This document shows positions 1 to 37,976 of a stretch of DNA of 37,976 nucleotides, in pieces; the first letter of the stretch is position 1, and the number at the start of each line of letters is the position of its first letter. The notes beneath the pieces are model-generated. The model was not told the origin of the DNA, ran no database searches, and saw only the letters and a list, made by a program, of their open reading frames with translations. The stretch comes from Alphaproteobacteria bacterium (GTDB taxonomy: Bacteria > Pseudomonadota > Alphaproteobacteria > Acetobacterales > Acetobacteraceae). The translations under genes and the position numbers were made by a program. The stretch covers positions 1 through 37,976 of the forward strand of contig JAPLOJ010000302.1 in NCBI GenBank assembly GCA_026400795.1, in the 5' to 3' direction.

Positions 1-203
1 GCACCACCAAAGGGGAATTCCCGTCGCGCCATGACCCCACCCATCCGGCGGCGAATAGCCAGGGCTATGTCAAGACACCGAATGTGAATTCTACCATCGA
101 AGTGATGGATATGCGCGAAGCGCAACGCAGCTACAGCGCCAATCTTTCAGTGATTGAAGTCTCTCGCGGCATGCTGACCCGCACCATTGAGGCGCTGCGC
201 TAA
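1..203 (+). CDS. flgC: Flagellar basal-body rod protein FlgC, C-terminal part
   Basis: Only the last 66 codons lie in the window; the frame opens at base 3 and ends at TAA 201-203. The product is a proximal rod subunit of the flagellar basal body, exported by the flagellar type III system. The visible part has the FlgC C-terminal signature: a GYVKTPNVN segment followed by a helix with EVMDMREAQRSYSAN and a final helix ending IEALR. This is the pattern of axial proteins whose C-terminal helix pairs with the N-terminal one. The stop overlaps the fliE start by one base (TAATG), so the two are translationally coupled. The upstream part, and probably flgB, is outside the window. Confidence 0.9.
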   Translation, partial: TTKGEFPSRHDPTHPAANSQGYVKTPNVNSTIEVMDMREAQRSYSANLSVIEVSRGMLTRTIEALR

Positions 204-517
204 TGCCCCTGCCCCTGACCCCGGGCGGCGCCGCCGCAGCCTATCGCGCCAATGTGGCGGCACCCTCTGCCGCTGCCACCGCCATCGGCGGCGGCGAAAC
301 CGCAAGCTTTGGCGAAGCCTTGTCCCGCGCTGTACAGGATGCCGTTACCACCAGCCGAGAGGCCGAGGCCGCTTCGGCGCGCGGCCTGACAGGACAAGGC
401 AGCGTCACCGACTTGGTCGTGGCGGTGGGGCGTGCGGAACTCACCCTTCAAACGGCGGTCGCGGTGCGCGATCGTGTCGTATCGGCCTATCAGGAAGTGA
501 TGCGCATGCCGATCTGA
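203..517 (+). CDS. fliE: Flagellar hook-basal body complex protein FliE
   Basis: A 104-aa protein, the usual FliE length. FliE sits at the junction of the MS ring and the proximal rod and is needed early in rod export. The first ~40 residues are Ala-rich and variable; the conserved part follows, with SFGEALSRAVQDAV and a C-terminal helix containing TDLVVAVGRAELTLQTAVAVRD and YQEVMRMPI. That closing segment is the clearest family signature. The ATG overlaps the flgC stop by one base. A 43-bp gap separates it from fliQ. Order flgC-fliE-fliQ-fliR-flhB puts rod and export-gate genes in one transcript. Confidence 0.9.
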   Translation: MPLPLTPGGAAAAYRANVAAPSAAATAIGGGETASFGEALSRAVQDAVTTSREAEAASARGLTGQGSVTDLVVAVGRAELTLQTAVAVRDRVVSAYQEVMRMPI

Positions 518-560
518 CCGCCCAAGCGGGTGTTCAGCATGAGCAGGGAAAGGCGGGGCG

Positions 561-830
561 ATGGGCGGCATCGCTGAAGCAAGCCGGGAAGCGCTTTGGG
601 TCACTCTGCAAATCGGCGGGCCTTTGCTTATACTGTTGCTCGTCGTGGGGCTTGTGGTGGCCGTGTTCCAGGCGCTGACCCAGGTGAATGAAGCAAGCCT
701 TTCCTTCCTGCCGAAAATGGCCGCGCTGGCCATTGCCCTTATTCTGCTGACCCCCTTTTTTACCGGGGTGCTGCGCGGCTATGCACAAACCCTGTTTGAC
801 ATGATCATCCAGGTGGGTTCGAGGCCCTGA
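561..830 (+). CDS. fliQ: Flagellar export gate protein FliQ
   Basis: An 89-aa, two-helix membrane protein of the flagellar type III export gate (FliPQR complex, inner membrane). The helices are visible at about residues 16-36 (GGPLLILLLVVGLVVAVFQA) and 52-72 (MAALAIALILLTPFFTGVL). Between them is the conserved FQALTQVNEASLSFLPK loop, diagnostic of FliQ/SctS. Length is the family norm. FliR begins two bases after the stop. FliP is not in this window and must be encoded elsewhere. Confidence 0.95.
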   Translation: MGGIAEASREALWVTLQIGGPLLILLLVVGLVVAVFQALTQVNEASLSFLPKMAALAIALILLTPFFTGVLRGYAQTLFDMIIQVGSRP

Positions 831-831
831 G

Positions 832-1608
832 ATGACCGAAGCGGAATGGCTGGCCGCCCTGCCCGATATGGTGTTTCGCGCTGTGCTGATGCTCGCGCGC
901 ATTGGTGCGGTGGTGATGCTGATGCCTGGCTTGGGTGAACAGGAAATCCCCGCCAATATCCGCCTGGGGCTTGGGCTTGCGCTTGTCATGGTGCTTTACC
1001 CGGTATTGTCGCCATCCTTGCCGGCGGCGCCGGATTCCGTGGGCGAAATGCTGCGTCTGACCCTGATCGAAATCGTCATCGGCGTCTGGTATGGCGGCCT
1101 TGCCCGGCTTGTCACCCTTGCCATGAACATGGCCGGGCAGCTTTTTGCGCTACTGCTTGGGCTTTCGCAGATGCTGGTGCCGGACCCGGCCATCGGTGGG
1201 CAGAATGCCGTCACTGGGCGGTTTTTTGCGCTGATTTCGGTGGTGCTGCTGCTGAGCAGCGGGCTTTACGCCCTGCCGCTCCGCGCCTTGGCGGAAAGCT
1301 ATGCCGTGCTGCCGGTGGGCCAGGGTTTCCTGGCCGGCCCGGGCGCTGAGGCCATGGCAGCGGCGGTTGGGCAAAGCTTCATCGTGGCCCTGCAACTCAT
1401 GGCGCCCTTCCTGCTGCTTTCCGTGGTGCTGAATGTCGCTTTCGGCTTGCTCGCGCGCATCGCGCCGCAGGTGCAGATCTACTTCCTGGTGGTGCCTGGG
1501 CAAATCGTGCTTGGCCTTTTGCTGCTGGCCCTGTTATTGCCAGCCATGCTCGGACTTTATGCCAGTATCGCGCGGGAGACTTTCCTCGCCCTGCCTGGGG
1601 TGCGTTGA
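832..1608 (+). CDS. fliR: Flagellar export gate protein FliR
   Basis: A 258-aa polytopic membrane protein of the FliR/SctT family, part of the FliPQR export gate through which rod, hook and filament subunits pass. The N-terminal half has FRAVLMLARIGAVVMLMPGLGEQEIPANIRLGLGLAL, the FliR signature region (hydrophobic segment, then PGLGxxxIPxxIRLxL). Several further hydrophobic segments follow, up to VVPGQIVLGLLLLALLLPAML near the C-terminus. Length matches the family. It starts two bases after fliQ and ends three bases before flhB, so all three are read from one message. Confidence 0.95.
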   Translation: MTEAEWLAALPDMVFRAVLMLARIGAVVMLMPGLGEQEIPANIRLGLGLALVMVLYPVLSPSLPAAPDSVGEMLRLTLIEIVIGVWYGGLARLVTLAMNMAGQLFALLLGLSQMLVPDPAIGGQNAVTGRFFALISVVLLLSSGLYALPLRALAESYAVLPVGQGFLAGPGAEAMAAAVGQSFIVALQLMAPFLLLSVVLNVAFGLLARIAPQVQIYFLVVPGQIVLGLLLLALLLPAMLGLYASIARETFLALPGVR

Positions 1609-1611
1609 GCC

Positions 1612-2682
1612 ATGGCGAGCGCGGGTGGCGGCGAGGAAGGCGGCCAGGACAAGACAGAAGAAGCCACCGCAAGGCGTATCGAAAAGGCGCGGGAAGAAGG
1701 CCAGATCGTCATGTCGCGCGAAGTGGTCGGCTTCGTGGCACTTGGCGCGGCGCTGGTCGGCATGATGTTCGGCCTGCCGCCGCTTGGGTATGAATTGATG
1801 CGCGGCATGCGCGGGGTCTTGGAAAACGGACATCAATTGCAAGTTGGTCTTGTCGCGACCGAGATGATGCGCCTTGGCCTGCTTGCCGTGTTGCCCGTCA
1901 TGGTTATGGGCATGATCGGCGCCATCGCCGGCGCCATGCTGCAAAGCCGCGGACTGGTTTCGGCCAAGGGGCTAAAGCCGCAATTTTCCCGCCTTAATCC
2001 CGGCTCCGGCATCAAGCGCCTGCTTGGTCCTGAAGGTGGCATCGAATTCCTGCGCACGCTGATCAAGCTTGGTGTGGTTGGCGCTGCGCTTTGGTGGGCG
2101 CTGGGCGATCCGCGGGAATTACGCGCGGCACTTTCACTTGGGCCGGGTGACCTGCTGCGCATGATGGTGAGCGCTTCGATGGATCTGTTCATCGCAGCCA
2201 TGATCGCCTTCGCGGGGATTGCCGTGCTGGATTACCTGGTGGTGCGTTTTCGCCATCTGCACAAGCTTCGCATGACGCGCCAGGAATTGCGTGAGGAAGT
2301 GAAGGAAAGCGATGGCGATCCGATGATCAAGGGCCGGATCAGGAGCCTGCGTATGGCGCGGGCGCGCCGGCGCATGATGGCAGCTGTGCCGAAGGCTGCC
2401 GTCGTCATCACCAATCCGACCCATTACGCGGTAGCACTTGCCTATGACGAAAACTCCCAAGCCGCACCAAAGGTAGTGGCGAAGGGGGCGGAAGCGGTGG
2501 CGGCACGCATCCGAGCGCTGGCCGAGGAATCCAATGTGCCGCTGGTGTCCAATCCGCCCTTGGCGCGGGCGCTGTTCAAGCTGGAATTGGACACCGAAAT
2601 ACCGGCCGAACATTATCAGGCCGTCGCCGAAATCATCGCCTATGTCTGGCGTTTGCGAGGCCGCGCCGGGGCAGCGGCGTGA
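1612..2682 (+). CDS. flhB: Flagellar export switch protein FlhB
   Basis: A 356-aa export-apparatus protein. FlhB switches substrate specificity from rod/hook to filament proteins after cleaving itself between Asn and Pro of an NPTH motif. That motif is present at residues 268-271 (VVITNPTHYAVAL), with four hydrophobic segments before it and the short cytoplasmic domain after it. The N-terminus has the usual charged KTEEATARRIEKAREEGQ stretch. Hook length control requires FliK, encoded at 14297-15709. The stop overlaps the next gene's GTG start by four bases (GTGA). Confidence 0.96.
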   Translation: MASAGGGEEGGQDKTEEATARRIEKAREEGQIVMSREVVGFVALGAALVGMMFGLPPLGYELMRGMRGVLENGHQLQVGLVATEMMRLGLLAVLPVMVMGMIGAIAGAMLQSRGLVSAKGLKPQFSRLNPGSGIKRLLGPEGGIEFLRTLIKLGVVGAALWWALGDPRELRAALSLGPGDLLRMMVSASMDLFIAAMIAFAGIAVLDYLVVRFRHLHKLRMTRQELREEVKESDGDPMIKGRIRSLRMARARRRMMAAVPKAAVVITNPTHYAVALAYDENSQAAPKVVAKGAEAVAARIRALAEESNVPLVSNPPLARALFKLELDTEIPAEHYQAVAEIIAYVWRLRGRAGAAA

Positions 2683-4199
2683 GCGGACGCGGCGAAGCAG
2701 CGGCGGATTCCTTCCGCCGGCTTTTCGAATCCGAAGAAGAAGCCGGGCTTGCCGTATTGGATTCGGAAGGGCGTATTCGGGCGGCGAGTGCCGTGCTGGA
2801 AAGACTTTGCGCCAATGGCCCGGCGCCGGGACCGGGGCGCGACCCCGCGCTGCTTTTCGCGGCCGCCAGCCAGGATGCGGTGCGCCAGATCATCACCGTA
2901 GCCCTGGCCGGCCCCCCTGCCCCGCCCGCGGTGGAAGCGCAGCTCGCCGCGTCGGATCAGGCCCCCGATGCGGCGGTGGAGGTGCATTGCCGCCCCCTGC
3001 GTGGGGAGCAAGGGGCCTTGCTCCGCGTGCTGGACATCACGGCGCGGCGGCGGCGCCAGGCGCAGTTGGAAGAAGCGGCGCGGCTGGAAGCGGTGGGGCG
3101 GCTTGCCGGCGGTGTCGCGCATGATTTCAATAATCTGCTGGCTGCCGTGGGTGCCGCGGCGGAAACCGCGCTGGCGCGGGGGCAGGATGCCGCGACGGCC
3201 GAGGATTTGCGCCAGATATTGGACAGCGCCGGTCGCGGTGCGCGGCTGGTGCGCCAGCTTTTGGCCTTTGCCAGCCGCCAGGCAGTACAACCGCGCGTGG
3301 TCGCACTCGACCGCGCGGTGGATGGCATGGCGCCGCTGCTCGCGCGGCTTTTGGGCCGGCGCATTCCGATCACGCTTGATCTTGAACGGCCCGGCCCCTG
3401 CGCGCGCGTGGACCCAAGCCATATTGACCAGGCGCTGATGAACCTGGCGGTGAATGCACGCGATGCCATGCCGCAGGGCGGCAAGCTGCATATCTCCGTC
3501 ACAAGCCGCGACCTTGAAGCGCCGGAACCGGCACAGGGCGGCACTATCGCACCTGGTCCCTGGGCAGTCTTGGAAGTTCAGGATGAGGGTGCGGGGATGG
3601 AGCAGGAGCTGATCTCGCGCATCTTCGAGCCCTTCTACACCACCAAACGCGATGGCGGCGGCACAGGGCTTGGGCTTTCGACCGTGCTTGGTATTCTCAG
3701 GCAATCGGGCGGGCATGTATCGGTACGCTCCCGCCCCGGAGAGGGTAGTCGGTTTCGCCTGTGGTTTCCGCGCGTTGCGGCGGAGCCGGATAATGCGGTG
3801 GCCCATACACCGGGCGTTCATGCCATTGGCGCCGGGCGGCGGCTTTTGCTGGTGGAAGATGAAGCGCCGTTGCATCGGCTTCTGACCCGCGCGCTCACCA
3901 CCGCGGGCTATGAGGTAACGGCGGTGGAAGATGGCGAAGCGGCGCTTGGTGCCATTACCGCCGGGCTGAAGCCCGATCTGGTGATTTCGGATGTCGCCAT
4001 GCCGGGCAGCATTGATGGCCTGACCCTCGCGCGCCGCCTGCGAGAGACCAATCCTGATCTGCCCATCGTGCTCATGTCAGGCTATGCGGAAGGCACGCTG
4101 AGCGGAGAGGTCGTGACTGAGAATTTCTATTTTCTGCAAAAGCCCTTCCGCATTTCCGAAATGCTGTCGCAGATCGCGGGCGCGCTCACGCGGCCTTAA
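2679..4199 (+). CDS. cckA: CckA-like hybrid histidine kinase, without membrane segments
   Basis: A 506-aa hybrid sensor kinase. It has an N-terminal PAS-like region (~10-120), a HisKA domain with GGVAHDFNNLLAAV (phospho-acceptor His148), an ATPase domain with MNLAVNARDAM (Asn259), DEGAG and GGGTGLGLS, and a receiver domain from ~388 with Asp438 (VISDVAMPG) and Lys488 (FLQKPF). The HDFNNLL box and the SGYAE...FLQKPF end resemble CckA, which feeds phosphate through ChpT to CtrA in alphaproteobacteria. Caulobacter CckA has two N-terminal membrane helices; none is visible here, so this may be a soluble CckA or a close paralogue. It begins with GTG overlapping the flhB stop, implying co-expression with flagellar genes. 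Confidence 0.75.
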   Translation: MSGRGEAAADSFRRLFESEEEAGLAVLDSEGRIRAASAVLERLCANGPAPGPGRDPALLFAAASQDAVRQIITVALAGPPAPPAVEAQLAASDQAPDAAVEVHCRPLRGEQGALLRVLDITARRRRQAQLEEAARLEAVGRLAGGVAHDFNNLLAAVGAAAETALARGQDAATAEDLRQILDSAGRGARLVRQLLAFASRQAVQPRVVALDRAVDGMAPLLARLLGRRIPITLDLERPGPCARVDPSHIDQALMNLAVNARDAMPQGGKLHISVTSRDLEAPEPAQGGTIAPGPWAVLEVQDEGAGMEQELISRIFEPFYTTKRDGGGTGLGLSTVLGILRQSGGHVSVRSRPGEGSRFRLWFPRVAAEPDNAVAHTPGVHAIGAGRRLLLVEDEAPLHRLLTRALTTAGYEVTAVEDGEAALGAITAGLKPDLVISDVAMPGSIDGLTLARRLRETNPDLPIVLMSGYAEGTLSGEVVTENFYFLQKPFRISEMLSQIAGALTRP

Positions 4200-4200
4200 A

Positions 4201-4234
4201 GCATTTTCCGAGCCTTCAAGTGGAATCACTTGGC
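4201..4234. repeat. Partial copy of a dispersed palindromic repeat, after cckA
   Basis: One base after the cckA stop, GCATTTTCCGAGCC (4201-4214) is followed by an inverted repeat CAAGTG-GAAT-CACTTG (4217-4232). The same arrangement recurs at 31453-31496 inside the 3' end of crtN, where the closing arm GAAAATGC is also present; that arm is missing here. The element lies in the gap between convergent cckA and flhG. The rest of that gap has a GGCCTG/CAGGCC inverted repeat (4271-4276 and 4297-4302) that could end transcription, and a 9-bp direct repeat ACCGAACAG (4250-4258, 4291-4299). Confidence 0.6.
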
Positions 4235-4330
4235 AACCCGTGGCATCCGACCGAACAGAGGTCTGGTGCAGGCCTGGTGAACGAATGTTAACCGAACAGG
4301 CCCTAGCGCACACAAGGCTAAATCCGCAGA

Positions 4331-5092
4331 TCAAACCAAGGCTTGGGCAATGTTTTCAACATCCATCGCCGCGGCTGAACTCGGGTAGGCGGTCAGCATG
4401 GGCACCTGGTGGCGGATTGCATCGCGCACCTTTCCGTCGCGCCGGATGATACCGGCGAGCGGAATATCACGCTTGAGGAACACGCTTGCCGCACGCCGCA
4501 GCGTGTCATAGGTGCGCTGACCACTCGCGCGGTCCTCGGCCATATTCACCACGACACGAGAGACACCCTTTGGATTATCGAGGCCATGCAGCTTTATCAC
4601 AGCATAGGCATCCGTTAGGCTTGTCGGTTCTTCGGTCGCCACGACCAGAAGCAGATCAGCGGCGGCAGCGATGCGGCGCTGCGGCAGATCTAGCCCGGCG
4701 CCAAGGTCCACCACCACATCCTGCCATTGCTGACGTGCCGTCCCAAGTGCCGCGAAAAATGCCTCCATAGCCGCCGCACTGAGAGACGCCAGCGCCCCTG
4801 ATCCGGAACGGCCCGCCAATACATCAAAACCAGCATCGGGAAGGCGGGTTGCGGCCTCGGCCGGAGTCATTTTCCCTGCCAGCACGCCGCCAAGGTCACG
4901 TTCGGGCTTGATGCCAAGCTGCACATCAATATTGGCGAGACCAAGATCGGCATCGGCCAACAATACGCGCCGCCCCGTGCGCGCCAGCGCATGAGCAAGG
5001 CTGATCGAAAACCACGTCTTGCCGACACCGCCCTTGCCGGACGCGACCACGATCATTCGTCCAACTGGTTGCGCGACATTAGCCTGCGACAT
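4331..5092 (-). CDS. flhG: MinD-like ATPase FlhG (FleN/YlxH)
   Basis: A 253-aa P-loop ATPase of the MinD/ParA family that, with FlhF, sets number and placement of flagella. The deviant Walker A motif SGKGGVGKT is at residues 18-26. DADLGLANIDVQLG is the switch region typical of FlhG. The activating DQAxxLR-type N-terminal helix of gammaproteobacterial FleN is not evident; only ten or so residues precede the P-loop strand. ATG at 5092 is preferred over the TTG at 5095 because it forms a TGATG overlap with the flhF stop. It is the last gene of the fliF-to-flhG operon and converges on cckA. Confidence 0.88.
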   Translation of the reverse strand: MSQANVAQPVGRMIVVASGKGGVGKTWFSISLAHALARTGRRVLLADADLGLANIDVQLGIKPERDLGGVLAGKMTPAEAATRLPDAGFDVLAGRSGSGALASLSAAAMEAFFAALGTARQQWQDVVVDLGAGLDLPQRRIAAAADLLLVVATEEPTSLTDAYAVIKLHGLDNPKGVSRVVVNMAEDRASGQRTYDTLRRAASVFLKRDIPLAGIIRRDGKVRDAIRHQVPMLTAYPSSAAAMDVENIAQALV

Positions 5093-6024
5093 CAAGAAAT
5101 TTCCTCATCGGTATTCGATGTACCGTCCTGTGACAAACGCTTGGGGGGAGAGAGCAGCCGCGTTGCCAAGCCCTCCGGCGTCAAGGGTTCTAAACCGTCA
5201 GCAACTTCTGGACCAATTCCCGCTTCTGTAAGCGCAAGTGACCCTGCTTTCGCGGCCATCAGGATGCCCCCCAGCCGCCGCGCGGCATCAAGCCGCGTCG
5301 GCAATAAATGTTGCGCGCCAAGCGCCGCAAAAGCCCGGGCCAAATCAGCGGATTCGGAAGCATCAAGCCCTGCGGGAAGGACTAGGGCCATATCCGCCGC
5401 AGCTTGCACCATCAACTGGCGCAACTGTTGTGCCTGTTCTTCGTTGAATGGATTACAGCCGGCAGTGTCAATCAGTACTGGCTGGTCGGGTCGTTTATGG
5501 GCCAGCGCCTTGGTAAGGGTGGCGGGGTTGGGCGCAACTGCAAGGGTTACGCCCAAAACACGGGTGAAGGCGGCCAGCTGTTCCACCGCGCCAGCGCGCT
5601 GCACATCCGTGGTGATGACCAGCGGTAGCGTGCCACTCAGTACCATGCGGGCGGTGAGCTTAGCCGTGGTCAAGGTCTTCCCCGCACCAGGTGGGCCCGC
5701 GAGCAATAAGGGCCGTTCGCGCCCAGGCGGCAATGGCGCAAAGGCCAACGCCTCCGCCAAGCTTTGCGGAAGGGGGGCGGAGGCTAGAGCCTGCAAAAGC
5801 CGTGGCGGGATATTGTGAAAATCAAGCGGGCTGGGCGGCGCAACATTCGGCGGGCTTGCCAGGGGCTGAATCAGGATCAGTTCATCCGGCTCAAGCGCCG
5901 CGGTGACTTCTACGCCGCGGCGGGTGCGGCGTTGTTCCAGGATGATGGCATCAGCGCCGAGTTCCGCGCGGATCTGCGCCACGGCTTCAGCCATATTGGC
6001 ACCATGAAAAAGCTTGAGCCGCAT
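5092..6024 (-). CDS. flhF: Flagellar SRP-type GTPase FlhF
   Basis: A 310-aa GTPase of the SRP54/FtsY class that marks the site of flagellar assembly, usually a pole. The N-terminus (MRLKLFHGANMAEAVAQIRA) is the FlhF B-domain start. A Pro/Ala-rich linker follows, then the G domain: P-loop GPPGAGKT at 110-117, TTDVQRAGAVEQL (the TDxxRxGAxEQL signature), DTAG, and TRLD where most relatives have TKxD. Length is on the short side. It is followed by flhG with a one-base overlap and preceded by flhA, the usual flhA-flhF-flhG order. Confidence 0.93.
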   Translation of the reverse strand: MRLKLFHGANMAEAVAQIRAELGADAIILEQRRTRRGVEVTAALEPDELILIQPLASPPNVAPPSPLDFHNIPPRLLQALASAPLPQSLAEALAFAPLPPGRERPLLLAGPPGAGKTLTTAKLTARMVLSGTLPLVITTDVQRAGAVEQLAAFTRVLGVTLAVAPNPATLTKALAHKRPDQPVLIDTAGCNPFNEEQAQQLRQLMVQAAADMALVLPAGLDASESADLARAFAALGAQHLLPTRLDAARRLGGILMAAKAGSLALTEAGIGPEVADGLEPLTPEGLATRLLSPPKRLSQDGTSNTDEEIS

Positions 6025-6074
6025 GGTTCAGCCGTCCTTTCGCACGGCAGGCATTATTGGCCTGGCCCAGACCA

Positions 6075-8144
6075 TCAGAGCGACCCTACCGTGCGAATGC
6101 GTGCGCGCGGATGAATTTCCGTATGCGCCAGCACGGGTGTCGCGGGGCGGAAGCGTTCCACAATAGCGCGCACATGGGCGCGAATGGCGCCCGAACAGAC
6201 CAGCACAGGCTGTTCGCCCATGCCATTGGCGTGATCGAAAACCTCTCTCAGCTTTTGCATGAAATCGGAAAGCCTGGACGGCGCCATGGCAAGCTGCCGA
6301 TCATCAGCCGGGCCAATCAGCGCTTCGGCAAAGGCCACTTCCCAATCGGCCGAGAGCGTGATCATGGGCACGTAGCCCTCAGGCCCGCGCGCCGCATCGG
6401 AAAGCTGTCGCGCCAGGCGCTGGCGCACGATTGCGAGGATGGAGGCAACGGTCCGCGCGCCGGCGGCATTGGCTTCCTGAATGCCTTCCAGAATCGTCGG
6501 TAGATCACGAATGGAAACCCGTTCGGCCAGCAGGCTTTGCAGAATACGCTGAACCCCGCCCACGCCGATCGGCTGCGGCACGAGATCAGAGACCAGCTTC
6601 TTTTGTTCCGCCGGCAATTCATCAAGCAATTTCTGCGTCTCGGCGAAGGAGAGCAGTTCGGCCATGAATTCACGGACGATTTCCGTGATGTGGGTCGCGA
6701 CTACGCCCGCGCAATCCACCACGGTGCACCCACGCGCCAGCGCTTCTTCCCTCTGCGCTTCATCAATCCAGAGTGCAGGCAGACCAAAGGTAGGTTCGGT
6801 GCAGCGCTCACCGGCCATATCGGGCAAACCACCGGATGGATCAATCGCAAGCAGCATGGGGTTGCGCAATTGCCCCCGCCCGGCCTCAATCTCCTTCACC
6901 TTGATGACATAGGTGTCGGAGGGCATGGCCAGATTGTCCTGGATGCGGACAGATGGCAGCACAAAACCCATTTCCTGTGCGATGGAACGGCGCAGGCCCT
7001 TGATCTGTTCCGTAAGCCGCGGCGCATCGCCGGCCGCGAGTGACAGCAGCCCATAACCCAATTCCAGCCTGAGCAAATCCATCTTGAGCGATTCGGCGAT
7101 GGGCTGATCGGCTTCCGGCGTGGCCAAGGGGGGGCTGCGTGCCGCGATTTCGCGTTGCTGTTGCGCTTGCGTCAGTCGCCACGCGGCAAAGCCCGCTGCC
7201 CCGCCCAGCGCCAGGAAGGGCAGAAAGGGCATACCCGGCATCAGCGCCATAATGACCGAAGCGCCGGCTGCAATCGCAAGCGGCTTCGGGCTTGAAGCCA
7301 ATTGCTCGACCAGCGCCTGATCCGCGGTGCCTTCCGTGCTGCCCTTGGTGACCACGATGCCGGCCGCGACGGAGACCAGCAGCGCCGGGATTTGCGTGAC
7401 AAGCCCATCGCCCACCGTCAGCATCGAAAAATTGGTCACAGCGTCGCCAAAGCCCATGCCGTGGCGGCCGATGCCAATCGCAATGCCGCCGATAAGATTG
7501 ATCGCTGTGATGATCAGCCCCGCAATGGCGTCACCGCGTACGAATTTCGCGGCACCATCCATGGAGCCATAAAAGCCAGTTTCCGCCTCCAATTCCTTGC
7601 GCCGCGCGCGGGCCTGATTTTCTTCAATCAGCCCAGCCGAAAGATCGGCGTCAATCGCCATCTGCTTGCCGGGCATGGCATCCAAGCTGAAGCGCGCCGC
7701 GACTTCAGCGATGCGCCCGCTGCCCTTGGTGATGACAACAAAATTCACGATCAGCAGGATGAAGAAGACGATCAACCCCACCACCACATCGCCACCCATG
7801 AGAAAGCCACCGAAGGCGGAAATCACATGGCCGGCGGATTCTGGCCCCTCATGCCCATGGGTCAGAATGATGCGTGTGGTCGCCACATTCAGCGAAAGCC
7901 GCAAAAGCGTTGTCAGCAGCAGCAGTGTCGGGAAGGACGTGAAATCAAGCGGGCGCCGAAGAAACAGGGAAGTCATCAACACCAGGATGGAAAGCGTGAT
8001 GGAAATCGCCAATCCAAGATCGAGCAGCAGCACGGGTAGCGGGACGACAAGAACAACAAGCAATAGCGCGACGCCAAGCGCCAGCGACACGTCATTCCCG
8101 GGCTGAACCCGGCGTAACCAGGATGGGACGATTGTTTCCGACAC
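6075..8144 (-). CDS. flhA: Flagellar export protein FlhA
   Basis: A 689-aa protein, standard for FlhA, forming the nonameric export ring above the FliPQR gate. The N-terminal half carries about eight hydrophobic segments and the FHIPEP-family region (SLFLRRPLDFTSFPTLLLLTT, then FVVITKGSGRIAEVAARFSLDAMPGKQMAIDADL). The C-terminal half is the cytoplasmic domain that docks chaperone-subunit complexes. The start is GTG (8142-8144), five bases after the flbD stop, giving MSETIVPSWLRRV. It sits inside the fliF operon between flbD and flhF. Confidence 0.97.
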   Translation of the reverse strand: MSETIVPSWLRRVQPGNDVSLALGVALLLVVLVVPLPVLLLDLGLAISITLSILVLMTSLFLRRPLDFTSFPTLLLLTTLLRLSLNVATTRIILTHGHEGPESAGHVISAFGGFLMGGDVVVGLIVFFILLIVNFVVITKGSGRIAEVAARFSLDAMPGKQMAIDADLSAGLIEENQARARRKELEAETGFYGSMDGAAKFVRGDAIAGLIITAINLIGGIAIGIGRHGMGFGDAVTNFSMLTVGDGLVTQIPALLVSVAAGIVVTKGSTEGTADQALVEQLASSPKPLAIAAGASVIMALMPGMPFLPFLALGGAAGFAAWRLTQAQQQREIAARSPPLATPEADQPIAESLKMDLLRLELGYGLLSLAAGDAPRLTEQIKGLRRSIAQEMGFVLPSVRIQDNLAMPSDTYVIKVKEIEAGRGQLRNPMLLAIDPSGGLPDMAGERCTEPTFGLPALWIDEAQREEALARGCTVVDCAGVVATHITEIVREFMAELLSFAETQKLLDELPAEQKKLVSDLVPQPIGVGGVQRILQSLLAERVSIRDLPTILEGIQEANAAGARTVASILAIVRQRLARQLSDAARGPEGYVPMITLSADWEVAFAEALIGPADDRQLAMAPSRLSDFMQKLREVFDHANGMGEQPVLVCSGAIRAHVRAIVERFRPATPVLAHTEIHPRARIRTVGSL

Positions 8145-8149
8145 GCGCG

Positions 8150-9568
8150 TCAGTCAGCCACGGCCGTTGCCGGCATCTGCCCTGGAATGGGCGGCACCGA
8201 AACACCTGCGGCACGGTATTCATGAAGTTTGTTGCGCAGGGTGCGGATGGAAATGCCGAGCATTTCCGCCGCACGCGTGCGATTGCCCAGGCAGTGCGAG
8301 AGAGTTTCCAGGATCAATTCCCGCTCCACCTCCTCCATCCGGCGCCCAACCAGCGCCGCAGCGTTGCGGGGCGCGGGCGACGTGGCCGCAGCTTGTGCCG
8401 GCGCCATTGGTGCCGGTGAAGCTTCTGGCATGGCGGCCGTGATCGGGGCCGCCATGGCAGCCACGCTACTGGGCGTCATCAATTCAATGGCATCGGCACC
8501 AATCGCGCTGCCTTCTGCCAAAAGCACGGCGCGATGAATGGCGTTTTCCAATTCGCGCACATTGCCCGGCCAGGGATGGTGCAACAGCATGGCTTCAGCT
8601 TCAGGCGTCAGCAGGCGATGGGGCAAGCCATTCGCCTGGGCATAGCGTTCAGCAAAATAGCGCGCGAGAGGCAGGATATCAGCCAGCCTTTCACGGAGCG
8701 CTGGAATACGGAGCCGCACCACGGCCAGGCGGAAATAAAGGTCTTCGCGGAAACGGCCCTTGGCGACTTCCACCTGAAGATCACGATGCGTGGCGGCCAG
8801 GATACGCACATCAATGCGAATGGGCGCGCCACCGCCCAGGCGATCTATTTCGCGTTCCTGGATGGCGCGCAGGATCTTCGCCTGAAGGCGGGGATCCATT
8901 TCGCCGATTTCATCCAGCAGCAGCGTGCCGCCATTGGCCTGTTCGAATTTGCCCTTGCGCGCCGCAACGGCGCCGGAAAAGGCGCCCTTCTCATGGCCGA
9001 ATAATTCGCTTTCCAGCAGCGCTTCCGGCAGCGCCGCGCAATTCAGCGCGACAAAAGCGCCATTGGCGCGGCGCGATGCCGCGTGCATATGCCGCGCCAG
9101 CACTTCCTTGCCCGTGCCGCTTTCCCCCGTGATCAGCACCGATGCATCGGCCCGCGCAATCTGGGTGGCGCGATCCAGCAGCGTCACCATGGACGGGTCC
9201 TTGACGACGGGCTTTTCAGCCTCACCCGCCACGGTTTGCAGCATGGCGGCAATCAGTTCCGCATCGGGCGGCAGCGGCAGGAATTCCTTGGCGCCGGCAC
9301 GAATGGCGCGTACCGCGGCTTCGGCATCATTGGGTCGGCCGCAGGCAATGACCGGGCAGGCGATGCGTTCTTCCGCCAGGCAGGAAATCAGCCAGCCCAC
9401 ATCATGCGTCACATCACAAAGCACCAGATCAGCGCCATCCGCGCGCAGTTTCGCAAGCCCGGCTGCCGCCCCTTCGGCGACCGTCAGACGCGCGCCACGC
9501 GCAACCGCAATGCGCGCCGCCTGGCCGAGTTCCGCTTCCAACGACCCGATGATCAGTACCCGCGCCAT
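8150..9568 (-). CDS. flbD: Sigma-54-dependent flagellar activator FlbD
   Basis: A 472-aa NtrC-family activator. It has a receiver-like domain (1-~120), an AAA+ domain with Walker A GESGTGKE (148-155) and Walker B LLLDE (216-220), and a C-terminal Fis-type helix-turn-helix (GNRTRAAEMLGISIRTLRNK). The receiver end AGAKEFLPLPPDAELIAA and the C-terminus match Caulobacter FlbD, which drives hook and filament genes and represses fliF. The acidic pair expected near the N-terminus of an ordinary receiver is absent. The sigma-54 contact loop reads GAFSGA (195-200) instead of GAFTGA. Candidate target promoters are at 15820-15834 and 15941-15956. It follows fliN by one base, as in Caulobacter. Confidence 0.92.
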   Translation of the reverse strand: MARVLIIGSLEAELGQAARIAVARGARLTVAEGAAAGLAKLRADGADLVLCDVTHDVGWLISCLAEERIACPVIACGRPNDAEAAVRAIRAGAKEFLPLPPDAELIAAMLQTVAGEAEKPVVKDPSMVTLLDRATQIARADASVLITGESGTGKEVLARHMHAASRRANGAFVALNCAALPEALLESELFGHEKGAFSGAVAARKGKFEQANGGTLLLDEIGEMDPRLQAKILRAIQEREIDRLGGGAPIRIDVRILAATHRDLQVEVAKGRFREDLYFRLAVVRLRIPALRERLADILPLARYFAERYAQANGLPHRLLTPEAEAMLLHHPWPGNVRELENAIHRAVLLAEGSAIGADAIELMTPSSVAAMAAPITAAMPEASPAPMAPAQAAATSPAPRNAAALVGRRMEEVERELILETLSHCLGNRTRAAEMLGISIRTLRNKLHEYRAAGVSVPPIPGQMPATAVAD

Positions 9569-9569
9569 A

Positions 9570-9896
9570 TCACCCGCCGCGGTCTGACTTCACAATTTCG
9601 GTCATGGTGATACCAAGCCGATTATCATCCACCATCACCACTTCGCCGCGCGCCACCAGACGGTTATTGACGTAGATGTCCACCGCCTCACCCAGGCGGC
9701 GATCGAGTTCCACCACGGCGCCGCGGCCAAGCTTCAGCAGTTGGCTGACCTGCATGGTGGCGCGGCCCAGCACGGCGCTGATCTGCACGGGAATGTCATA
9801 AACCGCATCCAGGTCGCGCATGGTGCCGGTTGGGGCTGCCGGGCGCTGGTCCTGCGGCGGCGGCGCCATGGCTTCAAAATTATCCGATCCACTCAT
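9570..9896 (-). CDS. fliN: Flagellar motor switch protein FliN
   Basis: A 108-aa protein with a single SpoA domain: DIPVQISAVLGRATMQVSQLLKLGRGAVVELDR, then VDIYVNNRLVARGEVVMVDDNRLGITMTEI. FliN forms the base of the C-ring with FliM and binds the export ATPase regulator FliH. The ~25-residue Pro/Ala-rich N-terminal extension is typical. FliM is not in this window. A 67-bp gap to fliH is the only sizeable one inside the operon; no promoter is recognised in it. Confidence 0.95.
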   Translation of the reverse strand: MSGSDNFEAMAPPPQDQRPAAPTGTMRDLDAVYDIPVQISAVLGRATMQVSQLLKLGRGAVVELDRRLGEAVDIYVNNRLVARGEVVMVDDNRLGITMTEIVKSDRGG

Positions 9897-9963
9897 TTCA
9901 TTTTATCCTAGGGCTTGGGCCTTCCGAGAGCTGGCCTGTTTCGGGTGACGGGCCGGCGCAAGG

Positions 9964-10623
9964 TCAGCCCTTTTGAAGTGTGGGTTCAAGGCCAAGGCCG
10001 GCGGCATTGAGTGCCTCAGCCATGGCGGCGCGGCGGGCAGCGATATCAAATTCGGCGCCACCGCCCTGCCAGATAGCGCGCGCATCGCCCGGCGCAAGCG
10101 CTGCATCCGGCACCAGCGTGACGGCAAGATCAGCCACCAGCGCTCGCACATCCTCAATCAGGCTTGGGGCGATATACAAATGCGCCTCTGGCAGAAAGGC
10201 CAATGCCGGGCGCAGCCTTTCGGCGAAATCGGCAACCAGCGCCGCACTTTGCTGGGCGGCAAGGCCCGGCAGAGCCGCATCCAACATGGCAAGTGCCACG
10301 CGCGCCACGCCGTTGCTGGCTTCAGCCGCGATCTCCGCCGAGGCTTGCTGGCTCGCGGCAAGGCTTTTGGCGATCTGCGCCAGGCTTTCCCCGGCGCGCT
10401 GCGCTGCTTCCTGCGTCATGGAAGCGCGGCCGGCGGCGAAGCCATCTTCCCGCGCTGAAGCCGCGACAGCGCGCAGCGTTTCTTCCATGGGGTCAGGTTC
10501 GGGCGGTGGCGGCGGCATCCGGGCCGCCTCCGCCCGCGCTGCGTCCAGCGCCTCGATCAGCGACGTGGGCGCGAAATCGCGTTTCAGTGCAACACGCGTG
10601 ACGGGAACAAAGCCGTCTGACAT
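9964..10623 (-). CDS. fliH: FliH/FlbE-like flagellar assembly protein
   Basis: A 219-aa Ala-rich protein in the position of Caulobacter flbE between fliG and fliN. FliH negatively regulates the export ATPase FliI and tethers it to the C-ring through FliN. Identification rests on position and architecture: a variable Pro-rich N-terminal part (PPPPPEPDP), a long helical middle of AAREDGFAAGRASMTQEAAQRAGESL type, and a C-terminal domain with EAHLYIAPSLIEDVRALVAD like the FliH/HrpE end. Similarity is weak, as usual for this family. ATG at 10623 overlaps the fliG stop (TGATG); the TTG one codon upstream is less likely. Confidence 0.75.
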   Translation of the reverse strand: MSDGFVPVTRVALKRDFAPTSLIEALDAARAEAARMPPPPPEPDPMEETLRAVAASAREDGFAAGRASMTQEAAQRAGESLAQIAKSLAASQQASAEIAAEASNGVARVALAMLDAALPGLAAQQSAALVADFAERLRPALAFLPEAHLYIAPSLIEDVRALVADLAVTLVPDAALAPGDARAIWQGGGAEFDIAARRAAMAEALNAAGLGLEPTLQKG

Positions 10624-11621
10624 CAATACACCATCTCGTCCTCACGCCCTTCCTGGAGCGTGATCTGACCCTGGGCGGCAAGGTCCTTCGCCATCACAAC
10701 CACGGCAGCCTGCGCCTCATCCACCTCACGCAGCCTGACGGGGCCAAGACCGGCAAGGTCTTCCTTGAACATCTTGCCGGCACGTTCGCTCATGTTTTTG
10801 AGGAAAAGGTCGCGCAATGCTTCCGATGCGCCCTTCAGCGCCAGCAGCAATTGTTCCTTGGGCACATTGCGAATCAGCACCTGCACGCCCATGCCATCCA
10901 AGCGCACAAGATCATCGAAGGTGAACATCAGCGCGCGGATACGCTCAGCGGCGTCGCGATTGCGTTCTTCAAGCGCGGCCAGGATGCGGCTTTCCGATTG
11001 GCGGTCCAGGTTGTTGAAGATTTCCGCCATCATTTCATGCGCATCGCGGCGCTGCGCGCGCGCGAGGTTGGACATGAACTCCGCTTTCAGGGTCTTTTCA
11101 ACGCCCTCAAGCGCTTCCTTCTGTACGCTTTCCATCCGCAGCATGCGCATGACCACTTCCATGGCGAAGCTTTCCGGCAGCATGGACAGCACGCGCGCCG
11201 CATGTTCGGACTTCACCTTGGTCAGCACCACTGCAACGGTCTGAGGATATTCGTTCTTGAGGTAATTCGCCAGCACAGCCTCATTCACATTGCCGAGCTT
11301 GTCCCACATGGTCCGACCGGCTGGGCCGCGGATTTCTTCCATGATCTGCGAAACGCGTTCGCGCGGCAGGGTGCGCAGCAGCATACGTTCCGTGGTTTCC
11401 CATGAGCCGACAAGATTGCCGGTCTGGCCGATTGAATCGGTGAATTCGCGCGCCAGTTCCTCAACCGCCACCGCCGACACGGTGCCAAGGCTCGCCATGG
11501 CCTGAGAGATATCGCGGATTTCATCCTCATGCATCATGGCGAAAAGCTTGGAGGCATGTTCCTCACCCACCGCCAACATGAAGGTCGCGGCCTTTTGCGG
11601 GCCGGTCATCTTGCCGCTCAT
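10623..11621 (-). CDS. fliG: Flagellar motor switch protein FliG
   Basis: A 332-aa C-ring protein that couples stator ion flow to rotor torque. N-terminal [23 protein letters not shown] binds the MS ring. The middle domain has [14 protein letters not shown], matching the EHPQ motif (here EYPQ) that contacts FliM. The C-terminal torque domain has [22 protein letters not shown] with alternating charges, and [22 protein letters not shown]. Length is normal. The ATG overlaps the fliF stop by four bases (ATGA) and the stop overlaps fliH by one. Confidence 0.96.
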
Positions 11622-13243
11622 GCCGGTTCCTCCGGTGGGGCAATCCAGCGTCTGATGACGTTGAGCGATTGTTCGGGGTTACTCTCCACCAATTGCTGAA
11701 TCTGATTGATGGAGGAAGCCCGCATCTGCCCCTGCACCATGGACAGCGTCACCATACCATCCTGTTCAGCGCCGCCAGCTGCAGTCACTGCGGGCAAGCC
11801 GCCGCCAGCCCCGGTAAGTGCGGCACCACCCGCCGCCCCGGCAAGCGCGCCACCTGGTGCCGGCTTGGCCAGCGTCACCAAACGCCGCACCGCTGGCCGC
11901 CCCAACAACAGAATGGCGATCAGCGCAACCAGGGCAAAAAGCGCACTTTCGATGATGCGCGCGACAGAGGATGAGGTGAAGGCGATATCGAAGAAACTGC
12001 GTTCAGCAGTATCCACCGGCAAGGGTGGTTCGGCGAAGCGCATCGCCACCACTTCTACCTTATCGCCCCGGCGTTCATCGAAACCAACGGAGCTCCGCAC
12101 CAAGGTGGCGATCCGCGCCAGTTCTTCGGCCGAGCGCTCTCGGTACTGGGGCGCACCATTGGCCTGGGGTTCCCAAACGCCATCCACCAGCACACCGATA
12201 CTGATGCGTCGGACAATAGGCTGATCACGCGTTGTGCTGCGCGTGGTGCGGCCGATTTCGAAATTGGTGGTTTCTTCCTGTCGGCTTTCCTGTGTACTGC
12301 CTGGGCTGTTTTCATTGCCAGGCAGGTTGTTCTGCACCGTTGTCGGCGCCGATTCTGAACCACGCGAGTTTTCCTGCACGCTCTGCTGGCTGCGCGCCAC
12401 CTGATTATCGGGATCGAAGCGTTCTTCCGTGATCTGGACGCGGTCAAAATCCATATCCACGGAGGCTTCGGCCCGCACCCGCCCCGGGCCAAGGCTGCGT
12501 TCCAACATTTCCTCAACAGAACGCGCCAAACGCAGTTCCTGGCTACGCCGAATTTCATCTTGAGATGCCGCCGCCGCCGGGCCGGATAATGCCTGACCGC
12601 CGCGCGCCAGAAGCGCCCCGCGGGAATCAACAATGGAAACATTCTGCGGCCGCAGCCCAGGAACGCCAGTGGAGACCAGATGCAGCACGGCCTGGATCGC
12701 TTCCCGATCAAGACGCTGGGCGCCCTGCATGGTCAGCATCACGGAAGCCTGAGCATCGCCGCGTTCACGCGAAAAAGCTTCACGTCGCGGCAGAACCAGA
12801 TGCACGCGCGCCGCGCGCACCCCGGCTAGGGAGGCAATGCTGCGTGCCAATTCACCTTCCATGGCGCGCACACGATTCATGTCCTGCTGGAAGGGTGTGG
12901 TGGTCAGACTTTCATTGCGGTCAAAGATTTCGTAGCCGACATTACCACCCGCTGGCAGGCCTTCACGCGCAAGCGAAAGCCGCACCCGCCCCACCTGGTC
13001 ATCTGGGACCATGATCCGAGTGCCATTACCCTCAACGCGATACGGAACCTTGGCGCGGTCAAGCGCCGCGATTACCTGCCCGGCATCGCGCTGTTCCAAA
13101 TCGGCGTACAGAAGCCCCATGACGGGCTGACTAGCGCGAACCACAAGCCAGACCATTAGCCCAAGCACTAGCATTGCCGTGCCAGCCAAGGCTCCCAAAC
13201 GCCAAAGCCCCAAGGCGCGCAATTGAGCGCCGAAATTCCCCAT
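11618..13243 (-). CDS. fliF: Flagellar MS-ring protein FliF
   Basis: About 541 aa, the MS-ring subunit on which the basal body is built. The first transmembrane helix is at ~17-40 ([16 protein letters not shown]) and the second near residue 430 ([19 protein letters not shown]). Between them lie the YscJ/FliF ring-building domains ([27 protein letters not shown]) and a low-complexity Ser/Asn/Glu stretch. The C-terminal tail binds FliG. The start is either GTG 13246 or ATG 13243; an AGAAGG ribosome site at 13253-13258 serves both, and ATG is preferred. It heads the operon running to flhG. Confidence 0.95.
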
Positions 13244-13246
13244 CAC

Positions 13247-13622
13247 CCCGAACCTTCTATTCCAGGCATCCCATGGGCCAAACCCACACCTGGATTGTCC
13301 TTGCTACCCCATAATAGGCAAAAATTTCCGTAATAGAAACTAAAAATATAAAAGTGGCATTTTGTCAAAAATTACAAACAGGGCTTTCTGTTGAAAAAAT
13401 TATACAATCCCATGATATCGCTCAAGCTTGGGCCCGATCCGCAGCCTTACGGATGGCCGGAAAAGGCCGGCATAAGCGCAGAACGTGTCTGCCAAGCATC
13501 CACCCGCCAGACATGTCCAGGCGAATGTCCTGTTCGCGCCCGCTGGATGAAAATGCCGAAAAGCCCTTATTTTATCACATTTTCGTCTCGGTTCAGCAAT
13601 CCCCGCTTGGCGCCAGGGTAGG
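13247..13622. promoter_or_regulatory. AT-rich gap upstream of the fliF operon and downstream of flgD
   Basis: A 376-bp gap with no recognisable gene, clearly AT-rich between about 13310 and 13420. On the minus strand, facing fliF, a perfect TTGACA lies at 13368-13363, with TTTAGT 18 bases further on as a poor -10. An inverted repeat AACAG-GGCTTT-CTGTT lies near 13376-13391. GGCAAAAATT (13317-13326) recurs in the fliC leader at 20241-20250. The half nearest flgD has GGCCGG direct repeats (13455-13470) and no clear terminator. The promoter itself is a guess; that the gap must hold the operon's promoter follows from layout. Confidence 0.4.
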
Positions 13623-14282
13623 CTAGCTTCCGCTCCGAACGCTCCGCAGTTTGTCGAAGCTGGACTGCAATTGACCAAGAATAAGCTTCAGATCACCCCC
13701 TGCCCGCTCGGCCCCGGTTACGGTCCCGACCGTGGTGAAGGGAAGCGCTTCAACCTTGCCGCCGGCGCCAAACCCGGTGACGCTGGCTTTATAGGCGCCA
13801 TCCGGCACGGAGGCGCCATCGGTGCCCCTGCCATTCCAGGACCAGTTGGAGGCTGCGCTGCCAAGCTGCACCGTATCCTGGCGAATGATACGACCGCCGC
13901 TGCCCCGAATGGTGACCTGAGCCATTTGCGAGGCACCAGCCGCGGGCAACCTCAGCGCCCCAGTGCCACCTTGCAGGGTGATCTGATCCGCCTCTACCTC
14001 CACCTTCTGGCCGATCAGCGGCGCGCTGGCGGTAAGCTGAGACGCTTGCTCCAGGTTGATCAAGCGCTGAAGGTTCTGGTTCATGGCGATTTGCTGTTCA
14101 ACCGACGAAAACTGCACCAATTGATTGGTCATCTGGTTGGTGTCCAACGGATCGGTCGGGCTTTGATTCTTGATCTGCGTGGTCAGCAGCTTCAGGAAGG
14201 TGTTGAAATCCCCAGCAAGCCGCGGGCTTTGCGCGGTGCTGCTGGCAGCATTGGCGGACAGGGTGGAAATGGAAGCGGACAT
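13623..14282 (-). CDS. flgD: Flagellar hook cap (basal-body rod modification) protein FlgD
   Basis: A 219-aa hook scaffolding protein that caps the growing hook and helps FlgE polymerise. The N-terminal part has the signature FNTFLKLLTTQIKNQSPTDPLDTNQMTNQLVQFSSVEQQIAMN, the most conserved stretch of FlgD. The C-terminal part has FlgD Ig-like features: TIRGSGGRIIRQDTVQLG and WSWNGRGTDGASVPDGAYKASVTG. Length is normal. It lies 14 bases after fliK and probably shares its sigma-54 promoter at 15820-15834. Its product works with FlgE, encoded on the opposite strand. Confidence 0.96.
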   Translation of the reverse strand: MSASISTLSANAASSTAQSPRLAGDFNTFLKLLTTQIKNQSPTDPLDTNQMTNQLVQFSSVEQQIAMNQNLQRLINLEQASQLTASAPLIGQKVEVEADQITLQGGTGALRLPAAGASQMAQVTIRGSGGRIIRQDTVQLGSAASNWSWNGRGTDGASVPDGAYKASVTGFGAGGKVEALPFTTVGTVTGAERAGGDLKLILGQLQSSFDKLRSVRSGS

Positions 14283-14296
14283 GGTTCGGTTTCCGT

Positions 14297-15709
14297 TCAG
14301 ACAGCGATGTCAAGCAGGGAAGTGGCGCTGCGCGCCTGGTTGGAGATGGGTGCCAAGGGGCGTTCGGCTTCAAGCCCGGTAGCCTGGCCGGGGAAGCGCT
14401 GCCCCCCCTGATGCGCAGCTCCGTGATGCTGCTGGCGGCCTTGGTCCGAGGCGAGAGAGAAGGAAAGCGACCGCGCCACATCCCCAAGCCCAGCCTGGGT
14501 CAGGGCGCGGTCCAATTCGCGCTGGTCGCGTTGTAGCAGGGCCAAGGTTTCGGGCCGCTCCGCCACAATGCGGACTTGCCCGGCATCCTTGCCCTGACCG
14601 ATGCTGACTTCGACCCGGCCAAGCTCTCCGGGGTCAAGCGCGATGGTCAGCGCTTCATCCCCGCGCCCAAGCACGAGCGAAACCACCACCGGGGCAAGTT
14701 GGCGCGCGGGCGGGGGCGCGGGCATGTCCCGCGCCACGGCGCTTGTCAGCGGCGCATCGGTGCGTTGTAGCGTGCCATCGGGCAATGCAAAGCCAGGCGC
14801 CTGAAGAGCAAGGCCATCCGCACGCCCTTCTCCTGAGGTCTTGGTGCCGGCAGTTTTGGCCGCTTCCAGGCTGACCAGACTGAAGCGCGCCTCTGCCCCT
14901 TCCGCGGCCATGATGATGTTCAGCGCGGGCGCTGCCTCGGTGGTGGCAAGGGCCTGGGCAAGCAGCGCCGCCGAAGTGGCCTGCTTTTCGAACTGCGCCA
15001 CGTTATCCCTGGCAGCAATCGCGTTGTCCTTCGCGCTGGCCGCACCCTTGCGGGCGCTGCTTGGGGTTTGCGGCGTCTGACCGGCCTGCTGCGCGGCCAT
15101 CTGCCCCGGCGCTGTGGCTAGGGCGGCGACAAGGCTTTCCTGCTGCGCTTCGGCGCCTTCCGGCGTGCCATGGCCGGCGAAATTCGATGTCAGCGCTTGG
15201 GCCGAAGGCGTAAGAACAGGCTGAGCTTTGGCCTCCGCTTCCGCTTCACCCAAGGGAATTTGTGCCACGCCATTCGGCGTAAGGGCGCCAGTGGCCGGCA
15301 CGGATGCGGGCTGCCCACCCGGCATTTCCTGAGCGAGTTGCGGCGTCGCGGCTTGCAGGCTCCATGCGCCTTGGGGAAGGGCGGCCGCGCTCACCAATGG
15401 CGTAGATGATGGCACTTCCGGCGCAGCCAACTCGGCTGGCGCGTCAGCCGTTTTTTCACCCGCGGCAGACAGATGCGATGCCGCCGCCTCGGCCTCGGCC
15501 TCCGGCTTAGCGGCTTCTTGAAATGGGCGTTCTGCGGGTTTGGCTTGTGGGGGTTCCTGCGCGGCTTTTTCTTCCGGCGCCGGCATGTCAAGCGCCTCAC
15601 GCAACCGTCCCTGAAAGCCCGCCTCATCCTTCAAAGCAGGCCGCGCTGCACCAGAAGACGCAGCGCTGGCAGCAGGCATCGGTAGGGGCGCAGAAGCTGT
15701 TTCCAACAT
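14297..15709 (-). CDS. fliK: Flagellar hook-length control protein FliK
   Basis: A 470-aa protein that measures the hook and triggers the FlhB specificity switch. The first ~320 residues are Ala/Pro/Glu-rich and low in complexity, as is usual for the ruler part. The C-terminal Flg_hook domain is recognisable: RQLAPVVVSLVLGRGDEALTIALDPGELGRVEVSI, then VRIVAERPETLALLQRDQRELDRALTQAGL. That 'LxPxELGxVxV ... LLQxDxxxLxxxLxxAGL' pattern supports the call. ATG at 15707-15709. A good sigma-54 promoter match sits about 110 bp upstream. Confidence 0.88.
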   Translation of the reverse strand: MLETASAPLPMPAASAASSGAARPALKDEAGFQGRLREALDMPAPEEKAAQEPPQAKPAERPFQEAAKPEAEAEAAASHLSAAGEKTADAPAELAAPEVPSSTPLVSAAALPQGAWSLQAATPQLAQEMPGGQPASVPATGALTPNGVAQIPLGEAEAEAKAQPVLTPSAQALTSNFAGHGTPEGAEAQQESLVAALATAPGQMAAQQAGQTPQTPSSARKGAASAKDNAIAARDNVAQFEKQATSAALLAQALATTEAAPALNIIMAAEGAEARFSLVSLEAAKTAGTKTSGEGRADGLALQAPGFALPDGTLQRTDAPLTSAVARDMPAPPPARQLAPVVVSLVLGRGDEALTIALDPGELGRVEVSIGQGKDAGQVRIVAERPETLALLQRDQRELDRALTQAGLGDVARSLSFSLASDQGRQQHHGAAHQGGQRFPGQATGLEAERPLAPISNQARSATSLLDIAV

Positions 15710-15819
15710 TCAAAAATCCAAATCACAGGTTCGGCCGAAGTTTCCGGCCCCGTCCCCGCCCAGCGCCAGCCTAAAGCCGGTGGCCAAACCGCAGGACGAT
15801 CCTCGGCCAGCAAAGGTCA

Positions 15820-15834
15820 GCAAGGGCCGGGCCA
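15820..15834 (-). promoter_or_regulatory. Sigma-54 promoter for fliK-flgD
   Basis: Read on the minus strand the site is TGGCCC-GGCCC-TTGC, against the consensus TGGCAC-N5-TTGC: one mismatch in the -24 box, with the obligatory GG and GC at the correct 10-base separation. It faces fliK, 110 bases from its ATG. A second, oppositely directed sigma-54 match for flgE lies 106 bases away, so FlbD bound between them could serve both. Confidence 0.65.
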
Positions 15835-15940
15835 GCCTTTCAGGCGCGTGATGCGGCAGGAATTGCCGCTCAATGCGCAATACTTGCCCTGGAGTGACGG
15901 GATTTGCCCCAGGCTTTCCCGGCCCGGAGCATGGTTTGGC

Positions 15941-15956
15941 TGGCATGGCGTTTGCG
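15941..15956 (+). promoter_or_regulatory. Sigma-54 promoter for flgE-flgK-flgL
   Basis: TGGCATGGCGTTTGCG: -24 box TGGCAT, spacer GGCGT, -12 box TTGCG, against consensus TGGCAC-N5-TTGCA. GG and GC are 10 bases apart as required. The predicted start near 15967 leaves a leader of about 55 bases, with an AGGAG ribosome site at 16009-16013 and the flgE ATG at 16022. Hook genes are classic sigma-54/FlbD targets in alphaproteobacteria. Confidence 0.75.
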
Positions 15957-16021
15957 TGAAAGACCGTTGATTGATTCAACTTTCGTCACGTCGTCGAAAA
16001 TTTTCGGCAGGAGAATGTGCC

Positions 16022-17335
16022 ATGTCTCTATACAGTTCCATGAATACTGCGCTGAGTGGGATGAATGCCCAATCACGTGCGCTTGGACATATTTCGGATA
16101 ATGTCGCCAATTCACAAACGGTTGGCTTCAAGCGGACGGATACGAATTTCGTTTCCTATATCTCGGAAAGCAATTCCGAAACGCATCGCCCTGGCACCGT
16201 GCTGGCGCGACCCGACTTCACCAACCAGGTGCAAGGCACGATTGAGCAGGTGGAAAACCCGCTTGCCCTGGCCATTTCCGGCCAAGGCTTCTTCACCGCC
16301 GCGCTGCCGGTTGGCACGAATGCGGATGGCACAAAAAACTTCGATGCGCGCAACTTCTATACGCGCGCAGGTGATTTCAACCGCGATCGCGAAGGCTATA
16401 TGGTGAATGGCTCGGGCTATGCCTTGCAGGGTTGGCCAGTCACCAATGGCGTGGTGGACAAGACACAGCTTACGCCCATTCAGGTCAAGGAAGATGTCTT
16501 TACCCCGACGCCGACGCAGGAGCTTAACCTCACCGGCAATCTTGCTGCGGGTGGCACCACCAACCAAAGCACGTCAATTCAAGTGATTGATACGTTGGGC
16601 CGTTCCCGCGCGCTGACGCTGAGCTTTGCGCCATCAGCTTCGACTACTGATAACACTTGGACTCTATCCATTAATTCGCCGGAGGCGACGACGCCGGCGC
16701 TTGGCAGCATTAACATCCTATTCGGCAAAGATGGTGCGGTGGATCAGCCGGACGGCACGCTCGCCGAGTTTACGACCCCTACTGGCACCGTCACCGGGAC
16801 TGCCGCAGCGGCTGGATCACCAGCAACGGTCACCTTCAAGGCTGATTTTGGCCAGGGCCTCCAGACCATGACGCTCAATCTGGGTAGTTTTGGTGTCTCG
16901 GGCGGGCTTACGCAATTTGCCTCCACCGGCGCAAGTGGTCTCAGCGTCAATAGCTTCGAACAAGATGGTATCCCGCTTGGCTCTTTCTCCTCGGTCACAA
17001 CGCAGAAGAATGGCGATGTGCGGATCAATTATGACAATGGTCAGTCCCGCATTGTAGCGCGAGTGCCGGTGACGGTATTCAAGGATCCGGACAAGCTGGA
17101 CCATCTGGACGGCCAGGCCTTCCTGCGCACCACGGAAAGCGGCGAAGCGCGCGTTGTGGAAGCCGGTGAAGATGGTGCAGGGCTTCTTTCCACGCGCGCG
17201 GTTGAGCGTTCTAATGTGGATATCGCCACCGAATTTTCGAAGTTGATTCTGGCGCAGCGCGCTTATTCGGCGAATACGAAGATCGTCACCACAGTAGACG
17301 AGCTTTTGCAGGAAACGCTGAACATGCGGCGCTAA
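16022..17335 (+). CDS. flgE: Flagellar hook protein FlgE
   Basis: A 437-aa hook subunit. N-terminal MSLYSSMNTALSGMNAQSRA followed by DNVANSQTVGFKR is the flagellar rod/hook axial motif. The middle has the FlgE beta-domain with NLTGNLAAGG and IQVIDTLGRSRALTLSF. The C-terminus ends with ERSNVDIATEFSKLILAQRAYSANTKIV and LLQETLNMRR, the conserved hook-family coil. The start at 16022 is chosen over an in-frame TTG at 15971 because it has an AGGAG site eight bases upstream and gives the canonical N-terminus. flgK follows after 34 bases. Confidence 0.96.
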   Translation: MSLYSSMNTALSGMNAQSRALGHISDNVANSQTVGFKRTDTNFVSYISESNSETHRPGTVLARPDFTNQVQGTIEQVENPLALAISGQGFFTAALPVGTNADGTKNFDARNFYTRAGDFNRDREGYMVNGSGYALQGWPVTNGVVDKTQLTPIQVKEDVFTPTPTQELNLTGNLAAGGTTNQSTSIQVIDTLGRSRALTLSFAPSASTTDNTWTLSINSPEATTPALGSINILFGKDGAVDQPDGTLAEFTTPTGTVTGTAAAAGSPATVTFKADFGQGLQTMTLNLGSFGVSGGLTQFASTGASGLSVNSFEQDGIPLGSFSSVTTQKNGDVRINYDNGQSRIVARVPVTVFKDPDKLDHLDGQAFLRTTESGEARVVEAGEDGAGLLSTRAVERSNVDIATEFSKLILAQRAYSANTKIVTTVDELLQETLNMRR

Positions 17336-17369
17336 GGCCGCATGAACCATCATTGATTGGCCCTGAGAC

Positions 17370-18890
17370 ATGAGCATTGACGCCGCCCTGCTGATCGCAC
17401 GATCGGGACTGCTGCATACGCAGCGGGCCCTGTCCAACGCAGCGGATAATGTGGCGAATGCCGAAACCGAAGGCTACACGCGCAAGCGCATCGTCGCGGA
17501 GGCCGTATCCGTCAGCGGACAGGGTATGGGCGTACGTAGCCTTGGCCCGATGCGTGAAGTGGATACCGCGCTTACGAATGAAATGAACAAGCGCCGTTCG
17601 GCTAAATCTGCTGCGGAATTGCGTGATTCAGTGCTGTCGCGCATCAATGAAGCCCATGGTGACCCGGAAAAAGGTGAATCACTTGGTGATCTGGTCTCCA
17701 AACTACGCACCAGCTTTGTCGAACTCCGGCTCGATCCCTCTCAGGTGGTCAAACAACAGGTCGTTGTGCTGAATACTGCCCAGAGCATTGTGCAGCGCTT
17801 CAATGATGTCGCCAGGGTGGTCGGGGAAACCCGCCAGGCCGCACATGATGGAATTGTGCAGAGATTAGCGCAGATCAATTCGACGCTACGCGAAATCGCT
17901 GTGCTGAGAGACGACGTTGTGGAGCGTACCAGCACTGGCACGCCTACTGCCGATGCTGAAGATAAGCTTGATACTGCGTTTGCCCGGTTGAGTGAGCTGT
18001 TAGAAGTGAAGCCTATTCGCCAGGCTAATGGTGGCATTCTGCTTCTGGGCGCGGGCGGCATCACCATTCCACTTCAGAAAACAGGGGATGTCTTCTCGGT
18101 ATCAGGCGCGGTCATTACGCCGGATAATTTTTACGGTGGGTCGGGCACGATTCCGGCCATCACGATCAATGGCAATGATGTCACGCGCCAATTGATCGGT
18201 GGAAAGCTGGGGGAGGCCATCACCCTCCGTGATCAGACCCTGCCTCGCTATCAGGCAGAACTTGACGTTGCGGCTGCCGAACTCGCTGACCGTTTCCGGG
18301 CGGAGGGCTTGCGGCTTTTCACCGATACCAACGGGACCGTTCCTGATCCCAATCTGGCCTATGCTGGCAGCGCGCAAATCGGCCTCGCCAATCGGATTCA
18401 GATTAATTCTGCGGTACGTGCCGACATCCGGCTGCTGCGCGATGGTACGGAAACACTTACGGGGCCACCAAGCTTCACGCCAAACCCCGTGGGTGGCCCG
18501 GCCGGCTTTGTGACCCTGATCGACCGCATCCTAATTAATACCTTCGGTGAGAAAAGTGCTTCGGGCGCAAGTTGGGGCGGTTTTGCCACAAGCGGTCTCG
18601 GCCCGGATGGGACGCTTTCCAGCCCCTTTGGATCGCTGCGCACCATTGAGGATTACACTGCGCTGGTCACAGCTTCCCAAACCGCTGACAGCGCGGCAGC
18701 AACCAGCGCACTTGAAACAGCAAAGCAGTTCAGTGAGGGGCTGGAGGCGCGGTTCAACCGAGAGTCCCGGGTGGATGTGGATAGTGAAATGGCGTCTCTG
18801 ATCCAGTTGCAGAATGCCTATGCCGCGAATGCACGGGTCATGACTACGGCGCAAAGCATGTGGACCACTCTCTTTGAATCGGTACGGTAA
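17370..18890 (+). CDS. flgK: Flagellar hook-associated protein FlgK (HAP1)
   Basis: A 506-aa hook-filament junction protein. The N-terminus LLIARSGLLHTQRALSNAADNVANAETEGYTRKR is the FlgK version of the axial motif. The C-terminus RVDVDSEMASLIQLQNAYAANARVMTTAQSMWTTLFESV is the matching HAP1 end, with the SEMASLIQLQ signature. The middle is variable. It lies between flgE and flgL with only three bases to flgL, so hook and junction proteins come from one message. Confidence 0.95.
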   Translation: MSIDAALLIARSGLLHTQRALSNAADNVANAETEGYTRKRIVAEAVSVSGQGMGVRSLGPMREVDTALTNEMNKRRSAKSAAELRDSVLSRINEAHGDPEKGESLGDLVSKLRTSFVELRLDPSQVVKQQVVVLNTAQSIVQRFNDVARVVGETRQAAHDGIVQRLAQINSTLREIAVLRDDVVERTSTGTPTADAEDKLDTAFARLSELLEVKPIRQANGGILLLGAGGITIPLQKTGDVFSVSGAVITPDNFYGGSGTIPAITINGNDVTRQLIGGKLGEAITLRDQTLPRYQAELDVAAAELADRFRAEGLRLFTDTNGTVPDPNLAYAGSAQIGLANRIQINSAVRADIRLLRDGTETLTGPPSFTPNPVGGPAGFVTLIDRILINTFGEKSASGASWGGFATSGLGPDGTLSSPFGSLRTIEDYTALVTASQTADSAAATSALETAKQFSEGLEARFNRESRVDVDSEMASLIQLQNAYAANARVMTTAQSMWTTLFESVR

Positions 18891-18893
18891 GCC

Positions 18894-19955
18894 ATGAGCA
18901 GTATCAATCTGACCGCACGGATCGGCCTTAACGCGACCCAGCTACGCGAACGCATTACGGTCCTTGGTGAACAGATTTCCACTGGCCGTAGGGGAAAAAC
19001 CTATGCAGCGGTTGGTTCGGATGCGCCGAAAGCCATGGACCTGCGCGGCGATATCGGTCGGCGTGAAACCTATCAAACTACGATCAACCTGACGCTTTCC
19101 AAGATCAGGGTTTCCCAAGATGTCTTGGATCGTATCGGCGCTATAGCCGAGAAATTCACAGCCAACACGGCCAAGCTTTTGGGGAGCGCCAAGCCCGAGG
19201 AAATCCAAATCCAGGCCGCCCAGGCTGAAGCCGCCATGGCCGAGGTAGCGACCCTACTGAACGAGCAGTTCAATGGTGAATATCTCTTCGGTGGTTCCGA
19301 TTCCCGTAACCCGCCCATCCCAAACCCGCAGGCAATCGCAACAAGCGGCATGGGCCTTGCCATAAAAGCTGAGGTTGCCTCGCTTGACGGGTCAAATGTG
19401 ACAAGTGTTACGAATACCACCAAGACTTTGGCGCAATCCAATGCTTTGGGTACAACGCCTTTCTCGGTTTTCCTTTCCACTGGTGCCGGCGCCACACCGG
19501 ATCGAGTGAGCATCCTTGGGAATGACAATGATCGTGTTGAATACGGAATTAAAGCCAATCGCAATGCGGCCGTACAGAGCACTGGGGAGACGACCGATTC
19601 CTGGGCCCGTGACCTGCTGCGCGGCTTGGCCAGCATTGCAGGTTTGACACCTGACAAAGCGAAGCTAGGCAATGACTATACGACCTTTGTTACAACATTC
19701 CGCAATGGGCTGAATTCCGCCGTAGATGCCTTGGCCCTTGAGCGGGGCTCGCTTGGCGTGACCGAGGCCCGGCTGCAGAACATGGCGTCACACCACGAAA
19801 GCGTCAGCACAATCCTGACGCTTCAGCTGAGCAATCTAGAAGAAGTGGATATGGCAAAAACCATAACCTCCTTCCAGACAACACACACACAACTGGAAGC
19901 TTCTTATCGTGCCATTGCAATGGCGCAGCAGTTGAGCCTGACGCGCTTCCTGTAG
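18894..19955 (+). CDS. flgL: Flagellar hook-associated protein FlgL (HAP3)
   Basis: A 353-aa flagellin-fold protein joining FlgK to the filament. The N-terminal half has LRERITVLGEQISTGRRGKTYAAVGSDAP, a flagellin-like coil, then LLNEQFNGEYLFGGSDSRNPP, a stretch typical of FlgL. The C-terminus YRAIAMAQQLSLTRFL resembles the flagellin end. It is distinguished from flagellin by the FNGEYLFGGS segment and by position directly after flgK. The call between FlgL and a second flagellin is made on these grounds. Confidence 0.9.
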   Translation: MSSINLTARIGLNATQLRERITVLGEQISTGRRGKTYAAVGSDAPKAMDLRGDIGRRETYQTTINLTLSKIRVSQDVLDRIGAIAEKFTANTAKLLGSAKPEEIQIQAAQAEAAMAEVATLLNEQFNGEYLFGGSDSRNPPIPNPQAIATSGMGLAIKAEVASLDGSNVTSVTNTTKTLAQSNALGTTPFSVFLSTGAGATPDRVSILGNDNDRVEYGIKANRNAAVQSTGETTDSWARDLLRGLASIAGLTPDKAKLGNDYTTFVTTFRNGLNSAVDALALERGSLGVTEARLQNMASHHESVSTILTLQLSNLEEVDMAKTITSFQTTHTQLEASYRAIAMAQQLSLTRFL

Positions 19956-20466
19956 ACCGTGTTCGATTGGGCGTAACATTGCCTGCTGGGTCAAGCTGAA
20001 GGCCGAATCACGCAGCCGAATTTTCGGTATAGCGGTCCCTCGTTCGCATGACTGCTCCTGCCAGGATGCCCGCGCAGGGTGTGGTTGGGCGATCGTGACC
20101 ACAAAGCCCTAGTTCCTTGATGTGTCATTCGGCGTTCTTGATTTGCCTTATCAATCTTGTTCCCGCAAATAGGCGAAGTGATCCCGCCCACAGGTAAACC
20201 ACCAGTGGAGAAAGAAGAACACTTCGCTAATTTTTTGCCGGGCAAAAATTCATTTCTGCAAAATTTTCTCGTATCCGACAGGGTTTTTTGCGCTAACAGA
20301 AAAATTAAATCATTAATCGAGAAAATTCTACGGTATTTACCCGTTTTTTCAGCAATCATTCAATTTCTCCCCTCATTATCACGTCATTCGCAAGAAGCGG
20401 ATGCAACCAGACCTCACGGCCACTTTCATTAGGGCACAGGTCACGAATGGGAAGGGGAATACCCCA
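19956..20466 (+). promoter_or_regulatory. AT-rich leader of the flagellin gene, with inverted repeats
   Basis: A 511-bp gap with no gene. Near its start, TGGGCG-TAACA-TTGC (19968-19982) has the sigma-54 GG/GC spacing and a perfect -12 box but a poor -24 box; it is about 485 bp from the fliC ATG, so it is a weak candidate. From ~20220 the DNA becomes strikingly AT-rich. It contains a 17-bp palindrome TTTTTGCC-G-GGCAAAAA (20232-20248) and a perfect 10-bp inverted repeat, AATTTTCTCG (20262-20271) with CGAGAAAATT (20318-20327), 46 bp apart. A shorter one, TTGAT-N7-ATCAA, is at 20138-20154. If transcribed, these would structure the flagellin 5' leader. Confidence 0.45.
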
Positions 20467-21288
20467 ATGGCTATGAATTCCGTAAATACCAATCTCGGCT
20501 CCATGGTGGCGCTTCAGTCGCTGAACAAGACTTCTGATCAGCTTTCTGTTGTACAGAAGCGTATCTCGACAGGCATGCGCGTCGCAGACGCCAAGGATGA
20601 TGGCGGCGCCTTTGCCGTCTCCCAGGCCATTCGCGCGGATGTCGCTGGTTTGACTGCAGCCAATGAACAGCTTGGCGGCACCAAGGGCGTTTTGGATACC
20701 ACTTTTGCCGCTCTCAATAAGGTCTCCGAAAGTATGGTCAAGGTCCGTGAGACCCTGACGCGCCTAGCGGACGGAACGATCAATGATGATCAGCGCACGC
20801 AGTATGAATCCCAATATACCGCCCTGCGTACTCAGATCCAGAACTTCGTCACCGATGCCACCTATAACGGCCGGACACTCCTGGATACGGCCGATGGCGA
20901 TATCGTGACCACGCGCAACGAATCGGGCGATACCTTCACGATTACGGCGATTGATGGCGCGACGGACCTTGTTGTGGCTGCAGCGCCAGCCGATGTCACC
21001 GCTGCGCAGGCCGCATTGGCCGATGGCGGGGACTTCAAGACCGTCCAGTCAGCCGTCGCTGATGCCCTGAACCAGTTCGGGTCTGACAGCAACTACATTG
21101 ACAGTCAGATCCGCTACAACAAGGACAAGGTGGACGCCATGGAAGGTGGCCTTGGCGCCTTGGTTGACGCTGACTTGGCCAAGGAAAGTGCCAAGCTGCA
21201 GTCGCTGCAGATTAAGCAGCAGCTTGGCACACAGGCGATGTCTATCGCCAATCAGTCTCCGCAGATGTTGCTGAGCCTGTTCCGTTAA
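20467..21288 (+). CDS. fliC: Flagellin
   Basis: A 273-aa flagellin forming the filament. The N-terminal coil NTNLGSMVALQSLNKTSDQL, QKRISTGMRVADAKDDGGAFAVSQAIR and the C-terminal SLQIKQQLGTQAMSIANQSPQMLLSLF are the conserved D0/D1 ends. The central D2/D3 part is only ~80 residues, the compact form common in alphaproteobacteria. ATG 20467 is preferred over an in-frame ATG at 20401: AGGGGA lies eight bases before it and it gives the normal MAMNSVNTN start. flbT and flaF follow; in Caulobacter FlbT controls flagellin mRNA stability and FlaF is needed for flagellin production. Confidence 0.97.
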   Translation: MAMNSVNTNLGSMVALQSLNKTSDQLSVVQKRISTGMRVADAKDDGGAFAVSQAIRADVAGLTAANEQLGGTKGVLDTTFAALNKVSESMVKVRETLTRLADGTINDDQRTQYESQYTALRTQIQNFVTDATYNGRTLLDTADGDIVTTRNESGDTFTITAIDGATDLVVAAAPADVTAAQAALADGGDFKTVQSAVADALNQFGSDSNYIDSQIRYNKDKVDAMEGGLGALVDADLAKESAKLQSLQIKQQLGTQAMSIANQSPQMLLSLFR

Positions 21289-21291
21289 TCA

Positions 21292-21323
21292 AGGCGGCGG
21301 CCCTGCCCAAGGCGGGGCCGCCT
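21292..21323 (+). terminator. Hairpin after fliC, possible terminator or attenuator
   Basis: A GC-rich inverted repeat starts three bases after the fliC stop: AGGCGGC (21292-21298) pairs with GCCGCCT at 21317-21323, with further pairing possible inside. No long T-run follows (only ACTTT), so it may reduce rather than stop read-through into flbT at 21343, or protect the 3' end of the flagellin message. Confidence 0.45.
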
Positions 21324-21342
21324 ACTTTCGCGGGAGACAAAA

Positions 21343-21619
21343 ATGTCAACCCTAGTTCTTGAACTTCGCCAAGGCGACATGATGATCGTCAACGGCGCCC
21401 CGATACGCTTTCGCAATCGTGCCCGAATTGAATTGACGGCGCGTGCGCGCTTCCTGTTCGGCAAGCAATTGATGACGCCCGATATGGCCAATACCCCGGC
21501 CAGGCGCATCTATTTCGCGCTTCAGACCGCCTATATCGGCGATCATGAGGAAAGAAGGGCCGGCTGTGCTGGGCCTCAGCCCCGTCGCTTCGGTTTCCAT
21601 ACCGGAGGATGTGGCATGA
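21343..21619 (+). pseudogene. flbT: FlbT with out-of-frame internal deletion
   Basis: Residues 1-66 are a clear FlbT N-terminus: VLELRQGDMMIVNGAPIRF, the ARFLFGKQLMTP stretch and NTPARRIYFALQTAYIG. After codon 66 the frame leaves the family. The FlbT C-terminus is present in another frame, from about 21542: IMRKEGPAVLGLSPVASV, ending at TGA 21617-21619, which overlaps the flaF ATG by four bases as an intact flbT would. Against a usual length of ~130-140 aa, roughly 50 codons are missing and the two ends are out of frame. The frame used by the N-terminus runs on into flaF, predicting a 202-aa FlbT'-FlaF protein. FlbT is an RNA-binding regulator of flagellin mRNA in Caulobacter. Deletion in the organism or an assembly error are both possible. 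Confidence 0.75.
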
Positions 21620-21951
21620 ATATGATGCACGCGCGCCGCGCCTATCAGATGGCACAACAAGCGCTGGATCCGCGCGAGCAGGAAGCTGATATTGTTCTTC
21701 GCGTAACCGGCAGCCTCAAGGCGGTGCAAGGGCAACATGGCATCGCGCGGGCCCGTGCCATTGCGGATAATCGTCGGCTTTGGATTGCCCTTGAAGCTTC
21801 CGTTCGGCATCCGGCGAACCAATTGCCGCAGCAAACCAAAGTTACCATGCTGAATGTGGGCCGTGCCGTATTGCGGGAAATGGAAAGCTCGGAACCTGAC
21901 CTTTCCTTCCTGATTGAGGTAAATGAACAATTGGCCGCTGGGCTGCGTTGA
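21616..21951 (+). CDS. flaF: Flagellar biosynthesis regulator FlaF
   Basis: A 111-aa protein if started at ATG 21616, which has GGAGG at 21604-21608, seven bases upstream. It shows the FlaF pattern: ARRAYQMAQQALDPREQEADIVLRVTGSLKAV, then ADNRRLWIALEASVRHPANQLPQQ and the C-terminal SFLIEVNEQLAAGLR, where FlaF usually ends in INxxIAxGLR. FlaF is required for flagellin synthesis or secretion in Caulobacter. The same frame continues upstream into the broken flbT, so it may also be made as a fusion. The strong internal ribosome site argues that free FlaF is produced too. Confidence 0.87.
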   Translation: MNMMHARRAYQMAQQALDPREQEADIVLRVTGSLKAVQGQHGIARARAIADNRRLWIALEASVRHPANQLPQQTKVTMLNVGRAVLREMESSEPDLSFLIEVNEQLAAGLR

Positions 21952-21956
21952 AGCAA

Positions 21957-21995
21957 ATGGCGTGGTCCGCCAAAACGGATCACGCCATTTTTTTT
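21957..21995. terminator. Bidirectional rho-independent terminator between flaF and tctC
   Basis: A 13-bp stem, ATGGCGTGGTCCG (21957-21969) with CGGATCACGCCAT (21976-21988) and one G-T pair, has a six-base loop (CCAAAA) and is followed by eight Ts on the plus strand (21988-21995). It begins five bases after the flaF stop and ends at the stop codon of the convergent tctC gene. It is the clearest terminator in the window. Confidence 0.9.
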
Positions 21996-22978
21996 CAGCT
22001 TTGCAGCTTGATGCCGGAATCGCGGATCACCCGCGCCCATTTGTTGATGTCATCGGCAATCCTGGCGCGCATCTGCTCACGATCGCCATCCACAATATCA
22101 AGGCCAAGCCCGGTGAAGCGCTGGCGCATGGCGGGGTCCGCCAGAATGGCCCGCGATGTCGCCTGCACGCGATCCAGGATGGGCTGAGGCGTGCCTGCCG
22201 GCGCCATGGTGCCGAACCAGGAACTCGCCTCAAAACCTGGGAAGCCTTGCTCAACCAGCGTTGGTATTTCCGGCGCATTGGCTGAACGCTGGAGCGTGGT
22301 GATGCCAAGCCCGCGCAATTGGCCATCGCGCACCATGGGAAGCACGGCGCCGATATTCTGGATGCCAAGCCGGACACTGCCATTCAGCACATCGGCCATA
22401 TTCGCGCCGCGATAGGGGATGTGTTCCATCTTGATGCCGGCCTGGCTGCAGAACATCTCGCCAGCAGCATGCTGCGGCGTACCGACGCCCGGCGTGCCAT
22501 AGGATACCTTGCCGGGATTGGCGCGAGCGTAAGCGATCAATTCCTGGATCGTGCGCGGCGGAAAATCGCGGTTCGACACAAAAAGCGATGGCATGGCGAA
22601 GGCAAGATGAATTGGCGCCAAATCCTTCACGGGATCAAAAGGTAGGCGCTGCAGGTTTGGCAGAAGGGTCAAGGCCGCACTCGCGGCCCACATCAGCGTA
22701 TAGCCATCCGGCGCCGCTTTCGCGACCCGATCAACACCAATGGCGCCTGAATTGCCTGCGACGTTTTCCACCACCACCGGCTGGCCCCAGGCTTCGCTGA
22801 ATCTTTGCGCGAAGATACGCCCCGTCACATCTGTGGCGCTACCGGCAGTGAAGCCAACAACCAGACGCACCGGGCGATCTGGCCAGGCGCCCTGTGCAAA
22901 GGCGCCGGTGGCAGTGCCGGAACCAATCAAAGCCGCGCCGCCCATCATCAGGCGACGCCGCGAAAGCGATGCTGTCAT
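21995..22978 (-). CDS. TctC/Bug family periplasmic solute-binding protein
   Basis: A 327-aa extracytoplasmic receptor of the tripartite tricarboxylate transporter (Bug) family. The N-terminus MTASLSRRRLMMGGAALIGSG looks like a Tat-type signal peptide (SRRRLM) with likely cleavage after AFA. Family features follow: WPDRPVRLVVGFTAGSATDVTGR, VVVENVAGNSGAIG, the PDGYTL block, HIPYRGANMADVL and PEIPTLVEQGFPGF. A GGGGAGGA ribosome site lies just before the ATG. No TctA/TctB membrane genes are nearby, so it is an orphan receptor and its ligand cannot be told. Many such orphans are known in Acetobacteraceae and Burkholderiales. Confidence 0.93.
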   Translation of the reverse strand: MTASLSRRRLMMGGAALIGSGTATGAFAQGAWPDRPVRLVVGFTAGSATDVTGRIFAQRFSEAWGQPVVVENVAGNSGAIGVDRVAKAAPDGYTLMWAASAALTLLPNLQRLPFDPVKDLAPIHLAFAMPSLFVSNRDFPPRTIQELIAYARANPGKVSYGTPGVGTPQHAAGEMFCSQAGIKMEHIPYRGANMADVLNGSVRLGIQNIGAVLPMVRDGQLRGLGITTLQRSANAPEIPTLVEQGFPGFEASSWFGTMAPAGTPQPILDRVQATSRAILADPAMRQRFTGLGLDIVDGDREQMRARIADDINKWARVIRDSGIKLQS

Positions 22979-23099
22979 GAATTTCCTCCCCGGTTTTTAT
23001 TGCCGCGCCGAAGGCCTCAGCCCTCAGCGCGTTCAGGGGAGCGTAACGCGGTAAATCGCGCGCCGTCCATGCGAAAGATGGCCCGACAGGCGCCCCGCT

Positions 23100-23711
23100 T
23101 CAGGCGGGAACCTGCCGCACCATATCGCGCTTGCCGACTGCCGCACCCGCCGCCCAGGCCGGCACAATGGGCCGAGGCTTTTCAAACCAAAAGCATGTTT
23201 CCTCGACACCGCGCGATGGGCACCAGATGCGCCCTTCCCCCATTGGGTCAAAGCCCAATAGGCGAATGACCGCGAGCGAAGCCGCATTATCCGGCTGCAC
23301 CGCCGCGCGCAGGCAATCAATATCCATATGCTTGAAGGCGAGTTCCACCGCGACTGGGCCTGCTTCGCGCATCAACCCTTGGCCTTGGTATTTTTCGCCG
23401 AGCCAATAAGTGGTCAACGCCACCCGTTCATCGCCAGGCGGGCAGATCAGGCTGACCCAGCCGCATATCGCGCCATCGGATTTCCGTTCCAGTGCGAGCG
23501 GCAGAGACCGCCTTTGGGCCGCGGCGCCGCGGGCCGCCACGATTTTCTCTTCCGCCATGGGGGAGGAGAAGGGCACCGGCCAGGAGGCCAATCGCTTGCT
23601 GATCGCTTCCGTCATCATCTCCGCAATTGCCGGGGCATCGCGACCTTCGACGCAGCGCAACCGAAGGCGAGGCGTTTCTGCTACGGGAGCAGATGGGAGA
23701 AAAACAACCAT
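23100..23711 (-). CDS. GNAT family N-acetyltransferase (RimJ/RimL-like)
   Basis: A 203-aa acetyltransferase of the Acetyltransf_3 (RimJ/RimL) type, which uses acetyl-CoA; the acceptor is unknown. It starts with ETPRLRLRCVEGRDAPAIAEMM, has a central GAICGWVSLICPPGDERVALTTYWLGEKYQGQGLM block (acetyl-CoA loop QGQGLM) and DIDCLRAAVQPDNAASLAVIRLLGFDPMGEG, the usual 'N.xS..v..klGF' end. It lies 24 bases after the aldehyde dehydrogenase stop on the same strand and may be carried on the carotenoid transcript. TATATA just before its ATG could give it its own promoter. No function in pigment synthesis is claimed. Confidence 0.85.
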   Translation of the reverse strand: MVVFLPSAPVAETPRLRLRCVEGRDAPAIAEMMTEAISKRLASWPVPFSSPMAEEKIVAARGAAAQRRSLPLALERKSDGAICGWVSLICPPGDERVALTTYWLGEKYQGQGLMREAGPVAVELAFKHMDIDCLRAAVQPDNAASLAVIRLLGFDPMGEGRIWCPSRGVEETCFWFEKPRPIVPAWAAGAAVGKRDMVRQVPA

Positions 23712-23735
23712 AGGATGTATATAGACCGTAGAAAT

Positions 23736-25076
23736 CTATTTGGCTAGAAAATTTTTTAACCTTTCCACAGCTTTTCCGCGAGGTTGATCAAATAATCTCG
23801 ACAGGGAAAATTTCCCATGATGTACGCGGGCGCGACGGTGGGAGAATTCCAAAAACCCCGCCAAACCATTGCGCCGCCCGAAGCCGGATTCCCCAGATCC
23901 CCCAAAGCCCAAGGCTTGAAAGCCAGCGAATTCAACTGTGCGGCCGGCGATGATGGCGCTGCCCCGGGCCAGGGACGAAATCTGATTTTCTTCCTTTGAA
24001 TCGGCCCCAAACAAATAAATCGCCAGCGATGCCGGACGAGCCACAACCCAGGCGAGTGCTTCTTCCAATGAAGTTTCTTCGCGCAAAAGTAGTATCGGGC
24101 CAAAGATTTCCTCATGGCAGATCGGCGCTTCGGGCGGTGCTTCGGCTAGCCGCAGCGCCATGCGCCGGCCTGGGCCGTCTTCAGCCAGTGGGGTTAGGCT
24201 AGCGCCCGCCATCAACCGCTGCAGCCGCGCATATTGGGCGGCATTGATCACGCCCGTGTCCGGCAGGCCAATGCCGCTTCCTCGGCAGGCATCAATAAAG
24301 GCCTGCTTGCTATGCCCGACCAGCAGCACGGTATCGGGCGCCACACAGGTCTGCCCCGCATTGAACGCTTTGCCCGCCAGGATATCGCGTGCGGCGCGCT
24401 TCAAATCCGCCCCCGGCAGCACCAGCACCGGGCATTTGCCGCCAAGTTCCAGCGTCAGCGGCGTAAGATTCGGCGCAGCAGCAGCCATGATCTTCCGCCC
24501 CGTCGCGGTACTGCCGGTGAAGACCAGATGATCCCAGGGTTGTGCGGCGAAATCCGCGCCGATGTCAGCGCCACCTTGCACGCAAAGCGCAATGTCATCG
24601 CCCCAGGCATCGCGCAGAATATCGGCAATCAGCGCGGCGGTGCGTGGCAGCGCTTCCGATGGTTTCACACACACACGATTACCGGCGGCAATGGCATCAA
24701 TCGCTGGCAGCAGCGCCAATTGCACCGGATAATTCCACGGCGCCATGATGCCGACCACGCCTTTGGGGACGAATTCTTCCCGCGCGCGCGCCGGCCAGAA
24801 AGGATAGGGTACGCTCACGCGGCGCGGGCGCATCCAATGCCACAAATTGCGCCGCACGTAGCGTGCCATATCCGCGACCAGCAGCACATCTGCCAGCAAG
24901 GTTTCAATTGGCGCGCGGCCTTCATATTCGGCATCCAGCACCGCCATGATCTCGTGCGAGCGCGCCATCACGGCGCGCGCGAGGCCCGCCAGCAACACCC
25001 GGCGTTGCTTGAGATTGGGCGTGCCATCCCGCGCTTCAGCGGCGCGCAAGGCGGCAAGGGCTTCGGCGGGCGTCAT
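23736..25076 (-). CDS. Aldehyde dehydrogenase of the C30 carotenoid operon
   Basis: A 446-aa NAD(P)-dependent aldehyde dehydrogenase, close to the coniferyl-aldehyde/fatty-aldehyde type (class 3-like, short). The active site is complete: PWNYP (Asn115), TLELGGK (Glu210) and FNAGQTCVAP (Cys244). The C-terminus has GSGESGFGRRNGLAGFLEFSHRR. In this operon it probably oxidises the terminal aldehyde made by CrtP to a carotenoic acid, as AldH does for staphyloxanthin and Ald in Methylomonas; that role is inferred from context. Its ATG overlaps the hpnE stop by four bases. Confidence 0.85.
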   Translation of the reverse strand: MTPAEALAALRAAEARDGTPNLKQRRVLLAGLARAVMARSHEIMAVLDAEYEGRAPIETLLADVLLVADMARYVRRNLWHWMRPRRVSVPYPFWPARAREEFVPKGVVGIMAPWNYPVQLALLPAIDAIAAGNRVCVKPSEALPRTAALIADILRDAWGDDIALCVQGGADIGADFAAQPWDHLVFTGSTATGRKIMAAAAPNLTPLTLELGGKCPVLVLPGADLKRAARDILAGKAFNAGQTCVAPDTVLLVGHSKQAFIDACRGSGIGLPDTGVINAAQYARLQRLMAGASLTPLAEDGPGRRMALRLAEAPPEAPICHEEIFGPILLLREETSLEEALAWVVARPASLAIYLFGADSKEENQISSLARGSAIIAGRTVEFAGFQALGFGGSGESGFGRRNGLAGFLEFSHRRARVHHGKFSLSRLFDQPRGKAVERLKNFLAK

Positions 25077-26299
25077 GATGGAACGGCCTTCGCGGCGGCT
25101 TCACCAGAAAGCACGGCGGCTTCAATGGTGGCGGGCAGGCGCGGCCAGGTCCAATCCCCGGCCAGGACCAGGTTGCGATAAATCTGCCGCGGCGGTTGCG
25201 GCGGCATGCCCACCGCATGGCGCGGCGTGGCGCGGCGTTCCTTCACCGCGCGCGTCGCGGGTGGTGTTTCCGGCCAATCACCGGGCAAGCCAAAGCCCTT
25301 GGCCGCAGCGAGGATTTCCGCCCAGGCGCGTGGCGCCAAATCCGGCGCCTGTTCTTCAACTTCAGCATCTGCCGCGCTGACGGTGACGCTGACCCCGCTC
25401 GGGCGCACCAGCACCCATTGGGTCAGCCCCCCCAGCACACCGATGAAGCGCACCGGCCCTGCCGTTTGGTGCGCAAAATGCAGGTTGAGAATGGGCGCAT
25501 GGCGTTCCGGCACGCGCAGCTTAGGGATCAACCGCCCAACTTCCCAAGGCGGCAGCGCCAGCACAATCTGATCGCGCGGATCGAGCGATATGCTGTCATC
25601 CCCGAAATGCAGCGCAATGATGCGCCCTTCCGCTTCCGTCATGGCGCGCAGCCGCGCACCGAATCGCGTGGTGACGCCAGCTTTTTGCAGCGCGCCCAAA
25701 GCGGGCGAGATCAAATCCGGCCCCAGCCCTTCCCGCGCCACCAGCACCGCGCCCGCCCCTGGCCGCCCAAGCCGGCGCAGCACCACGCCAAGCCGCGCGG
25801 AAGATGCCTCATGCCCCGGCGTATTCAGCGCAGCGACCGTGAGTGGTTCGATCAGCGCACGATACAGCGTGGGATGCGCCGCCATGACTTCGGCGACGGG
25901 CCTATCACCAATCGGCAACGCAAGGCGCAGCAGCGCTGCAAAGGCAGAGGCACTTAGGCCCGGCGGGCGCTTGGCGGGGTCTCGCCAGGCGAGCGGGCTT
26001 GCCGCGATGCGCCGCGCGCTGCCATCAGCCAGGTCAAATACGGGCAGGCCTTCCGGTTCCGCTTCCACCCAACCTTCGCGCGCCCCGATATCTGCCAGAA
26101 AGCGGAGCGCGGCCCGATTGGCGCCCATCAGCGCATGGGTGCCGTTATCTGTCCCATCTGGTAGCGCGCGGCAGCGCCCGCCGGCCACAGGCGTTGCTTC
26201 ATGCAGCATCACGGCGCGGCCTTGGTCAGCAAGGCGCAGCGCCGCCACCAAGCCCGCGACACCTGCGCCAATGACATGGCATGTGGCCGTGCTGCTCAC
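25073..26299 (-). CDS. hpnE: Hydroxysqualene dehydroxylase HpnE
   Basis: A 408-aa FAD-dependent enzyme that reduces hydroxysqualene to squalene, the last step of the HpnC/D/E route. The N-terminal dinucleotide fold is CHVIGAGVAGLVAALRLADQG, followed by GGRCRALPDGTDNGTHALMGANRAAL, a typical HpnE stretch. PLTVAALNTPGHEASSARLGVVLRR is also characteristic. The C-terminus LVLAGDWTWPRLPATIEAAVLSGEAAA is the second FAD-binding block of the amine-oxidase/phytoene-desaturase clan. The start is GTG, overlapping the stop of the hpnC-hpnD fusion (GTGA). Here the squalene should feed CrtN rather than, or as well as, hopanoids; no hopanoid cyclase is in the window. Confidence 0.93.
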   Translation of the reverse strand: MSSTATCHVIGAGVAGLVAALRLADQGRAVMLHEATPVAGGRCRALPDGTDNGTHALMGANRAALRFLADIGAREGWVEAEPEGLPVFDLADGSARRIAASPLAWRDPAKRPPGLSASAFAALLRLALPIGDRPVAEVMAAHPTLYRALIEPLTVAALNTPGHEASSARLGVVLRRLGRPGAGAVLVAREGLGPDLISPALGALQKAGVTTRFGARLRAMTEAEGRIIALHFGDDSISLDPRDQIVLALPPWEVGRLIPKLRVPERHAPILNLHFAHQTAGPVRFIGVLGGLTQWVLVRPSGVSVTVSAADAEVEEQAPDLAPRAWAEILAAAKGFGLPGDWPETPPATRAVKERRATPRHAVGMPPQPPRQIYRNLVLAGDWTWPRLPATIEAAVLSGEAAAKAVPS

Positions 26300-27957
26300 G
26301 CGCGGCTGGCGCTGGCTTGCGGCATGGGCATGATCCCCATGGCATAGGCTGCCATTTGCAGCTTCTCACCGCGCGTCAGGCGCGGGCGTGGCCGAGGCAA
26401 GCCAAAGCCGCGCGCCATCAGGCGTTCAAACAGCCGCTGATAGCCCCACATCATGATACGCGCCGGCAAAAGGGCGCGCTGGTCCAGATGGCGCAGTTCC
26501 GCTGCTGCTTGCGCGAAGCCTGCCTCTGCCTGCTGCGCCAAATGTGCGGCGGCGCGGGCAAATCCTGGGCTTGCGATCAGCGTCGCGGCGGGCGCATCGG
26601 CCACCCCTTCAGCCGCCAACAGATCAAGCGGCAGATAGACGCGATCGCGCAGCGCATCCTCATCCAAATCACGCAGGATATTCACCAATTGCAGCGTACG
26701 TCCCAGCCCAAGGCCGAAATCGGCTGCTTCCGGCGCGCCGAAAATCCGTACCGCCATGGCGCCGACACTGCCGGCGACGCGGCGGCAATAAAGGTTCAGC
26801 GCTTCGGTATCAGTAATGCGCAGGCTTGGCGTGGAATCAGTTTCCATCCCCGCGATCATCGCTTCGCATTCCTGGATGGGCAGCGCGAAATTTTCGCGCG
26901 CCAGCGCCAATTCGCGCGAAAGCGCACAATCCGGCGCGCGGAGCTTGCCGCGCCAATCGGCCAGGAAGCGGCGCTTTTCGGCTTCCGGCATCGCGCCATC
27001 GGCAATGTCATCCACCGCGCGACAAAAAGCATATACCGCCCAAAGCGCGCGACGCCTTTCGCCCTTCAGCGCCGACATGCCGCGCGCAAAGGAAGACCCC
27101 GCGCGCCCAACCCGCGCACTGACCAAAGCCGCATCGCTTGGCCCGGTGCCGAGTGCCGCGCGAAAGCCATGCAGGAAATCAAGCCGCGATACAGCAACGC
27201 GCCCCAACACAGGGTCCGCCGCGCGCAACCGCGCCAGCAGCCGCCGCGCGAGTGCAATCGTCACTGCACTTTCGCGCGCCAGGCGCTTGGCCGAGAGCAA
27301 CCGCGGCAGTGCAGCGGCGGCATCCAGCCTTTCCTCCACCTGATCAAGCGCGGCATCCAGTACGGCGCGCCGCGCCTCGGTATTGGCGGGGTCGAAGAAG
27401 CGCGCCTCACCGCCGGCCAAATCCATCCAGGCTTCAGGCATATAGACGCGCCCGATATCGCGCCGATCCGGGACCAGATCCTGCACATGATTGAGGATTT
27501 GCAAAGCGGTGCAGAGCGCATTGGCGGCGGCGATGGCCTCGGGCTTTGTTTCGTTATGCAGGCGCAGCAACATGCGCCCGACAGGGTTGGCTGACCGTGC
27601 GCAGTAATCTTCCAAAGCCGCCCAATCCGGATACCGCGCCTGCGTTGCATCTTGCCGGAAGGCTGAGAGCATCAGCTGCGCTTCATCCGTGCCACTGCCA
27701 GCGCCATGCAAAGCCGTGGCGGCGGGGTCTTCAGTTGCGGGATCATCAAGGGCCGCTTCAAGCGCGGCTAGGCGGCGCAGCTTTTCTTCAGCGCTCAGCG
27801 CCGGGTCATCGGCAATATCATCAGCGGTGCGCACAAAGCGATAAAAGCCCAGCACCTTTGGGCGAATTTCCGGCGCCAGCAGCCGGGACGCGACAGGGAA
27901 ATTCTCAGACCCTGCGTCCCGCGTTGGCGCGCGGGAGGCGGCGCTTTCAGCCGTCAT
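26296..27957 (-). CDS. hpnC-hpnD: HpnC-HpnD fusion: hydroxysqualene synthase plus presqualene diphosphate synthase
   Basis: A 553-aa protein with two complete squalene/phytoene-synthase domains. Residues ~18-265 match HpnC: FPVASRLLAPEIRPKVLGFYRFVRTADDIAD (first Asp-rich motif 46-50) and ILNHVQDLVPDRRDIGRVYMP. Residues ~278-545 match HpnD: ARVGRAGSSFARGM, FCRAVDDIAD (316-320), MIAGMETD and LVNILRDLDEDALRDRVYLP. HpnD makes presqualene diphosphate from two farnesyl diphosphates and HpnC turns it into hydroxysqualene; they are normally separate proteins. No stop, frameshift or ribosome site lies at the junction (27126-27156). ATG 27957 overlaps the upstream stop (ATGA); an upstream extension of 43 codons is rejected. 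Confidence 0.9.
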   Translation of the reverse strand: MTAESAASRAPTRDAGSENFPVASRLLAPEIRPKVLGFYRFVRTADDIADDPALSAEEKLRRLAALEAALDDPATEDPAATALHGAGSGTDEAQLMLSAFRQDATQARYPDWAALEDYCARSANPVGRMLLRLHNETKPEAIAAANALCTALQILNHVQDLVPDRRDIGRVYMPEAWMDLAGGEARFFDPANTEARRAVLDAALDQVEERLDAAAALPRLLSAKRLARESAVTIALARRLLARLRAADPVLGRVAVSRLDFLHGFRAALGTGPSDAALVSARVGRAGSSFARGMSALKGERRRALWAVYAFCRAVDDIADGAMPEAEKRRFLADWRGKLRAPDCALSRELALARENFALPIQECEAMIAGMETDSTPSLRITDTEALNLYCRRVAGSVGAMAVRIFGAPEAADFGLGLGRTLQLVNILRDLDEDALRDRVYLPLDLLAAEGVADAPAATLIASPGFARAAAHLAQQAEAGFAQAAAELRHLDQRALLPARIMMWGYQRLFERLMARGFGLPRPRPRLTRGEKLQMAAYAMGIMPMPQASASRA

Positions 27958-29057
27958 GCCGCGCCGCTGGCGGAATAGGCGCGACCCTTCCAGCCGGCAG
28001 GGCGCCCGATCAGCACGCGCACCAGCGCGGTCCATTGAATGGCGAGCCCAACCAGCACGGCCAAGGGATGCAGCGGCACGGTCCACCAGGCTTCACGCGT
28101 TTTGAAGGTGATGGCGGCGCGCAGCGCGAACACCAGCGCAATGGCAAGCCCCGCCTGCCAAGCCGGCAGCAGAAAGAAGGGCCAGATATGCGCGCCGGCC
28201 AAAAGCGTGGTCCAAATGGGCAAGCCAACCGGAGTCGCCATGCCTTCATGCGCATTCTTAATGAAGCCATTCCAGCTTGCGCGCAGCCCGTCATACATGC
28301 GGCATTCGGCAAGCTTCACACCTTCTACCATCTCGGTACGGAAACCAGCGCCACGCAGCTTGCGCGAAAGCTGCAAGCCATCATGCAACAGCGTGCGGAT
28401 GGCGCCATGCCCACCAATGGATTCGTAAGCGCCACGCTCAAACAGGATCAATTGCCCGCAAGCGGCGCCAAGCTCCGCGCGTTCTGTCTCTGCCCGTCCG
28501 CCACCCGGCAGATAGCCGATCAGCAGCAGATTGATCATGGGCACGGTCAGCGCCTCACCCAGCGAGCCGATTATCTGGCGCGGCACGCCAGTCACCATGG
28601 CAAGCTTTTGCTGCGCGGCATGGCCGCACATCGCAGCAGCGGCATCACGCGCCAGGCGCACATCGGCATCAATGAACAGGAAATGCGTCCCCCGCGCCGC
28701 TTCCGCCAAGCGCGCGCAGGCATGCACCTTACCGGTCCAGCCCTGCGGCAGCGGCGGGCAATCCAGCAGCCGCACCCGCGCATCGCGCGCGGCATAAGCA
28801 TTCACAAGCGCGGCGGTGCGATCGCTTGACCCATCATCCATCACCAGCACTTCAATCGCGACACCGCTTTGCGCGAGTGCGGCATCTAGACAGGCGCTGA
28901 TATGCTCTTCCTCATTCCGCGCTGGTATCAGGATGGACACCAAAGCATCCTTCGGCGCCGGCCCGTGCGCCTTGACCATGCGGCGGAGGTTATCCAACGC
29001 AAAGCCAATCGGAAACAGCGCCAAGGCGAGCGCAATCCAAGGCAGGGCTTCAATCAT
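27954..29057 (-). CDS. crtQ: CrtQ-like family 2 glycosyltransferase (C30 carotenoic acid glucosyltransferase)
   Basis: A 367-aa membrane-attached GT2 enzyme. An N-terminal hydrophobic anchor (4-22) precedes VSILIPARNEEEH, VLVMDDGSSDRT, GWTGKVHACARLAEAA and FLFIDADV (Asp130/Asp132, the metal site). Hydrophobic segments lie towards the C-terminus, which ends GWKGRAYSASGAA. GWTGKVHAC and WKGRxYS both have counterparts in staphylococcal CrtQ, which glucosylates diaponeurosporenoic acid. HpnB-type glycosyltransferases of hopanoid clusters are related, but the crtN/crtP/aldehyde dehydrogenase context favours CrtQ function. Both ends overlap neighbours by four bases. Confidence 0.82.
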   Translation of the reverse strand: MIEALPWIALALALFPIGFALDNLRRMVKAHGPAPKDALVSILIPARNEEEHISACLDAALAQSGVAIEVLVMDDGSSDRTAALVNAYAARDARVRLLDCPPLPQGWTGKVHACARLAEAARGTHFLFIDADVRLARDAAAAMCGHAAQQKLAMVTGVPRQIIGSLGEALTVPMINLLLIGYLPGGGRAETERAELGAACGQLILFERGAYESIGGHGAIRTLLHDGLQLSRKLRGAGFRTEMVEGVKLAECRMYDGLRASWNGFIKNAHEGMATPVGLPIWTTLLAGAHIWPFFLLPAWQAGLAIALVFALRAAITFKTREAWWTVPLHPLAVLVGLAIQWTALVRVLIGRPAGWKGRAYSASGAA

Positions 29058-29832
29058 GGGGCGGTTTCCGCGCGTTGTTCATGTCGGGGGTCGAAGCGTT
29101 CACCGCGCAGCAGCGCCTTGGCGCGGCGCCAGGCTTGATAAATGCCGCCCATGCCTTCCTGCCCCTGCACCAGGGTTTGAAACGCCGCCGGATCACGCGC
29201 GATGGCATCGGCGCCGAGCTTTTCCATCACGCCTGCCAAAGCATCGGAAAGCATGGCGCCGCGCGCCTCTCGCGGCGCTTCCAGCAACGTCGCAGCGGGG
29301 ATGGGCGCGCCAAAAGCGGCAAGCATTTCCGCCTTGCGTTCGCCCCAGAACGGATAATCCAGCGCGAGTGGCACAAACACCGCATCGGGGGCGATTTCCG
29401 GCAGGCGGATCATGCCAGGCGCAATCGGCACGGGCCTTTCGCGCGGGTCACTGAAGCGGCCCGGCGCATTGATCCACAGAATATGCGCAGGATTAGCCAG
29501 CACCTTTTCCACCACACGCAGAAACGCAACTGATCCGCGTGCCGAGCCGGTCTCGATCCCGAAAACGCCAAGCCGCGTCATGAAGCGATATTTCTCAATG
29601 GCCTTCGCTTCCATAGCAGCATGAAGGCAACGCCATCCCACCAGGAAGGATGATTGGCGAAAATCACCACAGGCTTGCCTTCTGGCAAATCGGGCAGGCC
29701 CCAGCGCGCCACCCGCAGCGCGCGCATATGTTTGCGGAAAAACCGGGTGAACATGAAATCGAAAAAATCCAGATGGCGCGCTGAACGCAGCGCCACCGGG
29801 TCAGGCACTTGTTTTGCCTGGCCTGTCGTCAT
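29054..29832 (-). pseudogene. PlsC-type acyltransferase, frameshifted
   Basis: Two overlapping frames together make one lysophospholipid-acyltransferase-like protein. The 5' frame (from ATG 29832) gives 84 residues ending in the catalytic NHPSWWDG motif (HX4D) and GVAFMLL, then runs out of frame to a stop at 29578. The 3' frame continues the family from AAMEAKAIEKYRFMTRLGVFGIETGSARGS to the end at 29054. The switch falls near 29612-29622. Relatives have about a dozen more residues between HX4D and this helix, so a short out-of-frame deletion is likelier than a single-base slip. By position it would acylate the glycosylated carotenoid (the CrtO-like step), though CrtO itself is a different family. 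Start and stop overlap crtP and crtQ by four bases. Confidence 0.78.
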
Positions 29833-31412
29833 TCAGCCGCGGCTGGCAGATCGGCCTCTCGCCGGCCAGCCAATTCCGCTTCGGGGGACATGCCGCGCCC
29901 GCCAAGATCACGGTCCAAAGCATCGGCCGCGATCCAGCCGGACATCATCACCATTGGCATGCCAGGGCCGGGATGCGCCGCGCCGCCGGCCAAATAGAGG
30001 CCCTTGATCGCCTTGCTGCGATTGCTCGGCTTGAAGGCGCCGGTGAAGGAGCCATGCGATGCCAGGCCATAAATCGCGCCATTCAGCACCTTGTAGCGGT
30101 TATGGATATCCACCGGCGTCAATTGGCTTTCGCAGACAATGCGGCTTTCGATGTCTTCCATCCCCGCCGTGCGCTTCAGCTTATCCAGGATTTTCTGGCG
30201 ATAGGCGGGGAACATCTTGGACCAATCATGATGCGGCCGCAGATAAGGCGTATGCACCAGCACATAAAGCGCTTCCCCACCTTCCGGTGCCACCGAAGGA
30301 TCAGTGCCGGATGGTGCGGCCAGATAGGCGGTGGGGTCCGGTGCCGGTTCGCCCTTGCGATAGATGGCATCAAATTCTTCTTCCGCATCGCGGGAGAAGA
30401 CAAAATCATGATGCGCCAAATGTTCGTAACGGCGATTGAGCCCGAGATAGAGCACAATACCGGAACAGGCAGGTTCATACTTCTTGGCGTAGCGCTGAGA
30501 CGCATTGCCCTTCACCAATTCCGTATAGGTGCGAATCGCATCCATGTTCGAAATCAGCGCATCGCAGGCAATACGTTCGCCATTGGCCGTGACGCTGCGT
30601 ACCGCGCCGCCGACAATCTCAATATCCGTCACCTCGGCATTCGTGCGCAAATCAGCCCCAAGCGAGGCCGCGAGGTTCGCGAGCCCTTCCGCGGTGGCGC
30701 GCGTGCCGCCCACCGGATACCAGACACCTTCGGATGCCTGCATATCGCCAATGCTGCACAGCACCGCCGGCGCAAGGTAAGGGCTGGACCCGACATATTG
30801 CGTGAAGTGATCCAGCATCTGGGCCAATTGCTCATTCGGCACATGGCCGCGGATGACTTTCGCCACCGTCTGGCCCATGCGCAGCGCCATGACATCACGC
30901 AGCACATTGGGTTTGAAATTATCACCAAGGTTCAGCGTATCGCCGATGCCTTCCACGGGCTTCCAGAAGAAGAATTTCTCGGAAACCTTGTGCAAATGGC
31001 GGGCGACGCGCTGGAAGCTTTCATACCCCGCGCCGTTCGGCCCACCGGGTGCGAATTCATCCATCAGCCGTGCCATATCCTGCACGTTTTCGATCAGATC
31101 AATCTGCTTGCTGCCATCAAAAAAGCAACGCCATTGTGGATCAAGCCGGATCAGCGGCATTTCCTTTTGCTGATCGCGCCCCGCTTCGGCGAAGATACGG
31201 CGCAGCACGCGCGGCACGGTCAGGATGGTGGGGCCCATATCAAAGCGGAAATTCCCGCGCCCATCGGGTGATGGCATGTTCAGTACCGCCGCCTTGCCAC
31301 CAAGCCAGGCATTACGCTCAAGGACCGTGACCTGATGCCCACGCGCCTGCGCGGTGGCGGCTGCAGCAAGCCCGCCCAAACCGCTGCCAATGACAATTAC
31401 CTTGGCACCCAT
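29829..31412 (-). CDS. crtP: CrtP-like C30 carotenoid oxidase (diaponeurosporene oxidase type)
   Basis: A 527-aa flavoprotein of the phytoene-desaturase family. FAD fold KVIVIGSGLGGLAAAA at 4-18, FDMGPTILTVPRV, and the C-terminal block LYLAGGAAHPGPGMPMVMMSG. Several stretches parallel staphylococcal CrtP specifically: QYVGSSPYLAPAVL, EGVWYPVGG, ISNMDAI and NGAIYGLAS. CrtP oxidises the terminal methyl group of a C30 carotene to an aldehyde. ATG 31412 has AAGGAG (31421-31426) eight bases before it and is preferred to GTG 31415. It follows crtN after 15 bases and overlaps the acyltransferase start by four. Confidence 0.88.
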   Translation of the reverse strand: MGAKVIVIGSGLGGLAAAATAQARGHQVTVLERNAWLGGKAAVLNMPSPDGRGNFRFDMGPTILTVPRVLRRIFAEAGRDQQKEMPLIRLDPQWRCFFDGSKQIDLIENVQDMARLMDEFAPGGPNGAGYESFQRVARHLHKVSEKFFFWKPVEGIGDTLNLGDNFKPNVLRDVMALRMGQTVAKVIRGHVPNEQLAQMLDHFTQYVGSSPYLAPAVLCSIGDMQASEGVWYPVGGTRATAEGLANLAASLGADLRTNAEVTDIEIVGGAVRSVTANGERIACDALISNMDAIRTYTELVKGNASQRYAKKYEPACSGIVLYLGLNRRYEHLAHHDFVFSRDAEEEFDAIYRKGEPAPDPTAYLAAPSGTDPSVAPEGGEALYVLVHTPYLRPHHDWSKMFPAYRQKILDKLKRTAGMEDIESRIVCESQLTPVDIHNRYKVLNGAIYGLASHGSFTGAFKPSNRSKAIKGLYLAGGAAHPGPGMPMVMMSGWIAADALDRDLGGRGMSPEAELAGRREADLPAAAE

Positions 31413-31427
31413 CACGCCATCTCCTTC

Positions 31428-33053
31428 TCAGTCGCCAGCAGACTGTTTGGTCGCATTTTCCGAGCCGCCAAGTGAGTCCACTTGGCTTGAAAATGCTCCA
31501 GCATTGGCCCGCATATGGCTTGGGCTGCGTTCGCTGCGCGTCATGCCCAAATCCTGCAACAATAAATCCGCGCTGATGCGCGCACCTTCATAAATCACCG
31601 GTAAGCCACTGCCAGGATGCGTGCCGCCGCCCACCAGATACACGCCCTTCGCCTTGCCAAAGCGATTGCGCGGGCGGAAATGCATCATCTGGCGCACATT
31701 ATGCGCAAGATTGAAGGTGGCCCCATAGCCAACCGCATATTCATCCTGCCACCCCTGCGGCGAGATGATTTTCTCATACCGAATACGGCTTTCGATATCA
31801 TGCAAGCCAATCGCCTTCAGCCGGTCCAACGCAAGGCGCCGATAGCGCGGTTCTTCCGTCGCCCAATCCGCCCCGCCCAAAAGATTCGGCACGGGTACCA
31901 GCATATACAATGTGGAATGCCCGGGCGGTGCCATGGAAGGGTCGGTACTGGCCGCGGCCTGCACATAAAGCGAAGGATTTTGCGGAATAATCCCCGCTTC
32001 GATCTGCGCCAGATTATTCTCATAATCTTCCGCGAGCAGCACGGTATGATGCGCCAGATCAAGCTGCCCTTCGATGCCCAGATAAAGCATGAAGGTGGAA
32101 CAGGAATAACGCGCTTCGGCGATTTTCTTATCGGGCCATTGCGGGCGCTGTTCTTCTTCCATCAGACCCGGAATGGCATGCGCGAAATCGGCATTTACCA
32201 CCACCGCATCCACCGCATGAAGCCGCCCGCCCGCTTCAACACCCACCGCGCGCCGGCCTTCAAAGACAATGCGATCAACCTTGGTGTTCAGGCGGATATC
32301 TACGCCCACACTTTCCGCAACCCGCGCCATGGCTTCTGACACAACACCGCACCCGCCGCGCGGATGAAACACGCCATGTTCATATTCCAGGAAAGACAGG
32401 ATGGAGAACATGCTCGGGCAGCGGAAGGGACTCATGCCCAGGTATTTGGACTGGAAGGAGAAAGCCAAGCGCGTGCGCGGGTCCGAGAAATGCCGCTGTA
32501 ATTCCTGATCGAGCGAAAGCCAGGGCCGCAGATGCTTGAGCCCATTCATCACTTCCGGCGCCAAATAGGTCATCACGCCAGGAAAGGGCCGTTCCAACAC
32601 GGGGCGGAAGGCTTCCAGCTTCACGCGGTTTTCCGCCATGAAGCTGCGCACGCCCGCCGCATCGGCCGGGTTGATCTTCGCCACTTCCGCTTCCATGCGC
32701 GCCAGATCGGGCGTCGCTTCAATGGAAACGGGATTGGCACCTTCAAAGATCAGCCGATATTGCGGATCAAGGCGGATCAGATCCACCTCATCCTCAAGCC
32801 GCGCGCCGCAGGCTTCGAAAATTTCCGCCAGGATGCGCGGATACAGGAAGAAAGTCGGCCCAATATCAAAGCGGTAGCCGCCGGGCGCGGTTACGGTGCG
32901 GGTCCGCCCGCCCACCACGGCATCCTTTTCGAATACCGTGACGCGCACGCCGGAGGAGGCCAGCAGCATGGCCGCAGCCAAGCCTCCGGGGCCGGCACCG
33001 ATCACGGCAACATGGGGACGAGTTTGTGAGAGCGAGGGAGGTGATGCGTTCAT
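31428..33053 (-). CDS. crtN: CrtN-like squalene/dehydrosqualene desaturase
   Basis: A 541-aa flavoprotein of the phytoene-desaturase family, first gene of the carotenoid operon. FAD fold VAVIGAGPGGLAAAMLLASSG, then GYRFDIGPTFFLYPRI. The middle QSKYLGMSPFRCPSMFSILSF and KKIAEARYSCSTFMLYLGIEG parallel CrtN, and the C-terminal block is VYLVGGGTHPGSGLPVIYEGARISADLLL. CrtN introduces the conjugated double bonds into a C30 backbone; with HpnC/D/E present the substrate should be squalene. The last ~22 codons after DLGMTRSERSPSHMRAN are encoded by a palindromic repeat and look like a non-family tail. No good ribosome site precedes the ATG. Confidence 0.9.
   Translation of the reverse strand: MNASPPSLSQTRPHVAVIGAGPGGLAAAMLLASSGVRVTVFEKDAVVGGRTRTVTAPGGYRFDIGPTFFLYPRILAEIFEACGARLEDEVDLIRLDPQYRLIFEGANPVSIEATPDLARMEAEVAKINPADAAGVRSFMAENRVKLEAFRPVLERPFPGVMTYLAPEVMNGLKHLRPWLSLDQELQRHFSDPRTRLAFSFQSKYLGMSPFRCPSMFSILSFLEYEHGVFHPRGGCGVVSEAMARVAESVGVDIRLNTKVDRIVFEGRRAVGVEAGGRLHAVDAVVVNADFAHAIPGLMEEEQRPQWPDKKIAEARYSCSTFMLYLGIEGQLDLAHHTVLLAEDYENNLAQIEAGIIPQNPSLYVQAAASTDPSMAPPGHSTLYMLVPVPNLLGGADWATEEPRYRRLALDRLKAIGLHDIESRIRYEKIISPQGWQDEYAVGYGATFNLAHNVRQMMHFRPRNRFGKAKGVYLVGGGTHPGSGLPVIYEGARISADLLLQDLGMTRSERSPSHMRANAGAFSSQVDSLGGSENATKQSAGD
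31453..31496. repeat. Complete copy of the dispersed palindromic repeat, inside the 3' end of crtN
   Basis: Nested inverted repeats: outer arms GCATTTTC (31453-31460) and GAAAATGC (31489-31496), inner arms GCCAAGTG (31467-31474) and CACTTGGC (31479-31486), loop AGTC. The left half matches 4201-4234 after cckA. It encodes residues ~520-534 of CrtN, beyond the conserved family end. Such elements resemble REP-type palindromes found near gene ends; no named family is claimed. Confidence 0.7.
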
Positions 33054-33068
33054 CCGGCAATCTGTCTT

Positions 33069-33132
33069 TACGGCCTATCCGTACCAAATGTCTAAAAGGA
33101 AGTAAAAGCCGAGCCGACCAAAGGGGTTGGTC
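33069..33132 (-). promoter_or_regulatory. Operon-proximal inverted repeat and terminator-like stem upstream of crtN
   Basis: The 84-bp gap before crtN holds two symmetrical sites. TACGG-CCTAT-CCGTA (33069-33083) lies 16 bases before the crtN ATG and could be an operator. GACCAA-AGGGG-TTGGTC (33116-33132) lies just after the stop of the upstream dehydrogenase gene; read on the minus strand it is a short hairpin followed, after eight bases, by TTTT, a weak terminator. The gap is the only possible place for a crtN promoter close to the gene; no convincing -35/-10 pair was seen. Confidence 0.35.
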
Positions 33133-33137
33133 AGCCC

Positions 33138-35855
33138 TTAGGCTGCCATTGCCCCCTCAATTTCCGCGAAGCGCGCCCCAGCACGCGGGAGAAGCCGGCG
33201 CAGATAGAAATCCGCCACCGCCCCGTAAGCCGCGCCATCCGCCGCAGCCGCCCGCGCGAGAAGAGCACCCCCCAGCACCCAGCCCACCGCATCCAGATAG
33301 GCAGTCGCGAGCGATTGGCTAGCCTCCGCATCGCGACCTTGTTCGGCCAGCACCGCTTCCGTGGTGCGGGCCAGCCCCTCAGCTGCGGCGCGCAGCCTGG
33401 CATCTGGCAGGGCGGCGATCTCCGCGATAAGGCTCCTCATCTCCGCCCCACCATCGCGGGCGAGCTTGCGGGTCAGCAGGTCAATCGCCTGGATGCCGTT
33501 GGTGCCCTCATAAATCGGGGCAATGCGCGCATCGCGCAGCACCTGGGCGGCGCCGGTATCCTCAATGAAGCCCATGCCGCCATGCACCTGCACGCCGAGG
33601 GACGCCGTTTCCACCCCGCGATCCGTGGCCCAAGCCTTCAGCACCGGGATCAGCAGCGCGAGCCGCGTGCTGGCCGCGGCATCACCCATCAGCTCGGCGC
33701 GGTCGGCAGCCACCGCCGCTTCCAGCATGATCAGCCGGGCCGCGAGCGTGGTCGCGCGCATTTCCATCAGCATGCGCGCGACATCTGGGTGTTCCGCAAT
33801 AGCCCGCCCATTCTGCACGCGCTGCGCGGCATAGGCTTCCGCGAGCCGTAGCGCCGCTGCGCCATGTGCAACACCCTGGGTGCCAACGCCAAGCCTCGCG
33901 TTATTCATCATGGCGAACATGGCTTGCAGGCCGCGATGCGGTTCGCCGACCAGTTCAGCCTCAGCCCCCTCATACAACATGATGCAGGTGGGGCTGCCAT
34001 GGATGCCCATTTTGCGTTCAATGCCACCGCAGCGGAAAGCATTGCGCGCGCCATCGGGCAGGATTTTTGGTGCAGCGAACAGCGAAATCCCGCGCGAGCC
34101 CGGCGGCGCATCCGGCAGGCGCGCCAGCACCAGATGCAGGATATTGCCGGCACAATCATGCTCGCCCCAGGTGATGAAAATCTTCTGCCCGTGCAAGGCA
34201 TAACGCCCATTGCCAAGCGGTTCCGCGCGCGTGCGCAGCATGCCCAAATCACTGCCGGCTTGCGGTTCGGTCAGGCACATCGCGCCGGTCCAATCGCCCG
34301 CGATCAAGGGCGGCAACCAGCGCGCCGCCTGATCCGGCGTGGCGTGATGGCGCAGCAGATCAATCGCGCCGGCCGTCAGCAGTGGGCCGAGCATGAAGGA
34401 GGTATCGGCCGCCATGCCCAATTCCGTCATGGCGGTCCAAAGGCTGAGCGGCAGGCCCTGGCCGCCATGTTCCACCGGCGCCGCCAAGCCCTGCCAGCCG
34501 CCTTCGCGCCATTGGTCGTACAAGGCCGGGTAATGCGCCGGCGTCGTCACCGTGCCATTGGCGTAGCGTGCGCCCTGCTTATCCGCTTCCTGGGCTTTCG
34601 GTTGCAGCGCTTCGGTGCAGAAGCGATTGGCCTCAGTCACAATCTGCGCAATGTCATCGGCTGACAGAGGCGCGCCGGCTGCGTTGGTAAGGCCCGGCAG
34701 GTCAATCAGGCGCGTGAGGCCAAAAATCAGATCCGGGGCATCCCGCCCGGCGGCCCAACCCGGCAGGGCGCGGGCGAGAGCAGTATCCTCCGCCGCCGCG
34801 GCCAGGGCCAGACCCAAAAGCGGGGCGAATTTGAAGCCATGGCCGGAAAAGCCGGACATGACAAAGCAGCCATGGGCGGCGGCTTCCAGGATGAATTCCT
34901 CTTGGTCTTCCACATCGTAATAGCAGGCCTGGGCACCCAAGACGCGATAGCCCGCCGCATTGATCAGGCGAGGACGGGCGAGGGCCAGGATTTCCTCGAT
35001 TTCCGCGGGCGTTGCCGCGCGCGGATCGGCCCCGGCATCGCCCTGGCGGGAAAAGCGGTGATCCCCGATCTTGAGCGCGGTGCCGGCCACCGGGGGCACG
35101 GCGTAGAACCCGCCATCCTCGGCCAGATCAAGCAGCATGGGCGCGGCTTCCCAGGCGGCGCGGAAGCCAGCTGGGGGTTCAAGGCGCACCAGGATTTGGC
35201 GAGAAGGCACCACGCGGCCAGTCAGCCCCGTGCCGAGCAGCTTTGGCCCCCAGGGTCCGGCGGCAAGCACCAGCAGATCGGCGCTGCGTTCCGCGCCATT
35301 GGCCAGGCGCAGTGTTTTGCGCGCCGGTTGGGCGGCGGCAACCTCGGCGGTTTCGAAAACAACACCCTGCGCGGCGAGAAACGCGGCGAGCCCGGCGACA
35401 ATCCGTTCCGCGAGCAGCGCGCCACCGCGCTGCAAGGTGAAGGCGGCGGCGATGCCGGTATCGGACAGCATGGGAAAGCGCGTGGTGATCTGATCCGGCG
35501 CCAAATCAGCGCAAGCATGCCCATCGGACCGCAGCGCAGCCCGGCTTTCGGCGAGCCAGCCACCTTGGTGATTGGCCAGCGCCAACACGCCGGTTTCCAC
35601 GTAATGCCGCGCGCCAAGCGCGGCCCAGATCATGTCCCAAGCCGCATAGGCGGGGTCAACCATCCGCATATAGCCGGCCTGCGCGCCATAGGCGTGGCGG
35701 ATCAGCCGGTGCTGATCCACGGATGCGCCGCGCGGATTTGGAATGGGCGCCTGTTCAATCACACGCACCTGCCAACCAGCGCGGGCCAGCGCCCAGGCGG
35801 TGCAAAGCCCCATGATGCCGGCGCCTAGAACAAGGGCGTTTCGTTGTGCTGCCAT
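33138..35855 (-). CDS. Fusion of sarcosine-oxidase-like flavoprotein and acyl-CoA dehydrogenase
   Basis: A 905-aa protein of two unrelated flavoenzymes. Residues 1-~370 are a DAO-family oxidase: ALVLGAGIMGLCTAWALARAG, GASVDQHRLIRHAYG, Cys311 (the position of covalent FAD attachment in monomeric sarcosine oxidase) and MSGFSGHGFKFAP (332-344). From ~375 on it is a FadE/DmdC-type acyl-CoA dehydrogenase: IFGLTRLIDLPGL, AMCLTEPQAGSDLGMLRT, GQKIFITWGEHD, the QVHGGMGFIEDTGAAQVLRDARIAPIYEGTNGIQAIDLL region and a C-terminal domain. The oxidase lacks its last few residues and the dehydrogenase its first few, so two adjacent genes seem joined in frame near 34730-34745. No known enzyme combines them; deletion or assembly collapse should be considered. 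Confidence 0.85.
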   Translation of the reverse strand: MAAQRNALVLGAGIMGLCTAWALARAGWQVRVIEQAPIPNPRGASVDQHRLIRHAYGAQAGYMRMVDPAYAAWDMIWAALGARHYVETGVLALANHQGGWLAESRAALRSDGHACADLAPDQITTRFPMLSDTGIAAAFTLQRGGALLAERIVAGLAAFLAAQGVVFETAEVAAAQPARKTLRLANGAERSADLLVLAAGPWGPKLLGTGLTGRVVPSRQILVRLEPPAGFRAAWEAAPMLLDLAEDGGFYAVPPVAGTALKIGDHRFSRQGDAGADPRAATPAEIEEILALARPRLINAAGYRVLGAQACYYDVEDQEEFILEAAAHGCFVMSGFSGHGFKFAPLLGLALAAAAEDTALARALPGWAAGRDAPDLIFGLTRLIDLPGLTNAAGAPLSADDIAQIVTEANRFCTEALQPKAQEADKQGARYANGTVTTPAHYPALYDQWREGGWQGLAAPVEHGGQGLPLSLWTAMTELGMAADTSFMLGPLLTAGAIDLLRHHATPDQAARWLPPLIAGDWTGAMCLTEPQAGSDLGMLRTRAEPLGNGRYALHGQKIFITWGEHDCAGNILHLVLARLPDAPPGSRGISLFAAPKILPDGARNAFRCGGIERKMGIHGSPTCIMLYEGAEAELVGEPHRGLQAMFAMMNNARLGVGTQGVAHGAAALRLAEAYAAQRVQNGRAIAEHPDVARMLMEMRATTLAARLIMLEAAVAADRAELMGDAAASTRLALLIPVLKAWATDRGVETASLGVQVHGGMGFIEDTGAAQVLRDARIAPIYEGTNGIQAIDLLTRKLARDGGAEMRSLIAEIAALPDARLRAAAEGLARTTEAVLAEQGRDAEASQSLATAYLDAVGWVLGGALLARAAAADGAAYGAVADFYLRRLLPRAGARFAEIEGAMAA

Positions 35856-35990
35856 GGATCGGAGCCTATGCCGGTTTGGGCAGGGAATGGAAATGCTTGT
35901 TTTATCAAACCGCGAAGGGCAAACCGCCTTTGCCTAGTCGGTGCAAGGCAAGGACCCATCCCGCCAAAGCCAAAAGGAACCCGGCCCGCC

Positions 35991-36377
35991 ATGATCATCG
36001 CCTTCTGGACCCTGCCTTTGACGCTGATTTTCATATGGCTCAGCTTTCGCGTGATCCGTTATCGGCGTGCTGAGCGGATCCCACTTGGGTCGGGCGGTAA
36101 TGCCGCGCTGGAACGCGCCATCAGGGCGCATGCCAATTTCGCGGAATTCGTTCCCTTTGCGGTGCTGCTGCTGATCCTGGCGGAATGGGGTGGCGCCTGG
36201 CCTTGGCTGCTGCATGCGCTTGGGGCGCTGCTGGTCACGGCGCGCCTGTCCCATGGCATGGGCATAGCGAAGGACCCGGAAAATTATCGCTTTCGCGTCT
36301 TTGGCATGATGGGGACCTTCAGCGTCATGGGAATCGCGGCGTTGGCGGCCTTTCTGGGGGCTGTCCTGCGCGGGTGA
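35991..36377 (+). CDS. MAPEG family membrane protein
   Basis: A 128-aa protein with four hydrophobic segments and the MAPEG signature ERAIRAHANFAEFVPF (pattern ERxxxAHxNxxE). The family includes glutathione transferases/peroxidases of eukaryotes; bacterial members are mostly uncharacterised. C-terminal part: LGALLVTARLSHGMGIA and FRVFGMMGTF. ATG 35991 gives the normal N-terminus; AAAGGAA lies 11 bases upstream, slightly far. The 135-bp gap to the divergent oxidase/dehydrogenase gene holds an inverted repeat GGCAAA-CCGCC-TTTGCC (35918-35934). Confidence 0.85.
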   Translation: MIIAFWTLPLTLIFIWLSFRVIRYRRAERIPLGSGGNAALERAIRAHANFAEFVPFAVLLLILAEWGGAWPWLLHALGALLVTARLSHGMGIAKDPENYRFRVFGMMGTFSVMGIAALAAFLGAVLRG

Positions 36378-36431
36378 GGCTTGCGGGATTCGACTGATTG
36401 CGCCCCTTGATGCCCCTTCCCACGGATAGAA

Positions 36432-36447
36432 ATGATCCATGACCTTG
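36432..36447 (+). repeat. 16-bp direct repeat, copy 1, at the VOC gene start
   Basis: ATGATCCATGACCTTG, covering -7 to +9 of the VOC gene. An identical 16-mer is at 36986-37001, at exactly the same position relative to the rhodanese start codon. The repeats bracket the VOC gene and the phzF fragment. Confidence 0.7.
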
Positions 36448-36870
36448 GCTCCCCCGACGCATCCCGCCGACCTCGTCCCCGAGCTTTCGGTGCGCGACCT
36501 CGCTGCAAGCCTTGCCTTCTGGTGCGGGCCCTGCGGCTTCGCCGTGGTCTTCGACCGTCCGGAGCAGGGCTTCGCCTGCATCCAGCGCGGCACGGCGCGG
36601 GTGATGCTGGACCAACTCGGCACGGGCCGGGACTGGGTGACGGCGCCGCTCGAACCGCCGCTTGGGCGGGGGATCAACCTTGAGATAGCGGTCGAGGATA
36701 TCGCGCCAATCCTGGCGGCGCTGGCGGCGGCGGGCTGGCCGCTTTTCCTCGGCCTCGAGGAGAAGACCTACCGCGTCGGCGAGGGCTCGGTGACGGTGCG
36801 GCAATTCCTGGTGCAGGATCCGGACGGCTACCTGCTGCGCTTTTCCGAGGGGATAGGCCATGGCGCTTGA
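36439..36870 (+). CDS. VOC superfamily (bleomycin-resistance/glyoxalase-like) protein
   Basis: A 143-aa protein of the vicinal-oxygen-chelate fold, nearest the bleomycin-resistance-like group: VPELSVRDLAASLAFWCGPCGFAVVFDRPEQGFACIQ opening and VRQFLVQDPDGYLLRFSEGIG close. Activity cannot be inferred. Its codon choice stands apart: Glu is nearly always GAG and Leu often CTC, whereas flanking genes favour GAA. It is followed, with an 11-base overlap, by the first codons of a phzF-like gene, so it looks like a piece of a different gene block. Confidence 0.85.
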   Translation: MTLAPPTHPADLVPELSVRDLAASLAFWCGPCGFAVVFDRPEQGFACIQRGTARVMLDQLGTGRDWVTAPLEPPLGRGINLEIAVEDIAPILAALAAAGWPLFLGLEEKTYRVGEGSVTVRQFLVQDPDGYLLRFSEGIGHGA

Positions 36871-36964
36871 ATTCAAGACCTGCGAAGTCTTCACCGACCA
36901 ACGCTTTGCAGTGCGATCATGCGCGGCTGAACGCTTGTGCGATGACCATGAATGCGGCCTATGA
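36860..36964 (+). pseudogene. N-terminal stub of a PhzF-family (epimerase-like) gene
   Basis: The frame from ATG 36860 gives MALEFKTCEVFTDQRFA, which matches the start of PhzF-family proteins (a conserved 'VFTDxxFxGNP' opening). After codon 17 (36910) the match ends abruptly; the frame goes on with unrelated codons to TGA 36962-36964. The rest of the gene (PhzF proteins are about 260-300 aa) is missing. The sequence after 36910 looks like the native leader of the rhodanese gene. The stub overlaps the end of the VOC gene, the spacing expected for a former two-gene operon. Confidence 0.6.
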
Positions 36965-36985
36965 TGGCGCCGTACTAACGGAGAG

Positions 36986-37001
36986 ATGATCCATGACCTT
37001 G
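36986..37001 (+). repeat. 16-bp direct repeat, copy 2, at the rhodanese gene start
   Basis: ATGATCCATGACCTTG, identical to 36432-36447 and in the same register with the start codon. Only this copy is preceded by a good ribosome site (GGAGAG, about 36980-36985), which suggests it is the original. Confidence 0.7.
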
Positions 37002-37373
37002 ACCGTCCAACAAATGCTTGCCGCCGCCGAAGCCGTGGTGCCGCGCATCAGTGCCGATGAAGCGAAGGGCCTGCTTGGCCGCGCCGATGTGGTTTTCCTG
37101 GATGTGCGCGAACCGGCAGAAGTCGCAGCCTCCGGCAAGGTGCCAGGTGCGCTGACAATCCCTCGCGGCCTGGTGGAATTCCGCGCTGATCCCGCGTCCG
37201 CGCTGCATGATGCGAATTTCGACCGCGCCAAGACCATTGTTGCCTATTGCGCATCCGGCGGGCGTTCCGCGCTGGTGCTGAAGACGCTGCATGATATGGG
37301 CTATGCCAATGTGCGCAATCTGGGCGGCTTCAAGAATTGGGTAGATGGCGAGGGCGAGATCGAAAAGGTCTGA
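36993..37373 (+). CDS. Rhodanese-like sulfurtransferase
   Basis: A 126-aa single-domain rhodanese. VVFLDVREPAEVAASGKVPGAL is the CH2A region, the active-site loop is CASGGR with Cys86, and MGYANVRNLGGFKNWVDG is the C-terminal block. It would transfer sulfane sulfur, physiological partner unknown. Ribosome site GGAGAG about eight bases before the ATG. A possible promoter is TTGTGC-N19-TATGAT (36935-36965), with an overlong spacer. A hairpin at 37383-37408 follows the stop. Confidence 0.92.
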   Translation: MTLTVQQMLAAAEAVVPRISADEAKGLLGRADVVFLDVREPAEVAASGKVPGALTIPRGLVEFRADPASALHDANFDRAKTIVAYCASGGRSALVLKTLHDMGYANVRNLGGFKNWVDGEGEIEKV

Positions 37374-37382
37374 CCTTCAGTT

Positions 37383-37408
37383 GGGGATCGCGCCAATACG
37401 CGATCCCC
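37383..37408. terminator. Hairpin between convergent rhodanese and tctC genes
   Basis: A perfect 10-bp stem, GGGGATCGCG (37383-37392) with CGCGATCCCC (37399-37408), loop CCAATA, in the 50-bp gap between the two convergent stops. Neither strand has a T-run after it, so it may act as a weak bidirectional terminator or as 3'-end protection. Confidence 0.6.
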
Positions 37409-37423
37409 GAGTTGCACAGGCTT

Positions 37424-37976
37424 CTATTGCGGTTGAATGCCCGCCGCGCGTGCTGCGTCGCCCCATTTCTTCATCTCGGCTTCCGTCAAGGCGCGCATTT
37501 CTTCTGGCGTGTTGGAGGTGATTTCAGCGCCTAGCGTCTTGTGGCGTTCTACCACGATTGGCGCTTGCAGCGCAGCACGGATATCGGCGTTGAGCTTCGC
37601 CAGCATGGGTGCGGGAATGCCAGCCGGGCCAATCACCATGCCCCAGGTTGAAGCCTCAAAACCCGGCAGAAAGGCTTCGCCAAGGGTTGGAACATCAGGC
37701 AATTGCGGGCTGCGGCGCGCGCCGGTGGTGGCGATGGCTTTCAAGGTACCGGCCTGAATATGCGGCAGCGCTGCCGGCACCGTATCAAACATGATGTTCA
37801 CGCGATTGGCGATCAGGTCCGGATGCGCCTGGGTGCTGCCGCGATAGGGCACGTTTTCCAACTTGATCCCGGTGCGTTCGGCAAACAGCACAGGCGCCAG
37901 ACGCACCACGCCGCCCGTGCCGGCAAAGGTCACTCCCGGATTGCTCTTGGCGTATTCCACCAATTCAGCATGCGTA
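37424..37976 (-). CDS. TctC/Bug family solute-binding protein, C-terminal part
   Basis: The gene runs off the window's right end; about 183 C-terminal residues are seen, starting THAELVEYAKSNPGVTFAGTGG. Family features are ENVPYRGSTQAHPDLIANRVNIMFD, PELPDVPTLGEAF-type region (here PQLPDVPTLGEAF) and EASTWGMVIGPAGIP. It is a second, distinct Bug receptor; compared with the one at 21995-22978 only the family pattern is shared. The signal peptide and any neighbouring transporter genes are outside the window. Confidence 0.9.
   Translation of the reverse strand, partial: THAELVEYAKSNPGVTFAGTGGVVRLAPVLFAERTGIKLENVPYRGSTQAHPDLIANRVNIMFDTVPAALPHIQAGTLKAIATTGARRSPQLPDVPTLGEAFLPGFEASTWGMVIGPAGIPAPMLAKLNADIRAALQAPIVVERHKTLGAEITSNTPEEMRALTEAEMKKWGDAARAAGIQPQ

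Follow-up and report, generated by a model that had tools for sequence, protein, structure and literature searches.

A truncated and probably redundant flbT at a seam in the flagellar cluster of an alphaproteobacterial draft genome

In the window, by which is meant the whole analysed stretch of 37,976 nucleotides (contig C65; the draft genome has 450 contigs and is 84% complete), the flbT that stands at the end of the main flagellar cluster (copy A) lacks 155 bp of its coding sequence, and what remains of its reading frame continues into the downstream flaF. The same draft genome carries an intact second flbT; divergence from the nearest relative rises abruptly at the point of loss, and synteny breaks just behind flaF. 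The explanation that we favour, with moderate confidence, is that copy-A flbT is a truncated, redundant duplicate at a recombination or rearrangement seam and that the second copy, on contig C332, supplies FlbT. The junction would then have a recombinational origin, and the FlbT'-FlaF fusion product would be dispensable. Common loss of a spare copy, or a fault in the assembly, is more likely here than a novel mode of regulation. Related records, identified by name, are assemblies from metagenomes that carry the names Roseomonas sp., Asaia bogorensis, Rhodospirillales, Acetobacteraceae or Alphaproteobacteria. The coordinates of the features are collected in Table 1.

Table 1. Features around the flbT junction, in window coordinates
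Feature	Position	Strand	Basis or remark
Flagellin of the main flagellar cluster, 275 aa	20461..21288	+	Pfam Flagellin_N, Flagellin_C; 90% identity to G008 orthologue, full length, ungapped
Single open frame FlbT'-FlaF	21343-21951	+	202 aa
flbT copy A, 5' remnant (residues 1-74, ending DHEERRAG)	21343..21565	+	Pfam FlbT 1-70 of 125
Junction at which flbT lacks 155 bp (codons 75-126, approximately)	21565..21566	+	DNA alignment with 11 flbT genes
flbT 3' tail in its native frame (VLGLSPVASVSIPEDVA, stop); in the other frame the FlbT'-FlaF linker	21566..21619	+	Sequence alignment
GGAGG ribosome-binding site of flaF	21604..21608	+	Sequence; most orthologues have it
flaF, complete, divergent allele, 111 aa	21616..21951	+	Pfam FlaF 2-113 of 113
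Terminator-like hairpin of the TctC side	21955..21990	+	Starts three bases past the flaF stop
TctC (tripartite tricarboxylate transporter receptor) gene	21995..22978	-	Pfam TctC, E 3e-69

The open frame is composed of FlbT residues 1-74, followed by 17 frameshifted codons and then by the whole of FlaF. In its translation, residues 4-72 match positions 1-70 of the Pfam FlbT profile (E 4e-19), which falls short of the 125 positions of a full-length domain, and residues 98-201 match positions 2-113 of 113 of the FlaF profile (E 5e-18). A DNA-level alignment that included 11 flbT genes of other loci places one gap of 155 bp between nucleotides 223 and 224 of the frame (window 21565/21566), with the exact base of the junction uncertain within 21562-21566. 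As 155 bp correspond to 51.7 codons, the loss is out of frame, and the tail of flbT, GTGCTGGGCCTCAGC..GTGGCATGA (encoding VLGLSPVASVSIPEDVA and a stop), is out of frame with its 5' part. The TGA of this tail (21617-21619) overlaps the ATG of flaF (21616-21618). The genome collection contains 17 intact orthologues of copy A; all of them have this overlap and encode 143 aa. In comparison with these 17 orthologues the frame of the window gene is disrupted by the out-of-frame loss, as expected of a pseudogene. An earlier note on this DNA had described most of this arrangement correctly: an out-of-frame loss of about 50 FlbT codons, a continuous FlbT'-FlaF frame, a FlbT C-terminus in another frame with its TGA overlapping the flaF ATG, and a flaF that keeps its own GGAGG. 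It also had the FlbT N-terminus running into FlaF in frame 1, which is the case, but ended it at residue 66 instead of 74.

The downstream gene has the complete domain of FlaF (Pfam PF07309), the flagellin secretion chaperone, and stands behind flbT with its own ATG and a GGAGG 7 nt upstream of it. With start codon and ribosome-binding site retained, FlaF should still be translated from its own start, separately from the fusion. It differs from an ordinary flaF in that it can also be read as the C-terminal portion of a longer frame, and in that the allele is divergent: no copy-A flaF in the genus exceeds 77-78% identity to it at the DNA level.

Residues 1-74 belong to FlbT (Pfam PF07378), with an amino-acid difference from congeners at no more than 5 of 72 codons, while a complete FlbT, the post-transcriptional regulator of flagellin in Caulobacter and Brucella, is lacking in the window, the C-terminal helical core being absent. 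AlphaFold models of intact FlbT have C-terminal helices at residues 52-65, 68-88, 92-106 and 110-127, mostly predicted with high confidence. The missing residues, about 75-126, make up most of the last three of these, the best-predicted helices of the intact protein, together with many invariant residues; the residues conserved in the C-terminus, such as D108, C110, Y111, R119, R122, H123 and E124 (intact-orthologue numbering), all lie inside the missing block. The remnant is therefore not expected to function as FlbT. A search by sequence for a solved FlbT structure gave matches only to designed helical proteins.

The 5' remnant itself bears no mark of decay. Its DNA is 94% identical to that of the nearest relative at the flagellar locus (G008), its dN/dS in comparison with congeners is 0.02-0.07, and the changes private to the window are six synonymous ones and a single amino-acid replacement. 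Signs of relaxed selection on the remnant are therefore absent from dN/dS and private changes alike, as they would also be after a recent event. Hence, the event is either recent or not real.

The divergence tests take G008 as reference. The synonymous divergence, dS, is 0.39 for FlgE, 0.33 for FlgK, 0.28 for FlgL, 0.35 for flagellin and 0.25 for the 5' part of flbT, and reaches 1.77 for flaF. In third positions, flaF differs from G008 more than the genes to its left do (p 1.5e-11), and the DNA identity to G008, which is 89-94% to the left of the deletion point, is 70-80% to the right of it, whereas G008 and G005 compared with each other display no drop in identity at this point. In trees, the 5' part of flbT is placed beside G008 and G005, and flaF outside the supported group that these two form. 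A formal tree test for flaF does not reject G008 as its sister (p 0.12), and the replaced flaF may be that of G008. Over 20461-21558, the trees of flagellin, flbT and flaF disagree with one another across the congeners, and the tree of flagellin together with the 5' part of flbT has yet another shape. This discordance suggests that recombination at the flagellin locus is common in the genus.

The window contains the flagellar genes flgD, fliK, flgE, flgK, flgL, flagellin, flbT and flaF, and shares the order flagellin-flbT-flaF with its congeners. General flagellar decay is ruled out for the genes tested, as FlgE, FlgK, FlgL and flagellin are full length. The gene that follows flaF is the same in seven of eight relatives (G005, G007, G008, G009, G020, G024 and G026; not G029), and in G008 it is tsaD. 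In the window, synteny breaks at about 21952-21957, and the TctC gene with its hairpin takes the place of tsaD (21952-21995). In the relatives, the TctC region and flbT-flaF are found on separate contigs, and the sequence upstream of TctC differs among them, which means that gene order is labile here. Farther along the window, at 31444-31502, there is an element of about 55 bp that occurs with 92-98% identity at many sites in all seven congeners searched, sometimes in tandem, and looks like a dispersed intergenic repeat. At 33138-35855, an ORF of 905 aa combines an FAD-dependent oxidoreductase (DAO) domain and a complete acyl-CoA dehydrogenase in one frame.

The earlier note went on to expect that FlbT function is gone and flagellin levels are altered, and this expectation finds no support. 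The flbT on contig C332 encodes 141 aa with a full Pfam match; it is preceded by two flagellins and followed by a flaF, and it lies next to efp, apart from the other flagellar genes. Loss of all FlbT in the cell is thereby ruled out. Two flbT copies per genome are common in the genus, and 16 congeners that are at least 93% complete carry a single flbT each. With an intact copy present and one copy being evidently enough for these congeners, a loss of FlbT function is not expected: the C332 copy would cover it, FlbT activity is probably retained in the cell, and the truncation gives no ground for predicting an altered flagellin level. The sign of such a change would itself be uncertain, because the known effects of FlbT are opposite in direction. 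In Caulobacter, FlbT binds the 5' UTR of flagellin mRNA and a regulatory flagellin, and represses flagellin translation (PMC3930126, PMC7591256), whereas excerpts from work on Brucella describe an activator that is required for flagellin production (PMC8781033, PMC9812332).

How the junction arose can be explained in several ways. One is that 155 bp were simply deleted by replication slippage or end joining in a locus that is otherwise vertically inherited, with a flaF that merely evolves fast. The alignment indeed has one clean gap, and recombination elsewhere in the G008 locus could make G008 the odd one in the comparison. However, the gap has no flanking direct repeats, by which a deletion between such repeats is ruled out; the jump in synonymous divergence coincides exactly with the gap, and relaxation at the protein level does not account for it; and synteny is broken just downstream. 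We regard a mere deletion as improbable, since the jump and the break together indicate a junction made by recombination or rearrangement, or an artefact of the draft assembly, rather than the loss of a segment from a locus left intact in other respects. The term "internal deletion" in the earlier note is accordingly right in that 155 bp are absent, but too simple, as divergence rises at the same point and synteny breaks about 390 bp farther on. That the frame stays open across both parts and the FlbT part is undamaged could also mean that the N-terminal part of FlbT and FlaF form a selected bifunctional protein, linking the control of flagellin synthesis to flagellin export. This we hold to be very improbable indeed: the fusion is absent from every relative examined, the conserved helical core of FlbT is lost, and the linker is frameshifted sequence. 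A join in frame is, moreover, cheap by chance; most two-copy congeners have about 19 open codons in the frame ahead of copy-A flaF, so that an in-frame fusion is unremarkable. No other FlbT match that stops near position 70 occurs in the genus sample of 35 genomes, or among the 64 FlbT-bearing genomes of the 190 in the class sample, and a conserved FlbT-FlaF fusion was found in neither. Excerpts from the literature on flbT and pseudogenes, mostly concerned with Brucella, describe no natural fusion of this kind.

An error of assembly deserves more weight, although we still think it unlikely. A short piece with the flbT tail and flaF of a co-occurring congener or strain would have been misjoined to genuine sequence on either side, and copy-A flbT would be intact in the living cell. 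Such an origin could account for two unusual joins that fall within 390 bp in a draft of 450 contigs, given that its completeness is 84%, that the 390-bp piece between the two joins, both absent from relatives, is anomalously divergent, and that the 5' part of flbT is undamaged with amino-acid and synonymous private changes in the ratio of one to six. Against a misjoin, the draft has no second copy-A flbT or flaF, the junctions are not spanned by any repeat, and the tsaD of this genome lies in the interior of contig C144, where an MFS transporter gene precedes it, a position that fits a real rearrangement. Furthermore, both flanks of the window are closest to G008 and G009, from which follows that the contig is not a simple chimera of two species, an origin that we regard as unsupported.

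In the preferred reading, the flagellar cluster would have undergone recombination or rearrangement at its end. The lineage's own 5' part of flbT would thereby have been joined to a divergent piece carrying an flbT tail and flaF, and the join would have been faulty, with a net loss of 155 bp. The neighbour would have changed as well, the TctC gene now lying where tsaD sits in most relatives. The shortened flbT frame, deprived of most of the C-terminal helical core, would enter flaF by chance, with FlaF made from its own start and FlbT activity provided by the intact C332 copy.

Other damaged loci bear on this reading. In one congener (G025, locus L068, VGDM01000018, 1-535), the start of copy-A flbT is replaced by transposase-like sequence at the start of the contig (Pfam DDE_Tnp_1, E 0.0012, which is under its curated cut-off), and an internal TAA stops the frame at codon 78, with flaF intact behind it. 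The breakage is independent of that in the window. As in the window, the same copy is broken, flaF is preserved and an intact flbT of the other type occurs elsewhere in the genome; in contrast to the window, the damage consists of replaced first codons and an internal stop rather than a deletion. The genome of the window also has a third flagellin-flaF unit (locus L102, contig C326, about 630-1815, minus strand), in which flagellin is frame-broken, flbT is absent between flagellin and flaF, and the frame of flaF is open. This flaF clusters with copy-B flaF genes in a tree, and the genus has no other unit of the kind, apart from a contaminated genome with three flaF genes. Both cases fit the idea that an flbT copy can be dispensed with where another exists, while flaF is kept.

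For work with draft genomes, the locus illustrates that what looks like a clean deletion may be the trace of a seam left by recombination or of a join made in assembly, and that an intact copy elsewhere alters the consequence to be predicted. If the junction is real, it amounts to a natural experiment on a small scale: in a genus whose members have one or two flbT genes, two species have had the copy in the flagellar cluster broken but have kept flaF. That the cluster copy was broken twice and flaF retained suggests a greater need for flaF than for a second flbT.
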